Source: Jiangella alkaliphila
GTDB taxonomy: Bacteria > Actinomycetota > Actinomycetes > Jiangellales > Jiangellaceae
Direction: 5' to 3'
Assembly: GCF_900105925.1 (NCBI RefSeq)
Contig: NZ_LT629791.1
Span: 1,612,001 to 1,676,000 of the forward strand
DNA: 64,000 nt
The position numbers and the translations under genes were made by a program. The notes under the pieces are model-generated. The model was given only the letters and a program-made list of their open reading frames with translations, did no database searches and was not told where the DNA came from. Each line of letters opens with the position of its first letter. Position 1 is the stretch's first letter. Shown here in pieces: positions 1 to 64,000 of the stretch.

Positions 1-822
1 AGGCGCCGGCGCGGCTGGCTGAGCGTGGGCGGCGTGCTCATCACGATCGCCTACCTGCTGCCGGTGTACTGGATGCTGGCGACGTCGCTGAAGGAGTCCT
101 CGGACATCTTCAGCACGCCGCCGGACCTGTTCCCCTCGCCGATCAGCCTGACGTCGTACACCGAGACCGTCGTGAACCACGCCGGCATCGGCCGCGGGCT
201 GCTGAACAGCACCGTCATCGCCGTCGGGACCACGGTCGTGACGCTGGCCGTCGCGGTGCCGGCGGCGTACGCGCTGGCTCGGCTGCGGGTCCGGTTCGTG
301 GCGCTGCTGATGCTGCTGTTCCTGGTCGTGCAGATGATCCCCGCGGTCAACCTCGCGCTGCCGATGTTCGTGATCTTCAGCCGGGCCGACCTGGTGAACT
401 CCTACGTGGGGCTGATCCTGGCGAACTGCTCGCTGGCGATCCCGCTGGCCATCACGATCCTGCGGCCGTACTTCTTGTCCGTGCCCGGCGAGGTGATCGA
501 GGCGGCCAAGATCGACGGCTGCAACACGTGGACGGCGTTCCTGCGGGTCGCGCTGCCGGTCTCGGTGCCGGGCGTGATCACCGTCGCGGTCATCAGCTTC
601 CTCGGCGCGTGGGGCGAGTTCGTGTTCGGGCTGGCGCTGGCCTCGGACGAGGGCATGCAGCCGATCACCGTCGTGCTGGCCGGTCTGACGAACTCGTTCG
701 GGACCCGCTGGAACGACCTGATGGCCGTCTCCGTCGTCGTGGCGCTGCCGATCATCGTCGTCTTCATCTTCCTGCAGCGCTACATCGTCGGCGGTCTCAC
801 CGCCGGTGCCACCAAGAGTTAA
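1..822 (+). CDS. Carbohydrate ABC transporter permease (MalG type), 5' end outside window
   Basis: Inner-membrane permease of a CUT1-type sugar importer. It would pair with a second permease, a binding protein and a shared ATPase, none of which is in the window. The reading frame is open from base 1 with an Arg-rich stretch before the first membrane helix, so the true start lies just upstream; GTG at 25 is an internal possibility. About six hydrophobic segments are visible. The cytoplasmic EAA loop is clear (EVIEAAKIDG, about bases 493-522) and contacts the ATPase in this family. A good Shine-Dalgarno follows the stop and leads into the aldolase gene 12 nt downstream, so the two look co-transcribed. 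The sugar carried is unknown; the neighbouring alpha-galactosidase suggests a galactoside. Confidence 0.93.
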   Translation, partial: RRRRGWLSVGGVLITIAYLLPVYWMLATSLKESSDIFSTPPDLFPSPISLTSYTETVVNHAGIGRGLLNSTVIAVGTTVVTLAVAVPAAYALARLRVRFVALLMLLFLVVQMIPAVNLALPMFVIFSRADLVNSYVGLILANCSLAIPLAITILRPYFLSVPGEVIEAAKIDGCNTWTAFLRVALPVSVPGVITVAVISFLGAWGEFVFGLALASDEGMQPITVVLAGLTNSFGTRWNDLMAVSVVVALPIIVVFIFLQRYIVGGLTAGATKS

Positions 823-834
823 GAGGAGCAGTGC

Positions 835-1743
835 ATGAGCACAGACACCGCTGAGGCGTTCGAGCTCTGGGCGGCCACGCCGACCCCGTTCCGGCCCGAC
901 GAGAGCCTGGCGACGGAGGTGGTCCCCGCGCAGGCCGAGCACCTGGTCTCGCTGGGCCTCGACGGCGCGTTCGTCGGCGGCACCACGGGTGAGTCGATGG
1001 CGCTGACGGTCGACGAGCGGGCCGAGCTGATCAGCGCCTGGGCCGAGCACCGCGGCGCCGGTCTGCTGCTCGGGGCGCACGTGGGCGACCTCAGCCTGGT
1101 GGACGCCCGCCGGCTGGCCCGGCACGCCGCCGACGCCGGGGTCGACCTCATCGCGGCGGTGGCGCCGTTCTACGGCGAGCCGCCGTCGGTCATGGCGATC
1201 GTCGACTACCTGGCCGAGATCGCCGAGGCGGCACCCGACGTGCCGCTGTGCTACTACCACATCCCGTCCATGACGGGGCTGCGCGCGGCGCCGTCGGCGG
1301 TGGTCGAGCAGGCCGTCGCCCGGGTGCCGAGCCTGCGTGCCGTCAAGTTCACCGACGGCGACATGCTCGAGTTCATCCGCACCCGCGAGGCCGCCGACGG
1401 CATCCGGGTCTACTTCGGCAGGGACGAGCTGCTGCCGGCCGGTGTGGCGTGCGGCGCGACCGGCGCCATCGGCAGCCTGTACAACGTGCTCGCCCCGGTG
1501 GCGCGCGAGGTCCGGTCCCGGATCCTGGCAGGGGAGGTCGAGTCGGCGCTGGCGCTGCACCGCCCGTTCCGCCAGATCGCCACCGTCGCCGATCGATGGG
1601 GCTCGATCGCCGTCGTCAAGGAGCTGATCAACCGGTTCGGCCCGGACGCCGGCGCGGCCCGCGCCCCGTGGGGCCGGCTCAGCGCCGACGCGGTCGCCGC
1701 GGTGGACGGGCTGGTCGAGGAGCTCAAGGCGGCTGCGTCCTGA
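835..1743 (+). CDS. DapA/NanA-superfamily lyase, probably N-acetylneuraminate lyase-like
   Basis: A 302-residue class I aldolase-type TIM barrel. The GTTGES motif (residues 49-54), Tyr141 in YYHIPSMTG and the Schiff-base lysine Lys171 in KFTDGD match the family. The YHIP..TG and KF.D.D context is closer to N-acetylneuraminate lyases than to dihydrodipicolinate synthases, which usually read YN.P.RTG and KE. The reaction would then be cleavage of a sialic or related keto-sugar acid to pyruvate and an amino sugar or sugar. AGGAG sits 6-11 nt before the ATG. It lies between a sugar permease and an alpha-galactosidase, so a sugar-catabolic role fits better than lysine synthesis. The exact substrate is inferred, since the family includes many keto-acid aldolases. 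Confidence 0.85.
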   Translation: MSTDTAEAFELWAATPTPFRPDESLATEVVPAQAEHLVSLGLDGAFVGGTTGESMALTVDERAELISAWAEHRGAGLLLGAHVGDLSLVDARRLARHAADAGVDLIAAVAPFYGEPPSVMAIVDYLAEIAEAAPDVPLCYYHIPSMTGLRAAPSAVVEQAVARVPSLRAVKFTDGDMLEFIRTREAADGIRVYFGRDELLPAGVACGATGAIGSLYNVLAPVAREVRSRILAGEVESALALHRPFRQIATVADRWGSIAVVKELINRFGPDAGAARAPWGRLSADAVAAVDGLVEELKAAAS

Positions 1744-1802
1744 CCGCTTCCGGTGGTCTGACAGGCTGATCCGGACGTTGTCGCCGCGTGAGGGGATCGC
1801 CG

Positions 1803-3917
1803 ATGGACGACCGTGTGGTGGTGCTGGCCCGGGCCGGAGCCGCGCTGGTGCTCGACCTGGAGACGCCGCGGCTGCCGCGCGTGCTGCACTGGGGCGCCGA
1901 CCTGGGTGACGGCGTCGACGGCGCGGCGCTGCGGGCGGCGGCGGTACCCGGCCGGCGCGGCGGCGCTCCGCCCGAACCGGCGGCGCCGTCGCTGCTGCCG
2001 GCCCAGGCCGACGGCTGGCCGGGGCGGCCCGGCATCGCCGGTGACCGCGACCGCGCCTTCCCGCACCTGCGGCTGATCCCCGACTCGGTGACGGTGGCGC
2101 CCGACGGCGGCGGCGTCGAGGTGGCCTCGCGCGACAGGGACGCCGGCGTCTCCGTCGTCAGCTCGCTCGCCCTGGACGAGGCCGGCGTGCTGCGCGTGCG
2201 GCACACGCTCACCAACGACGGCGGCACCGCGTGGTCGATGGGCGGGCTGCGCGCCGTCCTGCCGGTGCCCGACCACGCCGCCGAGCTGCTGCACTTCAGC
2301 GGGCGGTGGGGGCTGGAGAAGATCCCGCAGCGCGAGGCGTTCCTGCCCGGCATCCGGTCGCTGGAGACGCGGCGCGGGCGCACCGGGCACTCGCACACCG
2401 GGCTGCTGGTCGCCGGCACGTCGGGTTTCGGGTTCGGCTCCGGCGAGGTGTGGGGCGTGCACGCCGGCTGGAGCGGCTGGACGGTGCACGACGCGGAACG
2501 GCTGTCCGAGGGCTGGTCGACGCTGGGCGCCGGCGAGCTGCTGGCGCCGGGCGAGGTCGTGCTCGCGCCGGGCGAGTCCTACGCGACGCCCGACGTCTAC
2601 TTCGTCTACTCCGACGCCGGGTTGGACGGGCTGTCAGCCCGGCTGCACGCGTCGCTGCGGGCGCGGACGTCGCATCCGTCGACGCCGCGGCCGTTGGTGC
2701 TGAACACGTGGGAGGCGGTCTACTTCGACCACGACATGGAGAAGATGGCCCGTATGGCCGATGTGGCCGCCGCCGTCGGCGTCGAGCGGTTCGTCGTCGA
2801 CGACGGCTGGTTCCTGGGCCGCCGCGACGACCTCGCGGGGCTCGGCGACTGGTACGTCGACCCCGACGTCTGGCCGCGGGGGCTGCATCCGCTGGTCGAG
2901 CACGTGAAGTCGCTGGGCATGCAGTTCGGGCTGTGGGTCGAGCCGGAGATGGCGAACCCGAAGTCGCGGCTGGCCGAGGAGCACCCCGACTGGCTGCTGC
3001 ACGATCCCGCGCGGGTTCCGCGCGAGTGGCGGCACCAGCACACCGTCGACGTCGCCAACCCCGAGGTCTACGCCTACCTGCTGGAGCGGCTGGACGCGCT
3101 GGTCAGCGAGTACGGCATCGACTACCTCAAGTGGGACCACAACCGCGACCTGCTCGAGGCCGTCCACGACGGCCACGCGGGCGTGCACGAGCAGACCGCC
3201 GCCGTGTACCGGTTGCTGGACGAGCTGCGGTCGCGGCACCCGTCGCTGGAGATCGAGTCGTGTTCGTCCGGCGGCGCCCGCGTCGACCTCGGCATCATCC
3301 AGCGCAGCGACCGCGTGTGGGCGTCGGACAGCAACGACCCGCTGGACCGGCAGGCGATCCAGCGGTGGACGTCGCTGCTGCTGCCGCCGGAGCTGATCGG
3401 CGCGCACGTCGGGCCGTCGCACACCCACGTCTCGGGCCGGGTCACCGAGCTGCAGCTGCGCTGCGCGACAGCGCTGTTCGGCCACGCCGGCATCGAGTGG
3501 GACATCACCGGGTGCTCTGACGACGAGCTGGCGCTGCTGACCGAGTGGGCGGCGACGTACAAGCGGCTGCGTCCGCTGCTGCACACCGGCCGCGTCGTCC
3601 GCGCCGACACCGACGACGCGCACGTGCTGCACGGCGTGGTGGGTCCGGGGCATGCGGTGTACGGCTACGTCGCACTGACGACGATGACCGCGGACATCCC
3701 GCCGCGGCTGCGGCTGCCCGGCCTCGACCCGGACGTGACCTACCGGGTGACGCCGATCGGTGCGCTGAGCTGTCCGCTGCCGCGGTGGGCGCGGGCGGCG
3801 GCGTGGCTGGAGTCGGGCGCGGTGGAGCTCCCGGGCCGGGTGCTGACGACGGCCGGCCTGCAGGCGCCGCCGCTGAACCCGGCCCAGGTGCTCACGCTGG
3901 AGCTCACCGCCGTCTGA
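1803..3917 (+). CDS. Alpha-galactosidase, glycoside hydrolase family 36
   Basis: Retaining alpha-galactosidase of 704 residues, the usual size for bacterial GH36, with no signal peptide, so it probably acts on imported oligosaccharides. The catalytic nucleophile is Asp445 in the KWDHNR motif and the acid/base is Asp509 in ASDSND. The DDGWF and GLWVEPEM blocks of the barrel are also intact. ATG 1803 was chosen over an in-frame GTG at 1788 because AGGGG at 1791-1795 is placed correctly for 1803 and would lie inside the longer form. It is the last gene of the sugar operon, 59 bp after the aldolase. Its 3' end overlaps the convergent membrane-protein gene by 14 bp. Confidence 0.93.
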   Translation: MDDRVVVLARAGAALVLDLETPRLPRVLHWGADLGDGVDGAALRAAAVPGRRGGAPPEPAAPSLLPAQADGWPGRPGIAGDRDRAFPHLRLIPDSVTVAPDGGGVEVASRDRDAGVSVVSSLALDEAGVLRVRHTLTNDGGTAWSMGGLRAVLPVPDHAAELLHFSGRWGLEKIPQREAFLPGIRSLETRRGRTGHSHTGLLVAGTSGFGFGSGEVWGVHAGWSGWTVHDAERLSEGWSTLGAGELLAPGEVVLAPGESYATPDVYFVYSDAGLDGLSARLHASLRARTSHPSTPRPLVLNTWEAVYFDHDMEKMARMADVAAAVGVERFVVDDGWFLGRRDDLAGLGDWYVDPDVWPRGLHPLVEHVKSLGMQFGLWVEPEMANPKSRLAEEHPDWLLHDPARVPREWRHQHTVDVANPEVYAYLLERLDALVSEYGIDYLKWDHNRDLLEAVHDGHAGVHEQTAAVYRLLDELRSRHPSLEIESCSSGGARVDLGIIQRSDRVWASDSNDPLDRQAIQRWTSLLLPPELIGAHVGPSHTHVSGRVTELQLRCATALFGHAGIEWDITGCSDDELALLTEWAATYKRLRPLLHTGRVVRADTDDAHVLHGVVGPGHAVYGYVALTTMTADIPPRLRLPGLDPDVTYRVTPIGALSCPLPRWARAAAWLESGAVELPGRVLTTAGLQAPPLNPAQVLTLELTAV

Positions 3918-4395
3918 CGCCTGGCAGCTTGCCGAACTCCAGCCGGCTGAAGCCCGCCGAGTGGACGCCCAGCGCCAGGAACGCGCTGGCCAGGATCGTC
4001 ACACCGGCGATCCAGTGGATGTGCCACACGGCGGAGACCAGTCCGACGAGGGCGGAGAACAACGCGAGCGGCCGGGCCAGCGTGACGAGGCGGGAGTCGG
4101 TCCGGCGGCGCCGGAAGGTCTCCTGCCGGTTGACCATCAGCAGCGCCGCCAGCAGCGGGATGGCCACGCACCACGCGACGACGCAGATCATCGCGGAGAC
4201 GTCCAGCGACGCGACCGTGAGGAACGGCTGCAGCACGACCACGCCGATGCCCACCAACCCGCCGTAGACCAGGTTGTCCTGCAGGATCCACTCCTGCTGC
4301 AGCTGCGGGTCGTTCACGAGCCGTTCGGCGTCGTCTTCGGCCTCCCGTTGGTAGCGTTCGGCCGCGGCCGTCGCGTCGTCGTCCACGGTCAGCAC
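3904..4395 (-). CDS. Small integral membrane protein of unknown function
   Basis: Protein of about 163 residues not recognised as a named family. The first 40 residues are acidic and soluble (VDDDATAAAERYQREAEDD), followed by four hydrophobic stretches in two pairs separated by a basic loop (NRQETFRRRRTDS). The layout resembles 2TM or DUF-type actinobacterial membrane proteins. The start is uncertain: GTG 4395 almost abuts the stop of the upstream phospholipase-D-like gene, and GTG 4386 is a second candidate; neither has a strong ribosome site. The tight junction implies co-transcription with that gene. No catalytic motif was seen. Confidence 0.7.
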   Translation of the reverse strand: MLTVDDDATAAAERYQREAEDDAERLVNDPQLQQEWILQDNLVYGGLVGIGVVVLQPFLTVASLDVSAMICVVAWCVAIPLLAALLMVNRQETFRRRRTDSRLVTLARPLALFSALVGLVSAVWHIHWIAGVTILASAFLALGVHSAGFSRLEFGKLPGVRRR

Positions 4396-4396
4396 A

Positions 4397-5563
4397 CTAG
4401 AGCCTCGCGGCGGCGAACATCGTCTCGAAGTTGGCCCGGTAGCGGGCGTAGACCGACTTGACGTCCGTGCGCAGCATCGTCTCGTCATTGCGCCGCAGCG
4501 ACGTGTGGTTGAAGTTCGGGCTCCCGGTGACGACCCACCGCTCGCTCCGGTCGGCGGCGTCGCCGCCCTCGATGAGCAGGTACTTCGAGTGGATCCGGCC
4601 GGGCAGCACGTTGGCGTCGTCGAGCTCGCGCATGGCGATCGCCGGCTCGGCGGCCAGCACTGCGCGGACCTCGTCGGCCATCAGCCCGTGCACGATCGCG
4701 ACCTCGCAGCCCTGGCCGGCCAGCTCGGCCAGCCGCTCGGCGATCGCGACGCGGTAGGCGTCCCACTCGGACATGCCGACCCGCAGCACCGTCCGCGGGC
4801 CGCAGCTGACGTCGTCGAGCAGCTCGGTGATCGGGTCGCCCTCGGCGCGCGGGAAGAACGACGCGGCGACCGTGCCGGTGCGCGTCGTGGTGGTGATGGT
4901 GTGGTCGTAGTCGTCGGTGCGCCGCTCGGCCGCGAGGTCGCCGAAGTAGGCGCCGTACGCCGCGTACAGCTCCTCGTTGCCGACGATCGTCGTCGCGTTG
5001 TTCCAGTACGTCGTCGCGTTCAGGTCGGTGAAGTTGGCCGACGACTGCAGGACGACGTTCTCGCGGCCGCCGGTCTCGGAGAACAGGTAGAACTTGTTGT
5101 GCTGGCCCTTGGTGCCGATGCACGCGGCGGTGTTGCCCTCCGGCGACAGCCCGGTGCAGACGTGCAGCCACGAGCGCGCGCTCTGGTCGGTGCCCAGCTC
5201 GGCCCGCAGCGCGGCCACCGCCGGGTTCGTCACCTGCCAGCCGTCCAGCACCACCCGCACGTCCACGCCCCGCCGGTGCGCGTCGGTCAGCACCGCGACG
5301 AAGTCCGCGCCCGTCGTCCCCGAGATCACGAAGTGCGCGATCTGGATCAGCGACCCGGCCGGCGCCTGCTTCACCAGGCCGCAGATCTGCTCGATGATCG
5401 GCGTCCCGTCGCCGGCGGCCGGGTTGTTGAAGACCGCGCCGGTCGCGACCGTCCGCTCAGGAGCGTCCTGGCACGGCGTGGGGGTGGAGGCGGGAGCGGC
5501 GGGCGTCGCGGTGAGGAGCGCGGTGATCACGATTCCGGCGACGGCGATCGGGCGTGGTGTCAT
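4397..5563 (-). CDS. Secreted phospholipase D-like protein with two HKD motifs
   Basis: Exported protein of 388 residues with a Sec signal peptide (MTPRPIAVAGIVITALLTAT, then a small-residue cleavage zone). Both halves of the PLD active site are present: His155/Lys157 in QHNKFYLF and His325/Lys327 in IHSKYLLIEGG. Each is followed by an SAN or GSPNFN element as in the PLD superfamily. Members include phospholipases, nucleases such as Nuc, and phosphatidyltransferases. Secretion favours an extracellular phosphodiesterase acting on lipid or nucleic acid; which one cannot be told here. ATG 5563 is preferred over an upstream ATG at 5602 because it begins directly with the signal peptide. Confidence 0.85.
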   Translation of the reverse strand: MTPRPIAVAGIVITALLTATPAAPASTPTPCQDAPERTVATGAVFNNPAAGDGTPIIEQICGLVKQAPAGSLIQIAHFVISGTTGADFVAVLTDAHRRGVDVRVVLDGWQVTNPAVAALRAELGTDQSARSWLHVCTGLSPEGNTAACIGTKGQHNKFYLFSETGGRENVVLQSSANFTDLNATTYWNNATTIVGNEELYAAYGAYFGDLAAERRTDDYDHTITTTTRTGTVAASFFPRAEGDPITELLDDVSCGPRTVLRVGMSEWDAYRVAIAERLAELAGQGCEVAIVHGLMADEVRAVLAAEPAIAMRELDDANVLPGRIHSKYLLIEGGDAADRSERWVVTGSPNFNHTSLRRNDETMLRTDVKSVYARYRANFETMFAAARL

Positions 5564-5615
5564 ACGTATCAACCTGCCCAGCCGGCGCGAACTCCGGCCC
5601 AACCGGCGGTGAACG

Positions 5616-7040
5616 CTACCGGGCGGCGGTGCGGAGAACGGCGAGGCCGGCGGCGATGCGGTCCTCGGTGATGGCGCCGTAGCCGAGCGCCAGCCCGCGG
5701 ACCGGGTGCGCCACCGCCAGCGGCGACAGCGCCAGCACCTCGACCCCGGCCGAGCGGGCGCGGGCGGCGACCTCGACGTCGTCGGCGCGCGGGTCGGTGA
5801 ACAGGGCCGTCACATGCAGGCCGACCAGCGACGGAACGGGTTCGAGGACGCCGGCGAAGTCGCGGCGCAGCAGCGACGTCACCAGGTGGTGCCGCCGCGC
5901 ATACACCCGGCGCATCGCCTTGAGGTGCCGGGCGAACAGGCCCTCGTCGATCAGCTCGGCCAGCGCCGCCTGCGCGGGCACGGCGGTGTGCCAGTCGAGC
6001 AGCTGTTTGGCCTGGTGGATGGCATCGCGCAGCGACCGCGGCGCGACGACGAAGCCGAGCCGCAGGGTGGGCAGCAGCGTCTTCGAGAACGAGCCGACGT
6101 AGGCGACGTGGCCGGCGGCGCCGAGCCCGGCGAGCGGCTCGAACGGCCGCCCGGCGAAGCGGAACTCGCTGTCGTAGTCATCCTCGACGATCAGCGCACC
6201 GGTCCGCCGGGCCCACTCGAGCAGCGCCAGCCGGCGTCCCAGCGACATCGACGTGCCGAGCGGGAACTGGTGCGACGGGGTGACGTAGACCAGGCGGGCG
6301 GGGTCGGGCAGCGCGCCGACCACCAGGCCCTCGTCGTCCACCGGCACCGGCACGACGTCGAAGCCGGACGACGTCAGCAGCTTGCGGGGGAGCGGGTACC
6401 CGGGATCCTCGACCGCGACCACGTCGCCGGGCGACAGCAGGACCCGGGCGAGGAGGTCGACGGCCTGCTGGCTGCCGCTGGTGACCACGACGTCGTCCGG
6501 TGCGGCCGGGACGCCGCGCGCTACGGCGACGTGCCGGGCGATCGCCGCGCGCAGCGCCGGGTGGCCGGCGGCCGCGATGTGCGCGCCGGTCCCGACGGCG
6601 GTCGCGCGCAGCTGGCGAGCCGTCACCCGGCGCCACGCCGCGTACGGGAACAGCGTGGCGTCCGGAACACCGGGCCGGAAGTCGAACTCCGCCTCGGTCG
6701 CGGCGAGGTCGGCCGCCGCGGGCAGCCCGGCCCACACGGCGCGGGGGACGAGCGCGACCGGGTCGCCGTCGCCCCCGTCGTCGGGCGGCCGGTCCGGGGC
6801 GAGGCCGGCGGCGACGAACGTGCCGACGCCGGGCCGGGCGACGAGGAAGCCCTCGGCGGCCAGCCGGTCGTAGGCCATGCTGACGGTGTTGCGGGCGATG
6901 CCGAGGTCGCCGGCCAGCTCGCGGGTCGGCGGCAGCGGCTGACCCGCCGGCAGCCGCCCGGCCAGGACGGCGGCCCGGACCTGCCGGTAGAGCTGCCCGG
7001 ACAGGTCGCCCCGCCCGTCCAGCCGCACGTGCAGGTCCAT
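5616..7040 (-). CDS. MocR/PdxR-type regulator (GntR winged helix fused to aminotransferase fold)
   Basis: A 474-residue transcription factor. Residues 1-80 form a GntR winged helix (SGQLYRQVRAAVLAGRL, then LPPTRELAGDLGIARNTV). The rest is a fold-type I aminotransferase domain with the PLP-binding Lys320 in GSFSKTL. In this family the PLP domain senses pyridoxal phosphate or amino compounds rather than catalysing turnover. ATG 7040 is preferred to a longer frame from 7160 because the conserved domain begins there and a TAGGCT hexamer lies 8 nt before it on this strand, giving a leaderless transcript. The gene is divergent from the secreted NTF2-like gene, its likeliest target besides itself. 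Confidence 0.9.
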   Translation of the reverse strand: MDLHVRLDGRGDLSGQLYRQVRAAVLAGRLPAGQPLPPTRELAGDLGIARNTVSMAYDRLAAEGFLVARPGVGTFVAAGLAPDRPPDDGGDGDPVALVPRAVWAGLPAAADLAATEAEFDFRPGVPDATLFPYAAWRRVTARQLRATAVGTGAHIAAAGHPALRAAIARHVAVARGVPAAPDDVVVTSGSQQAVDLLARVLLSPGDVVAVEDPGYPLPRKLLTSSGFDVVPVPVDDEGLVVGALPDPARLVYVTPSHQFPLGTSMSLGRRLALLEWARRTGALIVEDDYDSEFRFAGRPFEPLAGLGAAGHVAYVGSFSKTLLPTLRLGFVVAPRSLRDAIHQAKQLLDWHTAVPAQAALAELIDEGLFARHLKAMRRVYARRHHLVTSLLRRDFAGVLEPVPSLVGLHVTALFTDPRADDVEVAARARSAGVEVLALSPLAVAHPVRGLALGYGAITEDRIAAGLAVLRTAAR

Positions 7041-7048
7041 GTCAGGCG

Positions 7049-7139
7049 AGCCTAGGACCACGAGTGATCCGCCCGTGACCGGCCCAGTCCAGAACCCCCC
7101 GCTGTGGCCCAGAGGAGGCCGCCCGGCCGCGGCTAGCGT
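7049..7139. promoter_or_regulatory. Divergent promoter region with candidate MocR direct repeats
   Basis: Minus-strand -10 hexamer TAGGCT at 7054-7049 serves the MocR gene, and plus-strand TAGCGT at 7134-7139 serves the gene at 7181. Between them GGCCCAG occurs twice in direct orientation, at 7081-7087 and 7106-7112, 25 bp apart. MocR regulators are known to bind direct repeats. That these repeats are the operator is inferred from position alone. Confidence 0.45.
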
Positions 7140-7180
7140 GGCGAACGGTTCAGAGAACACACAGGTCAGGAGGGTTCGCC

Positions 7181-7666
7181 ATGCGCAAGAACACGTACCG
7201 GGCGGTCGTCGGAGTGCTTGCGGCCGGAGCGGTCGCGCTGCCCGGTATCGCCGCCGCGTCGGGTGGGACCGACGCCGCCGGACACCGCGGCTGCGCGGCG
7301 CGGTTCGACGAGGCGCAGCGCATCGACATGGAGTCGTTCCGCGACTTCGACGCCGAGGCCTGGCGCGACGTCCACCACGAGGACGCGGTCAGCGTCTACG
7401 CCAGCGGCCACCGGTTCGACGGCCTCGACGCGATCATGGCCGCGCAGGCGAGCCACTTCGAGAACCGCGAGGCGATCTGGACGTGGACCGAGATCGACCG
7501 CCACGTCTACGGCTGCAAGACCGCGGTCATCGAGTACGACGCCACCTACGAGCTGCCGAGCGTCGGGTTCAAGTCGCGGGCTCTCACCGTCGTGACGTAC
7601 GTGTTCGAGCGCGGCCGCTGGCTCGCGGTCTACGACCAGGGCACCGCGTTCCCGGCGGGGTCCTGA
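7181..7666 (+). CDS. Secreted SnoaL/NTF2-like protein
   Basis: Protein of 161 residues with a Sec signal peptide (about residues 1-27, ending IAAAS) and a compact alpha+beta domain. The pattern FRDFDAEAWRDVHHED, then FDGLDAIMAAQ and a C-terminal WLAVYDQGT strand, matches the SnoaL/DUF4440 NTF2-like superfamily. These domains often bind or isomerise small hydrophobic ligands, but no catalytic residues can be assigned. Two cysteines (CAARF and YGCKT) could form a disulfide outside the cell. AGGAGGG sits 7-13 nt before the ATG. Its divergent partner is the MocR regulator, which probably controls it. Confidence 0.75.
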   Translation: MRKNTYRAVVGVLAAGAVALPGIAAASGGTDAAGHRGCAARFDEAQRIDMESFRDFDAEAWRDVHHEDAVSVYASGHRFDGLDAIMAAQASHFENREAIWTWTEIDRHVYGCKTAVIEYDATYELPSVGFKSRALTVVTYVFERGRWLAVYDQGTAFPAGS

Positions 7667-7669
7667 CGG

Positions 7670-8116
7670 TCAACCGGCCGCGGTGACGCGCAGCGGGCCC
7701 GAGCCGCTCTCGCCGCAGACGTCGTCGGGGTTGAGCAGGTAGCACGACTTCATCGACAGGCAGCCGCAGCCCATGCACCCGGTGAGCTCGCGCTGCAGGT
7801 TCTCCAGCTCGTGCTTCTTCGCCTCGAGCTGGGACTGCCAGCGCCTGGACAGCCGATGCCAGTCGTGGGCGTCGGGCTGCTGCTCCATCGGCAGAGTCGT
7901 GAACACCTCGGCGACGTCCGCGAGCGAGATGCCCAGCCGTTTCGCCACGAGGATCAGTGAGATCCGCCGGATCATGAAGCGCGGGTAGCGTCGCTGGTTC
8001 CCGGCCGTGCGCGACGACTCGATCAGGCCGAGCTGCTCGTAGTAATGCAGCGCCGACACCGCGACGCCGGTACGGCTCGAGACCTCGCCCACCGTGAGCA
8101 GGTCGTCCGGTTCCAT
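7670..8116 (-). CDS. soxR: Redox-sensitive transcriptional activator SoxR
   Basis: MerR-family activator of 148 residues. The N-terminal helix-turn-helix (LTVGEVSSRTGVAVSALHYYE) is followed by a dimerisation helix. The [2Fe-2S] cluster ligands are Cys114, Cys117, Cys119 and Cys125, the same C-x2-C-x-C-x5-C spacing as E. coli SoxR. In actinomycetes SoxR usually responds to redox-active small molecules and switches on export or modifying enzymes rather than soxS. A SoxR-type operator lies in the 55-bp gap to the divergent MFS gene. That target is broken, so this regulator may now act elsewhere or only on itself. Confidence 0.95.
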   Translation of the reverse strand: MEPDDLLTVGEVSSRTGVAVSALHYYEQLGLIESSRTAGNQRRYPRFMIRRISLILVAKRLGISLADVAEVFTTLPMEQQPDAHDWHRLSRRWQSQLEAKKHELENLQRELTGCMGCGCLSMKSCYLLNPDDVCGESGSGPLRVTAAG

Positions 8117-8133
8117 GGCGTCTACCTCCGCTG

Positions 8134-8164
8134 TTGACCTCAAGCTCGCTTGACCTTCTACCTT
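8134..8164 (+). promoter_or_regulatory. SoxR-type promoter with operator in a 19-bp spacer
   Basis: TTGACC (-35, 8134-8139) and TACCTT (-10, 8159-8164) are separated by 19 bp, the overlong spacer typical of MerR/SoxR-activated promoters. The spacer holds a perfect inverted repeat, TCAAGC-TC-GCTTGA, at 8140-8153, matching the core of known SoxR boxes. The ATG of the downstream gene at 8172 lies 7 nt after the -10, so the transcript should be leaderless. Confidence 0.82.
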
Positions 8165-8171
8165 CCCTACC

Positions 8172-9474
8172 ATGACGACAACCGACGAGCGCCAGGCGAG
8201 CTTCCGCGACCTGTTCGGCGCGGCCCGAGCGATGACGTCGCTCGTCCTGGCCGGCGGGATCGCCCTGCACGCCGTGAACATCTTCCTCACGACGAGTCTG
8301 CTGCCGACGGCGATCGACGACATCGGCGGCGAGCGGTGGCGCCGTTCGTCGCTGGTGCGGTCGTCGCCGCCGTCAGCCCGACGATGACCGTGCTGCTGGC
8401 CGGCCGGGCCATCCAGGGCTTCGGCGGCGGCATGCTCGCCGGTCTCGGCTACGCCGTGATCCAGTCGGCCTACCCGGAGCGGCTCTGGGTGCGGGCGACG
8501 GCCCTCGTGTCGGCGATGTGGGGGGTGGGGACGCTGGCCGGCCCGGCCCTGGGCGGCGCGTTCGCCCAGTTCGACGCATGGCGCTGGGCGTTCGGGGTGC
8601 TGGCGCTCGGCGGCGTCGCGCTGGCCGTCCTGGTGCCGCGGGCGTTGCCGCGGTCGCGTGGCGGCGCGGCCAGGGAGCCGGTCCCGTACGTCTCGCTCGT
8701 CCTGCTGACCGCGGCGACGGCGCTGATCAGTGTCGCGAGCCTGCGCACCGACACGGTGGAGATGGTCGTCGTGGTGGCCGCCGCGGTGCTGGCGCTCGCC
8801 GCGTTCGTGCGGTGGGAGCACCGCTCGCCCGTGCGGGTGCTGCCGGCGTCGACGTACATGGCCGGGTCGCCGCTGAAGTGGCTGTACGTCGGCATCGCGA
8901 TCCTCGCGATCGGCACGGTGTCGGAGGCGTTCACGCCGCTGTTCGGCCAGCGGCTGGCCGGTCTGGAGCCGCTGGTCGCCGGGTTCCTCGGCGCCGCGGC
9001 GTCGCTCGGCTGGTCGGCCACGATGATGTTCAGCTCTGGCGCCGCCCGTCCCGTGGCGGTGCGCCGCCTGCGGATCGCCGGGCCGGCCGTCCTGGCCCTC
9101 GGCCTCGCCGTCACCGGTGCGTTCCAGCAGGAGGACGCCGGCGCCTGGCTCGTGGTCGTCTGGCTGGCCGGGCTGATCGTCGCGGGCGCCGGGATGGCCT
9201 GGCGTTCCCGCACGTCGTCGTCGCGGTGATGGGCAGCTCGCCGGACCCGGCCGAGGCGGGCAAGGCGAGCGCCGGCGTCAACACCGTCGAGCTGATCGGG
9301 CTGTCCATCGGGTCGGCGGTCGGCGGCCTGCTGCTCAACCTCGGCGCGCCGTCGATGCTCGCCTCGGCCCGGTATCTGCTGTTCGGGCTGGCCGCGACGG
9401 CGCTCGTCGGCGTGCTCGTCGCGCTCCGTGCGTCGGCCGGTTCAGGCAAGCCGGCCGGCGACGCCGTCGAGTAG
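8172..9474 (+). pseudogene. MFS efflux transporter, disrupted by an internal deletion and a frameshift
   Basis: Three reading frames must be joined to recover one MFS protein. Frame one (8172-about 8337) encodes the start and first helix, ending DDIGGER. Frame two (about 8340-9200) resumes at FVAGAVVAAVSPTMTV and includes GFGGGMLAGLG, the usual MFS motif after helix 4. The join lacks roughly 35-40 residues (helix 2 and the conserved loop), so bases are missing. A second one-base shift near 9195-9205 moves to frame three, which completes FPHVVVAVMGSS to the C-terminus. The promoter upstream is intact. It is either a real pseudogene or carries two assembly errors; the missing helix argues for real decay. 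The 3' end overlaps the convergent tetR gene by 33 bp. Confidence 0.82.
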
Positions 9475-10185
9475 CAGGTCCACCGACAGCCGCATGATCG
9501 CGAGCGGGTCGCCGGCCTCGACCGCCTCGCCGGTCGCCGCGCCGACCCGCTCGGCCAGCGGGAAGCGGTGCGCGCCCATGGCCCGTGTCAGCGCCGGGCT
9601 CACCGTCGCCCACCAGTCGAGGTCGCCGCCGCTGGCGCGGACGCGGTCCAGCCCGACCTGCTGCCGCACCGTCGACTCGACCAGCGCGAGGACGCCGCAC
9701 AGCACCTGGTCCATCTCGAGGTCGGACAGCCCGATGCCGTCGAGCGGCGCCAGCTCGAGGTCGTACTTGGCCGACACGCCGGGCCCGAGCACCGGCCGGC
9801 CGGGCACCACCTCGACCGTCCACGGGTGCCGCAGGTGGTGGCGCCAGTTGTGCTCCGCGACGTGCCGCAGCCCGGCGCGCCAGCCGTCCTGCTCGCCCGG
9901 CAGCGCGCCGTCGTCGTACGTCTCGCCTGCTACGGCGTCGAGCATCAGCTCGACCAGCTCCGGCTTGCCCGGCACGTGCGTGTAGAGGGTCATGGCGCCG
10001 ACGCCGAGGCGGTCGGCGACCCGCCGCATGGTCAGCGCGCCGAGGCCCTCGGCGTCGGCGATCGCGATGGCGTTCTCGACCACCGCCCGCTTCGTCAGCC
10101 CGGTGCGGCCGGGCCGGTCGGACGGCTCCCAGAGCAGCGAGACCAGCCGGGTGGGGTCGGACGGGCGGGGCGTGTTCGAGGGCAC
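9442..10185 (-). CDS. TetR-family repressor with TetR-type C-terminal ligand domain
   Basis: Protein of 247 residues. The N-terminal helix-turn-helix is typical (LTMRRVADRLGVGAMTLYTHV) and the C-terminal half resembles the tetracycline-repressor-type all-helical domain found beside antibiotic pumps. GTG 10185 was chosen because GAGAGG lies 9 nt upstream, whereas longer forms run through the operator palindrome. It is divergent from the DrrABC-like operon across an 82-bp gap holding a 31-bp palindrome, so it is the expected repressor, released by a compound the pump removes. The ligand is unknown. Confidence 0.9.
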   Translation of the reverse strand: MPSNTPRPSDPTRLVSLLWEPSDRPGRTGLTKRAVVENAIAIADAEGLGALTMRRVADRLGVGAMTLYTHVPGKPELVELMLDAVAGETYDDGALPGEQDGWRAGLRHVAEHNWRHHLRHPWTVEVVPGRPVLGPGVSAKYDLELAPLDGIGLSDLEMDQVLCGVLALVESTVRQQVGLDRVRASGGDLDWWATVSPALTRAMGAHRFPLAERVGAATGEAVEAGDPLAIMRLSVDLLLDGVAGRLA

Positions 10186-10215
10186 GGGGAATATCCTCTC
10201 ACCTTCCGTACGTTG

Positions 10216-10246
10216 GCTCGTACGTTGTACGGTACATTGTACGAGC
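10216..10246. promoter_or_regulatory. 31-bp palindromic TetR operator
   Basis: Left arm GCTCGTACgttGTAC (10216-10230) and right arm GTACattGTACGAGC (10232-10246) flank a central G. The arms are inverted complements except for two positions. A further CGTACGTT half-like element lies at 10207-10214. The site is centred between the divergent tetR and ABC transporter genes, so occupancy would block both promoters. Confidence 0.8.
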
Positions 10247-10267
10247 AAGCGGAGCGGAGGAGAGTGA

Positions 10268-11209
10268 ATGGACGCAGCCATCGAGGCGCGGGCGGTGCGC
10301 AAGCACTACCGCGGGACGGAGCGACCGGCGCTGGACGGGTTCGACCTGCGGGTGGCGCCCGGGTCGGTCTGTGCGCTGCTGGGCCGCAACGGCGCGGGCA
10401 AGACCACGGCGGTGCGGATCCTGACAACGTTGCTGGCCATGGACGACGGCTCGGCGACGGTGGCCGGGCACGACGTGCGGACCGGCGGCGACGGCGTCCG
10501 GCGGGCCATCGGGCTGGTCGGGCAGAACGCGGCGGTCGACGAGATCCTGGGCGGCCGGGCGAACCTGGTGCTGTTCGGGCGGTTGCGCGGGCTGCCCAAG
10601 GCCGCGGCGCGGGCCCGGGCGGACGAACTGATCGGCCGGTTCGGGCTGGACGACGCCGCCGATCGCGCCGTCGGCACCTACTCGGGCGGCATGCGGCGCC
10701 GGCTCGATCTCGCCGCGAGCCTGGTCGTGCCTCCGTCGGTGCTGTTCGTCGACGAGCCGACGACCGGCCTCGACCCGGACGCCCGCCGCGACGTGTGGGC
10801 GACGGTCCGGCGGCTGGTCGACGACGGCGTCACGGTGCTGCTGACCACGCAGTACCTGGAGGAGGCCGACGAGCTGGCCGACCACGTCGCCATGCTCCGC
10901 GACGGCCGGGTCGTGCTCGAGGGAAGCCCGGCCGAGCTGACGTCGCTGGTCGGCGAGACCCGGGTGGAGGCCCGGTTCGCGACGGCCGACGACGCGGCCG
11001 CGGCGGGGCGCGCGGCCGGACCATACGCCGTCGGGCCGGTCGACGTGGCCGGCGTGACCGTCGCCGTGCCGGTGCCCGACGCCGGCGCCGTCACCACGTT
11101 CTGCGCGGCGCTGGCCATGGCGGGCCTGCGGCCGGAGGACGTCGCCGTCCGCCGGCCCACCCTCGACGACGTCTTCACGCACGTGAACACCCCTGAGGAG
11201 GCTCGATGA
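10268..11209 (+). CDS. ABC transporter ATP-binding protein, DrrA-like
   Basis: ATPase subunit of a drug-export ABC transporter, 313 residues. Walker A is GRNGAGKT (39-46), the signature is YSGGMRRRLDL, Walker B is VLFVDEPTTGLDPD and the switch region is TTQYLEEAD. This is the DrrA/DUF4162 layout, including the C-terminal extension of about 90 residues. GGAGGAG lies just upstream of the ATG. The stop overlaps the permease start (ATGA), implying translational coupling. Regulation is expected from the palindrome at 10216-10246. Daunorubicin is only the family's namesake substrate. Confidence 0.93.
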   Translation: MDAAIEARAVRKHYRGTERPALDGFDLRVAPGSVCALLGRNGAGKTTAVRILTTLLAMDDGSATVAGHDVRTGGDGVRRAIGLVGQNAAVDEILGGRANLVLFGRLRGLPKAAARARADELIGRFGLDDAADRAVGTYSGGMRRRLDLAASLVVPPSVLFVDEPTTGLDPDARRDVWATVRRLVDDGVTVLLTTQYLEEADELADHVAMLRDGRVVLEGSPAELTSLVGETRVEARFATADDAAAAGRAAGPYAVGPVDVAGVTVAVPVPDAGAVTTFCAALAMAGLRPEDVAVRRPTLDDVFTHVNTPEEAR

Positions 11210-11985
11210 CTTCGCTGGTCCACGACTCGCTGGTGCTGGCCGGCCGCACGTTCGGGCACTGGCGGGCACAGCCGGTGCCGTTCCTGGTCACGCTCCTGTT
11301 CCCGGTGCTCGTCGTCCTGATGATGGGCGGTCTGTTCGGCGGCGCGATCGCCGGCAGCGCCGGCGACTACGTGCCGTTCGTCGTGCCCGGGGTCCTGGCA
11401 CTGACGATGCTGTTCGGACTCGAGACCACGATGATCGCGATCACGACGGACGCCGCCCGCGGCGTGACCGACCGGTTCCGGTCGCTGCCGCTGCACAGCG
11501 GCTCGGTGCTGGTCGGACGCTGCCTGGCCGACCTCGCGGCGTCGGTCGCCGCCCTGGCCGCGATGACGGTGGCCGGGTTCGCGCTGGGCTGGCGGTGGAA
11601 CGGGGGCATCGGCGAGGTGCTGGCGGCGTACGGGCTGCTGCTCCTGCTGCGGTTCGGGCTGCTGTGGGTCGGCGTGTGGGCGGGGCTGAAGGCGCCCGGC
11701 CCGGAGGCGGTCGCGGCCGTGCAGATCATGGTCTGGCCGGTCGGGTTCCTGTCCACGGTGTTCCTCGACCCGGCGACGATGCCGTCGTGGCTGGGCGCCG
11801 TCGCCGAGTGGAACCCGCTGTCGGCGACGGCGGACGCGGTGCGCGAATTGTTCGGCAACCCCGGCGTGACGGGCGGGAGTTGGCCGGCCGATCACGGACA
11901 GACGTTGTCAGTGATCTGGCCGATCCTGATGGTGGCGGTGTTCGCGCCGCTGTCCGCCGCTGCCTACCGGAGGCTGAACCGATGA
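11206..11985 (+). CDS. ABC-2 type drug-export permease, DrrB-like
   Basis: Integral membrane subunit of 259 residues with six hydrophobic segments, the ABC-2 topology. It begins with a short amphipathic region (HDSLVLAGRTFGHWRA) typical of DrrB-like proteins. The internal sequence DRFRSLPLHSGSVLVGR matches the conserved cytoplasmic loop of the family. It overlaps the ATPase gene upstream and the uvrA-like gene downstream by four bases each, so the three proteins are probably made together. Its substrate cannot be read from sequence. Confidence 0.92.
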   Translation: MTSLVHDSLVLAGRTFGHWRAQPVPFLVTLLFPVLVVLMMGGLFGGAIAGSAGDYVPFVVPGVLALTMLFGLETTMIAITTDAARGVTDRFRSLPLHSGSVLVGRCLADLAASVAALAAMTVAGFALGWRWNGGIGEVLAAYGLLLLLRFGLLWVGVWAGLKAPGPEAVAAVQIMVWPVGFLSTVFLDPATMPSWLGAVAEWNPLSATADAVRELFGNPGVTGGSWPADHGQTLSVIWPILMVAVFAPLSAAAYRRLNR

Positions 11986-14249
11986 CACTGGCCGATCACG
12001 GCTTCATCGAGGTCCGTGGTGCCCGTGAGCACACCCTCAAGAACATCGACGTCGACATCCCGAAACACCAGCTGACGGTCGTCACCGGCGTGTCCGGGTC
12101 GGGCAAGTCGTCGCTGGTCTTCGACACCCTGGCCGCGGAGTCGCAGCGTCAGCTCAACGCCACGTTCAGCGCGTTCGCGCAGAGCCGGCTGCCCAGCTAC
12201 GGCCAGCCCGACGTCGACCGCATGGCGCACCTGTGCGCCGTCACCGTCGTCGACCAGAAGCGGCTCGGCGGCGGTGCGCGGTCGACCGTCGGCACCGCCA
12301 CCGACATCGGCGCGCGGCTGCGGCTGATCTTCTCCCGGGCCGGCCGCCCGTTCGCCGGCTACTCCAACGCGTTCTCGTTCAACGACCCGCAGGGGATGTG
12401 CCCGCGCTGCCAGGGGCTGGGTGTCGTGAGCATCGTCGACGAGGCGCAACTGGTCGACCGCGACCGGTCGCTCGAGGACGGCGCGCTGGACTGGCCGGCG
12501 TTCGGCGTCGGGAACTGGTTCTGGCGGTCCTACGCCAGGAGCGGCTTCTTCGACCCGTCGGTGCCGCTGCGCGAGTACACCGACGAGCAGTGGCGCATCC
12601 TCATGTACGCCGAGCAGGGCGAGCTGAAGGCGCCGAATGTCGAGGTCACCAGCTACGAGGGGGTCATCGCCCGGTTCAACCGGCTCTACCTGCACAAGGA
12701 GGCCGACGCCTACAAGGGCAAGACCCGCGAGGCGTTCGAGCGCATCGTCACGCGCGGCAGCTGCCCCGACTGCGGCGGCACCCGGCTGGCCGAGGCGGCC
12801 CGCTCGTCGCTGATCGGCGGACGGTCCATCGCCGACCTCAACGCGATGCAGGCCGACGACCTCGTCGACGTCATCCGGGCCATCGACGACCCCGGCGTCG
12901 CGCCGCTGGTGGCCGACGCGGCCGAGCAGGTGGAACGGCTCGGCATCCTGGGCCTCGGCTACCTCAGCCTCGACCGCGCCACGGCCACGCTGTCCGGCGG
13001 CGAGTCGCAGCGGGTGAAGATGGTCCGGCACCTCGGCAGCAGCCTGTCCGACCTGCTGTACGTGTTCGACGAGCCGACGGTCGGGCTGCATCCGCGCGAC
13101 GTCCACCGGCTCGGCGAGCTGCTGATCGAACTGCGCGACAAGGGCAACACGGTGGTCGTCGTCGAGCACGACCCGGAGACCATGGCGATCGCGGACCACT
13201 GCATCGACATGGGGCCGGGGGCGGGGCGGGCGGGCGGCACCGTCACGTACGAAGGGTCCTACGACGGGCTGGTGAAGTCCGACACGCGGACGGGGCGCGG
13301 GCTGCGGGCGCCGCGGGTCTCACGCGACGGTGCCGCCGTGCGGACGCCGTCGGGGCACGTCCGCATCGAGCACGCGTCCACGCACAACCTGCGCGACGTC
13401 ACCGTCGACCTGCCGCTGGGGGTGCTGACGGTCGTCACGGGGGTGGCGGGGTCGGGCAAGAGCAGCCTGATCCGCGGCCACCTGCCATGCGTGCGGCCCG
13501 ACGCCGTCATGCTGGACCAGCGCCCGGTGCGTGGGTCGCGGCGGTCCAGCCCGGCGACGTTCACCGGCGTGCTCGACCCGATCCGGTCGCTGTTCGCCCG
13601 CGCGACGGGCGCGCCGGCGGCCTTGTTCAGCCCCAACTCCAGCGGCGCGTGCCCGGCGTGCCAGGGCGCCGGGGTGATCTTCACCGACCTCGCGTTCATG
13701 GACGGCGTCACCACGGTGTGCGAGGTCTGCCGCGGCCGCCGGTTCAAGGGCGAGGCGCAGCAGCACCTCGTCCGCGGCCGGTCCATCGCCGACGTGTTCG
13801 AGCTGAGCGTCGCCGAGGCGCTGGAGTTCTTCACCGAGAAGGCCATCCGCACCGTGCTGCAGCGCCTGGGCGACGTCGGCCTCGACTACCTCACGCTCGG
13901 CCAGACCCTCACCACGCTGTCCGGCGGCGAGCGGCAGCGGCTCAAGCTGGCCAGCGAGCTGGTCGTCGGCGGCAAGCTCTACGTGCTCGACGAACCCACC
14001 ACCGGCCTCCACCTTGCCGACGTCGAGCACCTGATCGCGCTGCTGCACCGGCTGGTCGACGACGGCAACACGATGATCGTCATCGAGCACAACCTCGACG
14101 TCGTCGCGGCGGCCGACTGGGTCGTCGACCTCGGGCCCGGCGCCGGCCACGACGGCGGCCGGGTGGTGTTCGAGGGGACGCCGGCGGCGCTGGCCGCCGA
14201 CGGGTCGACGTACACCGGCCAGTACCTGGCCCGTTATCTCGCCGACTGA
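11982..14249 (+). CDS. UvrA-like ABC protein (DrrC/UvrA2-like resistance protein)
   Basis: Tandem-ATPase protein of 755 residues, shorter than housekeeping UvrA (about 950) and close to the DrrC/UvrA2 size. It has two Walker A motifs (GVSGSGKSS near residue 36 and GVAGSGKSS), two LSGGE signatures and two DEPT Walker B motifs. CxxC pairs remain (CPRC, CPDC, CPAC, CEVC), as expected for UvrA zinc modules, while much of the UvrB-binding region appears reduced. DrrC of the daunorubicin cluster is a UvrA paralogue that removes intercalated drug from DNA, which is the best analogy here. ATG 11982 overlaps the permease stop and follows CGGAGG. Confidence 0.9.
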
Positions 14250-14293
14250 ACGCGGCCGGGTGGCGTTCACTCCGGGTGGGAACGCTCGCTCCT

Positions 14294-15601
14294 ATGGAGT
14301 CCACCTCGTCCGGACGCACCGGACGCACCCTCAGCCGTCGTGCCGTGCTCGCCGCCGGCGCCGGGACCGCCGCCGCACTCGCGCTGCCCTCCGCCGCCAC
14401 GGCCGTGGAGGACGTCGCCGGGCGGGGGCGGGCGCGGCACGTCGTGCTGGTCGGGTGGGACGGGTTCGACCCCGCCTACCTCGACCTGGCCGACACCCCG
14501 AACCTCGACGCGCTGACCCGCCGCGGCGTCGTCGGCGCCACGACTGGGTGCTTCCCGTCCATCACCAACACCTCGTGGGCCAGCGTCGTCTCCGGCGCCT
14601 GGCCGCGCACCCACCTCAACACGCCGTACTTCCTCGACCCGGCCACCGGGCGGGCGGTGAGCCAGAGCCGGACGCTCGAGGCGCAGACCATCGCCGAGGT
14701 GGTGACGGCGGCCGGCGGCACGGTCGCGTCGGTGCAGTTCTTCATCCTGCAGAACCACGGCGTGGTCTTCGGCGACCCGCGGGCGCTGTACGTCCAGCCC
14801 GGCGGCACCGGCCCGTCGCGGATGGACCTGGCCGCCGACATCCTGCACGGCCGGCCGGTGCGCTCCGGCTCGGTGACGGTCACCGTCGAGGAGCCGCCGA
14901 CGCTGCTCGCCGTCTACGCCGACGACCTCGACGCGCTCGGCCACGCCGAGGGGGCGGAGTCGCCGGGTATGGCCGGCCGGCTGGCCGCTCTCGACGCCGC
15001 GCTCGGCCGGCTGGTCCAGGCGACGAAGGACGTCGGGACCTATGGCAGCACCGCCTTCGTGCTGCTCGGCGACCACGGCATGACGACGTTCACCCGCGCG
15101 TTCGGCGGGCTGGTGCTCACCGCGCTGACCGAGGCCGGGTTCACGCCGGAGTTCGTCGCGCCGGGCGCCGCGCCGGCGCCGTCGACCGACGTCGCGATGG
15201 TGGTCGGCGGGGTCGCCAACGTGTACCTGCTCGGCGCCGCCAACACGCCCGACGGCATCGCGCGGGCCCGCGCCGCGCTGGAGTCGGTCGAGCCGGTGGA
15301 ACGCGTCCACGACCGCGCCGGCCTCGACGCGTTCGGCGCCAGCCCGCTGCTCGGCGAGCTGGTGGCCGAGCCGGCCGCCGGCTGGTCGTTCGGCCTGACC
15401 GACCCGGACGGCCCGCGCGGCTACCACGGCCGCACCGGCGAGCGCGAGGCCGCACTGCTGGTCGCCGGGCGCGGCGTCAGTCCACGAGCCCGGCTCGACG
15501 GCGCGCGGCACATCGACGTCGCGCCGACGATCGCCGCGCTGCTCGGCCTCCCCGCACCCGCCCAGGCCGAGGGCCGCGTCCTCACTGAGGCGCTCCAGTA
15601 G
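14294..15601 (+). CDS. Tat-exported alkaline phosphatase-superfamily phosphodiesterase (NPP type)
   Basis: Secreted 435-residue enzyme. A Tat signal (SRRAVLAAGAGTAAALALP) starts at residue 14. Metal-site residues of the type I phosphodiesterase/nucleotide pyrophosphatase family are visible: GWDGFD (Asp56), the nucleophile candidate Thr91 in FPSITNT, YADDLDALGH, LGDHGM and a late GYHG histidine. The enzyme would hydrolyse phosphodiester or phosphomonoester bonds outside the cell, for example in nucleotides or lipid headgroups. ATG 14294 is the first start in front of the Tat motif, with no strong ribosome site. A palindromic element at 15614-15680 follows the gene. Confidence 0.85.
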   Translation: MESTSSGRTGRTLSRRAVLAAGAGTAAALALPSAATAVEDVAGRGRARHVVLVGWDGFDPAYLDLADTPNLDALTRRGVVGATTGCFPSITNTSWASVVSGAWPRTHLNTPYFLDPATGRAVSQSRTLEAQTIAEVVTAAGGTVASVQFFILQNHGVVFGDPRALYVQPGGTGPSRMDLAADILHGRPVRSGSVTVTVEEPPTLLAVYADDLDALGHAEGAESPGMAGRLAALDAALGRLVQATKDVGTYGSTAFVLLGDHGMTTFTRAFGGLVLTALTEAGFTPEFVAPGAAPAPSTDVAMVVGGVANVYLLGAANTPDGIARARAALESVEPVERVHDRAGLDAFGASPLLGELVAEPAAGWSFGLTDPDGPRGYHGRTGEREAALLVAGRGVSPRARLDGARHIDVAPTIAALLGLPAPAQAEGRVLTEALQ

Positions 15602-15613
15602 CCCACGTCCCGA

Positions 15614-15680
15614 CGAGTTGATCATGGCGAAAGGAGGGTCTGGGTCGCCCGGAACCCCGACCTTCTCCATGATCAACTCG
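15614..15680. repeat. Long inverted repeat (hairpin), possible dispersed palindromic element or terminator
   Basis: Fourteen-base arms CGAGTTGATCATGG (15614-15627) and CCATGATCAACTCG (15667-15680) are exact inverted complements, and partial pairing continues inward (gCGAAAGGaggGTC against GACCTTCTcc). It starts 13 bp after the phosphodiesterase stop, where a terminator could sit. The AT-richer arms stand out from the local GC level. Only one copy was noticed in this window. Confidence 0.6.
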
Positions 15681-15731
15681 GCGATGGGGCGGGAAGAGGG
15701 CCGGTCGGTGCTGGATGTCTACGATGCCGGG

Positions 15732-16643
15732 GTGAGTCTCGACGCGGTGCCGGCCGCCCTCGTCACCTCGTACGGGCGCGACGACGCCGGCCGGGCCTGG
15801 CTGGCCGGGCTGCCGCATCTGCTGGACCTGACACTGCAGCGGTGGGAGCTGCGCCCGGACGGCCCGCCCGGCAACGGCATGGCGGCGCTGGTCCAGCCGG
15901 TGGTTGGCGCCGACGGCACCCCTGCGGTATTGCGGCTGCAGCCGCTCGGCGAGGAGTCCGCGGCGGCCGTCGTCGGGCTGCGGACGTGGGACGGCGACGG
16001 CGTCGTCCGGCTGCTCGACCACGACACCGCCACCGGCGCGATGCTGCTGGAGCGGCTCGACGGCGGGCGGCCGCTGGCCTCGGTGCCCGACGACGACGCC
16101 GTCATGAAGGTACTGGGCGTACTGCTGGCCCGGCTGACCGCGCGGCCGGCGCCGGACGGGCTGCCGCGCCTGTCCGACGTCGCCGCCGCTATGGTGGCCG
16201 CCGTGCCGGGAGCGCTGCGGGCCCTGCATGAGGGGGACGAGCGCCGCCTGGTCGTGTCGTGTGCAGTCGCCGTCGACGAGCTGCTGCCCGAGGCCGGCGA
16301 CCGGTTGCTGCACTGGGACCTGCACGACGAGAACGTCCTGGCCGGTGAGCGGGAGCCGTGGCTGGCGATCGACCCGGTGCCGCTGGCCGGCGACCCCGGC
16401 TTCGACCTCTGGCCGGCTCTGAACAGCCGCTGGGACGCCGCCGTCGCCGGTGGCGTCGAGCGGGTCGTGCTGCGCCGGTTCGACCTGCTCAGCGAGCTGG
16501 TCGGCGTCGACCGCGCGCGTGCCGCCGGCTGGACGCTGGGCCGGGTGCTGCAGAACGCGCTCTGGGACGTCGAGGACGGGAAGGCGGCGCTGGGCCCCGC
16601 CGACGTCGCGCTCGCGACCGTCCTGCTGCGCCACCGGGTGTGA
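15732..16643 (+). CDS. Aminoglycoside/hydroxyurea phosphotransferase-like kinase
   Basis: Protein-kinase-fold small-molecule kinase of 303 residues, closest by motif to the APH(6) streptomycin/hydroxyurea group. The catalytic loop reads HWDLHDEN (about bases 16309-16332) where many relatives have HGDLHxxN, so Gly is replaced by Trp. The metal motif AIDPVPLAGDPGFDLWP is strongly APH(6)-like. GTG 15732 is chosen because TACGAT lies 6 nt upstream, giving a leaderless transcript; in-frame ATGs at 15618 and 15624 lie in the hairpin and lack domain sequence. It could inactivate an antibiotic by phosphorylation or have a metabolic substrate. Confidence 0.82.
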   Translation: MSLDAVPAALVTSYGRDDAGRAWLAGLPHLLDLTLQRWELRPDGPPGNGMAALVQPVVGADGTPAVLRLQPLGEESAAAVVGLRTWDGDGVVRLLDHDTATGAMLLERLDGGRPLASVPDDDAVMKVLGVLLARLTARPAPDGLPRLSDVAAAMVAAVPGALRALHEGDERRLVVSCAVAVDELLPEAGDRLLHWDLHDENVLAGEREPWLAIDPVPLAGDPGFDLWPALNSRWDAAVAGGVERVVLRRFDLLSELVGVDRARAAGWTLGRVLQNALWDVEDGKAALGPADVALATVLLRHRV

Positions 16644-16702
16644 TCCACGGTCCTGTCGGCGACCGCGGGTAGGGTGCCCGGAGTTGTTCGTCGAAGGGAG
16701 AG

Positions 16703-17374
16703 GTGCTCGTGCTCGCGAAGTACGCCGGCCGGTGTGGTGCGTGTGGTGGAGACATCCGGCCAGGTGACGAGCTCGAGAGCTCGGGCAGCGGCCGCAGCCG
16801 GGCGTGGGTTCATGCGGCCTGCGCGGGCGCGCCGGCGCTGATCCCGGTCCCCGGCGACGCCGAGCCGGCCCTCGTCCCGGCCTCCTCCGCGGCCGCGGCC
16901 AAGCCGTCGCGCGCCCGGCGGCCGCGCCCGCCGGCCATGGAGGCGCCCGAGGGCGCGGTCGAGGTCTACACCGACGGCGCCTGCTCCGGCACGCCCGGCC
17001 CGGGCGGCTGGGCGTGGGCCATCGACCGCGAGCGGTTCGCGTCCGGGTCCGAGCCGAGCACCACCAACCAGCGCATGGAGATCCGGGCCGCACTGGAGGC
17101 CGTCAAGGCGCTCGACGGCCCGCTTGTCGTCGTCAGCGACTCCGCGTACGTCGTCAACTGCTTCCGCGACGGATGGTGGCGCAACTGGCGCACGCGCGGC
17201 TGGGTCACGTCCACCAAGTCGCCGGTCGCCAACCGCGACCTCTGGGAGCCGCTGGTCGACCTCGTCGAACAGCGCGGCGACGTCGTCTTCCACTGGGTCA
17301 AGGGCCACTCCGGCCACCCCATGAACGACCTCGTCGACGAGCTCGCCGTCGCCGCCAAGATCGCCCAGTCCTGA
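16703..17374 (+). CDS. Ribonuclease HI domain protein with N-terminal Cys-rich module
   Basis: 223-residue protein. Residues 86-223 are a type 1 RNase H with the active-site set Asp91 (YTDGACSG), Glu126 (MEIRAALEAV), Asp146 (VVSDSAYV) and Asp209 (HPMNDLVDE), so cleavage of RNA in RNA:DNA hybrids is expected. The first 40 residues carry Cys11/Cys14 (CGACGGDIRPGDE) and a later HAAC (His37, Cys40), resembling a small zinc-binding treble clef. A Pro/Ala linker joins the parts. GTG 16703 and GTG 16709 are both possible starts after GGGAGAGG; a TAGGGT -10 candidate is at 16670-16675. The N-terminal module may bring it to nucleic acid. Confidence 0.88.
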   Translation: MLVLAKYAGRCGACGGDIRPGDELESSGSGRSRAWVHAACAGAPALIPVPGDAEPALVPASSAAAAKPSRARRPRPPAMEAPEGAVEVYTDGACSGTPGPGGWAWAIDRERFASGSEPSTTNQRMEIRAALEAVKALDGPLVVVSDSAYVVNCFRDGWWRNWRTRGWVTSTKSPVANRDLWEPLVDLVEQRGDVVFHWVKGHSGHPMNDLVDELAVAAKIAQS

Positions 17375-17442
17375 CAAGGGCGAGTGAGGCGTACTGTGAC
17401 AACCACAAGGGGCTGACCAGGCTCCCCGATCAGGGAGCAACC

Positions 17443-17577
17443 ATGGCCGACAAGTCGCCGCGACAACACCTGTCCAAGAAGGCGGGCAAGTCGCTCAAGG
17501 AGAAGCGCGCTGACAAGGCCGCCAAGGCGGACGCGAAGTCCAAGATCGAGATCATCCCGACCTCGAAGAAGCGCTGA
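17443..17577 (+). CDS. Very small basic lysine-rich protein
   Basis: A 44-residue protein, nearly all Lys, Ala, Ser and Arg (MADKSPRQHLSKKAGKSLK..., ending TSKKR). CAGGGAG lies just upstream of the ATG. Short highly basic proteins of this kind, with an SKK-GKSLKEKR core, are known as conserved hypotheticals in actinobacteria. A nucleic-acid or ribosome association is possible from composition, but there is no direct evidence. It lies 68 bp after the RNase H gene and is followed by a strong terminator-like hairpin. Confidence 0.75.
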   Translation: MADKSPRQHLSKKAGKSLKEKRADKAAKADAKSKIEIIPTSKKR

Positions 17578-17618
17578 TCCGCCGTCCACCAGCTCGCCGT
17601 CGAGGCAGAGATCGCCCG

Positions 17619-17672
17619 GTGACCGGCAGGGAGTCGCCACCCACCACGGGGTGAGCGCTCCCTGCCGATCAC
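17619..17672. terminator. Bidirectional stem-loop terminator between convergent genes
   Basis: Arms GTGACCGGCAGGGAG (17619-17633) and CTCCCTGCCGATCAC (17658-17672) pair over 15 bp with one mismatch; ten inner pairs are perfect and the loop is 24 nt. It lies between the small basic protein (plus) and the polysaccharide lyase (minus), 7 bp from the lyase stop. No U-tract follows, as is common for high-GC actinobacterial hairpins. Confidence 0.72.
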
Positions 17673-17678
17673 GGCGGG

Positions 17679-20225
17679 TCAGCCGCGCAGGGTGACCGTC
17701 ACGCTCCGTCCGTACGCGTGCCGGGTCGGGAACTCCAGGTGGGTGTTGCCGTCCGCTTGGGTCACCCGCACGCCGCGGTCGCCGGCGACCTTGGTCAGCG
17801 ACCGGCCGAGCAACGTCGCGTTGACCACGTCGCGCCCCATGGTCGGGTCGGAGACGGCGATGGTGGTCAGCCGCGGCCGGTTCTGGACGATCACCGAGGC
17901 CGGGCCCTCGATGCGCATGCCCACCGACTCGTGCCAGCCGGCGTGGAACACGTTGGCCGCCACCAGCCCCAGGCCAGCGTGCAGGATGGCCTGCACCCGG
18001 GTGTCGTTGGCCAGCACGATGATCGGGCCGGCGGGCGAGTACCCGCGCAGCTGCGCCTCCGTCGCGTTCGGCACCAGCGCGTAGGCGAGCGGCCCCGGCT
18101 CGGCCCCGGCCGCGTGGCCGACCGAGATGCCGAAGACGTTCTTGGTCACGGCGGTGTCCGGGTTGGCCGTGCGGACGACGCGGCGGCTGCGGGTGACGGG
18201 GTCGAGGGCGACCCGTGCCTGCTGGGAGGTGAGGAACACGTAGCCGACGGCGGTGCCCCGGCTCTCGTTGGCGTAGCGCAGCCAGAGCGGGTCGCCGGTG
18301 CCCGGGCCGGACCACGCGCTGCCGTCCCGCGCCGAGCCGCTGATCGTGACGTCGTCGGCCGGCGCCGAGATGCGGGCGTCGACCGACGTGCTCACCGCGC
18401 GGCCGGCGCCGTCGTCGATGCCGGCGACCAGCACGACGATCTCGTCGTCGAGCATGAACCAGGACTTCATGGCCGTGAGGTTCTGGTACACGACGAAGTC
18501 GTCGGGCAGGATCCCGGTCTGCTTCGCGGCGTAGGCGGCGTCGCTCGACAGCAGCATCCCGGCCGCGCCGTAGGCGCCGAGTACGGCTCCGCCGGAGTGC
18601 CCGTTGGTGCCGCGCGGGAAGTACACGTAGGTGTTCTGCGACTCCGACGAGGCCGTGAACCCGAGCGGGTGGCCGGGGTTGTCGTAGAAGGGCGTGCCGT
18701 ACAGCTCCGGGATGGTCTGCCGCTGTTCGACCGGAGCGGTGACACCGGCCAGGGCGTACGGCGACACCGTCGTGAAGTAGTCGACTCCGTAGGCCTCCGT
18801 CTGGTCCTGCCCGGACAGGTAGAGGTAGTGGGCGCCGTCGCCCTGGAACCACGGCATGAGGTTCTCGCCGCTCATGTACTCGTACTTGCTGATCCGGTCT
18901 GAGCTGCGCGACAGCGCGAACGCGAAGCCGGGCCGGCGGTGCACGTTCTTGTCCATGGCGTTGAACGCGACCGTCCGGTCGGCCGGACCGAGGTCCGCGG
19001 GCTGCACGGTGTCGTCGTCGACGATGTCGGTGTAGCGCGCGATGGTGACCGGCGAGACGAACGTCGCCGGGTTCAGCGCCGCCCGCGACGTCGAGCGGAT
19101 GAACGCGACGTAGCTCTTCAGCGCTGCCGCGTCGGCGCCGGTCGCGTAGCCGGAGAGGTCGACGACGGCCTCCACGACCACCGCGACGTCGGTGTAGCCG
19201 GAGGTCGTCCGCGAGACGGCTCGTCCCTTGACGATCTCCATCATCCAGCCCTCGAAGATCAGCGGCGCGAACCCGTTCGTCACCCAGCTCTGCACGACCG
19301 GCACGAGCGCCTCGGTGTTGGCGAGACCGGTGCCGTCGAGGATCTTCAGTGTCTGGACCACCCGCGTCAGCAGGGCCTTGCCGTACGAGCCGGTATAGGC
19401 CACCGAGTGGTGCTGGATGAACGAGCCGTCGGCGTAATAGCCGTCGGTGACGCCGTGCCGCAGGTTGTAGGGGTCGATCGTGGCGAAAACCGTCAGCTGG
19501 TGCTCGACCGCCTTGCGGATGCGCGCCTCGTCGCCGAGCAGCGCGCCCTGGATCATCCGGTTGGTGGTGATGTCGGCCAGGTTGGCGCCGGTGTGGAAAC
19601 GCGAGTCCAGGTCGACGTCGCCGCCGGAGCCGTTCCTGAGGTAGGCGTCCATCGACGCGACGTAGGTGCCGACGAGGTCCGGGCGGTAGGCGCGGACCTG
19701 CTCGTCGAGGAGCGCCAGGGTCTTGCCGACATGGGTGGAGATGCCGATCTCCCACGTGAACCAGTTGCCGTAGTAGCCCTGGGCCTGGTCGCCGTAGTAG
19801 TTCTCGTGCAGCCAGACCAGGGCGTCGATCACGCGCCGCTGCGTGCCGACGTCGCCGTCCAGGTCCGACGGGGCCCCGCCCGGCGTGCGCGTGGCGAGGG
19901 CGATCTCGTAGAGGTGCTGGAACGACGCGTTTAGGTTGGGGTCGCTGGTGCCGAGCGGGAGTCCGGCGAACAGCTCGCCGTTGCCGGCCGTGTCCAGCGC
20001 GGCGAGCCAGGTGCGTGCGGTCTGATCGATGGCGGACAGCTTGGCCGCGACCTCGGGTCGGGCGTTGGACTCGGCCGTGCCGGCGAAGATGTCGACGGTG
20101 TTGGCCAACAGCCCCGTCGTGCCGGTGCCCGGGTCGGACGCGCCGGCCCATCGTGGCGGTGCCACGACGGTGAGCACGCCGGCGGCGGACAGGAGCGACA
20201 ACAGACGGCGGCGGGTGATCTCCAC
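17679..20225 (-). CDS. Secreted polysaccharide lyase family 8 (hyaluronate/chondroitin/xanthan lyase type)
   Basis: Exported 848-residue lyase that would cleave uronic-acid polysaccharides by beta-elimination. A Tat-like signal (TRRRLLSLLSAAG) starts at residue 4. The alpha-toroid domain holds the catalytic pair His272 (SFIQHHSVAY) and Tyr281 (TGSYGK), in the same His-to-Tyr spacing of nine seen in hyaluronate lyases. An Arg-containing block (SRSSDRISKYEY, then GENLMPWFQGDG) and C-terminal beta domains follow. GTG 20225 is chosen for its GAGGAG site 5 nt upstream. A LacI-type palindrome lies 63 bp upstream. Hyaluronan, chondroitin and xanthan are all possible substrates. Confidence 0.92.
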   Translation of the reverse strand: MEITRRRLLSLLSAAGVLTVVAPPRWAGASDPGTGTTGLLANTVDIFAGTAESNARPEVAAKLSAIDQTARTWLAALDTAGNGELFAGLPLGTSDPNLNASFQHLYEIALATRTPGGAPSDLDGDVGTQRRVIDALVWLHENYYGDQAQGYYGNWFTWEIGISTHVGKTLALLDEQVRAYRPDLVGTYVASMDAYLRNGSGGDVDLDSRFHTGANLADITTNRMIQGALLGDEARIRKAVEHQLTVFATIDPYNLRHGVTDGYYADGSFIQHHSVAYTGSYGKALLTRVVQTLKILDGTGLANTEALVPVVQSWVTNGFAPLIFEGWMMEIVKGRAVSRTTSGYTDVAVVVEAVVDLSGYATGADAAALKSYVAFIRSTSRAALNPATFVSPVTIARYTDIVDDDTVQPADLGPADRTVAFNAMDKNVHRRPGFAFALSRSSDRISKYEYMSGENLMPWFQGDGAHYLYLSGQDQTEAYGVDYFTTVSPYALAGVTAPVEQRQTIPELYGTPFYDNPGHPLGFTASSESQNTYVYFPRGTNGHSGGAVLGAYGAAGMLLSSDAAYAAKQTGILPDDFVVYQNLTAMKSWFMLDDEIVVLVAGIDDGAGRAVSTSVDARISAPADDVTISGSARDGSAWSGPGTGDPLWLRYANESRGTAVGYVFLTSQQARVALDPVTRSRRVVRTANPDTAVTKNVFGISVGHAAGAEPGPLAYALVPNATEAQLRGYSPAGPIIVLANDTRVQAILHAGLGLVAANVFHAGWHESVGMRIEGPASVIVQNRPRLTTIAVSDPTMGRDVVNATLLGRSLTKVAGDRGVRVTQADGNTHLEFPTRHAYGRSVTVTLRG

Positions 20226-20287
20226 ATATTCTCCTCGGAAGGTGCGAACCAGGCATCTAGGAGTCAAGCAGGCATGACAATTCGTCA

Positions 20288-20299
20288 GCAAGCGCTTGC
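20288..20299. promoter_or_regulatory. LacI/GalR-type operator upstream of the lyase
   Basis: Perfect 12-bp palindrome GCAAGC|GCTTGC with a central CpG, the hallmark of LacI/GalR-family sites such as PurR and CcpA operators. It is 63 bp upstream of the lyase start and 31 bp from the stop of the amidohydrolase gene. No LacI gene is adjacent; the only one in the window is at 63149 and has a different operator. Confidence 0.6.
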
Positions 20300-20329
20300 C
20301 CACGAGTTCGCCCCATTGCCGCACTGCAT

Positions 20330-21880
20330 TCAGACGGAGGCCGGATTGACCGGACCGTGGCAGGCGCACCCGGCGACGACGGCGTCCGGCGACATCGCGG
20401 CGGCCTCCTCGGCGACGCGATCGAGGACGGCCTGCCGCTCGGCGGAGTCGAGGTAGCGCCCGCTGGTGACGACGCCGTCGATGCGCTGCGTGTTCGCGAT
20501 GTCGGCGAGCGGGTCGGCGGCCAGGACGACGAGGTCGGCCGGGGCGCCGGTGGCGATCCGCCCGGCCCGCCGGTCGCCCAGGAACCGGGCCGGCTCGACC
20601 GTCGCGGCGCGCAGAGCGTCCGCCGTCGACAGGCCCGCCTGGACCAGCTGCCGCAGCTCGTCGTGCAGGCTGAAGCCCGGGAAGACGGCGCAGGTCCCGG
20701 TGTCGGTGCCGGCCAGCAGCGGCACGCCCGCCGCGTGCATGGCGCCGATCAGCTGGAGCTGGTGCTCGGACTTGGCCGCCCACTCGCCGTCGAGCTCGGG
20801 CGTGCGGCCGGCGAGGTACCAGTCGCGCAGCACCCGGTCGAGGACCTCCAGGATCGGCTGGGGCAGGTAGCGGCGGCGCGGGTCGGACAGGTCGAGCGTG
20901 CGCGCATGGTTGAGTGCCTGGTGCATGACCATCGTCGGGACCTGGTGGGTGCCGTTGCGGGCGAACCGGTCGAACAGCCGGGCCGCCTTGTCGTGGTCGT
21001 AGCTGCGCATCGCCTGCAGGTCGATCGGGTGCAGCCGGTTGAACCAGCCGTTGTAGTCGCCGCGGTCGAGCCTGATCTCGGCGATCCGCCGGCGCAGCTC
21101 GCGCTCGTCCCGCGACGTCGCGACGAAGACGGTGAAGAGGTGCTCGATGCTGGCCTGGCCCAGGTCCGACGCCTCGGCCACGTCGAGCTCGTCCGGCGTG
21201 TGTCCGACGACGGCGATGCCGCGCCGGCGCGCCTCGTGGACGATCGCCCGGTAGACGTCGGGCTTCAGTCGCGAGTAGACCTTGACGGCGTCAGCGCCCT
21301 GGGCGACGGCGTCCCGGACGGCCACGCGCCCCTCTGCGGCGGTTCCCGCCTCGACGACGTCGACCAGGTTCGGGTCCCAGATCGTGGGAGCGCCGTCGAT
21401 GATGCGGCTGGCGATCACCCACCGCGGCCCCAGCAGCTCGCCCGCGTCGGCCTGGTCGCGCCAGTCGTGCAGCTCGTCGCGGCCGGACATCTCGCGGACC
21501 GTGGTGACGCCGTTCGCGACGTACAGCGCGGGCTCGATGTTCGGGAACGAGCTGTGCACGTGCACGTCGACGAGGCCCGGGATCAGGAACGCGCCGCGCA
21601 GGTCGACGGCGCGGACGCCCGGCGGGATCGGCACCTGCGCGGACGGGCCGACCCGCGCGATCCGGTCCCCCCGCACGACGACCGTGGTGTCCGCCATCCG
21701 CCGCCCCCGCTCGACGTCGATGACGGTGGCATGGGTGAAGGCGACCCCGCGGGGTGCCCCCGTGGCCGTCGTGGCGGCTGGGCTCGCGGCGGTCGCGGCC
21801 GCCCGCGGCGCGACGACGCCCAGCAGGCTGGCGGCCAGACCGCCGGCGATGAGGTTGCGGCGAGAGGGAGTCGGATTCAT
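20330..21880 (-). CDS. Tat-exported amidohydrolase family protein
   Basis: Metal-dependent hydrolase of 516 residues. A Tat signal (SRRNLIAGGLAASLLG) begins near residue 6, so it acts outside the membrane. The amidohydrolase barrel shows the first metal pair in VDVHVHS, the bridging-lysine region in AVKVYS, later histidines in VVGHTP and IEHLF, and the closing aspartate in AGTDTG. The composite C-terminal domain (GRIATGAPADLVVLAADPL) is typical of imidazolonepropionase- or prolidase-like amidohydrolases. Substrates range over cyclic amides and dipeptides and cannot be assigned. ATG 21880 is chosen over 21916 because it places the Tat motif at the N-terminus. Confidence 0.88.
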   Translation of the reverse strand: MNPTPSRRNLIAGGLAASLLGVVAPRAAATAASPAATTATGAPRGVAFTHATVIDVERGRRMADTTVVVRGDRIARVGPSAQVPIPPGVRAVDLRGAFLIPGLVDVHVHSSFPNIEPALYVANGVTTVREMSGRDELHDWRDQADAGELLGPRWVIASRIIDGAPTIWDPNLVDVVEAGTAAEGRVAVRDAVAQGADAVKVYSRLKPDVYRAIVHEARRRGIAVVGHTPDELDVAEASDLGQASIEHLFTVFVATSRDERELRRRIAEIRLDRGDYNGWFNRLHPIDLQAMRSYDHDKAARLFDRFARNGTHQVPTMVMHQALNHARTLDLSDPRRRYLPQPILEVLDRVLRDWYLAGRTPELDGEWAAKSEHQLQLIGAMHAAGVPLLAGTDTGTCAVFPGFSLHDELRQLVQAGLSTADALRAATVEPARFLGDRRAGRIATGAPADLVVLAADPLADIANTQRIDGVVTSGRYLDSAERQAVLDRVAEEAAAMSPDAVVAGCACHGPVNPASV

Positions 21881-22018
21881 GCCCTCATCGTCCGGCGGGG
21901 AGGGGGCCGCGGGCACTCCTGCTCGCTCCCCTCTGACCGGCGGCGAACCCCCGTCTTCGGGGTGGAGATTTCTTCACCGTGGGTGAGGCTGTCGGTGGCG
22001 GCGGCTAGCGTCGGCAGC

Positions 22019-22669
22019 GTGACCGAACCCGCCTTCCTCGCCGCCGTCAGCACCTCTTACGACACAGTCGCCGACACCTACGTCGAGCGCTTCCCGCCGT
22101 CTCGCCTCGGCCCGCTCGGGCGCGCCATGCTGCGGGCGTTCGCCGAGATCGTGCTGGCCGAGAGCAAGGGCCCGGTCGCCGACGTCGGGTGCGGCCCGGG
22201 CGGGCTGACGGCCGAGCTGGCCGGCCACGGTCTCGAGGTGTCCGGCATCGACCTCTCGCCGCGCATGATCGAGCTGGCCCGCGCGGCGCATCCGGAGCTG
22301 CCGTTCTCGGTCGGCTCCATGACGGCGCTCGATCTCCCCGACGGCGGGCTGGGCGGGCTGCTCGCGCACTACTCCACGCACCACCTGCCGCCTGAGCGAC
22401 TGCCCGCCGTGTTCGCCGAGTTCTGCCGCACCCTCGCGCCCGGCGGTCACCTGCTGCTGGGCACGCACCTCGGCCAGGACGAGCACCTGCGGCCGACCTC
22501 GGGCTACGGCGGGCACCCGGTCTCGTACGACTGGTACCAGCTGCCGGGCGAGCGTATCGCCGCGCTGATCGAGGGCGCCGGCCTGACGATCACCGCGCGC
22601 CTCGACGAGCCCAACCCGAACGGCGCCGGCCGGTCGTTCGCCTACTTCCTTGCCCGCAGACCCGGCTGA
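22019..22669 (+). CDS. Class I SAM-dependent methyltransferase
   Basis: Methyltransferase of 216 residues with a typical seven-strand fold. Motif I is VADVGCGPGG, followed by VSGIDLSPRMIELAR (the acidic loop that binds the SAM ribose), a methyltransferase-11-like LAHYSTHHLPPE stretch and the LAPGGHLLLGTH post-motif. The acceptor is unknown. GTG 22019 is preceded by TAGCGT at 22006-22011, 7 nt away, so a leaderless mRNA is likely. It is divergent from the amidohydrolase across 138 bp, where nothing beyond the promoter hexamer was recognised. Confidence 0.88.
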   Translation: MTEPAFLAAVSTSYDTVADTYVERFPPSRLGPLGRAMLRAFAEIVLAESKGPVADVGCGPGGLTAELAGHGLEVSGIDLSPRMIELARAAHPELPFSVGSMTALDLPDGGLGGLLAHYSTHHLPPERLPAVFAEFCRTLAPGGHLLLGTHLGQDEHLRPTSGYGGHPVSYDWYQLPGERIAALIEGAGLTITARLDEPNPNGAGRSFAYFLARRPG

Positions 22670-22686
22670 GAGACCCCAGTTCGACT

Positions 22687-22715
22687 TTGTGGCTAGAACG
22701 CATGTGCGATAGAAT
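22687..22715 (+). promoter_or_regulatory. Promoter with LexA-like SOS box in the spacer
   Basis: TTGTGG (-35, 22687-22692) and TAGAAT (-10, 22710-22715) are 17 bp apart. The spacer contains TAGAACGCATGTGCGA (22694-22709), matching 10 of the 12 fixed positions of the actinobacterial LexA box TCGAAC-N4-GTTCGA. Position and match suggest damage-inducible expression of the downstream HNH gene, which would start leaderless at 22723. Confidence 0.6.
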
Positions 22716-22722
22716 GCTACCT

Positions 22723-24090
22723 ATGGTCATCATGCTGGACGCGGACGAGGCGGTGTCGAATACCGGGGTGTCGGTGGTTGCTGCCATCAGGGCGGAGCTG
22801 AGTGAGCTCGCGACGGCCGACGAGTTCGGCCCGGCGGCGATCAAGGCCGATGAACTGAGCAGCCTGATCGCGTCATGTCAGCGGGTGATGTCGCAGGCGC
22901 GGGCGCTGCAGGCCGGCTTGATCGAGGAGTTGGTGTGCCGTCCCGAGCTGGCGCCGGCTCCGTCCGCATCGGACTACCGGTCGGTGTGCTCGGAATCCTG
23001 TGCGGCCCTGGAACTGACCGCCCCGCTGGCGCTGACGTCGGGGCAGGCGGAGTACCTCGTGGCCGAGTCCGTACAGCTGGTGCGCGACTTCCCGGCCACG
23101 CATGCCGCGCTGGCCCGGGGTGAGATCGACGAACGCCGCGCGCGGGTGATCCTGGCCGAGCTGGGCAGGCAGCACCGTGACGTCGCGGAGGCTGTCGAGG
23201 CTGCGGTCATCGGGCGGCAGGTGCGAGAGCTGAACGCGCGGCAGCTGCGGAGCCGCCTCAAGTCACTGGTCCATCGGCTCGCGCCGGAGCAGGCCGAAGA
23301 GCGGCGTGCCCGTGCCGAGGCCGACCGGCGCGTGCGGGTGTCCCCGGCCGAGGATGGGATGGCCTGGGTCGAAGCGCTGATGCGGGCCGAGGACGCCGCG
23401 GCCCTCGAGGCCGTGCTCGACGCCGGTGCGAAGGCCTTGAAGCGACACGACACCGCCGCCGGTGACCCGCGGGCGCGCACCTGCGACCAACGTCGCGCCG
23501 ACGTCCTCGTGCAGCTTGCTCCAACCGCCCTGGCCACCGGCGAGATGAGCGAGGGCCTGCGGCTGGGCGCCGAGCACCGGCGGCTGGTGGCGGTCCAGGT
23601 CACGGTGCCGCTCACCACGTTGGCTGGGCTGAGCGAGGAGCCCGGCGAGCTGGCCGGATACGGACCCATCCCGGCACGCGTCGCCCGTGAGCTGGCCGCC
23701 GCGGGAATCTGGCAGTGGCTGGGCACCGACCCGGTGAACGGCGCCGTGCTCAGCCATGGGCGCACCCGCTACACGCCGACCCACGATCTCGTCGAGCACG
23801 TGCTGCTGCGCGACCGAACCTGTAAGGCGCCCGGTTGCGCCCTACCGGCGACGCGCTGCGACCTCGATCACGTTCGAGCATTCGCCGATGGCGGTGCGAC
23901 CTGCGCTGGGAACCTGACCCCGCTGTGCCGAAAACATCACCTCATCAAGCACCACGGCCCGTTCGTGGTCGACCAGCCGGAGCCTGGCACCCTCCGCTGG
24001 ACCAGCCCCACCGGCAACACCACCGTCGTCGGCCCGGCAAGGGTCGGGCCGGTCCATGATCCGCCGGAGCCCGACGAGCCACCCTTCTGA
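22723..24090 (+). CDS. DUF222 / 13E12-type protein with C-terminal HNH endonuclease domain
   Basis: Protein of 455 residues. The long N-terminal helical DUF222 region (residues 20-330) is rich in Arg, Glu and Ala. The C-terminal HNH module (RDRTCKAPGC, CDLDHVRAFADGG, NLTPLCRKHHLIKHH) holds both zinc-type cysteine pairs and the catalytic DH. These proteins are multicopy in actinobacterial genomes (REP13E12 family in mycobacteria) and their role is unsettled. ATG 22723 is selected from several in-frame ATGs (22687, 22714, 22723, 22732) because TAGAAT lies 7 nt before it. An SOS-like box in that promoter hints at DNA-damage control. Confidence 0.9.
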   Translation: MVIMLDADEAVSNTGVSVVAAIRAELSELATADEFGPAAIKADELSSLIASCQRVMSQARALQAGLIEELVCRPELAPAPSASDYRSVCSESCAALELTAPLALTSGQAEYLVAESVQLVRDFPATHAALARGEIDERRARVILAELGRQHRDVAEAVEAAVIGRQVRELNARQLRSRLKSLVHRLAPEQAEERRARAEADRRVRVSPAEDGMAWVEALMRAEDAAALEAVLDAGAKALKRHDTAAGDPRARTCDQRRADVLVQLAPTALATGEMSEGLRLGAEHRRLVAVQVTVPLTTLAGLSEEPGELAGYGPIPARVARELAAAGIWQWLGTDPVNGAVLSHGRTRYTPTHDLVEHVLLRDRTCKAPGCALPATRCDLDHVRAFADGGATCAGNLTPLCRKHHLIKHHGPFVVDQPEPGTLRWTSPTGNTTVVGPARVGPVHDPPEPDEPPF

Positions 24091-24119
24091 CACCAGGATG
24101 GCCGGCTGAACCCACGTCG

Positions 24120-24734
24120 TCAGTCGACGATGAACCAGTCGCCGTCCTGGTAGGCGAGGACGGTGTCGCCGAGGTCCTCGGCGGTGAAGGTGGCGTCGGC
24201 GACGATGGCCTCGACCGGGACGATCACCTGGCTGGGCGTGCTGTCGTCGACGAGTTCCGGGTCGATCGTGGCGGTCTGCAGTGCCGCGGACTGCTCCGGC
24301 GACACCATGGAGGCCATGATCGGCATGGTCGACTCGCACGGGCCGAAGCCGTCCGCCTCGGCCTGCGCGGCCGCGGGGCCGGCGATCGCGCACATCGTCG
24401 CGACGTCCGCGGTGCCGAGCGCGTGCAGGAACGTCTCGAACCGGGTGATCGCCGCCTCCGTGGTCTCCGGCGACCCGGCGCCGTTCGGCGGTGCCTCGGC
24501 GGTGGGCGTCGGCGTGGGAGTGTCGGACGCGGCCGGCGGCGGCGTCTCAGACGGCTCCGCGGTCGGCTCGGCCGACGGGTCCGACGACGGGTCCTCGGAC
24601 GAGGGCGCCGACGGCGTGTCCGACCCGCCCGCCGACGGATCGTCGTCGTCGGAGGAACCGCAGCCGGACGCGGTCAGGGCGAGGACCACCGTGGCAGAGA
24701 GCACGGCGGCGCGGCGGACAAGCGACAACGACAT
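24120..24734 (-). CDS. Lipoprotein with Ser/Pro/Thr-rich spacer
   Basis: Membrane-anchored 204-residue protein. A signal peptide ends in the lipobox LTASGC (Cys about residue 25). A low-complexity Asp/Ser/Pro/Thr tether of about 60 residues follows, then a compact C-terminal domain of about 110 residues starting TEAAITRFETFLHALG. That domain, with CAIAG and CESTM cysteines and a final WFIVD strand, resembles small NTF2-like or DUF4878-type ligand domains. No function is assigned. It converges on the HNH gene, with 29 bp between the stops. Confidence 0.75.
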   Translation of the reverse strand: MSLSLVRRAAVLSATVVLALTASGCGSSDDDDPSAGGSDTPSAPSSEDPSSDPSAEPTAEPSETPPPAASDTPTPTPTAEAPPNGAGSPETTEAAITRFETFLHALGTADVATMCAIAGPAAAQAEADGFGPCESTMPIMASMVSPEQSAALQTATIDPELVDDSTPSQVIVPVEAIVADATFTAEDLGDTVLAYQDGDWFIVD

Positions 24735-24833
24735 GAGCGACGTCCCAGCAAGAGGGGGCAGAACCGCGCGGCAGGCTAGCACGCGCTCGGAACATTCCAG
24801 GGGACAATCGCCGAACGTCAGGGGAGGGCGGAC

Positions 24834-25511
24834 ATGGAACGGCAGCGGCTGCTGGACTCGATCGCGACGACGCTGCGCGCGCTGCGCCCGGGCCACCCGG
24901 TCCGGGTCGCCGTCGACGGGCCGGACGCGGCCGGGAAGACGACCTTCGCCGACGACCTGGCCGCGATGATGCGGCTGACCCGGCCGACCCGGCCGGTCAT
25001 CCGCGTCGGCATCGACGACTTCCACCAGCCGCCCGAGGTGCGGTCGCGACGCGGCCCGCTGTCGGCCGAGGGCTACTACTTCGACGCGTTCGAGCTGGAC
25101 GCGGTGCGCGACGGCGTGCTGGGGCCGCTCGGCCCGGGCGGCGACCGGCGCTACCTGCTGTCGACGTTCGACCACCGCGCCGGGCGGCCCACGGCGCGCG
25201 CTACGGCCGAGGCCGCGCCTGACGCCGTCGTCATCGTCGACGGGGTCATGCTGCTGCGCCCGGAGCTCCGCGACGCCTGGGACTTCAGCGTCTACCTGCA
25301 CGTCGAACCGGACGAGACGCTGCGCCGCGCCCTCGTCCGCGACCGCGCCCTGTTCGGCGGCGACCAGCAGGTCGTCGAGCGGTACACCCGGCGCTATCTG
25401 CCCGCGCAGGCGCTCTACCGCGAGCGCGATCGGCCGCTGGAGCGCGCCGACCTCGTCGTCGACCACACCGACCCGGCCGAGCCGAGAATAGTCACAGACC
25501 GCCGCCACTGA
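24834..25511 (+). CDS. Uridine kinase-like P-loop NTPase
   Basis: Kinase of 225 residues in the uridine kinase/phosphoribulokinase superfamily. Walker A is GPDAAGKTT (29-37) and the substrate-binding segment is VGIDDFHQPPE. YYFDAFELDAVRDGVLGPL, VIVDGVMLLRPEL (Walker B-like) and a lid rich in arginine (RRALVRDRALFGG) follow. Uridine or another nucleoside/pentose is the likely acceptor; actinobacterial copies of this shape are commonly annotated uridine kinase without proof. AGGGGAGGG lies close upstream of the ATG. It reads in the same direction as the MFS gene 51 bp downstream. Confidence 0.82.
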   Translation: MERQRLLDSIATTLRALRPGHPVRVAVDGPDAAGKTTFADDLAAMMRLTRPTRPVIRVGIDDFHQPPEVRSRRGPLSAEGYYFDAFELDAVRDGVLGPLGPGGDRRYLLSTFDHRAGRPTARATAEAAPDAVVIVDGVMLLRPELRDAWDFSVYLHVEPDETLRRALVRDRALFGGDQQVVERYTRRYLPAQALYRERDRPLERADLVVDHTDPAEPRIVTDRRH

Positions 25512-25562
25512 CCCCTGGCCGCGACCGGTCCACCGTGCCAGCATCGAAGGCAGGGGTGCACC

Positions 25563-26957
25563 GTGGCCGAGCACACGACGTCGTCGGGCCGGCCGTCGAA
25601 GGCGCTGCGAAGGTACCTGGTCCCGCTGGCGCTCGCGCAGTTCATCTGCAGCTTCGCCGGCTCGAACATGAACGTGATGATCAACGACATCAGCGCGGAC
25701 CTGGACACCAGCGTGCAGGGCGTCCAGGTCGCGATCACCGTCTTCCTGCTGGTGATGGCCGCGCTGATGATCCCGGGCGGCAAGCTGACGGACAAGTACG
25801 GCCGGATGCGCTGCTTCCGCGCCGGCCTGACGATCTACGGCATCGGCGCGCTGCTGAGCGCGGTGTCGCCGGGCCTCGGCGTGCTGATCCTGGGCAACTC
25901 GATCCTGGAGGGCGTCGGGACGGCGCTGCTGATCCCGCCGGTCTACATCCTGGCGACGCTGCTGTTCACCGAGGTGACGTCGCGGGCGCGGGCGTTCGGC
26001 GCGATCAGCGCGATGGGCGGGGTCGGCGGCGCCGCCGGGCCGCTGATCGGCGGGCTGATCACCTGGGCGATCAGCTGGCGGGCCGCGTTCGTGTTCCAGG
26101 CGCTGGTGATCGCCGTGATCGTCTGGCTCAGCCGCGACCTGCGCGACCCGCTGCCGCCGAATCCGGACCGGCCGTTCGACGTGCGCGGCGCGGTGTTGTC
26201 GGCGACCGGGCTGACGGCGCTGGTCATGGGCATCCTGGCGGCCGACGACAGCACCGTGCTCATGGTCGGGCTGCTGATCGTCGGGGCGGTGCTGCTCGCG
26301 GGGTTCGTGCTGTCGAACCGTGCGAAGGAGCGCTCCGGCGAGGAGCCGCTGCTGTCCACCGCGGTGTTCGGCAGCCGGACGGCGAACCTGGGCCTGGTGA
26401 CGCAGGGTGTCCAGTGGCTCATGCTGCTCGGCACGTCCTTTGTCGTCGCGACGTACCTGCAGGTGGTCCGCGGGTACGACGCCATCGAGACCGGCCTGAT
26501 CTTCACCGCCGCCACGGCCGGCCTGCTGGCGTCGTCCCTGGCGGCCGAGCGGCTGGCTCGGCGACGGTCACAGCGGACGCTGGTCGTCGCCGGCTTCGTC
26601 CTGACGATTACCGGGGTCGGCGTGCTGCTGGCGCTGGTGATCGGGTCGCCGTCGGTATGGGCATTCGCGCCCGGCCTGCTGGTGATCGGCCTCGGGCTGG
26701 GCTTGATGCTGACGCCGTCGGTCAACGTCGTTCAGTCCAGCTTCGGCGAGAGCCTCCAGGGCGAGATCTCCGGCCTGTCGCGCAGCGTGTCGAACCTCGG
26801 CTCGACCCTGGGCACGGCGATCGCCGGGACGGTCCTGGTCGCCGGGCTGACGGCCACGCCCGACCGCGCCTACGGCCTGGCGATGGCCGTGCTCGCCGCG
26901 GCCGGGCTGATCGGCCTGCTGGCGGCGCTGCGGCTGCCACGCACCCCGGCGCCCTAG
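25563..26957 (+). CDS. MFS transporter, DHA2 (EmrB/QacA) type
   Basis: Drug/proton antiporter-type permease of 464 residues with about 14 hydrophobic segments. Motifs include TDKYGRMR between helices 2 and 3, and GAISAMGGVGGAAGPLIGG (motif C of antiporters) at the end of helix 5. A cationic or amphipathic drug substrate is usual for the class but unproven here. The GTG start has a weak GGCAGGGG site. Its stop overlaps the convergent beta-helix gene by four bases. No regulator is adjacent. Confidence 0.9.
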   Translation: MAEHTTSSGRPSKALRRYLVPLALAQFICSFAGSNMNVMINDISADLDTSVQGVQVAITVFLLVMAALMIPGGKLTDKYGRMRCFRAGLTIYGIGALLSAVSPGLGVLILGNSILEGVGTALLIPPVYILATLLFTEVTSRARAFGAISAMGGVGGAAGPLIGGLITWAISWRAAFVFQALVIAVIVWLSRDLRDPLPPNPDRPFDVRGAVLSATGLTALVMGILAADDSTVLMVGLLIVGAVLLAGFVLSNRAKERSGEEPLLSTAVFGSRTANLGLVTQGVQWLMLLGTSFVVATYLQVVRGYDAIETGLIFTAATAGLLASSLAAERLARRRSQRTLVVAGFVLTITGVGVLLALVIGSPSVWAFAPGLLVIGLGLGLMLTPSVNVVQSSFGESLQGEISGLSRSVSNLGSTLGTAIAGTVLVAGLTATPDRAYGLAMAVLAAAGLIGLLAALRLPRTPAP

Positions 26958-28783
26958 CCCTGCCCACCCACCACCACGCCGTCGGTGTCGGCGCCGAACC
27001 GGGACCCCTTGATGCGCAGGACGCCGGACCCGTCGGCGTGCAGGGCGCCGCCAGCCAGTGGCACGAGGTTCGGGCCCGCGCCGGACAGCCCGGTGTTGCC
27101 GAACGCGGCGCTGGCGTAGAGGCTGGCGCCGTCGAACGTCATGGTCGCGCCGGCCTCGAAGGTGTTCAACGTCGCGACGACGGAGCCCTCGGCCGTCACC
27201 ACCAGCCGGCCGGGAGCGGCGCCGGCGACGTCGTTGCCGGTGAAGACGTTGCCGGGACCCTCGAACCGCCCGGCGAACGGGCCGGCCGGGGTGCGGAAGT
27301 GGTTGCCGGACAGCTGCGCGTGGTCGCCCTTGATCCGGAACGCCGCACCGGCCGAGGAGACGAACGTGGAGTCGGTGAGCTTGAGCCGCACCCCGGCCGG
27401 CGGCGCGTTGAGCACGTACTGCGACGCGCACTCGGCGACGTGCAGGCCGGTGATGGTGGCGTCGGCGCCGGCCACCTGGATCGCCTCGAGCGGGGTCGCG
27501 TTGCCGTGCCGGAACGCGCCGTCGGCGAGGCGGATGCGGGTGCCGCCGATCCGGATCGCCCGGCCGTCGGCGCCGGTGCCCGTGGTGGCGCCGAAGCGGA
27601 AGTCCTCGAACGTGCACGAGTCGGCCTGCTCGCCGATCTCGAGGAACCGGCGGGCCGTGTTCCCGCCGCGCACGCCGCGGACGTGGCTGTCCCAGACCTT
27701 GCGGGTGAAGATGATGAACGAGCCGGCGCCGGCGGTGTCGCCGAAGGCGAGGTCGGCCAGCCGGACCCGGTGCGCGTTGGAGACGACCACGTAGTTGTAG
27801 CCGGTGGTGTGGCAGGTGATGTCGCTGAAGGTGATGTCGTGGACGTCCGCACCGCCGAGGTCCTCGGTGCTCGTCGTGCCGCCGGGGTAGTAGCTGAGGT
27901 CGACGCCGGCGGTCTGACCCTCGATGCTGATGACGGCGAAGGTGGAGCGCGGCTCCGTGGCCGCCTCGTACACCGTCACGTCGCGGCCGCGGATGTTCGC
28001 GCAGTGGTACTGGAACGTCAGCGCCTTGCGCCCGATGCGGGAGAAGTAGAGGTTGTCCAGCTGCACGTCGCGGCAGAACGAGCCGCCCAGGCCGTTGTCG
28101 TTCGCCCCGTTGCTGGTGTCGAGGTGCAGGCCGCTGACCCGGACGCCCTGGACGTACCACTGCGGCGGCCCGGCCGGCGTCGACGGCGCCGCGCCGTGGA
28201 TGCCCAGCAGCTCGCCCGCCCCACCCGACCCCGACACCAGGGTGATCCGCGACCGCAGCCCGTCGCCGAACCAGTGCGTGCCGTCGGCCAGCAGGCTGAT
28301 CGAGTCGGTGGTGAGGTACGCGCCGTCGGTGCCGGGCACGTACACCGTCCCGCCGCGGCGCGCGGCCGCCTGCAGCGCCTCGGTATCGTCGGTCCCGGTG
28401 CCGGTCTCGACGTCGTAGTCGCCGACCGCGCCGAGCGCCTTCACTGACACGACGTCGTCGGCCAGCTCCCACCAGGCGCCGTCGCGGGTGTGCAGGTGCC
28501 AGCGGTCCGGCTCGGCCGGCGCGGCGTCGAGCCGCCTGTACAGCGCGCCGCCGCCGTCGCCGGCCGCGGCGTAGCCGAACGTGCGCAGCGCCCGCACCCG
28601 CCCGTTGACGATCGCCTGCTCCGCGGCCGCCCGCGACGGGACGGTCAGCGCCTCGCTGCCGGCCGGATCCGCGGCTGCCGCTGACGGCACGGCCGCGGCC
28701 GAGGGCGCCGCGGCGGCGACGCCCACCGCTCCCGCTCCGGCGGCTCCCAGCAACGAACGTCGGGTCAACGGCGACACGGACAT
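26954..28783 (-). CDS. Tat-exported right-handed beta-helix protein (putative polysaccharide lyase or hydrolase)
   Basis: Secreted protein of 609 residues. The N-terminal Tat signal is clear (TRRSLLGAAGAGAVGVAAA). A short domain with a pectate-lyase-3/GH28-like opening (VKALGAVGDYD, TDDTEALQAAA) leads into many rungs of a right-handed beta-helix with N, G and F/I-rich repeats to the end. The family includes pectinases, rhamnogalacturonases, alginate or heparin epimerases and phage depolymerases, so the polymer is not known. GAGGAG sits 6 nt before the ATG. The GntR regulator 98 bp upstream on the same strand probably controls it. Confidence 0.82.
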   Translation of the reverse strand: MSVSPLTRRSLLGAAGAGAVGVAAAAPSAAAVPSAAAADPAGSEALTVPSRAAAEQAIVNGRVRALRTFGYAAAGDGGGALYRRLDAAPAEPDRWHLHTRDGAWWELADDVVSVKALGAVGDYDVETGTGTDDTEALQAAARRGGTVYVPGTDGAYLTTDSISLLADGTHWFGDGLRSRITLVSGSGGAGELLGIHGAAPSTPAGPPQWYVQGVRVSGLHLDTSNGANDNGLGGSFCRDVQLDNLYFSRIGRKALTFQYHCANIRGRDVTVYEAATEPRSTFAVISIEGQTAGVDLSYYPGGTTSTEDLGGADVHDITFSDITCHTTGYNYVVVSNAHRVRLADLAFGDTAGAGSFIIFTRKVWDSHVRGVRGGNTARRFLEIGEQADSCTFEDFRFGATTGTGADGRAIRIGGTRIRLADGAFRHGNATPLEAIQVAGADATITGLHVAECASQYVLNAPPAGVRLKLTDSTFVSSAGAAFRIKGDHAQLSGNHFRTPAGPFAGRFEGPGNVFTGNDVAGAAPGRLVVTAEGSVVATLNTFEAGATMTFDGASLYASAAFGNTGLSGAGPNLVPLAGGALHADGSGVLRIKGSRFGADTDGVVVGGQG

Positions 28784-28881
28784 GGCAACTCCTCGAAGGC
28801 ATCGATGCGAACGGAAGAGGGCAGGGTGCAGCGGAGCGCGGACCACGACGGGTCGGCGCCCGGGTGCGGGGCTGGGCTGAG

Positions 28882-29607
28882 CTAGAGCGGCTTGGTGCGG
28901 TCCAGCCGGGTCAGGATCGGGTCGTAGTGGGCGGACAGGGCGTCGTGCACGGCCTCGACGTCGCCGCCGAGCACCGCGCGGTAGATGGCGTCGTGCTGCC
29001 GGTAGGTGTCGCCGGGACGGTCGTCGGCGATCTCCGAGCGCTGCGCCACCGCGCGGCTCATGGTCAGCCAGAAGGCGTCGAGCAGCTTGAGCGCGACGGC
29101 GTTGCCGGCGTCGGCGAACAGCGTGCGGTGGAAGCGGCGGTCCTCGTCGAGGACGTCGGCGCCGCGCTCGGACTTCTCCTTCATCTCGGTGAGGATCTGC
29201 TCGAGCTCGGCCCGGGTGGGGTCGGTCATGTTCCGCACCGCCCGCTCGATGAGGTCGTTCTCGACCGCGCGGCGCACCTCGAGCAGGTCGCCCAGCTCGC
29301 TGAAGTCGAACAGCAGGTTGAACGGGAGGTTGTCGATCAGCAGGGACAGCGAGAAGTCCTTGACGAACACCCCGCTGCCGCGCCGGGTCTCGAGGATGCC
29401 GAGGGACACCAGCCCCTTGACCGCCTCGCGGACGGAGTTGCGGCTGACGCCGAGCTGCTGGGCCAGCGCGCCCTCGGCCGGTAGGCCGTCGCCCGCGCGC
29501 AGGCCGTTGGCGAGGATGTAGTCGCGCAGTGCGGTCTGCACCGACTCGTGCAGACTCGGCGGCCGCGGCAGCGCCGTCAGTCGCGTGAGTTGGTCCCCCT
29601 GAGCCAC
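28882..29607 (-). CDS. FadR-subfamily GntR transcriptional regulator
   Basis: Regulator of 241 residues. The winged helix is at residues 18-85 (LHESVQTALRDYILANGL, LPAEGALAQQLGVSRNSVREAVKGL). The C-terminal FCD domain has the metal-ligand pattern DEDRRFH and later QHDAIYRAV and LSAHYDP histidines, which in this family bind sugar acids or organic acids. GTG 29607 is preceded by GGGAGGAG. The gene lies immediately upstream of the beta-helix enzyme in the same direction, a common regulator-plus-uronate-enzyme arrangement, so a uronic acid effector is a reasonable inference. Confidence 0.9.
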   Translation of the reverse strand: MAQGDQLTRLTALPRPPSLHESVQTALRDYILANGLRAGDGLPAEGALAQQLGVSRNSVREAVKGLVSLGILETRRGSGVFVKDFSLSLLIDNLPFNLLFDFSELGDLLEVRRAVENDLIERAVRNMTDPTRAELEQILTEMKEKSERGADVLDEDRRFHRTLFADAGNAVALKLLDAFWLTMSRAVAQRSEIADDRPGDTYRQHDAIYRAVLGGDVEAVHDALSAHYDPILTRLDRTKPL

Positions 29608-29694
29608 GTGAACTCCTCCCGGCAAGGCGGTGATTTGTAGGATAACCGAGTAATGTCCGCGACCACAAGCGCCGCCTGACCCACCCACAAACAG

Positions 29695-29729
29695 CGACGC
29701 CGCAGGTGGACGGGCCACCTGCAGCGTCG
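29695..29729 (-). terminator. Terminator of ptsH
   Basis: Stem CGACGC-c-GCAGGTGG (29695-29709) pairs with CCACCTGC-a-GCGTCG (29715-29729): 14 pairs with one bulged mismatch and a 5-nt loop. It begins 17 bp beyond the ptsH stop on the minus strand, the expected place for rho-independent ending, although no U-run follows. Confidence 0.75.
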
Positions 29730-29745
29730 TGCGAGCCTGCGGCTA

Positions 29746-30012
29746 CTACTCGTCCAGATCGCGTTCCAGCAGCGCGACGAGGGTGTCGAGGGCTTCGTCG
29801 GCCTTCTCACCCTCGGCGGACAGGACGACCTGGTCGCCCTGCTCGACCCCGAGCGTCATGATCGACAGGATGCTGGAGGCGTCGACCGGTTCGCCGTCGG
29901 GCTTGCGGATGGACACCTTCGTGGGCTGTTCCGCGGCGGCCTTGACGAAGACCGCTGCGGGCCGGGCGTGCAGCCCGGCCTTGCTTGCGACGACTGCGGT
30001 GCGCTCGGGCAC
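29746..30012 (-). CDS. ptsH: Phosphocarrier protein HPr
   Basis: Phosphocarrier of the sugar phosphotransferase system, 88 residues, the standard size. His15 in GLHARPA is the residue phosphorylated by enzyme I. Ser46 in DASSILSIMTLG is the position phosphorylated by HPr kinase in low-GC Gram-positives; such a kinase is usually absent in actinobacteria. The rest matches HPr throughout (LEVEQGDQV-type region, ALDTLVALLE). The gene stands alone with its own terminator, divergent from fba across 206 bp, and other PTS genes are not in the window. Confidence 0.95.
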   Translation of the reverse strand: MPERTAVVASKAGLHARPAAVFVKAAAEQPTKVSIRKPDGEPVDASSILSIMTLGVEQGDQVVLSAEGEKADEALDTLVALLERDLDE

Positions 30013-30178
30013 GGCGTCTCCTCTGCTGAGGTCGTGGGTTGTGCGGTCTCCAGCCTATCGGCCGGTGCCGGGAGGACGCCCGTCCGCGGGACCGGAGGGG
30101 ACGGTTTCGCGTTACCGGCCCGTTACGGTGAATACTGGCCCTGACATGCGAGCCCCCCGTTGTCGTGGGGCGTGAGCC

Positions 30179-30201
30179 CGGACGGCTGGGTACGCCGTCC
30201 G
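30179..30201 (+). promoter_or_regulatory. Stem-loop in the fba leader
   Basis: CGGACGGC (30179-30186) and GCCGTCCG (30194-30201) form a perfect 8-bp stem with a 7-nt loop, ending about 7 nt before the GGAG ribosome site of fba. A hairpin this close could modulate translation or stabilise the transcript. No known riboswitch was recognised. Confidence 0.4.
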
Positions 30202-30218
30202 ACCGGAACGGAGCATCT

Positions 30219-31240
<1,022 letters not shown>

Positions 31241-31241
<1 letters not shown>

Positions 31242-31651
31242 TGCCGGGCGAGAACCTGCTGTCCGGCCCGCCGGAGACGCTCCTGCCCGACGACCCGGCG
31301 GCCCGCGAGGCGCTGGTGTCGGGGGTCGACGCGGCGACGGTGGCGGCGGCGCACCCGACGTACTCCGCGGCGTGGGCCGACCTCGCCGACCGCGCGTTCT
31401 CGGCGGGCGACGCGGTGACGTCCTATGCCTTCGCCCGCACCGGCTACCACCGCGGGCTGGACCAGCTGCGCCGGGCCGGCTGGCGGGGCAGCGGCCCCAT
31501 CCCGTGGGCGCACGAGCCGAACCGCGGCTTCCTGCGCTCGCTGAACGCGCTCGGCCGCGCCGCCGAGGCCATCGGCGAGACCGACGAGGCCACCCGGTGC
31601 GCCGAGTTCCTCCGCGACTCCAGCGAAGAGGCCGCCGACACGCTCCGCTGA
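31241..31651 (+). CDS. DUF3151 family protein
   Basis: Small soluble protein of 136 residues, rich in Ala, with the conserved tract [22 protein letters not shown] and [25 protein letters not shown]3151 proteins are found almost only in actinobacteria and usually sit directly after fba, as here (TGATG junction). The function is unknown. The fixed linkage suggests a role tied to aldolase or central metabolism, but nothing in the sequence indicates catalysis. The purA gene follows 44 bp downstream. Confidence 0.88.
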
Positions 31652-31695
31652 GTGCGCTCAGCCTCGGTCCGTCCAGCCAAGGGGGATCTCCACCA

Positions 31696-32982
31696 ATGCC
31701 CGCGATCGTGCTCGTCGGCGCCCAGTGGGGCGACGAAGGCAAAGGCAAGGCCACCGACCTGATCGGCGGCCAGGTCGACTACGTCGTGAAGTTCAACGGC
31801 GGCAACAACGCCGGCCACACCGTCGTCATCGACGGTGAGACCTACGCGCTGCACCTGCTGCCGTCGGGCATCCTGACGCCGGGGGTCACGCCGGTCATCG
31901 GCAACGGCGTCGTCGTCGACCTCGCCGTGCTGTTCGAGGAGCTCGACGCGCTCGCGGCCCGCGGCATCGACACCTCGCGGCTGGTCGTGAGCGCCAACGC
32001 GCACCTGATCCCGTCGTACAACCGCACACTGGACAAGGTGACCGAGCGGTTCCTCGGCAAGCGGCGCATCGGCACGACCGGGCGCGGCATCGGACCCACG
32101 TACGCCGACAAGATGTCGCGGGTCGGGCTGCGGGTGCAGGACCTGTTCGACGAGAAGATCCTGCGGCAGAAGGTCGAGGGCGCGCTCGAGCAGAAGAACC
32201 AGCTGCTGGTCAAGGTCTTCAACCGCCGGGCCGTCAGCGTCGACGAGGTGGCCGACGAGCTCCTGGGCTACGCCGACCGGCTGCGGCCCATGGTCACCGA
32301 CACCGCCTTACTGCTCGACCAGGCGCTCACCGACGGCAAGGTCGTCATCATGGAGGCCGGCCAGGCCACCCTGCTCGACGTCGACCACGGCACCTACCCG
32401 TTCGTCACGTCGTCCAACGCGACCGCGGGCGGTGCCAGCACCGGCTCGGGCATCCCGCCGACCCGCATCGACGGCGTCATCGCGGTGCTCAAGGCGTACA
32501 CCACGAGGGTCGGCGAGGGCCCGTTCCCGACCGAGCTGTTCGGTGCCGACGGCGACCGGCTGCGCAAGGCCGGCGGCGAGTTCGGCACGACGACGGGACG
32601 GCCGCGCCGCTGCGGCTGGCTGGACACCGTCATCGGCCGCTACGCCACCCGCATCAACGGCACCACCGACCTGGTCGTGACGAAGCTGGACGTGCTCACC
32701 GGCTACGACCCGGTGCCGGTCTGCGTCGCCTACGACATCGACGGCGTCCGGCACGACGAGATGCCGATGACGCAGACCGAGTTCCACCACGCCGTCCCCG
32801 TCTTCGAGTACTTCGAGGGCTGGGACGACGACATCAGCGGCGCCCGCACGCTCGACGACCTGCCGCCGGCCGCCCGCCGGTACCTCGAGGCCGTCGAGGA
32901 CATGTGCAAGGCCCCCATCTCGGCCGTCGGCGTCGGGCCGGGCCGCGAGCAGATCGTCGCGATCCGCGACCTCGTGCGCTGA
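31696..32982 (+). CDS. purA: Adenylosuccinate synthetase
   Basis: First committed step from IMP to AMP: GTP-dependent joining of IMP and aspartate. At 428 residues it has the normal length. The P-loop [11 protein letters not shown] carries catalytic Asp13, and His41 lies in GGNNAGHTV, both at the same numbers as in E. coli. Further family blocks are [10 protein letters not shown], the [21 protein letters not shown] region and [16 protein letters not shown] precedes the ATG. It reads with fba and DUF3151 and is followed by a convergent acetyltransferase. Confidence 0.98.
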
Positions 32983-32992
32983 CGGGCGACGC

Positions 32993-33586
32993 TCAGCTCG
33001 TCGGGCGGCCCATCGTCCGGCCGTTCGGCGACTGGCGCAGCGTCGCGAATCCCATGCGCTCGTAGAACGCGATGGCGCGGGTGTTCGCCGCTCCGACGCC
33101 CAGGTGGACGGCAGGCGCGCCGGCCTCGTGCAGGGCGGCCAGCAGCCGCTCCATCAGCGCCCGGCCCATGCCCCGGCCCTGGGTGCGGGGGAGCAGGTCG
33201 ATGTGCAGGTGGGCGGGGTACTCGGCGACGATGGCCGGGTCGGCCGTGCGGGACTCGTGCAGCCGCTCGACGTAGTAGGCGTCGCGGGTGCCGTCGGGGA
33301 ACGAACCGGGCGGGTACTTCTCGCGCAGCGGCGGCCACCACTCACGCTCGCAGCGCTGCTCGAACGTGACGGTGTCGCGCGCGCCCAGCACGTAGCCGGC
33401 CGGCGCGCCGTCGTCGACGACGAACGCCAGCGACGGCTCGTACCGCACGTACGGTCCGACGAACAGCTCGCCGATCAGCCGCGGGTCGGCGAACAGGGCG
33501 GTGGCGTCGCCGCCGTTGTCGCCGGTGCGCAGGCAGATGTCGTAGAGCGCGTCGGTGTCGGCGGGCTCGTACGGCCGGATGATCAC
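32993..33586 (-). CDS. GNAT family N-acetyltransferase
   Basis: Acetyl-CoA-dependent acyltransferase of 197 residues. The acetyl-CoA loop is seen in LLPRTQGRGMGRALMERL (the Q/RxxGxG/A motif), with the closing strand-helix VGAANTRAIAFYERMGF. The start GTG 33586 overlaps the stop of the tetR gene (GTGA), so the two are translationally coupled. Its long insert between strands (WWPPLREKYPPGSF) is typical of eukaryote-like OGA/NAT relatives. The substrate is unknown; an efflux and modification module with the divergent MMPL transporter is possible. Confidence 0.88.
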   Translation of the reverse strand: MIIRPYEPADTDALYDICLRTGDNGGDATALFADPRLIGELFVGPYVRYEPSLAFVVDDGAPAGYVLGARDTVTFEQRCEREWWPPLREKYPPGSFPDGTRDAYYVERLHESRTADPAIVAEYPAHLHIDLLPRTQGRGMGRALMERLLAALHEAGAPAVHLGVGAANTRAIAFYERMGFATLRQSPNGRTMGRPTS

Positions 33587-34212
33587 GCAGTGGTCCCTTC
33601 TCCGGTCAGGCCACGCACGGTCATGTCGATGACGCGGTCGACGGACGCGGCGAACAGTTCGGGCGCGACGTTGGCCAGTGGGCCGTCCAGCGCCAGCCGG
33701 GCGACGCCGTGCACGGCCGCCCACGCCGCTATCTCGGCCAGCGGGCGGCGCTGCGGCGGCAGCCGGCCGGCCGCGACCAGCTCGTCCATCACCTGCCCGA
33801 CCATGACGAGGGCCTCGGGCGGTTCGTCGGCGGACAGTACGCCCTTCTCGCAGAACGCGGCGCGGAACATCCCGGGCTCGGCCAGCGCGATGTCGACGTA
33901 GGCCCGGCCGAGCGCCTCGAGCCGGCGGGTCGCGGTCTCGCCCGGGTCGCCGGTGTCGGCGACGGTGTCCAGCCGCGCGTGCATGGCGTCGCTCAACACC
34001 CGGAACGCGCGCTCCTTCACGCCGACCAGGAGGTCGTCGGCGTTCTCGAAGTGCCGGTAGGCCGCGGTGGGGCTGACGCCGACCTCGCGGGCCGCGGCCC
34101 GGACCCCGACGGCGTCAGGCCCGCCCCGTTCCGCCAGCCGCGCGCCGGCGTCGAGCAGCGCGTTGCGGAGGTCGCCGTGGTGGTACGTCGACCGCGTGGT
34201 GGACTCGGACAT
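33583..34212 (-). CDS. TetR-family transcriptional regulator
   Basis: Regulator of 209 residues with an N-terminal helix-turn-helix (VRAAAREVGVSPTAAYRHFENADDLL) and a TetR_C_33/WHG-type C-terminal helical domain (ALGRAYVDIALAEPGMFRAAF). ATG 34212 is preferred; the frame extends to 34257 but that part overlaps repeated operator-like sequence. It heads a two-gene unit with the acetyltransferase and is divergent from the MMPL transporter, whose expression it probably represses. Confidence 0.9.
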   Translation of the reverse strand: MSESTTRSTYHHGDLRNALLDAGARLAERGGPDAVGVRAAAREVGVSPTAAYRHFENADDLLVGVKERAFRVLSDAMHARLDTVADTGDPGETATRRLEALGRAYVDIALAEPGMFRAAFCEKGVLSADEPPEALVMVGQVMDELVAAGRLPPQRRPLAEIAAWAAVHGVARLALDGPLANVAPELFAASVDRVIDMTVRGLTGEGTTA

Positions 34213-34298
34213 CCCGTTGATGTTGACACCTACCCACATGTGATGGCAAGTTGACACCCGTAAAGTTTACGCCCGTCCACATCAGGTGAGGAACGCTC
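34213..34298. promoter_or_regulatory. Divergent tetR/MMPL control region
   Basis: TTGACAC occurs twice in direct orientation (34223-34229 and 34251-34257), 28 bp apart. A palindrome CGTAAAGTTTACG at 34259-34271 holds face-to-face -10-like hexamers (TAAAGT plus, TAAACT minus). The AT-rich palindrome and the repeats are the likely operator for the adjacent TetR protein; this is inferred from position and symmetry. Confidence 0.5.
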
Positions 34299-36389
34299 AT
34301 GCTCGACCATCTCGCGGCCTTCGTCGTACGCCGTGCCCGGGCCGTTCTCGCGGTCGCCGCCGTCGTCCTCGTGGCGGCCGGCGTCGTCGGCGCGGGCGCG
34401 TTCGGGCAGCTGCAGTCGGAAGGCTTCACCGACCCCGCGGCCGAGTCCGTCGCGGCCGACGAGCTGATGGCGGCCGCCGGCGGCCAGGCCGACCTGGTGC
34501 TGGTGGCCACCGCCGGGTCCGGCACCGTCGACGACGCCGAGCCCGCCGGCCTGGTGCTGACGGAGCGGCTCGCGGCCGAGCCGGGCGTCGCCGACGCGCG
34601 GTCCTACTGGACGACCGGCGCGCCGTCGCTGCGGTCGGCGGACGGGACGCAGGCGCTGGTGCTGGTGACGCTGGCCGACCCGGACTCCGACGACGCCGCG
34701 GCGGTCGCCGACGAGTACCGCGGCGAGCAGGACGGCCTGACGGTCGTCGCCGGCGGCCCGGCCGTCGCCGAGGACGAGGTGGTCGAGCAGGTCGGCGCCG
34801 ACCTGCTGGTGGCCGAGGCGATCGCCGTCCCGCTCATCCTCGTGCTGCTGGTGTTCGCGTTCGGCAGCATCGTCGCGGCGCTGCTGCCGCTGGCCATCGG
34901 CGCGGTGGCGATCGTTGGGACGTTCGCCGAGCTGGCCGTGCTGGGGGCCAACACCGACGTCTCGGTGTTCGCGATCAACCTGACGACGGCGCTCGGCCTG
35001 GGCCTGGCCATCGACTACGCGCTGCTGGTGGTCGGCCGGTTCCGCGAGGAGCTGGCGCACGACGGCGACGTCGAGGCCGCGGTCGTGCGGACGGTGCGCA
35101 CCGCGGGGCGGGCGGTCGTGTTCAGCGGGCTGGCGGTCGCGGCGGCGCTGGCCGCGCTGCTGGTGTTCCCGATGTACTTCCTGCGCTCGTTCGCCTACGC
35201 GGGCATCGGTGTCGTGCTGATCTCCGTCGTCGCCGTCCTGACGGTGCTCCCCGCGCTGCTCGCCGTGCTGGGCCGCCGCGTCGACGCCGGACGGGTGCCG
35301 TGGACCCGGGGTGCCCGCAGCGCCGAGGCGCCGTTCTGGGGCCGGCTCGCGGCCGGGGTCATGCGCCGTCCCGCTCTCGCCGTGCTGCCGGTGGCCGGAG
35401 TGCTGCTGGCGCTGGCCGCGCCGGTGCTCGGCGTCACGTTCGGGATGCCGGACGACCGCGTGCTGCCGACGTCGGCCGACAGCCGGCAGGTCGGCGACGC
35501 GCTGCGCGACGACTTCCCGGCCGGCGAGGCCACGGCGCTCGACGTGGTGACCACCGGGCCGGTCGACGACGCGGCGCTGTCCGCGTACTCGGCCCGGCTG
35601 TCCGAGCTGCCCGGCGTCGAGCGGGTCGACGTGGCCATGCCCGGCCCCGAGCACGCGCTGCTGGCCGTCGTCACCGCTGCCGACCCGACGTCGGGGGCCG
35701 CCCGCGACCTCGTCCGCGACGTCCGTGCGGTGCCGCCGCCGGACGGGGTGGACGCGCTGGTCGGCGGCGCGAGCGCGCAACTGGTCGACACCCTGGACGC
35801 GATCGGCGGCGGGCTGCCGGTGGCCGCCGGGATGATCGTGGTGACGACGTTCGTGATCCTGTTCCTGTTCACCGGCAGCGTCGTGCAGCCGATCCGGGCG
35901 CTGCTGTCGAACGTGCTCGTGCTGGCCGCGACGTTCGGCGTGCTGGTGATGATCTTCCAGGAGGGCGCGCTGTCGTCGGTGCTCGGCTTCACGGCGGCGC
36001 CACTGAACACCGCGATGATCCTGCTGCTGTTCTGCATCGTGTTCGGGCTCTCGATGGACTACGAGGTGTTCGTCATGAGCCGCATCCGCGAGCAGGTCGA
36101 GGCGGGCGCCAGCGTCCACGACGCCACCGTCACCGGGCTGGCCCGCACCGGCCGCATCGTGACGACGGCCGCGGCGCTGCTCGCGGTCTCGTTCTTCGCG
36201 TTCGTTACCGGGCAGGTCAGCTTCCTGCAGTTGTTCGGTCTGGGCTGCGGGTTGGCCATCCTGCTGGACGCGACGGTGGTCCGCGGGGTCCTCGTGCCGG
36301 CCTCAATGCGGCTGCTCGGACGGCACGCTTGGTACGCGCCGCCGCTGCTGCGCCGGCTGCACGCGCGGGTCGGGCTGAGCGAGGCCTGA
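34299..36389 (+). CDS. MMPL-family RND-type transporter
   Basis: Large membrane exporter of 696 residues. It has a first helix, an extracellular domain of about 140 residues, a block of five or six helices, a second extracellular domain and a final helix block, giving about 12 helices. The proton-relay motifs GLAIDYALLVVGRFREE and GLSMDYEVFVMSRIREQ, one per half, are intact. MMPL proteins export lipids, siderophores or drugs using the proton gradient. The substrate is unknown. AGGTGAGGA lies upstream of the ATG. Control by the divergent TetR protein is likely. Confidence 0.93.
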   Translation: MLDHLAAFVVRRARAVLAVAAVVLVAAGVVGAGAFGQLQSEGFTDPAAESVAADELMAAAGGQADLVLVATAGSGTVDDAEPAGLVLTERLAAEPGVADARSYWTTGAPSLRSADGTQALVLVTLADPDSDDAAAVADEYRGEQDGLTVVAGGPAVAEDEVVEQVGADLLVAEAIAVPLILVLLVFAFGSIVAALLPLAIGAVAIVGTFAELAVLGANTDVSVFAINLTTALGLGLAIDYALLVVGRFREELAHDGDVEAAVVRTVRTAGRAVVFSGLAVAAALAALLVFPMYFLRSFAYAGIGVVLISVVAVLTVLPALLAVLGRRVDAGRVPWTRGARSAEAPFWGRLAAGVMRRPALAVLPVAGVLLALAAPVLGVTFGMPDDRVLPTSADSRQVGDALRDDFPAGEATALDVVTTGPVDDAALSAYSARLSELPGVERVDVAMPGPEHALLAVVTAADPTSGAARDLVRDVRAVPPPDGVDALVGGASAQLVDTLDAIGGGLPVAAGMIVVTTFVILFLFTGSVVQPIRALLSNVLVLAATFGVLVMIFQEGALSSVLGFTAAPLNTAMILLLFCIVFGLSMDYEVFVMSRIREQVEAGASVHDATVTGLARTGRIVTTAAALLAVSFFAFVTGQVSFLQLFGLGCGLAILLDATVVRGVLVPASMRLLGRHAWYAPPLLRRLHARVGLSEA

Positions 36390-36411
36390 GGCGGTCGGCG
36401 ATGATGGACCG

Positions 36412-37002
36412 GTGATCGCCGCCGTGCCGCTGGCCAATCCGTGGATCGAGCTGGAGCCGCTGACGTCCGGACATCTGGACGAGCTGACCGCCGCCGTGTC
36501 CGAGCCCGACGAGCTGTTCCGCTGGGTGTACAGCTGGCGGCCCGGCCCGTCCGGGCTGGTCGACCCGCTGGAACGGACGCTGGCGGCGGTCGCGCGTGGC
36601 GACGTCGCCGCCTGGGCGATCCGGCGCCGCGCCGACGGCCGGGTCGTCGGGTCGACGTCGTACCTCGACATCGACGAGGCGAACGAGCGGGTCGAGGTGG
36701 GCTCGACCTGGATCGGGCCGGCCTGGTGGCGCACCGAGGTCAACACGGCGACGAAGCTGCTGGTCATCGGGCACGCGTTCGAGACCCTGGGGCTGGAGCG
36801 GGTCGCGTTGAAGACCGACCACCGCAACGTCCGGTCGCAGCGCGCCATCGAGCGGCTGGGCGCGGTGCGCGAGGGCGTGCTGCGCCACCACATGCGCCGC
36901 CCCGACGGCAGCCGGCGCGACACCGTCTACTACTCGATCCTCAGCGCCGAGTGGCCGGCCGTGCGCGACCGGCTGGCGGCGGCCTTGGCCGGTCCTGAGT
37001 GA
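36412..37002 (+). CDS. GNAT acetyltransferase, RimJ/RimL-like
   Basis: Protein of 196 residues. It has the acetyltransferase_3 order: WIELEPLTSGHLDEL, AIRRRADGRVVGSTSYLDID, GSTWIGPAWWRTEVNTATKLLVIGHAFE and HRNVRSQRAIERLGAVREG. Members acetylate ribosomal-protein N-termini, amino acids or antibiotics. GATGAT at 36400-36405 lies 6 nt before the GTG, so it may be leaderless with its own promoter. It starts 22 bp after the MMPL stop, so read-through is also possible. A repeat-rich gap follows. Confidence 0.88.
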   Translation: MIAAVPLANPWIELEPLTSGHLDELTAAVSEPDELFRWVYSWRPGPSGLVDPLERTLAAVARGDVAAWAIRRRADGRVVGSTSYLDIDEANERVEVGSTWIGPAWWRTEVNTATKLLVIGHAFETLGLERVALKTDHRNVRSQRAIERLGAVREGVLRHHMRRPDGSRRDTVYYSILSAEWPAVRDRLAAALAGPE

Positions 37003-37482
37003 GGCTGCGGAGCTTGGACTTGACCCGCACCCTCGCGGCCCCGGGCGCTATCAGGGGACCGGGGGGCGACGGTTTGCACTCGCGTAGCGAGTACCTCACT
37101 CGCGTGCGGACCGTTTGGTGGCCGGATCGGTGCCGGGTGCGGTCCTGCAGCGGGTGAGGTGTACCAGTGACGCGTGAGGTCGCCGTCGTCGATGGGGGCG
37201 GTCGTCCTCGATGTCGGTGACCGTCCTCTGTGGGACTCGAGGACGTGTTTTGCCATCGAGGACGACCGTTGGGGTCGAGGCAGAGCGCCGGGATCGAGGC
37301 TGACTGGATGAGTTCCCGCGAACGGCGCAAGTCGGGCGTACTGATCGTGCGGGCTGTGCCCGCTCTTCCCCCGTCGCGCTGATAGCGCCTTGTGCCGCGG
37401 CAAAGACTATGGGCAGATGGGGTCGGCCAACTCAGCGAACGCCCCGGGGAACGCGGTGAGCGCCGCCCTCGGCTGAGCCGGG
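37003..37482. other. 480-bp gap with end-like inverted repeats and an iterated motif
   Basis: No convincing gene. GGCGCTATCAG (37044-37054) and CTGATAGCGCC (37379-37389) are exact 11-bp inverted repeats bounding 346 bp, with weaker similarity extending inward (GaCcGGGGG against GaCGGGGG). Inside, CGGTCGTCCTCGATG (37199-37213) and CATCGAGGACGACCG (37254-37268) form a 15-bp inverted repeat around a smaller CGTCCTC/GAGGACG hairpin (37222-37245). The octamer GTCCTCGA or its complement recurs, exact or degenerate, near 37205, 37224, 37238, 37257, 37274 and 37293. CTCGC-gta-GCGAG lies at 37079-37091. No clear target-site duplication was seen, so a MITE-like element is only a possibility. Confidence 0.45.
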
Positions 37483-38259
37483 TCAGCCGACCAGGCGGGC
37501 GCGCAGCGCGGCGGTCTCGTCGGCGGTCCAGCCGTGCAGCTGGAGCCAGCCGGTGGGACCGCCGAACTCGGTGTCGACGAAGTCGAGGAACGTGTCCATC
37601 GACTCGGCGCGGGGCAGGTTCTCGTGGTTGGGCCGGCCCTCGAGATCGGCGGCGTAGGTGGCCGTCGCCTTGAGCCGGCTCATGATGGCGTCGATGCGCT
37701 CGCCGGTCTGGACGTAGTCGTCGACGACGGCCTGCCGGTCGACACCGACGACCGAGAGGGCCAGCGCGCACACGACGCCGGTGCGGTCCTTGCCCGCCGC
37801 GCAGTGCACCAGCGTGGACCCGTCGGACGTCGTCATGGTGCGCAGCGCGGCCACGACGTTGCCGGGCCGGTGCCGCAGGTAGTTGGTGTAGTAGACGCCG
37901 GAGTTCACCCAGATGGCGTCGTCGCCGTCCTTGCCGGTCCACGGCAGCACGCTGTCGGCCTCGACGTCGGTGGCGTGGCCGACCTCGGGGTAGAGCGACA
38001 GGTGGTGGACGGTGACGTCGGGCACGCGGGTCAGCGGACCCGGACCCTCGGAGGTGACCTCGTGGGTCGTGCGCAGGTCGACGACGTCGCGCAGGCCGTG
38101 CTCGCCGGTGAGCCGGTCGATGTCGTCGTCGATGAGGTCCTGCAGGTTGTCAGAGCGCAGCACCTGGCCGAACCGGGTGACGCGACCGTCAGTGGTGGGT
38201 AGCCCGCCGAGGTCGCGGACATTGACCGCGCCGACGAGGTCGATCCATCGTTCGCTCAT
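37483..38259 (-). CDS. Tyrosine/lipid phosphatase, PtpB-like
   Basis: Phosphatase of 258 residues. The active-site loop HCAAGKDRTG (Cys153, Arg159) is the PtpB form, with the Lys-Asp pair linked to phosphoinositide as well as phosphotyrosine activity in the M. tuberculosis enzyme. The N-terminal NVRDLGGLPTTDGRVTRFGQVLRSDNL block is the classic start of this family. No signal peptide is obvious. TAGCGT, 8 nt before the ATG on this strand (38273-38268), would allow leaderless transcription from inside the end of the LysR remnant. Confidence 0.92.
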   Translation of the reverse strand: MSERWIDLVGAVNVRDLGGLPTTDGRVTRFGQVLRSDNLQDLIDDDIDRLTGEHGLRDVVDLRTTHEVTSEGPGPLTRVPDVTVHHLSLYPEVGHATDVEADSVLPWTGKDGDDAIWVNSGVYYTNYLRHRPGNVVAALRTMTTSDGSTLVHCAAGKDRTGVVCALALSVVGVDRQAVVDDYVQTGERIDAIMSRLKATATYAADLEGRPNHENLPRAESMDTFLDFVDTEFGGPTGWLQLHGWTADETAALRARLVG

Positions 38260-38265
38260 CGCCTG

Positions 38266-39081
38266 TCACGCTAACCGATCGCTGTGCTCGTCCAGCACGC
38301 CGACCAGACGGTGGACATGGCCGGGCGCGGCCGACGCGGCCACCACGACCGAGCCGGGCACGGTCAGCGCCGGGTCGAGCGGGCGGACGGCCACGCCCGC
38401 GACCGGCTCGTCCGGAAGCAGGTCCGCGTACAGCGCGGCCCAGGTCGCAGGCCCGGAACCCACTTCGATCAGTGTGTGCTCCACCGCGCCGGCCGACCGG
38501 CCGGGCAACGGCTCGAACCCGGCGGAGCGGCACGCGCCGAGCACGACGTCGAGCAGGAGTGAGTCGCAGCCGTGGACCGGCAGCCGGGCGGGCAGGCCGG
38601 CCAGCTGCTCGAGCCGGACGCCGTCCTGGCCGGCCGCCGCCGGGTGGCCGGCCGGCAGCGCGACGTGGACGGGCGTGCGCCACAGCTCGATGGTGTCCAG
38701 GCCCGGGCTCGACGGGACACCGCGGACCAGGCACAGGTCGAGCGTTCCGCGGCGCAGCGCCTCCAGCTGGTCCGCCGTCGGGCGATAGTCGATCTCGATG
38801 GTCAGGCCCGGTTCGTCGCGGCGCAGGGCGTCGAGGGCGTGGCGCAGCCGCCGGTCCAGGCCGGGAGCGGTGCCGACGCGGATCACGTCCGCCGGCCGGC
38901 CGGACAGCCCGGCGGCGACGGCGGTGGCGTTGTCGGCCGCGGCCAGCACGGATCGCGCCTCGTCGAGCATCCGCATGCCGTCGGCGGTGAGCTGGACCCG
39001 TCGTGACGTGCGATCGAACAGCCGCACGCCCAGCTCCCGCTCCAGCCGGCCGACCTGCTGGCTCTCCCTCGGGTCGATCGA
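38266..39081 (-). pseudogene. LysR-family regulator remnant lacking the N-terminal helix-turn-helix
   Basis: The effector domain is complete (about 230 residues, from LTADGMRMLDEARSVL to GVLDEHSDR), with the periplasmic-binding-like fold of LysR proteins. Upstream, the frame keeps only the last recognition-helix residues (QQVGRLERELGVRLFDR) before an in-frame TGA at 39084-39082. About 35 N-terminal residues, including the DNA-reading helices, are missing, and the LLM oxidoreductase gene begins only 90 bp further on. A protein started at GTG 39027 could be made but could not bind DNA normally. Loss by a small deletion next to its divergent partner is the simplest reading. Confidence 0.75.
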
Positions 39082-39174
39082 TCACCAAGCGTGATCGCTG
39101 CAGAGAACAACCGCGCCTTGGTCGCCCGCGTTCCCGCGCCTTGACTCGGGGAAGCGACGGAAGGGAGAACTGAC

Positions 39175-40077
39175 ATGCGCGTAGGACTCTGGCTGGAGGA
39201 CGAGGGCCGGACGCTGACGCAGATCACCGAGCTGGCGGCGACGGCGGCCCGGTCCGGCTACTCGTCGGTGTGGCTCAGCGAACGCGGCGGCTGGGATCCG
39301 TTGACGGTTCTGGCGGCGGTCGGCGCGGCTGTTCCGGAGGTCGGGCTCGGCACGTCGATCGTCCGCAGCTACCCGAGGCACCCGCTGACGCTGGCCGCGC
39401 AGGCGCTGTCGGCACAGGCCGTGACCGGTGGCCGCCTGCTGCTCGGCGTCGGCCCGGGACCGGGACCGGCCGTCGAGGCGCAGTACGGCTATTCCTACGA
39501 GGCGCCGGTGCGGCACCTGCGCGAGTACCTGTCCGCGTTGCGTCCACTCCTGCGCGGCGAGCCGGTCGCCTACCGGGGCGAGCAGCTGACGGCGGCCGGC
39601 CAGGTCGCCGTGGCCGGAGCTGCCGCGCCGCCGGTGTTCCTCTCCGCGCTCGGGCCGGCGATGCTGCGGCTCACCGGCGAGCTGGCCGACGGCACGTTGA
39701 CGACCTGGGCCGGACCCCGTTCCATCGGCGAGCACATCGTGCCGGTGCTCACCGACGCCGCGAAGGCAGCGGGCCGGGCCGTGCCCGTGGTGATCGCGGG
39801 CTGCTGCGTCAGCGTCACCGCCGACCCCGACGGCACGCGCAGCTGGGTGGACGAGCGCTACGGCGCCGCCGCCGGCCTGCCGAGCTACCGGCGCCAGCTC
39901 GACCGCGAGCGGGCCAGGACGCCGGCCGACACCGTGATCGCCGGCGACGAGGAGACGGTCGCACGGGAGCTGCGGCGGCTGGTCGACGCGGGCGCCGGTG
40001 AGGTGCAGGTCATCCCGGTCGGGCCCGACGCCGACCAGATCCGGACGGTGGAGGTGGCGGCGCGACTGGCCCGATAG
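39175..40077 (+). CDS. LLM-class flavin/F420-dependent oxidoreductase
   Basis: Luciferase-like monooxygenase-fold enzyme of 300 residues. It starts at a beta strand ([11 protein letters not shown]) and shows [33 protein letters not shown] and the cofactor-phosphate region [13 protein letters not shown]. Compact actinobacterial members of this type commonly use coenzyme F420 rather than FMN, but the cofactor is an inference. GGAAGGGAG precedes the ATG. The LysR remnant is divergent and may once have controlled it. The TAG stop overlaps the -10 hexamer of purD. Confidence 0.85.
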
Positions 40078-40088
40078 GGTCGGCGTCC

Positions 40089-41330
40089 GTGAAGGTACTC
40101 GTCATCGGTTCCGGTGCGCGCGAGCACGCCCTGGTGCGCTGCCTGCTGCGCGATCCCGAGGTCTCCGAGGTGCACGCCGCGCCGGGCAACGCGGGCATCG
40201 CCGCCGACGTCGCCGTCCACTCCGTCGTCGCCGACCAGCCCGAGGCGGTGGCCGACCTCGCCGCCCGGCTGGGCACCGACCTCGTCGTGGTGGGTCCGGA
40301 GGTGCCGCTGGTCGCGGGCGTCACCGACGCCGTGAAGGCGCGCGGCATCGCCTGCTTCGGGCCGTCCGGGCGGGCGGCCAAGCTGGAGGGGTCGAAGGCC
40401 TTCGCGAAGGACGTCATGGCCGCGGCCGAGGTGCCCACCGCCATGGCCGTGGTCTGCGAGACCCGGGCCGAGGCCGAGGCCGCGCTGGACCGCTTCGGCG
40501 CGCCGTACGTCGTCAAGGACGACGGGCTGGCCGCCGGCAAGGGGGTCGTCGTCACCGACGACCGCGCGGCCGCGCTGGAGCACGCCGTGGCCTGCGGCCG
40601 CGTCGTCATCGAGGAGTACCTCGACGGGCCGGAGGTGTCGCTGTTCTGCGTCACCGACGGCCGGGTCGCGGTCCCGCTCACCCCGGCACAGGACTTCAAG
40701 CGCGCCTACGACGGCGACGAGGGCCCCAACACCGGCGGCATGGGCGCCTACACCCCGCTGCCGTGGGCGCCGGACGACCTCGTCGGCGACGTCATGGCGC
40801 GCGTCGTCCAGCCGACCATCGACGAGATGCTGCGCCGCGGCATCCCGTTCGCCGGACTCCTGTACGCCGGGCTCGCGCTGACCTCGCGCGGCGTGCGCGT
40901 GGTCGAGTTCAACGCCCGGTTCGGCGACCCCGAGACGCAGGCCGTGCTGGCCCGGCTGCGGTCCGGGCTCGGCGGGCTGCTGCGCGCCGCGGCGACCGGC
41001 GGGCTCGCGCAGCACCCCGAGCCGGTGTGGCAGGACGGCGCCGCGGTCACCGTCGTCATCGCCGCGAACGGCTACCCGGCGGCGCCGCGCACCGGCGACC
41101 CGATCGGCGGGCTGGCCGAGGCGGGCGCCGTCAAGGGCGTCGAGGTGCTGCACGCCGGCACCCGGCTGGCTCCCGACGGCACCGTGGTGTCCAGCGGCGG
41201 CCGCGTGCTGTCGGTCACCGCGACGGGCGAGGACATCGACGAGGCACGAGCCCGCGCGTACGAGGCGGCCGGGCACATCACCCTCGACGGGAGCCACTAC
41301 CGCACCGACATCGCGTTGCGGCCCCGATGA
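40089..41330 (+). CDS. purD: Phosphoribosylamine-glycine ligase (GARS)
   Basis: Second step of purine synthesis: ATP-dependent ligation of glycine to phosphoribosylamine. At 413 residues it is a monofunctional enzyme. Family marks are [12 protein letters not shown] at the N-terminus, [12 protein letters not shown] in the ATP-grasp lid, [12 protein letters not shown] and [13 protein letters not shown]. The GTG start has no Shine-Dalgarno but TAGGGT lies at 40075-40080, 8 nt before it, consistent with a leaderless mRNA. Its stop overlaps the folP start (ATGA), linking purine and folate genes. Confidence 0.97.
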
Positions 41331-42187
41331 GGGCGGGACGTCCGGCGCGCTACGTCGCGGGGCTGCCGCAGCCGCCGCGCACGCTCGTGATGGGCGTCGT
41401 GAACGTGACGCCCGACTCGTTCTCCGACGGCGGCTTCTGGTTCGAGCCCGGCGACGCGATCGAGCACGGACTCCAGCTGATCGAGCAGGGCGCCGACCTC
41501 GTCGACGTCGGCGGTGAGTCGACCCGGCCCGGCGCCGCGCGTCCGTCGCCGGACGAGGAGCGGCGCCGGGTGCTGCCGGTCATCCGCGAGCTCGCCGCCG
41601 CGGGCGCGGTCGTCTCCGTCGACACCATGCGCGCGGAGGTGGCCGCGCCCGCGCTGGAGGCCGGCGCGCGGCTGGTCAACGACGTGTCCGGCGGGCTGGC
41701 CGACCCCGGCATGCTGCGGGTCGTCGCTGACGCGGGCGTGCCGGTCGTGCTGATGCACTGGCGCGGGCACTCCGACCACATGCAGGAGCAGGCGGTCTAC
41801 ACCGACGTCGTCGCCGACGTGCTGGCCGAACTGCGCCCGCGCGTCGACGCCGCCCTGGACGCCGGCGTGCGGCCGGAACACATCGCCGTCGACCCCGGGC
41901 TCGGGTTCGCCAAGACGTGGGACCACAACTGGACGCTGCTGGCTCGGCTGGGCGAGCTGAACGGGCTGGGGCTGCCGGTGCTCGTCGCCGCGTCGCGCAA
42001 GACGTTCCTGGGCGAGCTGCTGGCCGATCCGTCGACCGGTGAGCGACGTCCGCCGGCCGGCCGCGACGCCGCCACCGACGCGCTGTCGACCACCATCGCG
42101 CTGGCCGGCGCCTGGTGCGTCCGGGTGCACACCGTCCCCGCGACGCTCGACGCGGTGCGGGTGGCGGCCCGGCTGGCGCGAGGGTGA
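41327..42187 (+). CDS. folP: Dihydropteroate synthase
   Basis: Condenses hydroxymethyl-dihydropterin pyrophosphate with p-aminobenzoate; the sulfonamide target. The 286-residue barrel shows both pterin-binding signatures, [15 protein letters not shown] and [14 protein letters not shown], then [15 protein letters not shown] and ASRKTFLG. The first 16 residues ([16 protein letters not shown]) form the usual actinobacterial leader. ATG 41327 overlaps the purD stop. folB begins 69 bp later and folK and DUF3180 follow, so this is the folate cluster; folE is not in view. Confidence 0.96.
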
Positions 42188-42255
42188 CACCGTCGTGGGG
42201 AATCCCACCCCGGGCGGGGAGGCGGTGCGCCGGGGCGGGCGACTAGTGTCGTGCC

Positions 42256-42618
42256 GTGCCTGACCGTATCGAGCTGCGCGGCCTGACCGCGCGCGGAAAC
42301 CATGGCTGGTTCGACCACGAACGGGCGAACGGCCAGCTGTTCCGCGTCGACCTCGCGTTGAGCGTCGATACCCGTGCGGCGGCTGGCAGCGACGACCTGA
42401 CCGACACCGTGGACTATGGCAGTCTTGCTCAGCGGGTGGTCGGCCTCGTCTCGGGGGAGCCGGTCAGACTGGTCGAGACGCTCGCCCAGCGCATCGCGGA
42501 CCTCTGCCTGGACGATCCCAGGGTTGAGGCGGCGGAAGTGACCGTGCACAAGCCGGAGGCGCCGATGACGGTGCCTTTCGACGACGTGACCGTGACGATT
42601 CGAAGGGCCCGAACGTGA
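42256..42618 (+). CDS. folB: Dihydroneopterin aldolase
   Basis: Converts dihydroneopterin to 6-hydroxymethyl-dihydropterin and glycolaldehyde. Length is 120 residues, standard for the octameric enzyme. The conserved HGWFDHE region with its pterin-binding glutamate, YGSLAQ with the tyrosine, LVETLAQRIAD and the VHKPEAPM lysine are all present. GTG 42256 is preceded by TAGTGT (42244-42249), 6 nt away, indicating an internal leaderless promoter within the folate cluster. It overlaps folK by four bases (GTGA). Confidence 0.95.
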   Translation: MPDRIELRGLTARGNHGWFDHERANGQLFRVDLALSVDTRAAAGSDDLTDTVDYGSLAQRVVGLVSGEPVRLVETLAQRIADLCLDDPRVEAAEVTVHKPEAPMTVPFDDVTVTIRRART

Positions 42619-43181
42619 CCAATGTCCCCAACCCCAACGTCGTCGACGCCGACACGCTGACCGGTGACCTGCGTCCTCTGCGCCGTACGGCGTTCGCACT
42701 GGGAAGCAACCTGGGCGACCGGCTCGACTTCCTCCAGGCGGCCGTCGACACCCTCACCGACTCCTCCGAGATCGTGCCGGTCGCGGTGTCGCCGGTGTAC
42801 GAGTCCGAGCCGGTCGACACCCCCGACGGGTCGCCGAAGTTCCTCAACGCCGTCCTCGTCGTCGACACCACGCTGTCGCCGCGCTCGCTGATGGAGCGGG
42901 CGCAGTCGACCGAGACCGCCTACGGCCGCACCCGCGGCGAGCCGAACGCTCCCCGCACGCTCGACATCGACGTGCTCGCCGTCGGCGACGTCACGTCCGA
43001 CGACGACGATCTGCGCGTGCCGCACCCGCGGCTGGCCGAACGGGCCTTCGTGCTCGTCCCGTGGGCCGACGTCGACCCCGAGTTCAGCGTGCCCGGCATG
43101 GGCCGCGTCCTCGAGCTCAGCTCCGCCGTCGACGCCACCGGCGTGCGGCGGTTGGAGGAGTCGCTCGAGATCCCGGCCTGA
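42615..43181 (+). CDS. folK: Hydroxymethyldihydropterin pyrophosphokinase
   Basis: Transfers pyrophosphate from ATP to 6-hydroxymethyl-dihydropterin, supplying folP. It has 188 residues with an N-terminal extension of about 25 over the E. coli form. Hallmarks are ALGSNLGDRLDFL, PVYESEPVDT, KFLNAVLVVDT and the PRTLDIDVLAVGD catalytic loop with its two aspartates, then VPHPRLAERAFVLVP. The GTG start overlaps the folB stop, so translation is coupled. A DUF3180 membrane protein follows 8 bp downstream. Confidence 0.96.
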   Translation: MTNVPNPNVVDADTLTGDLRPLRRTAFALGSNLGDRLDFLQAAVDTLTDSSEIVPVAVSPVYESEPVDTPDGSPKFLNAVLVVDTTLSPRSLMERAQSTETAYGRTRGEPNAPRTLDIDVLAVGDVTSDDDDLRVPHPRLAERAFVLVPWADVDPEFSVPGMGRVLELSSAVDATGVRRLEESLEIPA

Positions 43182-43189
43182 CGCCCGCG

Positions 43190-43666
43190 GTGCAGAGGAC
43201 GAAGATCGGATCGCTGATCTGGGTCGCCCTGGTGGCGGTCCCGATCGGCTGGTCGATCGGCCGGGTGGTCGACGCCGTGTCGGGCGCGCTCCCGCCGATC
43301 CCGTGGGTACTGCCGCTGCTGCTGCTCTTCCTGGCCATCGGCATGCTCGCCGGTGCCCGGGCGGTGCGCGGCTGGATCACCGAGCGGCGCTTCGACAGCC
43401 GCATCGACGCGCTCCGGGTGGCCCGCTCGGTCGCCCTGGCGAAGGCGTCGGCCTACTTCGGCGCCCTCCTGGTCGGCGTCTACGCGGGGCTCGGGGCGCT
43501 GGCCCTGGGCGTGCTGGACTCGCCGATGGGCCGCAACCGCGCGATCCTCTCCGCCGTCGTCGTCGCGGCCTCGGTCGTCCTGACGATCGCCGCCGTCCGC
43601 CTCGAACGCGCCGGCGAGGTCCCGCCGCCTCCTGAGGACGAGAACGGCGGAGCCTACCCGGCTTAG
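43190..43666 (+). CDS. DUF3180 membrane protein
   Basis: Integral membrane protein of 158 residues with four hydrophobic segments and a short basic stretch (TERRFDSRIDALRVARS) between the second and third. DUF3180 proteins regularly follow folK in actinobacteria, and the position here matches. The biochemical role is unknown. GTG 43190 (VQRTKIGSLIW) is the first usable start, only 8 bp after folK. The tail is acidic and Pro-rich (PPPPEDENGG). Its stop overlaps the convergent hydrolase stop by four bases. Confidence 0.85.
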   Translation: MQRTKIGSLIWVALVAVPIGWSIGRVVDAVSGALPPIPWVLPLLLLFLAIGMLAGARAVRGWITERRFDSRIDALRVARSVALAKASAYFGALLVGVYAGLGALALGVLDSPMGRNRAILSAVVVAASVVLTIAAVRLERAGEVPPPPEDENGGAYPA

Positions 43667-44517
43667 CCGGCGCGCGCCAGGAACCGCGTCAGCAACGCCG
43701 TCACCTCGGCCGGGCGCTCGACCGGCGGCAGGTGGCCGGTGTCGTCGAGGTCGATCCGGCGCGCGCCCGCGATGCCGTCGGCGAGCAGGCCGGACACGTC
43801 CTGGATGTACGGCAGGTCGGCGCGGCCGTTGACGACCAGCGTCGGCTGCGTGACGTCGGCCAGCCGCCCCTTCGCTGGCGGGTCGGCCGCCAACTCGGTG
43901 TGCGCCGGCCCGGTCCAGTCACGCTCGAACACCAGCCGGCACATGCGGAGCATGTGTTTCCACACGTCCGGGTCGAGGTCGGACGGCTCCCGTCCCGGCC
44001 CGACGGCGCTGAGCCGCAGCTGTACCTCGGCCATCGCGGCGACGTCCGCCGGGTCGACCGTCGCGGCCGTGTGCTCGCGGTAGGCCTGCAGCCGGTCGGC
44101 CGGCAGCACGGCCAGGATCCGCTCACGGGCGAGGGCGCCCATCTCCGGCGGCCACTCGTGTCCGGACAGCCCCGACGCGATCAGCGCCAGCGACGTCACC
44201 CGCTCCGGCGCCGCCAACGCGACGTCGAGGGCGTACGCGCCGCCCATCGAGGAGCCGGCCAGCGCCGCCCGCTCGATGCCGAGCGCGTCCAGCAGCGCGA
44301 GCAGGTCGGCGTGGTGGGCGACGTCCCCGGCGGCCGGGCCGGACTCGCCGTACCCGCGACGGTCGTAGCGCACCACCCGGTGCCGCTCGGCGAGAGCGGC
44401 GAACTGGTGGTCCCACATGCGCCGGTCGGTCAGGCCGCCGTGCACGAGCACCACCACGGGCCCGGCCCCGGTGTCGTCGTAGGCGAGGTCGGCACCGTTG
44501 GCGCGCACGGTCGGCAT
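43663..44517 (-). CDS. Alpha/beta hydrolase
   Basis: Hydrolase of 284 residues with the canonical core. The oxyanion loop is VLVHGGLTDRRMW, YDRRGYGESGP follows, the nucleophile Ser lies in LAGSSMGGAYAL, the acid is near VNGRADLPYI and the catalytic His is in DDTGHLPPVERP. It is closest to 3-oxoadipate enol-lactonase or epoxide-hydrolase-like esterases, so the substrate is open. No signal peptide is present. It is divergent from the membrane coiled-coil gene across 98 bp and convergent with DUF3180. Confidence 0.9.
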   Translation of the reverse strand: MPTVRANGADLAYDDTGAGPVVVLVHGGLTDRRMWDHQFAALAERHRVVRYDRRGYGESGPAAGDVAHHADLLALLDALGIERAALAGSSMGGAYALDVALAAPERVTSLALIASGLSGHEWPPEMGALARERILAVLPADRLQAYREHTAATVDPADVAAMAEVQLRLSAVGPGREPSDLDPDVWKHMLRMCRLVFERDWTGPAHTELAADPPAKGRLADVTQPTLVVNGRADLPYIQDVSGLLADGIAGARRIDLDDTGHLPPVERPAEVTALLTRFLARAG

Positions 44518-44615
44518 CGGCCCAGCCTGCCATGGTGAAAGCGGGACGGAAGTTCCCGGTGTGGCGCGGCGTGTGAAGTCCGATTCGCGCCGTACAAGAA
44601 GGTACGGTGACGCCC

Positions 44616-45200
44616 ATGGCCTCCGTTCGACACCGCCGCCGTCTCACCGCTGTTCGTCTGCTCGCCGTCGCCGCGCCTGCGACGGCGATCGTGCTGACGG
44701 TAGGCGCCCTGGTCCTCGAGGGGCCGTGGCCGCGCATCGCGGCCGCCGTTGGCGCCGTCGCGGCGGCGGTGCTGGGTGGGTTCGTGCTCCGGCTGGAGCG
44801 ACGGCTGCGGGTCGAGGTGGCCACGGTCCGCGCCGAGCAGGCGGCGGAGTACTCCGAGGCGCACGCCCGCTACAGCGAGGAGCACCGCGAGTTCACCGAC
44901 CACATGGTCGGCCTGCTCGACGTCGCGTCCGAGCGCATCGACGTCATGCGGTCCAAGCTGGACCTGCTGGAGGCCGAGATCGCGGCGGCGCGCAGCGCCC
45001 GCCCGGGTGCGTCCACCCCGAGCGTCGAGCTGGCCCGGCTGGCCGAGGGCGCCGAGTGGAACGACCTGTGGCCAGACCTCTCCGAGGCCCCGACGGTGGT
45101 CGACCTCATCAAGTGGGAGGACAAGAACACCGAGCTGCTGCCCGAGGCCGACCGCACGAAGAAGTCCGCCCCGGCGCCGCGCCAGGAGCGCAGCGCCTGA
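44616..45200 (+). CDS. Membrane-anchored coiled-coil protein of unknown function
   Basis: Protein of 194 residues. Two hydrophobic segments lie near the N-terminus (LLAVAAPATAIVLTVGALVL and IAAAVGAVAAAVLGGFVL), followed by a long charged helix with heptad character (LERRLRVEVATVRAEQAAEYSE to LDLLEAEIAAARSAR). A conserved-looking acidic end follows, with EWNDLWPDLSEAPTVVDLIKWEDKN. It belongs to no family I recognise. ATG 44616 is selected over GTG 44607 because TACGGT at 44603-44608 sits 7 nt before it. It converges on the opuC ATPase gene. Confidence 0.72.
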   Translation: MASVRHRRRLTAVRLLAVAAPATAIVLTVGALVLEGPWPRIAAAVGAVAAAVLGGFVLRLERRLRVEVATVRAEQAAEYSEAHARYSEEHREFTDHMVGLLDVASERIDVMRSKLDLLEAEIAAARSARPGASTPSVELARLAEGAEWNDLWPDLSEAPTVVDLIKWEDKNTELLPEADRTKKSAPAPRQERSA

Positions 45201-45213
45201 GCCGGCGGTACCG

Positions 45214-46368
<1,155 letters not shown>

Positions 46369-46392
46369 CGGTTCTTCGGTAGCGTCAGCGGA

Positions 46393-47097
46393 ATGGCGCT
46401 CTTCGGGCCCGTTCATACCGCAACCCTGACCGACAGTTGCCTCGTACGCAACGACTGGGTGTGTGGCGAGTACGTCAGAACCCGGCGTGAGGACATCACC
46501 GACGCGCTCGTCCAGCACGTCACCATCACCGTGGTCTCCATCGTCATCGGCTTCGCCGTCGCGTTGGTGCTGGCCGTGCTCGCCCGCCGGTTCGGCTGGC
46601 TGCGCGGCACGATCCTCGGCACGTCGACGGCGCTGTACACGCTGCCGTCACTGGCGTTGTTCTCGCTGCTGCTGCCGTTCACCGGCATCTCCACCACGAC
46701 GGTCGTGGTCGGGCTGGTGCTGTACTCGCTGACGATCCTGGTCCGCGGCATCCTGGCCGGACTGGACTCCGTACCGGCCGATGTCCGCGAGGCTGCCGTG
46801 GGCATGGGCTACGACGGCTTCCGGCTGCTGCGCAAGGTGGAGCTGCCGCTGGCGCTACCAGCGATATTCGCGTCGCTGCGGGTGGCGACGGTGTCGACCG
46901 TCGCGCTGACGACTGTCGGCTTCATCGTCAACCACGGCGGCCTGGGCAACCTCATCAACCGCGGCCTGAGCAGCAACTTCCACGCCGAGGTGCTGACGGC
47001 GTCGGTGCTCTGCGTGGTCCTGGCGCTGATCGCCGACGCGTTGCTACTCGGGCTGCAACGCTGGCTCACACCCTGGCGCCGGACGGTGACGGCATGA
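46393..47097 (+). CDS. opuCB: Glycine betaine/choline ABC transporter permease (OpuCB type)
   Basis: Membrane subunit of the osmoprotectant importer, 234 residues with about five helices. The family opening (LVRNDWVCGEYVRTRREDI) precedes helix 1, and the EAA-type loop is DVREAAVGMGYDGFRLLRKVELP. The ATG at 46393 is only 24 bp from the divergent ATPase start, so its promoter must lie inside the ATPase coding region. It overlaps the second permease gene by four bases (ATGA). The substrate class (betaine, choline, carnitine or proline betaine) is inferred from the full set of components. Confidence 0.9.
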   Translation: MALFGPVHTATLTDSCLVRNDWVCGEYVRTRREDITDALVQHVTITVVSIVIGFAVALVLAVLARRFGWLRGTILGTSTALYTLPSLALFSLLLPFTGISTTTVVVGLVLYSLTILVRGILAGLDSVPADVREAAVGMGYDGFRLLRKVELPLALPAIFASLRVATVSTVALTTVGFIVNHGGLGNLINRGLSSNFHAEVLTASVLCVVLALIADALLLGLQRWLTPWRRTVTA

Positions 47098-47828
47098 ACG
47101 GGCTGCTGGACGGCCTGTCGTGGCTCTTCGACGGCGAGAACTGGTCGGGTCCGGCCGGGGTGGGCACCCGGCTGGTGGAGCACGTCTGGATCAGCGGGGT
47201 GGCGGTGCTGATCGCCTGCGCCATCGCGCTGCCGATCGGGCTGTGGCTCGGGCACCTGGGCCGCGGCGGCACGCTGGCCATCAACATCAGCAACATCGGC
47301 CGGGCGGTGCCCACGTTCGCGATTCTGGCGTTGATCTACCTGACGCCGCTCGGGCTGTCGGTCTGGACGACGATCATCTCGCTGGTGCTGTTCGGCATCC
47401 CGCCGATCCTCACCAACGCCTACGTCGGCATGCGCGAGGTCGACCGCGACGCCGTCGAGGCCGCCCGCGGCATGGGCATGAGCGGCGGCCAACTGCTGCG
47501 CGGTGTCGAGCTGCCGCTGGCCATCCCGCTGGTCATGGGCGGCATCCGCCTGGCGACGGTGCAGATCGTGGCGACGGCGACGTTGGCGGCGGTCATCTCC
47601 GGCCCGGGCCTCGGACGCATCATCACCAGCGGGTTCGGCCGCCAAGACACGCCGCAGGTCATCGGCGGTGCGATCATCGTCGGGCTGCTGGCACTGGTGA
47701 TCGAGGGACTGATGGCGTGGCTGCAGCGGGCGGTCGACCCGATGCGCCGGGCGCGGCGGCGCCGGGCGAGACCGGATCGTGACCCGGGAATGCCGCTGAT
47801 CGGCGACGAGGTTGTCAGTGGCGCGTAG
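47094..47828 (+). CDS. opuCD: Glycine betaine/choline ABC transporter permease (OpuCD type)
   Basis: Second permease of the importer, 244 residues, about five helices after a short lead (NGLLDGLSWLFDGENW). The coupling loop is VDRDAVEAARGMGMSGGQLLRGVELP. Two permeases of this kind form a heterodimer around the ATPase. The C-terminus is basic then acidic ([15 protein letters not shown]). It begins inside the stop of the first permease, and the binding-protein gene follows about 90 bp later, so all three plus-strand genes are one unit. Confidence 0.92.
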   Translation: MNGLLDGLSWLFDGENWSGPAGVGTRLVEHVWISGVAVLIACAIALPIGLWLGHLGRGGTLAINISNIGRAVPTFAILALIYLTPLGLSVWTTIISLVLFGIPPILTNAYVGMREVDRDAVEAARGMGMSGGQLLRGVELPLAIPLVMGGIRLATVQIVATATLAAVISGPGLGRIITSGFGRQDTPQVIGGAIIVGLLALVIEGLMAWLQRAVDPMRRARRRRARPDRDPGMPLIGDEVVSGA

Positions 47829-47919
47829 TTGACTGATTCCACGCGGGCGCTATGAGGGTGCTCGCCGGACACGCGTGCTGGGCCTGATGCCCCGGCACGG
47901 GACACAGAAGGTGACACCG

Positions 47920-48903
47920 GTGAATGTCATGACCATGCGGAGACGAGCGACCGTGCTGGCGGCCGCGGCCGGCCTGGCGCTGTCGCTGACAGCCTGCGGC
48001 GGCGACGACGACCCGTTCGAGGAGGGTGACGGCGACTCGACGGCCACCGACGGTGGTGGCGGCGGCGACCTCACCGTCGGCGGCGCCAACTTCACCGAAA
48101 TGGTGATCATGCAGGAGATGTACGCGGCGCTGCTCGAGGACGCCGGCTACACCGTCGACATCCAATCCGTCGACGCACGCGAGATCTACGAGCCGGCGCT
48201 GGAGAGCGGCGAGATCGACGTCGTGCCCGAGTACTTGGCCACCTTCGCCGAGTTCCTCAACGGTGCCATCAACGGCCCGGACGCTCCGTCCAGCGCGCCC
48301 ATCGCGACGTCGGACGCGCAGGAGACCGTCGACGCGGCGCGGCCGCTGGCCGAGGAGCGCGGGCTGACCATCCTCGACCCGGCGGAGGCGGCCAGCCAGA
48401 ACGCGTTCGCCGTCACCCAGGAGTTCGCCGACGAGAACGGCCTCACCACGCTGTCGGACCTCGGCGCGCTGGGCCAGCCCATCACGCTGGCGGCGGTCGA
48501 GGAGTGCCCCGACCGGCCGTTCTGCGAGCCGGGGCTGGAGTCGGTCTACGGCATCGACATCGTCGACCCGCCGCTGGCCACCGGGTTCAGCACCAGCGAG
48601 ACGAAGACGGCGGTCCAGCGCGGCGACGCGCAGCTCGGCCTGGTCGGCACCACCGACGGCACGCTCGAGCAGTTCGGCCTGGTCACGCTGGAGGACGACC
48701 AGGGCCTGCAGGCCGCCGACAACCTCGTGCCGGTCATCAACACCGAGTCCGCCGGTGACCCGGCCATCGCCGAGGTGCTCAACCAGCTGGCCGAGGTGCT
48801 CACCACCGACGACCTCGCGATGATGAACGCCCAGGTCGACGCCGAGCGGCAGCAGGCGCCCGACGTCGCGCGGGCCTACCTCGAGGACCAGGGGCTGCTC
48901 TGA
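47920..48903 (+). CDS. opuCC: Osmoprotectant-binding lipoprotein (OpuCC type)
   Basis: Extracellular solute-binding protein of 327 residues, lipid-anchored through the lipobox LSLTAC. The mature domain starts LTVGGANFTEMVIMQEMYAALLEDAGY, typical of OpuBC/OpuCC, and continues with ALESGEIDVVPEYLAT and the QLGLVGTTDGT ligand region. The binding cage usually uses Tyr/Trp and Asp residues to hold quaternary ammonium ligands. GTG 47920 is favoured by AAGGTG 7 nt upstream; ATG 47929 and ATG 47935 also precede the signal peptide. The stop overlaps the next frame. Confidence 0.9.
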   Translation: MNVMTMRRRATVLAAAAGLALSLTACGGDDDPFEEGDGDSTATDGGGGGDLTVGGANFTEMVIMQEMYAALLEDAGYTVDIQSVDAREIYEPALESGEIDVVPEYLATFAEFLNGAINGPDAPSSAPIATSDAQETVDAARPLAEERGLTILDPAEAASQNAFAVTQEFADENGLTTLSDLGALGQPITLAAVEECPDRPFCEPGLESVYGIDIVDPPLATGFSTSETKTAVQRGDAQLGLVGTTDGTLEQFGLVTLEDDQGLQAADNLVPVINTESAGDPAIAEVLNQLAEVLTTDDLAMMNAQVDAERQQAPDVARAYLEDQGLL

Positions 48904-49520
48904 CCTCCGTCAGCGCACTCGACGTCCTCGACTGGCGGCGCCGGGTCCACGCGCTCTACGCCCGGGTGCGGGCCGAGAGCGAGACGGACCCGGCGGCGGC
49001 CCACGAGCTGTGGGCCGCGGGCCGCGACGAGCTGGTCCGCAGCCATCCCGCGTCACCCGTCGCGCCCGAGCGGCGCGACGGGTACGCGGGGCTGCGGCAC
49101 CGCCCGTACGACGCCGGCCTGCGGTTCGTGCTGCCGGTCGACCCCGACGTCGAGCCCCAGCGGCTCGAGGTGCCGACCGCCACCGACGGCATCGTGCCGT
49201 TCGAGCTGGTGGGCCGGCTGCACCTGCCCATGGGCGACCTCGACGTGTGGTGGCTCGACTCCTACGGCGGCGGAGTGTTCGTGCCCATCAAGGACGCGTC
49301 GGCGGGACAGGCGACGTACGGCGGCGGGCGCTACCTGCTCGACACCGTCAAGGGCGCCGACCTCGGCGGCTCGGTCCACGAGGGCCTTGTCATCGACCTC
49401 AACTTCGCCTACAACCCGTCCTGCGCCTACGACCCCGCCTGGACCTGCCCGCTGGCGCCGCCCGGCAACAACCTGGGCGTCGAGGTCGCGGCCGGCGAGC
49501 TGGTCCCGTCCGCCCACTGA
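48900..49520 (+). CDS. DUF1684 family protein
   Basis: Cytosolic protein of about 206 residues. The family core is clear: VPFELVGRLHLPMGDLDVWW, DSYGGGVFVPIKDASAGQ, YGGGRYLLDT and the cysteine-bearing LNFAYNPSCAYDP and TCPLAPPGNNL. DUF1684 has no settled function. The conserved N-terminus (LDVLDWRRRVHALYARV) lies upstream of the first ATG/GTG (GTG 48966), and the only plausible start before it is CTG 48900, overlapping the opuCC stop as CTGA. Either CTG is used or a shorter form is made. Confidence 0.8.
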   Translation: MTSVSALDVLDWRRRVHALYARVRAESETDPAAAHELWAAGRDELVRSHPASPVAPERRDGYAGLRHRPYDAGLRFVLPVDPDVEPQRLEVPTATDGIVPFELVGRLHLPMGDLDVWWLDSYGGGVFVPIKDASAGQATYGGGRYLLDTVKGADLGGSVHEGLVIDLNFAYNPSCAYDPAWTCPLAPPGNNLGVEVAAGELVPSAH

Positions 49521-49585
49521 CCGTCACCGCGACAGGTACGCTCGCCGTCGGGCACCGTCATGACGTCGACTACCGAGGTGAATGA

Positions 49586-50251
49586 ATGCGTGCTCGCGCG
49601 TTGGCCGGAGGCGCCGTCGCGGCCCTGCTGCTGTCCGGCTGCGGGGGCGGTGAGCGCGACGAGCCGACCGGCCTCGCCGCGTCCACCGACGCCGGCCAGA
49701 CCGCTGACCAGACCGGCGACCAAGGCGGGACGCCCGAGCCGGACGACGGGGCGGGCGAGTCGGGCACGACGACCGGCGAACCGGACGACGAGTCCGGCGA
49801 GGCGGCCAACCAGGGCGAGGACTGGACCCTCGACATCGGCGGGCAGCCGCCCGAGGCGCCGGCCGACCTCGCCGTCTACGAGGCCTACCTGGAGTACTGG
49901 CGGGCCGACCTCGAGGCGCTGGCCATCCCGGACCCCGCCTACCAGCCGTTCCTCGATCTGGTCGTCGACCCGCAGCGGCAGCGCGTTGTGGAGTCGCTGG
50001 AGCGCATGGCCGCCGACGGCGTGCGCACCATCGGCACCATGAGCATCGAGCCGTTGGTGGTCTCGGTGAGCGGCCCGATCGCAGCCATCCAGGACTGCCT
50101 CGACGCTCGTGAGACCTATGACGTGGACGACTCCGGTGCCGAGGTGCCCGACGGGCGCGGCGGGCAGGCGGCGGTCGTGGTGCAGCTCGCGCAGCAGGGC
50201 GGCGCCTGGCTGGTCAGCGACGTCCAGGAATCCGATCATGACTGCGCTTGA
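49586..50251 (+). CDS. Lipoprotein of unknown function with acidic spacer
   Basis: Anchored protein of 221 residues. The signal peptide ends in LLLSGC (Cys19). The next 60 residues are a disordered Gly/Asp/Thr/Glu linker (EPDDGAGESGTTTGEPDDES). The folded C-terminal part (about 85-221) begins APADLAVYEAYLEYWRADLEALAIPDPAY and ends VQLAQQGGAWLVSDVQESD, a pattern shared with NTF2-like extracellular domains. GAGGTGA precedes the ATG. Its neighbour at 50325 is also exported and may act with it; no named family is recognised. Confidence 0.72.
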   Translation: MRARALAGGAVAALLLSGCGGGERDEPTGLAASTDAGQTADQTGDQGGTPEPDDGAGESGTTTGEPDDESGEAANQGEDWTLDIGGQPPEAPADLAVYEAYLEYWRADLEALAIPDPAYQPFLDLVVDPQRQRVVESLERMAADGVRTIGTMSIEPLVVSVSGPIAAIQDCLDARETYDVDDSGAEVPDGRGGQAAVVVQLAQQGGAWLVSDVQESDHDCA

Positions 50252-50324
50252 CAAGTGATGAAATGCCGGTCACGGTAGGCTTCCGGTACGGGCACACGCG
50301 AGGCGACTTCGACAGGAGACGACG

Positions 50325-51368
50325 GTGCGACGCGTTTGCATGCCCCTTCTCGTGGGCCTGACCGCCGGAGCGCTGGGCCTGCTGGCCGCGGCGCCCGCGC
50401 AGGCCGACATCACCGATGACCAGGTCGGCGGCGACGCCGGCGACGGCCAGCTGACCGCGGTCGCGGTCTCGCTCAGCGGCAACGGCCTGGGCGGTGGCGA
50501 CGGCTCCGACGGCGGCGGGGGCGGGGTCTCGGTCAGCGTCCAGGTCCCCTCGCCGTGCTGGTGGGAGATCATGGAGTTCGCCACCGGTGAGTGGATCTAC
50601 CAGGAGTGGGGCCAGAACTACGACGAGCTCGACGACCCCGTCGGGCCGGGGTACGACCCCGGCTTCGTCTACCCGCCGCTGGAGGAGATCGAGGCGCACC
50701 GCGATGAGCCGGGGCACTGGGCATTCGGCACGCTGCTGAACCAAGGCGACAGCTTCGAGGCGGCCAGTGAGTGCTTCGACCAGCTGGTCGCGGCCAACGG
50801 TGGTGCACATGCGATCTGGGTCGCCGAAGGCGACACACCGCCGCAGCCGCCGACTCCGCCGGTGCCGCCGGAGCTGCTGGCTGAGGTCGCGTTCGAGCAC
50901 CTGGACATCCCGGTGCCCGACACCCTGCGCAGCCCGGCCGCCGACTCCTACGTCAACCTGCCCACCTGGTTCTGGGTGCAGCCGGGCGACGGCCCGCGCG
51001 ACGGCTTCGTCCCGCTGGAGGTCACCGCGACGGCCGGCGACAACTCGGCCACCGTGGTCGCCGACCCCGACCGCCTCACGGTGCGCTCCTCGGCCGGAGT
51101 GACGGCGGCCTGCTCGCCGGAGCAGGCGCGTCGGTCGTACGCCAGCGACCTGCCCGACTCCGCCGGCTGCAGCCTGGTGCACACGCGATCGTCGGCGACG
51201 GTGCCGGGGCTCGCCTACGCCGTCACGGCCACCGGTGCGTACGTCGCGTCGTGGTCGGGCCAGGAGGACGGCGCCCCGGTGGCGGGCGGCAGCCTGGGCG
51301 CGGTGACGTCGCCGGCCGCCGAGATCGCGCTGCCGGTCGCGGAGGTCCAGACGATCGTCGTCGACTGA
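50325..51368 (+). CDS. Secreted protein of unknown function
   Basis: Exported protein of 347 residues. The Sec signal is residues 1-27 (ending APAQA). A Gly/Asp-rich acidic stretch, then a Trp/Tyr-rich segment (CWWEIMEFATGEWIYQEWGQNYDE) and DPGFVYPPLEEIEAH follow. The C-terminal half has FEHLDIPVPDTLRSPAADSYVNLPTWFWV and beta-rich sequence with two cysteine pairs. Proteins of this type in actinobacteria are hypothetical. AGGAG lies 9 nt before the GTG. No transmembrane anchor was found beyond the signal peptide, so it is probably released. Confidence 0.72.
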   Translation: MRRVCMPLLVGLTAGALGLLAAAPAQADITDDQVGGDAGDGQLTAVAVSLSGNGLGGGDGSDGGGGGVSVSVQVPSPCWWEIMEFATGEWIYQEWGQNYDELDDPVGPGYDPGFVYPPLEEIEAHRDEPGHWAFGTLLNQGDSFEAASECFDQLVAANGGAHAIWVAEGDTPPQPPTPPVPPELLAEVAFEHLDIPVPDTLRSPAADSYVNLPTWFWVQPGDGPRDGFVPLEVTATAGDNSATVVADPDRLTVRSSAGVTAACSPEQARRSYASDLPDSAGCSLVHTRSSATVPGLAYAVTATGAYVASWSGQEDGAPVAGGSLGAVTSPAAEIALPVAEVQTIVVD

Positions 51369-51410
51369 GCCTCGGCGATCGGCGGCGAGCCGCGGGGTAG
51401 CCTCGACGCC

Positions 51411-51905
51411 GTGGACCAGGATGAGCTCTTCGCGCCGCCCGGCGAGGCCTGGCAGCAGGTGTCGCGCAAGCTCGTCGACCTGCGCCGGCTGGTGCTGCTG
51501 ATCACCGTCACCGTCGTCACCGCCGCCGTCGCGGTGGTGCTCGGGCTGATCTTCGGGCTGCCGGGTGTGCTTCCGGTCCTCGGGGCCGCGCTGATCGCGC
51601 TGGTGTGGGGGCTGTGGCTGATCCCGCGCAACTGGCGCGCCTGGGGCTACGCGGAGCGGCTCGACGACCTGCTGGTCACCCACGGCGTCATGTACCGCCG
51701 CCTGACGGTGGTGCCGTACGGCCGCATGCAGTTCGTCGACGTCGCGTCGGGGCCGCTGGAGCGGCGCTACGGGCTGGCCACCGTCCAGCTGCACACCGCC
51801 TCGCCGGCCACCGACGCGAAGATCCCCGGCCTGCCGGCCGCCGAGGCCGCGCGGCTGCGCGATCGGCTGTCGGCGCTGGGTGAGGCGCAGGCGGCCGGTC
51901 TGTGA
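51411..51905 (+). CDS. Bacterial PH-domain (bPH/DUF304) membrane protein, YdbS-like
   Basis: Protein of 164 residues: a short soluble start, two adjacent helices (LVLLITVTVVTAAVAVVLGL and LPVLGAALIALVWGLWLI) and a bacterial PH domain (AERLDDLLVTHGVMYRRLTVVPYGRMQFVDVASGPLERRYGLATVQLHT). This is the YdbS half of the YdbS/YdbT pair, which occurs as adjacent membrane genes. The GTG start is 7 nt after TAGCCT (51398-51403), so the mRNA is probably leaderless. It overlaps the larger partner gene by four bases. Confidence 0.88.
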   Translation: MDQDELFAPPGEAWQQVSRKLVDLRRLVLLITVTVVTAAVAVVLGLIFGLPGVLPVLGAALIALVWGLWLIPRNWRAWGYAERLDDLLVTHGVMYRRLTVVPYGRMQFVDVASGPLERRYGLATVQLHTASPATDAKIPGLPAAEAARLRDRLSALGEAQAAGL

Positions 51906-53353
51906 CCACGTCGGGAAGCGAGGCCGAGGGCGCCAAGGCCGCCAAGGCCGCGCGGGTCGACCCGACGCCCGAGCACTTCCGGCGGCTGCACCCGCTGACC
52001 CCGCTGCTGCGCGGCTGGGGCTTCCTGGCGGTCGCCATCGGCATCGGCGGGCAGGACGCGCTGCGCTCCGGCGAGCTGGGCCGGTTCGGCCTCACCGCGC
52101 TCGCCTTCGCCGTCGTCGGCATGATCGCCGGGCTGCTGTCGTGGTGGTACACCCGGTACGGCTTCGACGGCGACGCGTTGCGGATCGACTCCGGCATGCT
52201 GAACCGACGGTCCCGCCGGGTCCGGCTGGACCGCCTGCAGGCCGTCGACATCAACCGCCCGCTGGCCGGGCGGCTGCTCGGCGTCTCGGAGCTGCGGCTG
52301 GAGGTGGCCGGCGGCGGCAAGGCCGAGGCGCCGCTGCAGTACCTCGCCGTCGACGACGCGGTCCGGCTGCGGGCCGAGCTGCTGGCCCGGGCCGCCGGCA
52401 TCGACGCCGACACGCCGGAGGCGCCGGAGCGGGTGGTGCATCAGGTGCCGCTGGACCGGCTGGTGTGGTCGACGGTGCTGTCGGGCGCGTTCGTCGCCGG
52501 CGCGGTGTTCATCGTCGGCATCGGCATTGCGTTCCTCTTCTACCGCGACAGCGACATCACCGTCGGCGTGCTGTCGTCGATGCTGCCAGGCATCATCGCC
52601 ATCGGCGCCGCGCTGTGGGCGCAGCTGGGCCGCAACTTCGCCTTCGTCCTGGCCGAGTCGCCCGACGGCTACCGCATCCGCAAGGGCCTGCTCGACACCC
52701 AGGCCCAGACCGTCCCACCCGGCCGGGTGCAGGGAGTAGCCATGCGCCAGCCGTTGTTGTGGAGAGGGAAGGGCTGGGTGCGGCTCGACGTCGACGTCGC
52801 CGGCTACAGCGGTGAGTCGTCCGACGACAGCCAGCGGACGTCCACGCTGCTCCCAGTGGCCACGTACGAGGAGGCGGCCGAGGTGTTGCGGCACGTGCTA
52901 CCGGGCTCCGACCCGCTGTCGGTGCCGCTGACGCACGCCCCGCGGCCGGCCCGCTGGCTGCGTCCGTTCGGCTGGAAGAAGCTGGCCTACGGCGTCGACG
53001 AGCACGTCGTCGTCGTGCGCGAGGGCGTGCTGTACCGCAACCTCACCACCGTCCCGCACGCGAAGACGCAGAGCGTGCGGATCGTGCAGGGGCCGCTGCA
53101 GCGACGGCTCGGGCTGGCGTCGGTGCACGTCGACACCACCCCCGGACCGGTCGACGCGGTCATCGCGCACCGGCTGCCCGCCGAGGCCCGTCTCATCGCC
53201 GAGGAGCAGGCCGAACGGGCTCGACTGGCACGCAAGACCGATGTTCCAGAACAATGGATGGCGAGGTACCGGCAGCAGTCGGTACCCCGACCCGACGGCC
53301 ACGCCGACGGTGACGGCCCCCCGGCCGCATCGAGCGAGCGAGACCAGGAGTGA
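51902..53353 (+). CDS. Tandem bPH-domain membrane protein, YdbT-like
   Basis: Larger PH-domain partner of 483 residues. After a soluble lead come two pairs of helices (about residues 36-75 and 195-245), each followed by a bPH module ([34 protein letters not shown], then two more ending [28 protein letters not shown]). YdbT proteins in Bacillus contribute to resistance to membrane-active compounds; whether that holds here is unknown. The GTG start overlaps the preceding gene. panD begins 4 bp after the stop, an unusual link to pantothenate synthesis. Confidence 0.88.
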
Positions 53354-53357
53354 ACGC

Positions 53358-53780
53358 GTGTTCCGCACCATGATGAAGGGCAAGATCCACCGCGCCACCG
53401 TGACGCAGGCCGACCTGCACTACGTGGGATCGGTCACGGTCGACGAGGACCTCCTCGACGCCGCCGACCTGCTGCCCGGTGAACAGGTCGACATCGTCGA
53501 CATCACCAACGGCGCCCGGCTCACCACGTACGTCATCCCCGGTCAGCGGGGCTCCGGCGTCATCGGCATCAACGGCGCCGCCGCCCGGCTCGTGCAGCCC
53601 GGCGACCTCGTCATCCTGATCAGCTACGGCCTGGTCGACGACGCCGAGGCACGCGGGTTCCAGCCGCGGGTGGTGCACGTCGACGCCGCCAACCGCGTCG
53701 TCGCGACCGGCGCCGACCCCGCCGAGCCGGTGCCCGGCGCGGCCGCCCAGGTGCGCGGCGACACCGTCGCCGCCGGCTGA
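53358..53780 (+). CDS. panD: Aspartate 1-decarboxylase
   Basis: Makes beta-alanine from aspartate for pantothenate and CoA. The 140-residue precursor self-cleaves between Gly24 and Ser25 in HYVGSVTVD to create the pyruvoyl group, and the sequence is intact there. The [21 protein letters not shown] start and the [21 protein letters not shown] region are standard. GTG 53358 is preferred over ATG 53370 because the family begins at this point and CCAGGAG is correctly placed. It is only 4 bp downstream of the PH-domain gene, so co-transcription is likely. Confidence 0.96.
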
Positions 53781-53842
53781 CCCCGAGCCGACGCGCCAGG
53801 GGCTGCCGCACGCCGTCACAGCACGCGAGGCATGATGGGCCG

Positions 53843-55531
53843 GTGCCTCACGACGACGAAGCCGACACCCCCCGGAAGATCGCCGACCGCTACGTCGAGA
53901 CCATCGCCGACCTGAACCCGATCGTCGGGACGGCGCTCGGTATCAGGCCCGGCGTCGACGCGATGCCCGACTACTCGCCGGACGGCAAGGACGCCGTGGC
54001 CGACGCCGCCAGGGCCACGCTGGGCGAGCTGGACGCCGCCGAGCGGGCCGCCGCGTCCAACGGCGGCCTGCCGGTCGAGGAGCGCCGGGCCGCGCGGCTG
54101 CTGCGCGAACGGCTGACCGCGTCGCTGGCGCTGCACGACGCCGGCGAGGGCCTGCGCGAGCTGAGCAACCTGTTCTCGCCGGTGCAGTCGCTGCGGTCGG
54201 TCTTCCTGATGATGCCGTCCGACACCGACGACGACTGGGCGGTCATCGGCCGGCGGCTGCGCAACATCCCGGCCGCCGCGGCCGGCTTCCGCGCCTCCCT
54301 GGAGGAGGGTGACCGGCGCGGCCTGTACGCGGCCCCGCGCCAGGTCGGCACCGTCCTCGAGCAGCTCGACACCTGGCTCGCGGCCGACTGGTACACGTCG
54401 TTCGTCGCCAAGGGACCCGACGCGCAGTGCGACGAGCTGTCCGCCGCGGCCACCCAGGCCGGCGCCGGCCTGGCCGAGCTGCGCGACTACCTCGCCACCA
54501 CCTACGCGCCGGCCGCCGAGGGCACGCCCGACGCGTTCGGGCGCGAGCGCTACGCGGTCGCCGCCCGCTACTGGACCGGGTCCGAGCTGGACCTCGAGGA
54601 CGCCTACGCCTACGGCTGGTCTGAGTTCCACCGCATCGGCGACGAGATGAAGCGGGCCGCCGACGCCGTCCTGCCGGGGCACACGCCGCTGGCCGTCATG
54701 CGCCACCTCGACGAGCACGGCGAGGCGATCGAGGGCGTCGACGAGGTCCGCGACTGGCTGCAGGGCCTGATGGACCGCGCGATGACCGACCTCGACGGCA
54801 TCCACGTCGACCTCGCCGAGCCGATCAAGCACGTCGAGGCCATGATCGCCCCGCCGGGCAGCGCCGCGGCGCCGTACTACACGCGTCCGTCGCTGGACTT
54901 CAGCCGGCCCGGCCGCACCTGGCTGCCGACGCTGGGCGAGACCCGGTTCCCGGTATGGGGGCTGGTCAGCACCTGGTACCACGAGGGTGTGCCGGGCCAC
55001 CACCTGCAGCTGGCCCAGTGGGTGCACGTCGCGGACCAGTTGTCGCGCTACCAGGTGAGCCTCGGCTCGGTCAGCGCGATGACCGAGGGCTGGGCGCTCT
55101 ACGCCGAGCGGCTCATGGACGAGCTGGGCTACCTCACCGACCCGCCGATCCGCCTCGGCTACCTCGACGCGCAGATCATGCGGGCGATCCGCGTCATCAT
55201 CGACCTCGGCATGCACCTGCGGCTGCGCATCCCGAACAGCGAGACGTTCCACCCCGGCGAGGTGTGGACGCCGGAGCTGGGGCGCGAGTTCTTCGGCGCC
55301 TTCAACGGCCGCGACCCGGCCTTCATCGACTCCGAGATCGTCCGGTACCTGGGCGCGCCGGGGCAGGCCATCGGCTACAAGCTCGGCGAGCGGGCGTGGC
55401 TGGCCGGCCGCGACGCCGCGCGGGCGGCGCGCGGCGCGGACTTCGACCTCAAGGCGTGGCACATGGCCGCGCTCTCGATGGGCGCACTGGGCCTGGACGA
55501 CCTCACCGACGAGCTGGCCCGGCTCCCGTGA
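53843..55531 (+). CDS. DUF885 family protein (putative zinc metalloprotease-like)
   Basis: Soluble, mostly helical protein of 562 residues, the usual DUF885 size. The signature HEGVPGHHLQ (metal-binding HExxxxHH-type) is present near bases 54982-55011, followed by MTEGWALYAERLMDELGYL with the third ligand glutamate. Members resemble M2/M3-type peptidases in layout, but activity is rarely demonstrated. CATGAT (53831-53836) ends 6 nt before the GTG, suggesting a leaderless message. No signal peptide is seen, so it is probably cytosolic. Confidence 0.85.
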   Translation: MPHDDEADTPRKIADRYVETIADLNPIVGTALGIRPGVDAMPDYSPDGKDAVADAARATLGELDAAERAAASNGGLPVEERRAARLLRERLTASLALHDAGEGLRELSNLFSPVQSLRSVFLMMPSDTDDDWAVIGRRLRNIPAAAAGFRASLEEGDRRGLYAAPRQVGTVLEQLDTWLAADWYTSFVAKGPDAQCDELSAAATQAGAGLAELRDYLATTYAPAAEGTPDAFGRERYAVAARYWTGSELDLEDAYAYGWSEFHRIGDEMKRAADAVLPGHTPLAVMRHLDEHGEAIEGVDEVRDWLQGLMDRAMTDLDGIHVDLAEPIKHVEAMIAPPGSAAAPYYTRPSLDFSRPGRTWLPTLGETRFPVWGLVSTWYHEGVPGHHLQLAQWVHVADQLSRYQVSLGSVSAMTEGWALYAERLMDELGYLTDPPIRLGYLDAQIMRAIRVIIDLGMHLRLRIPNSETFHPGEVWTPELGREFFGAFNGRDPAFIDSEIVRYLGAPGQAIGYKLGERAWLAGRDAARAARGADFDLKAWHMAALSMGALGLDDLTDELARLP

Positions 55532-55542
55532 CGGACTGACCC

Positions 55543-55908
55543 ATGGTTGCCGTCGTCGACTGGGCCGTCATCGCCGCCTCGCTGGCCTACGCCGCGTGGG
55601 CGCTGGTCGCCGTGGTGCGCAACAAGCCGCCGCGCGAGTCGTACGTCATCGGCGCCGGCGTCGTCGAGCTGCTGATCGTCGTCCAGGCGGTGGCGGCGGT
55701 CGTTCTGATGATTTCGGACGGCACGCCGGAGGACACCGCGACGTTCATCGGCTACCTGCTGATGAACCTGATCATCGTCCCGCTCGGGCTGTTCTGGGCG
55801 CTCGCGGAGAAGTCCCGGTGGGGCACGTCGGTGCTGGTCGTGGCCGCGCTGGTGGTGCCGGTGCTGGTGGTGCGCATGCAGCAGCTCTGGGACGCGGGCG
55901 CCGCGTGA
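55543..55908 (+). CDS. Small membrane protein of unknown function
   Basis: A 121-residue hydrophobic protein with four segments (VVDWAVIAASLAYAAWALVA, GVVELLIVVQAVAAVVLMI, LLMNLIIVPLGLFWAL, SVLVVAALVVPVLVV). It is 11 bp downstream of the DUF885 gene and overlaps the next small membrane gene by four bases (GTGA). Pairs of such four-helix proteins are frequent hypotheticals in actinobacteria. Conserved charges are few (NKPPRES, EKSRWG), so no transport or catalytic role is suggested. Confidence 0.7.
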   Translation: MVAVVDWAVIAASLAYAAWALVAVVRNKPPRESYVIGAGVVELLIVVQAVAAVVLMISDGTPEDTATFIGYLLMNLIIVPLGLFWALAEKSRWGTSVLVVAALVVPVLVVRMQQLWDAGAA

Positions 55909-56315
55909 GTGCGACGAACCCGCGGTCCAGCGGGCCGGGGCGGCTGCTGATCGCCGTCTACGCCGTGTTCGCGCTGTCGGCGTCGGCGCGGGCCGGCGTG
56001 CAGATCGCGACCAGCTTCGACGAGGCGCCGGTGGCGTACCTGCTGTCGGCGTTCGCCGCGGTGGTGTACATCGTCGCGACGGTCGCGCTGGCCCGCCCCG
56101 GCGCGGCGGCCCGCCGGGTGGCGCTGGCCGCCGTCACCGTCGAGCTGATCGGCGTGCTCACGGTGGGCACGATCACCGCGTTCGACCCCGGCGACTTCCC
56201 CGACGACACCGTCTGGTCGCTGTACGGGCGTGGCTACGGGTTCGTGCCGCTGGTGCTGCCGGTGCTCGGGCTGCTCTGGCTGCGCCGCACGCGGTCGGCC
56301 GACGCGGGCCGGTAG
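55905..56315 (+). CDS. Small membrane protein of unknown function
   Basis: Protein of 136 residues with four hydrophobic segments, including LLIAVYAVFALSASARAGVQIA and AVTVELIGVLTVGTITAF. The loop ATSFDEAPVAYLLSAFA and the stretch FDPGDFPDDTVWSLYGRGYGFVPL look conserved-like, with several acidic residues outside the membrane. It starts in the stop of the preceding membrane gene (GTGA) and probably works with it. Its last 82 bp overlap the convergent DHFR-like gene. Confidence 0.68.
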   Translation: MSATNPRSSGPGRLLIAVYAVFALSASARAGVQIATSFDEAPVAYLLSAFAAVVYIVATVALARPGAAARRVALAAVTVELIGVLTVGTITAFDPGDFPDDTVWSLYGRGYGFVPLVLPVLGLLWLRRTRSADAGR

Positions 56316-56851
56316 CGAAGGTGCGCGGCGAGCGTCGGGTCGTCGCCGTCGCGCGCCAGGCGGACGATCTCGCCGCCGGGTGCGTCGTAGAAGCGGACTC
56401 CGTCACCGAGCAGGACGGGCGCGACGTGAACGTCGATCTCGTCGACCAGTCCCAGCTGGAGCAGCTGCCGGCCGATCGACGCGGAGAACACCTGCAGGTT
56501 CTTGCCTCGCGCCGCGTCCAGGCCGATCCGCACCGCCTCGGTCAGTGAGCAGCTGAGCACCGTGATGCCGTCGGCCGCGCGGGCGTCCTCGGGGTGGTGG
56601 GTGAGGACGAAGATCGGACCGCTCCACGCTCCGCCGTAGGGCCGCGAGTCGCCGACGGCGCTGTCGTATCCGTCCCGTCCGGCCAGGATCGCGCCGGTGC
56701 TCTCGATGTACTCCTGGTGCAGGCCGTCGCGGACCGTGGTCCCGTCCATGAAGTCCATGCTGTGGCCGGGACCGGCGACGAAGCCGTCCAGCGACATCAC
56801 GAACGCGAGGTGGACCTTCCCGGCGGCGGTCTGCGGTCGAGGGTCATGCAT
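56234..56851 (-). CDS. RibD C-terminal/dihydrofolate reductase-like protein
   Basis: Protein of 205 residues in the RibD_C/DHFR-like superfamily (YyaP/YwjB type). The N-terminus VHLAFVMSLDGFVAGPG is the usual start, GRDGYDSA and PIFVLTHHP are typical, and the NADPH site is near LQVFSASIGRQLLQLGLVDE. The normal domain end (THLRYRP-like; here AHLRYRPA) is followed by about 26 residues of low-complexity Ser/Arg that overlap the convergent gene, suggesting the original stop was lost. Physiological substrates are unknown. It begins inside the end of the MFS gene (8-bp overlap), so the two are co-translated. Confidence 0.82.
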   Translation of the reverse strand: MHDPRPQTAAGKVHLAFVMSLDGFVAGPGHSMDFMDGTTVRDGLHQEYIESTGAILAGRDGYDSAVGDSRPYGGAWSGPIFVLTHHPEDARAADGITVLSCSLTEAVRIGLDAARGKNLQVFSASIGRQLLQLGLVDEIDVHVAPVLLGDGVRFYDAPGGEIVRLARDGDDPTLAAHLRYRPASADRVRRSQSSPSTGSTSGTNP

Positions 56852-58046
56852 GAGCAGGCTCCTTCATGTCGAGCGGTTCAATGGTGGGATCGGACAGCCG
56901 CAGGCCGGGGGTGAGCGCGGCGGTGACGACGACCGACAGCGCCGCCATCACGGCGATGGCCGTCCCGACGGGAAGCACCTGGGCGACCAGGCCGGCCACC
57001 GTCGCACCGGCCGCCTGCATCGCCTTCATGCCCGACGCGTGCAGCCCCAGGGCCTGACCGCGCACGTCCTTGCCGGTCAGCGCGATCAGCCGTTCCTGCA
57101 GCAGCAGCGTCGACATGAAGCCGACGGACGCGATGGCGGCCGCGACGGCCGCGACGGGCAGGTTCAGCGGGAGCACGAACAGCAGGTACGGCGCCGCGAG
57201 GGCGAAGCGCAGCGGCGTGACGTAGCGCTGCCGGGTCGCTGGCGACAGCAGCCGCCCGGCGGCCAGGTCGCCCAGCAGCATGCCCAGCGCGGCCGCGACG
57301 AACAGGACCGCGGCGGCGTGCGGCGCGTACGGGACGAACAGCGCCTCGCACCCCACCACCAGCCCGTTGGGCACCCACATCGCGAGGTAGACGGCCCGGC
57401 GGGCCGGCGTGGAGAGCAGCTCCCGGTTGATCCGCCAGGTGATCGCGAGGGACGGACGGCCCGAGCTGCGTGCCGGCCGGGGGCTCAGGCCCAGCCGGAG
57501 GACCAGGAGCGACCCGAAGGCCAGCGCCGCACCGACGAGCAGTGCCGTTCTGGGCGACACCACGGCGAGCAGGACGCCGCCGAGCGCGAACCCCGTCACC
57601 TGCATCGCGCCGACCGACATGTTGAGCACCGACCGGCCCAGGACGTAGCCGTCGGCCGGCAGGATCTCGTCGAGCAGTCCGTACAGCACCCCGGACCCGA
57701 TCGACGCCGTCAGGCCGAGGGCGAAGATCACCGCGAACATCGCCGCCAGCGGCAGTCCCGGCGTCGCCAGCGTCAGACAGGCCACGGCGGTGGCGAGGGC
57801 GACCAGCGTCAGCGCCGGTCGCGGCGGCACCCGGTCGGTCACCGAGAGCAGTGTGGTGGCGCCGATCACCGCGGCGAACGACGGCCCGAACATGGCCAGC
57901 GCCGACAGCAGCGGCGACTCCGTGCGGGCGTAGACCAGCGTGGCGAGCGCGAGCCCCGTCAGCGTCGTCGCCGCGACCGTCGCGCAGGACGCCGCGAACA
58001 GCGGGGTGAACTCCGGCGTGCGGAACAGTTCTCGGTAGGTGCGCAT
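56844..58046 (-). CDS. MFS transporter (DHA1-like, MFS_3 type)
   Basis: Twelve-helix permease of 400 residues. It opens with YRELFRTPEFTPLFAASCATVAATTLTGLALATLVYARTES, the usual MFS_3 start, and has LTASIGSGVLYGLLDEILP around helix 5. ATG 58046 is chosen because upstream sequence is low-complexity and overlaps the divergent regulator's promoter. Its 3' end overlaps the DHFR-like gene. The adjacent DUF5937-type regulator suggests inducible export of a small molecule. The substrate is not predictable. Confidence 0.88.
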   Translation of the reverse strand: MRTYRELFRTPEFTPLFAASCATVAATTLTGLALATLVYARTESPLLSALAMFGPSFAAVIGATTLLSVTDRVPPRPALTLVALATAVACLTLATPGLPLAAMFAVIFALGLTASIGSGVLYGLLDEILPADGYVLGRSVLNMSVGAMQVTGFALGGVLLAVVSPRTALLVGAALAFGSLLVLRLGLSPRPARSSGRPSLAITWRINRELLSTPARRAVYLAMWVPNGLVVGCEALFVPYAPHAAAVLFVAAALGMLLGDLAAGRLLSPATRQRYVTPLRFALAAPYLLFVLPLNLPVAAVAAAIASVGFMSTLLLQERLIALTGKDVRGQALGLHASGMKAMQAAGATVAGLVAQVLPVGTAIAVMAALSVVVTAALTPGLRLSDPTIEPLDMKEPAHA

Positions 58047-58105
58047 GACAGGCAGTCTCGGCAGCGCCGTCCTCAGGTGGGTAGAGTTTCGGATGGAGGC
58101 GAAAC

Positions 58106-59068
58106 GTGGGCATCTGGCTGATCGACGCCGACGTCCTCGCCGGCGGCCGGTTCCGGGTGTCGGCGCTGGCCGAGACAATCGCGGCCATCAGGGTCCTGAC
58201 GGGCGAGCAGTCGAACCGTCCCGGTCAGCTGGTCCGCCCCGCACAGTCGCGCGAGGCGTTCCGGGCCCGGATGGCCGCCGATCCCGTGGGCCGGGCGTTC
58301 GTGGCGGGGGCACTGCTCCCCACCTGGCTGGCCAACTTTCTCTGTGCGCCTCCGCTCGACGACGAGCCGGAGTTCGAGGACGAGCTGCACCGCATCCGCA
58401 CGACGCCGGCCGCCGCGCTGCGTGCCGACCTGGCCGGCAACGACCCGGCGCTCGACGTGCCGGACCTGCCGGAGCGGATCGCCGACGTGCTCGACTGGGT
58501 GTGGACCGAGGCGATCGAACCGGACTGGCAGCGCCGGGCCCGGGCCTTCGAGGCGGACGCCGTCGCCAGGACCCGGCGCCTGAGCACCAGCGGCTGGGCA
58601 GCGGCGCTGGACGACATGCGCCCGGGGATGCGCTGGCTCGGCGGGGGACGCCTGCGGATCAACGCCTATGACTATCCGCCACGCGACCTGACCCAGGGGG
58701 AGCTGGTGTTCATCCCCGTCACCGGCGCCCGCGGCTGGGTCGGCTGGCGCCGGCCGCACCGCTACTCGATCGTCTACCCGTGCGCCGGGCTGCTGGCCGA
58801 GGGCCGTCGCACCGTGCCGGGCGCGCTGGGCCGGCTGATCGGGCCGGCCCGCGCGACGCTGCTGAACCTGCTCGACAACCCGATGAGCACGACCCAGCTC
58901 GTGGCGGCGACCGGGTTGGCCCTGGGCTCGGTCGGCGACCACCTCAAGGTGCTGCTGGACGCCCAGCTGGTGCGCCGCCGCCGGGCCGGACGCTCCGTCC
59001 TCTACTACCGCACGGCCGACGGCGACCGCCTGGTCCGAGCCGCCACCTCGCAAGGGAACGGGGGATAG
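58106..59068 (+). CDS. DUF5937 / ArsR-type winged-helix regulator
   Basis: Regulator of 320 residues. An N-terminal DUF5937-like ligand domain (FRVSALAETIAAIRVLTGEQ, then ARMAADPVGRAFVAGALLPTWLANFL) is joined to a C-terminal ArsR-like winged helix (PARATLLNLLDNPMSTTQLVAATGLALGSVGDHLKVLLDAQLVRRRRAGRSVLYY). GATGGAGG precedes the GTG. The 59-bp gap to the divergent MFS gene is the likely operator region, though no clear palindrome was found there. A helix-turn-helix at the C-terminus, not the N-terminus, is usual for this group. Confidence 0.88.
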   Translation: MGIWLIDADVLAGGRFRVSALAETIAAIRVLTGEQSNRPGQLVRPAQSREAFRARMAADPVGRAFVAGALLPTWLANFLCAPPLDDEPEFEDELHRIRTTPAAALRADLAGNDPALDVPDLPERIADVLDWVWTEAIEPDWQRRARAFEADAVARTRRLSTSGWAAALDDMRPGMRWLGGGRLRINAYDYPPRDLTQGELVFIPVTGARGWVGWRRPHRYSIVYPCAGLLAEGRRTVPGALGRLIGPARATLLNLLDNPMSTTQLVAATGLALGSVGDHLKVLLDAQLVRRRRAGRSVLYYRTADGDRLVRAATSQGNGG

Positions 59069-59078
59069 CCTGCTCCAC

Positions 59079-60260
59079 GTGAGGCGCAGGGACCGGGTGT
59101 ACGCGTGGGTGCGACGGCATCCCGTCCTGCCCGACGCCGTCATCGCGCTCGGACTGCTGGTCACGCTCGTGGCGTTCGCGGCGGCCGCCCTCGACCCGGG
59201 CTGGGCGCACTTCGTCCTCGGCACCGTCATGTGCGCCGCGCTGGCGTTCCGGCGGGTCCGGCCGGTCGAGTCGTTCGGCGTCCTGGTCGCCGCCGGGCTG
59301 GTCCAGTGGGCCACCGGACTGGACCTGGCGCCGTACGACCTCGCGCTGCTCATCGGGCTGTACGCCGTCAGCGCCTATGGCCCGCGGTGGGCCAGCCGGG
59401 CCGGGCTTGCGGCCGGTTTCCTCGGCGTGGCGCTGGGCACGATGCGCTACGACACGTCCGCCGAGGACGAGCCGGCGGCCTTCGTGGCCAGCGCCATCGC
59501 GCTGGCGGCGACCGTCGTCGGCGCGTGGGCGATGGGCGACGTCCGCCGGGTCCGGCAGGCCTACGTCGCCGAGCTGGTCGAGCGGGCGCACCAGGCCGAG
59601 CGCGAGCGCGACCAGCAGGCCCAGCTGGCCGCCGCCGAGGAACGGTCCCGCATCGCCCGCGAGATGCACGACGTCGTCGCGCACAACCTCTCGGTCATCG
59701 TCGTGCAGGCCGACGGCGGCCGGTACGCCGGCGACCACGACCCGCAGGCCGCCCTCGACGCGCTGAAGACCATCGGCGACACCGGCCGGGGCGCGCTCGC
59801 CGAGATGCGCCGGCTGCTCGGCGTGCTCCGCGCCACCGACGACGCCGACGGCGGCGCCATCCGGCCGCAGCCCGGGCTGGGCAGCCTGCCCGAGCTGGTC
59901 ACGTCGGTGCGCCAGGCCGGGCTGCCGGTCGACCTCGACGTCACCGGCCCGCCTCGGCCGCTGCCGCCGGGTCCGTCGCTGGCGGTGTACCGGGTGATCC
60001 AGGAGGCGCTGACCAACGCGCTCAAGCACGCCGGCCCGGCGGCGCGGGCACGGGTGGCGCTCGTGTTCGGCGCGGAGCGGCTGACCGCTCGCGTCACCGA
60101 CGACGGCCGGGGCGCGGCCGCACCGAGCGACGGGCTCGGCCAGGGACTGGCGGGCATGCGGGAGCGGATGACGATGTACGGCGGCACGGTGACGGCGGGA
60201 CCGGCGACCGGCGGTGGCTGGCGGGTCGACCTCGACCTGCCGTACGGCGGAGGGAAGTGA
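59079..60260 (+). CDS. Two-component sensor histidine kinase (NarL-partner, HisKA_3)
   Basis: Sensor kinase of 393 residues. Four or five N-terminal helices with short loops form the input, so it probably senses a membrane or cell-envelope signal. The phosphorylated His197 lies in RIAREMHDVVAHNLSVIVVQADGG, and the ATPase has the N-box VIQEALTNALKHAG and G-boxes DDGRGA and GLAGMRERM. The GTG start is 7 nt after TAGCCT (59066-59071), consistent with leaderless transcription. It overlaps the response regulator gene (GTGA). Confidence 0.95.
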   Translation: MRRRDRVYAWVRRHPVLPDAVIALGLLVTLVAFAAAALDPGWAHFVLGTVMCAALAFRRVRPVESFGVLVAAGLVQWATGLDLAPYDLALLIGLYAVSAYGPRWASRAGLAAGFLGVALGTMRYDTSAEDEPAAFVASAIALAATVVGAWAMGDVRRVRQAYVAELVERAHQAERERDQQAQLAAAEERSRIAREMHDVVAHNLSVIVVQADGGRYAGDHDPQAALDALKTIGDTGRGALAEMRRLLGVLRATDDADGGAIRPQPGLGSLPELVTSVRQAGLPVDLDVTGPPRPLPPGPSLAVYRVIQEALTNALKHAGPAARARVALVFGAERLTARVTDDGRGAAAPSDGLGQGLAGMRERMTMYGGTVTAGPATGGGWRVDLDLPYGGGK

Positions 60261-60931
60261 GCGTGCAGCCGGTCAAGGTCTTCCTGGTCGACGACCAGCA
60301 GCTGGTCCGGGCCGGGTTCCGGATGGTGATCGACTCCCAGCCCGACCTCGAGGTGGTCGGCGAGGCCGGCGACGGCGACGCCGCGCTGCACGCGCTCGCG
60401 GTCACCGCGGCCGACGTCGTGCTGATGGACGTCCGGATGCCGGTCCTCGACGGCGTCGAGGCGACCCGCCGGCTGCGCACCCGCGACGATGCGCCGAAGG
60501 TGATCGTGCTGACCACGTTCGACCTCGACGAGTACGCGTTCGCCGCGATCAAGGCCGGCGCCAGCGGCTTCCTGCTCAAGGACGCCCCGCCGCCGACGCT
60601 GCTCGACGCCGTCCGCACGGTGCACTCCGGCGACGCGGTGGTCGCGCCGAGCACCACCCGGCGGCTGCTGGAACGCTTCGCCGGCCACCTGCCCGAGGAC
60701 GCGACGCCGCCGGACGCCGTCTGGGCCGAGCTCACCCAGCGCGAGCACGAGATCGTCCGCGAGGTGGTCCGCGGCCGGTCGAACGCCGAGATCGCCGCGA
60801 CCCTGTTCGTCACCGAGGCGACCGTGAAGACGCACATCGGCCGGGTGCTGGCCAAGGTCGGCCTGCGCGACCGCGTGCAGCTGGTCGTGCTGGCCTACGA
60901 GACCGGGCTGGTGCGGCCGGGCGCGTCGTAG
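60257..60931 (+). CDS. NarL-family response regulator
   Basis: Response regulator of 224 residues. The receiver has the acidic pair FLVDDQQ, phospho-acceptor Asp58 (VVLMDVRMP), the switch threonine in VLTTFD and Lys in FLLKDAPPP. The output is a LuxR-type helix-turn-helix (LTQREHEIVREVVRGRSNAEIAATLFVTEATVKTHIGRVLAKVG). It starts within the kinase stop; GTG 60257 or 60263 could be used. The pair is a cognate two-component system. No target site is known; downstream is a VOC protein with its own leaderless promoter. Confidence 0.95.
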   Translation: MSVQPVKVFLVDDQQLVRAGFRMVIDSQPDLEVVGEAGDGDAALHALAVTAADVVLMDVRMPVLDGVEATRRLRTRDDAPKVIVLTTFDLDEYAFAAIKAGASGFLLKDAPPPTLLDAVRTVHSGDAVVAPSTTRRLLERFAGHLPEDATPPDAVWAELTQREHEIVREVVRGRSNAEIAATLFVTEATVKTHIGRVLAKVGLRDRVQLVVLAYETGLVRPGAS

Positions 60932-60952
60932 CGATGGACTAGCGTGCCGGCC

Positions 60953-61363
60953 ATGCGCATGCTGCACCTCGGCCTCCGGGTCACCGACCTCGACCGCTCA
61001 CTCGCCTTCTACACCGCGCTCGGCTACGCCGTGGCGGGCCGGGTCGCCGAGACGCCGTTCGGCAGCCTGACGATGCTGCAGCTGCCCGGCGACCCGTTCA
61101 TCAGCCTCGAGCTGGTGCACGACCCGGCCCGGCCGGTCACCGACACCGGCGCCGTCAACCACCTCGTCGTCCAGACCGACGATATGTCCGCGACGGTCGC
61201 GGACCTCGCGGCGAAGGGCCTCACGGCCGAGCCTCCGGTCGACATGGGCGAGGGCATGTTCACGTCCTGGGTGACCGACCCCGACGGCTACCGCATCGAG
61301 CTGGTGCAGTGGCCGCCCGGCCATCCCGCGGGCATGACCGCCGCCGACTTCGTCGCGCCGTAG
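60953..61363 (+). CDS. VOC/glyoxalase superfamily protein
   Basis: Vicinal-oxygen-chelate-fold protein of 136 residues. Metal ligands in the glyoxalase I arrangement are visible: His in MLHLGLRVTDLDRS, Glu in FISLELVHD, His in AVNHLVVQTDD and Glu in YRIELVQWPPGH. It may be lactoylglutathione-lyase-like or another VOC lyase or dioxygenase; actinobacteria usually use mycothiol rather than glutathione. ATG 60953 is favoured over GTG 60944 because TAGCGT (60940-60945) is 7 nt upstream. Confidence 0.9.
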   Translation: MRMLHLGLRVTDLDRSLAFYTALGYAVAGRVAETPFGSLTMLQLPGDPFISLELVHDPARPVTDTGAVNHLVVQTDDMSATVADLAAKGLTAEPPVDMGEGMFTSWVTDPDGYRIELVQWPPGHPAGMTAADFVAP

Positions 61364-61799
61364 CGAAACTGGGTCCCGTGACTCCGACACTTGGCCTCAG
61401 TTCGAGCCGCGTAGCGTGGCTGGTGCCCGCTCCACATTGCAGGCGGCGTGTCTCACTAGCCATGTTGGCTGGCACCTTCGGCGCAGCGGGTGGCAGCGGT
61501 CAGTCGATCACGACCGTGGGTCCGGCGGACGCGTGCCTCATTGATATGGTCCCGCGGCGGGTCAGGTGCAGCGATCTCAACCAACGATCCCACCCAGTGA
61601 TCTCGCCCAGTGGCGCGCCGGGGTGGGCGCACTGTCGTCGCGGTCGTGATCGATGTGAGATCGCTGCGGAAACGATGCGGCATCGCTGTGGCGGACGCGA
61701 CAGTGTTCTCACATCGATCAGGCAGCGATCCCACATCGTTGCGCTGGGCAGGCGAACCACACCCCGGCGCGAGCATCGGATCTCGAAGACCAAGCGAAA
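61364..61799. other. 436-bp gap with GATC-rich inverted and direct repeats
   Basis: No credible gene. GATCGATGTGAGA (61648-61660) and TCTCACATCGATC (61707-61719) are exact 13-bp inverted repeats with a 46-nt loop. CGATGTGAGATCGCTGC (61651-61667) pairs with GCAGCGATCCCACATCG (61722-61738) with one mismatch. The motif family CGATCYCA recurs nearby at about 61572-61605 (GCGATCTCAAC, ACGATCCCACC, GTGATCTCGCC). Seven GATC sites fall in about 165 bp. The gap lies between the VOC gene and the convergent MFS gene, so part may terminate transcription; repeat-element origin is also possible. Confidence 0.5.
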
Positions 61800-63023
61800 C
61801 TAGTCGTCGACCTCGACCCGGGCGGGTCGCTGCTCGCGAGCCGCGGGGGAGACGAGGCCGGCCACGACGGCGGCGACGGCGACGACCAGCAGGGCGTTCA
61901 GCACACCCTCGTGGTCGCCCAGCCAGCCGAGGATCGGCGGGCCGGCGAGGAACGCGGTGTAGCCGACCGACGCGACGACGCTGACCCGCGCGGCGGCCCG
62001 GCGCGGGTCGTCGGACGCGGCGCTCATGCCGAGCGGGAAGCCGAGTGCGGCACCGAAGCCCCAGACCACGGTGCCGATCAGCGCGACCGGCAGCGACCCG
62101 CCGAACACGACCAGCAACACACCCGCGGTGGCCAGCACGGCGCTGGTGCGCAGGACCGGCAACCGGCCGAAGCGGTCGACCAGCTGGGTGCCGGCCGTCC
62201 GCCCGACGGTCATGGCGGCGAGGAACACCGCGAAGCCGACCGCGCCGACGGCGTTGCTGACCTCGTAGCCGTCGACCAGGCCGAGCGCCAGCCAGTCGTT
62301 GGCGATGCCCTCGATCAGCGCGGCGCACATGACCATGAGGCCGATGACCAGCGTGCGCGGCTCGCGCCAGGCGACCAGGACCGACACGCGCTCGACCGGC
62401 GTGCCGTCGTCCTCGACCTCGGCGGTGCGGGGCAGGAAGCTGCGGGTGGCCACGAGGGCGACGACCATCGCGGCGACGCTGACGACGGTCAGGTGCACCA
62501 CGACGGGGACGCCGACGGCCGACGCGCCCGCGCCGAGGCCGGCCCCGGCCACCGTGCCGAGACTGAACGCGGCGTGGAACCGCGGCATGACGGTGCGGCC
62601 GAGCAGCCGCTCGACCGCGGCGCCCTCGACGTTCATCGCGACGTCCCAGGAGCCGGAGCCGTACCCGATGAGCACCAGCCCGGCCGCGACCGCGGGGACG
62701 GCGCCGAGCGTGTCGGCGCCCATCCCGGCCAGCGTCAACCCGAGGGCGACCAGCACGGAGCCGCCGGCCACCGTCCGGGCCGCGCCGATCCGGCTGACGA
62801 CCAGCCCCGACGTGGGCAGCGCGACGAGCGAGCCCGCGGCGAGCGCCAGCAGGACGCGGCCGATCTCGCCCGGCGTCAGGCCGAGCAGGTCGCGCACCTC
62901 GGGGATGCGTCCCATCCAGCTCGCGATGGCCAGCCCGTTGAGGGCGAACACCATGGCCACGGCGTTGCGGGCGCGGACGACCCTGGCCTGGTCGGGCGAC
63001 TGGGCCGGAGCGGAGTGGTTCAC
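61800..63023 (-). CDS. MFS transporter, YbjJ-like
   Basis: Twelve-helix permease of 407 residues. It begins ARNAVAMVFALNGLAIASWMGRIPEVRDLLGLTPGEIG, the typical start of the YbjJ/FucP-like MFS group, and has GYGSGSWDVAMNVEGAAVER at helix 4 to 5. GAGGATCC precedes the GTG. The divergent LacI-type regulator and a tandem palindromic operator in the 125-bp gap imply induction by a sugar or sugar-like molecule, so it may be a sugar or sugar-derivative transporter rather than a drug pump. Direction of transport cannot be determined. Confidence 0.88.
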   Translation of the reverse strand: MNHSAPAQSPDQARVVRARNAVAMVFALNGLAIASWMGRIPEVRDLLGLTPGEIGRVLLALAAGSLVALPTSGLVVSRIGAARTVAGGSVLVALGLTLAGMGADTLGAVPAVAAGLVLIGYGSGSWDVAMNVEGAAVERLLGRTVMPRFHAAFSLGTVAGAGLGAGASAVGVPVVVHLTVVSVAAMVVALVATRSFLPRTAEVEDDGTPVERVSVLVAWREPRTLVIGLMVMCAALIEGIANDWLALGLVDGYEVSNAVGAVGFAVFLAAMTVGRTAGTQLVDRFGRLPVLRTSAVLATAGVLLVVFGGSLPVALIGTVVWGFGAALGFPLGMSAASDDPRRAAARVSVVASVGYTAFLAGPPILGWLGDHEGVLNALLVVAVAAVVAGLVSPAAREQRPARVEVDD

Positions 63024-63063
63024 GGCGGATCCTCAGGTGTCAAGACAGCATCAGGTTTGGGGG

Positions 63064-63091
63064 TCGAATCGATTCGATCGAATCGATTCGA
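63064..63091. promoter_or_regulatory. Tandem palindromic LacI operators
   Basis: TCGAATCGATTCGA is repeated exactly, at 63064-63077 and 63078-63091; each copy is itself a perfect palindrome with a central CpG-like CGA-T-CG core, and together they form a 28-bp palindrome. The site is 41 bp from the MFS start and 58 bp from the proposed LacI start, so one regulator could control both genes. TATTCT at 63092-63097 is a candidate -10 for the LacI gene. Confidence 0.8.
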
Positions 63092-63148
63092 TATTCTCCT
63101 ATGGTCGAGGATCGGATGCAAGCGCGAATTTCGGGCGGGAAGGCACCT

Positions 63149-64000
63149 GTGGGCGAGCACCGGGCAACGCTGGCGGCGGTGGCCGCGCGGGCCGGCGTGT
63201 CGCCGTCCACGGCGTCGCTGGCGTTCAGCGGCTCCGGGCCGGTGGCCGACTCGACCCGCGAACGGGTGCTGGCCGCGGCCCGCGAGCTGAGCTACGCCGG
63301 ACCCGACCCGATGGCGCGGTCGCTGCGCCGGGGACGGTCCGGCATCGTCGGCGCCGTCGTCGGCGAGCGGCTGCTCTACGCGTTCCGCGACCCGGTGGCC
63401 GTCGCACTGCTCGACGGCATCGCCGAGGCGCTGAGCCCGTCCGGCACCGGGTTGCTGCTGCTTTCCGGCGACGCCCAGCACGGCAGCCCGACGACCGAGC
63501 AGGTGTCGCGGCTGCCGGTCGACGCCGTCGTGTTCGCCACCTGCGGCCGCGACGACGACCCGCTGCTCGACTTGTTCCTGCGCCGCGGCGTGCCGGTGGT
63601 CGCGGTCGACGGACCCGACAAGCCCGACCTCACCGTGCTCGACATCGACGACTACGGCGGCGCGGCCGAGCTGGCCCGGCATGTCGCGGCGCTGGGCCAT
63701 CGCCGGGTCGCGGTCGCCGCGCTGCCGCTGCGGCTCGACGGCGGCAGCGGCCTGATCGACGACGCCCGCCGTGCCGTCATCGGATTCGCCGACTGCCGGG
63801 CCCGGCTCGACGCCACCGAGCACGTCTTCGGCACCGTGCCGGTCGCCGAGGCGCCCAGCAACGTCGTCGAGGAGGGCGAGCGGGCCGGCCGGCTGCTGCT
63901 CGCCGGCCCGGACCGGCCGACCGCGATCATCGCGCAGAGTGACCTGCTCGCCGTCGGCGTCATCCGGGCGGCCGAGGCGCTCGGGCTGCGCGTCCCCGAC
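63149..64000 (+). CDS. LacI-family transcriptional regulator, 3' end outside window
   Basis: The frame is open from about 63101 to the end of the window. The helix-turn-helix (LAAVAARAGVSPSTASLAFSG) and hinge (ARELSYAGPDPMARSLRRGRSG) begin a LacI protein, followed by the ligand-binding domain (IVGAVVGERLLYA, VVAVDGPDKPDL, LGHRRVAVAALPLR, AIIAQSDLLAVGVIRAAEALGLRVPD). The last visible block is close to the normal C-terminal third, so perhaps 60-100 residues remain outside. GTG 63149 is chosen after GGGAAGG; ATG 63116 and ATG 63101 are in frame too. Ligand unknown; sugars are usual. Confidence 0.9.
   Translation, partial: MGEHRATLAAVAARAGVSPSTASLAFSGSGPVADSTRERVLAAARELSYAGPDPMARSLRRGRSGIVGAVVGERLLYAFRDPVAVALLDGIAEALSPSGTGLLLLSGDAQHGSPTTEQVSRLPVDAVVFATCGRDDDPLLDLFLRRGVPVVAVDGPDKPDLTVLDIDDYGGAAELARHVAALGHRRVAVAALPLRLDGGSGLIDDARRAVIGFADCRARLDATEHVFGTVPVAEAPSNVVEEGERAGRLLLAGPDRPTAIIAQSDLLAVGVIRAAEALGLRVPD

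Follow-up and report, generated by a model that had tools for sequence, protein, structure and literature searches.

Operators of the LacI family have been defined as even palindromes with a central CG, and the distances between neighbouring sites are distributed with peaks at 13, 22, and 32 bp, including those of E. coli GntR at gntKU (Ravcheev et al. 2014, PMC4052901). When the distance is about 13 bp, the two sites overlap within the base-contact zone, the dimers cannot interact, and a special binding mode has been suggested (PMC4052901). The main text of that paper contains none of the words efflux, drug, exporter, or MATE. The locus described here resembles these close pairs, as they are presented there, in that a LacI-family regulator is accompanied by two even palindromes with a central CG, located in one intergenic region and conserved within a lineage. 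It differs from the 13-bp pairs, the contacts of which overlap, in that the spacing is 14 or 15 bp. When the seven contacted base pairs of PMC4052901 are taken as seven per half-site, the contact zones meet without overlap at 14 bp, and a single base separates them at 15 bp.

E. coli LacI belongs to the same protein family and is 25% identical to the regulator encoded at the present locus. The C-terminal tail of E. coli LacI is a tetramerisation helix. Unlike E. coli LacI with its tetramer looping, the present regulator has no C-terminal extension, and its sites are only 14 bp apart. The transporter at this locus is related to E. coli YbjJ, which also has a divergent regulator gene as its neighbour; that regulator is RcdA, annotated as a dual regulator and of the TetR kind, whereas the neighbour here belongs to the LacI family. 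Regulators of the PurR/CytR type, which control nucleoside genes, share with the present system its matches to PurR structures and weaker matches of some targets in one related family to NepI and PunC, but, unlike for those regulators, no purine gene was seen to carry the site.

In the open-access literature searched, mostly at the level of search listings, no matching work was found on LacI regulators together with efflux, MATE, or CflA; the 14-mer TCGAATCGATTCGA occurred in no text, YbjJ gave one unrelated item, and tandem operators gave none. Close LacI pairs are a known kind of arrangement, and neither the family-wide variant at 14–15 bp nor its link to exporter-type genes was met in the texts that these searches yielded.

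Results

The Operator Pair and Its Two Genes

The DNA under study, here called the window, is a stretch of 64,000 nucleotides from Jiangella alkaliphila, a member of a genus of soil bacteria. At its end lie two divergent genes, with the following features:

61800..63023, minus strand: gene for a YbjJ-like MFS transporter of 407 amino acids (Pfam MFS_1, E = 1.8e-26)
63064..63077, no strand: LacI-type operator copy closer to the MFS gene, TCGAATCGATTCGA, free of changes in all 20 aligned Jiangellaceae loci
63078..63091, no strand: LacI-type operator copy adjoining the −10-like element, TCGAATCGATTCGA, exact in 16 of 20 aligned loci
63093..63098, minus strand: GAGAAT, a putative −10 element for the MFS promoter, individually weak; such an element stops 1 base short of the pair in 17 of 20 loci
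63116..63121, minus strand: TTGCAT, a putative −35 element for the MFS promoter, with a 17-bp spacer; its TTGC is unchanged in all 20 aligned loci
63149..64000 in the window, plus strand: gene for a LacI-family regulator (Pfam LacI PF00356, E = 4.5e-11; Peripla_BP_3 PF13377; PF00532)

The MFS protein is similar to E. coli YbjJ across most of its length (43% identity over 369 positions, E = 7e-81); a search of solved structures with its profile gave no match at E 0.01. The lacI gene extends 207 bases beyond the window end, to genome position 1676207, and its probable start, as judged from homologues, is the GTG at 63149 in preference to the ATG at 63101. The encoded protein has an N-terminal LacI helix-turn-helix (HTH) followed by a core resembling periplasmic binding proteins. 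When solved structures are searched with this protein, the best match is 3h5t (8.7e-52), and PurR chains follow after the two best, with E about 1e-29. The HTH core (STASLAFSG) and the hinge leucine are unchanged in all 12 aligned LacI proteins. The hinge leucine of the window protein is L59, which aligns with that of E. coli LacI, L56, the residue that inserts at the central base step.

A previous reading of the window, made from sequence only, had placed two perfect 14-bp copies of a LacI operator between the MFS and LacI genes. Both copies are indeed exact at 63064-63077 and 63078-63091, and the genes diverge as had been stated, MFS on the minus strand and LacI on the plus strand. The orientation "head to tail" in that description is without meaning, as each copy equals its own reverse complement. 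The exact palindrome of 28 bp that it mentioned does exist, but it is the automatic outcome of placing two palindromes edge to edge. Each copy is an even palindrome with a central CG, as expected for the LacI family. The palindrome extends over 14 nt in the copy at 63064-63077 and over 16 nt in the other; the operators of the family have a length of 16-22 nt. The centres are 14 bp apart, which places the pair outside the class of overlapping LacI pairs at about 13 bp.

With at most two mismatches allowed, the window contains two matches to the word, while 100 dinucleotide shuffles contain a mean of 0.08 and a maximum of one, none of them having two. The scan for single copies that the sequence-only reading had called for covered the whole genome of 7,716,500 bases (7.72 Mb), where the exact word occurs only in these two copies and the same word read backward, used as control, does not occur at all. 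At two mismatches or fewer, there are three further places in the genome, and also three for the control word. Since the counts are equal, these candidates for further sites in the same genome were discarded as background.

Judged by eye, positions 61364-61799 of the window, which separate a VOC-like gene from the MFS gene, look non-coding, and several words around GATCGATGTGAGATCGCTG recur there in direct or inverted form.

Immediately beyond the end of the window, an adenosine deaminase gene lies convergent with lacI (L003:4199-5178). Among the best 80 of 427 loci with related LacI proteins, an adenosine deaminase gene occurs within 3 kb of lacI in seven, all of them Jiangella loci (seven of the seven there), and it does so in the window genome too; the other 73 have none within 3 kb, except for a weak edge fragment in Cellulomonas L092. 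A purine link through this gene was considered and rejected as neighbourhood only, since the gene is kept within 3 kb only in Jiangella loci.

Conservation of the Pair and of a Promoter-Like Element in Jiangellaceae

The word TCGAATCGATTCGA is found in 20 of 22 sampled genomes of Jiangellaceae (family f1), and the two in which it is missing are incomplete (81% and 75%). Two exact copies are present in all 12 genomes of the genus Jiangella (g1) and in four of the five of genus g5. In the four Jiangellaceae genomes that have one exact copy, the second copy has one mismatch in three and is degenerate in one, so that two copies can be recognised in 19 of the 20 genomes with the word. Of these 19 pairs, 17 have a spacing of 14 bp and two (G003 and G018) a spacing of 15 bp. 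Both LacI and MFS genes flank the site in all 20 loci, the window locus included. When the 12 Jiangella genomes are aligned, all 28 columns of the pair are invariant, compared with 25 of the 190 aligned columns outside it (gaps counted).

The two copies are not equally conserved. All changes are in the copy adjoining the −10-like element, which has one mismatch in 3 of 20 loci (L004, L017, and L022) and is degenerate in 1 of 20 (L005). In L005 (genome G016), where the decay of this copy has left a single exact site, nature provides a single-site control.

Read along the MFS strand, the conserved order is TTGC, 17-18 bp, a −10-like element (GAGAAT, CAGAAT, CATGAT, or CAGCAT), and then the pair. 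When the best element is chosen by a script, the choice for 17 of the 20 loci is a −10-like sequence (GAGAAT, CAGAAT, or CATGAT) that stops 1 base short of the pair; in L021 the element lies 6 bases before the pair, and in L005 and L020 another place is picked. Compared with shuffled sequences, the promoter score of individual loci has P values from 0.02 to 0.73, with means of 7.0 and 5.9 out of 12 matches for real and shuffled sequences, respectively, and a generic promoter scan found no promoter. With no single locus strong and the generic scan negative, it is the conserved position that points to a promoter-like element here. Given this putative placement of the promoter, the pair would cover the transcription start point of the MFS gene.

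Spacing of the Sites in Related Loci

In naming LacI as the regulator of the operator, the sequence-only reading was most likely right, as judged from the company the site keeps: among the best 80 of the 427 LacI relatives found by alignment, 78 carry at least one site with no more than two mismatches in the 600 bp that precede lacI. The two loci without a site are L044, in which no MFS gene was found, and L064, which lies at a contig end. A divergent MFS gene is present in 77 of the same 80 loci. The 121 sites that they contain at two mismatches or fewer never vary at C2, A5, C7, G8, T10, and G13.

The number and spacing of the sites differ among these best 80 of 427 relatives. Most Pseudonocardia and Geodermatophilus loci have a single site. 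In the Cellulomonas group, 29 of the 37 loci have two sites at a distance of 30-36 bp, around the 32-bp peak of the published distances (PMC4052901), and the other eight have one site. When 97 loci (the best 80 of 427 and 17 more, including the window) are classified by the sites with at most two mismatches upstream of lacI, 44 are single, 29 wide, 22 close, and two have none; Herbihabitans L050 and the f26 locus L141 count as single by this rule despite a weaker second copy 14 bp away, and L139, which has no LacI match, is left out.

A stricter search used pairs of TCGAAWCGWTTCGA with gaps of 0-30 bp in 393 genomes of the class. Such pairs occur in 22 genomes, one in each, with gap 0 in 18 and gap 1 in four, so that the spacing is 14 or 15 bp in 22 of 22. 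They belong to the families f1 (16), f33 (three), and f36 (three). Strict pairs with gaps of 2-30 bp are absent from the 393 genomes, and the backward control gives no pairs. This absence holds for strict copies only, since the wide pairs of the Cellulomonas group mostly have one deviating copy. From the absence of strict pairs with wider gaps, it seems that close packing at 14–15 bp has been selected.

On a tree of LacI proteins, the close-pair label changes three times, and at least two of these changes are forced by well-supported branches. The tree contains 77 of the 97 proteins, L064 and every second row of the Cellulomonas group (19) being omitted, and six loci were labelled by eye; long branches meet in it, and its bootstrap had not yet stabilised. 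The close pairs may have been gained more than once, or they may descend from one old pair that some lineages have lost.

A Predicted Regulon in Family f36

In Jiangella, the predicted sites of this LacI protein are limited to the MFS gene and lacI, while in family f36 they precede lacI and four types of transporter gene. The sample of 20 f36 genomes contains 42 exact sites in 13 genomes and none in seven. All but one (41 of 42) lie within about 200 bp upstream of genes for LacI, a YbjJ-like MFS protein, a MATE protein, a Bcr/CflA protein, or an MFS protein of Cmx/CmrA-AraJ type. Because genome G110 supplied the sites by which the MATE, Bcr/CflA, and Cmx types were defined, the independent count leaves it out and comes to 35 of 36 sites in 12 genomes. 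Only in G150 (L117) does a site fall elsewhere, beside a LacI paralogue of 29% identity. The MATE and Bcr/CflA models are matched above their curated cut-offs, and the Cmx/CmrA model with 4.5e-88, although under its cut-off; some targets also match the nucleoside-transporter models NepI and PunC more weakly. No purine genes carrying the site were seen.

All five target types are present in each of G110, G217, G131, and G366, which belong to genus g63 and in which the lacI and MFS genes lie apart, each with a site of its own. In the f36 genomes of genus g69, lacI and the MFS gene are divergent with one site between them (L112, L113, L115, L187, and L189). Examples of the site loci in the family are L120-L124, L128-L137, and L190. 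The YbjJ-like gene is preceded by a 15-bp pair in G110, G217, and G366, where the other four types have single exact sites. The Cmx-type gene of L127 has an extra copy with one mismatch, 25 bp from the exact site.

It thus appears, from the position of the sites, that LacI in f36 has a predicted regulon rich in exporter-type transporters. A purely exporter reading is weakened, because genes of other kinds also adjoin the sites. Across the MFS site from the transporter gene, a gene for a solute-binding protein of sugar-ABC type starts 215-365 bp away in G110, G131, and G288 (PF01547 for the G110 protein), and across the lacI site from lacI, an SDR gene starts 29-200 bp away in G110, G366, and G131. 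These genes may be further targets.

Loci in which such neighbours were noticed are L123, L134, and L110, with solute-binding-protein genes divergent from the MFS site, and L122, L125, and L135, with an SDR gene at the lacI site.

We tentatively propose, as a possibility that we would not bet on at even stakes, that the clade of LacI proteins with the HTH core given above represses exporters rather than sugar catabolism. In f36, it would control MATE, Bcr/CflA, Cmx/AraJ-type, and YbjJ-like pumps together, and at the YbjJ-like gene the control would take the form of a double lock, in which two dimers are neighbours on different faces of the DNA, their base contacts just meeting, at 15 bp in three f36 genomes (among exact sites only there) and at 14 bp in Jiangella. 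If this is true, an exporter-rich LacI regulon would widen the known roles of a family mainly related to sugars. The three f36 genomes also offer a within-genome control, with an exact pair at one target and single exact sites elsewhere.

Discussion

How Two Abutting Sites May Control Transcription

Quite probably, the pair serves as a double operator on which the LacI-family repressor encoded by the divergent gene acts. This reading builds on the sequences of the sites, their conservation, their position, and their co-occurrence with LacI and MFS genes, and what it predicts is binding, repression, double occupancy, and response to a ligand. A LacI dimer would bind each 14-bp palindrome, with its HTH motifs in the major grooves and its hinge leucine at the central CG. 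Bound directly after the −10-like element, the repressor would block the start of transcription of the YbjJ-like gene. Such local regulation of the MFS gene is supported by the position of the pair at the conserved promoter-like element, an element that on its own is weak; because the pair directly follows this element, blocking of the transcription start is the most likely way in which LacI would repress MFS. The sites lie 57-84 bp upstream of lacI, and for this reason it is probable that the repressor also controls its own gene. A small ligand would release it.

When both sites are filled at the same time, repression would be tighter than with one site. That they can be so filled is probable, since the base-contact zones abut without overlap at 14-15 bp. 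At 10.5 bp per turn, neighbouring dimers would be rotated by roughly 120 to 155 degrees with respect to each other. Control as such does not depend on having two sites, as is seen from the related loci with a single one.

From two abutting sites, the sequence-only reading concluded that there is either cooperative binding or looping. Looping is unlikely, because no loop can form between centres that are only 14 bp apart and because the window protein ends where the tetramerisation tail of E. coli LacI starts. A fixed helical phasing was also considered and rejected, as the distances of 14, 15, and 30-36 bp at related loci have no phase in common; this variation among relatives argues against a contact that needs one exact phase. 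Cooperative binding may or may not take place; the published view that dimers at about 13 bp do not interact (PMC4052901) bears on it as well. The same reading had suggested that the MFS protein may transport the ligand. If so, export would be as likely as uptake, since several of the other f36 targets are of exporter-type families.

Among the alternatives to a doubly filled operator, one deserves serious weight, although we rate it as somewhat doubtful, namely that one dimer binds at a time and that the second copy raises the local concentration of sites, and thereby occupancy and repression. In its favour, single sites suffice in most Pseudonocardia and Geodermatophilus loci, spacing is tolerated at 14, 15, and 30-36 bp, which argues against a fixed protein-protein contact, and in Jiangellaceae the −10-side copy is changed in 4 of 20 loci and the other in 0 of 20. 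Mere local concentration would, on the other hand, not require close packing, and gaps of 2-30 bp are missing in the 22 strict pairs among the 393 genomes.

It is very unlikely that the 28 bp form one long recognition element, read by a tetramer or by another regulator. They are unchanged in 11 of the 12 Jiangella genomes, the twelfth having 29 bp, but G003, G018, and three f36 genomes have an extra base between the two copies, and the related divergon can carry a single 14-mer or a pair at a distance of 30-36 bp. From the extra base and from the single and widely spaced copies follows that the unit is the 14-mer.

Slightly less likely still is a function in RNA, in which the MFS transcript would begin with the palindrome folded into a hairpin at its 5' end. 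The transcribed strand can form a hairpin of 12 pairs, and a stretch of 95 nt folds with z = −2.95, 1 of 200 shuffles folding equally well; a perfect DNA palindrome must, however, necessarily fold in this way. Changes in one copy occur without compensation in the other (L017, L022, L004, and L005), and single 14-mers precede other genes in f36. Chance, or a recent tandem duplication without function, is negligibly probable: a spacing of 14 equal to the unit length resembles a duplication, but the pair is conserved across the family and recurs in f33 and f36, and the repeated label changes on the LacI tree speak against it.

Pairs at about 13 bp have been described as conserved yet difficult to fit to the known structures (PMC4052901). 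How such pairs are bound becomes directly testable when one related promoter occurs in single, 14-, 15-, and 30-36-bp versions and three f36 genomes provide a control within the genome.

The 14-mer beyond the Divergent Pair

The word TCGAATCGATTCGA is found in 57 of the 393 genomes of the class. The regulator looks local, with two copies of the word per genome in Jiangella, and similarly in two f33 genomes and in Geodermatophilus, where one divergon is found at one mismatch or fewer. One Pseudonocardia genome has two exact sites, the divergon and L201, which matches none of the five queried proteins. Four genomes of the Cellulomonas group have 3, 5, 5, and 11 places at one mismatch or fewer. 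No queried protein matched at the sites inspected away from the divergon, L203, L204, and L205 in the Cellulomonas group and L208 in Herbihabitans.

Among 21 loci with the word that were inspected in other families, one (L141) has the LacI/MFS pair and eight have a LacI paralogue of 29-38% identity, while the remaining 12 lack all five queried proteins within about 1.5 kb. By itself, the word does not identify the regulator, and it is not private to the Jiangella type of LacI.

In seven of these 21 loci (L143, L145, L146, L147, L152, L154, and L156, from families f19 and f17), a second palindrome, TCGAAGCGCTTCGA, lies 23-34 bp from the 14-mer; only L152 among them has a LacI paralogue beside it. 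At L144:1501-1527 (f19), two copies of the 14-mer, one of them mismatched, lie 13 bp apart beside a LacI paralogue of 29% identity, a distance that matches the 13-bp peak of the literature.
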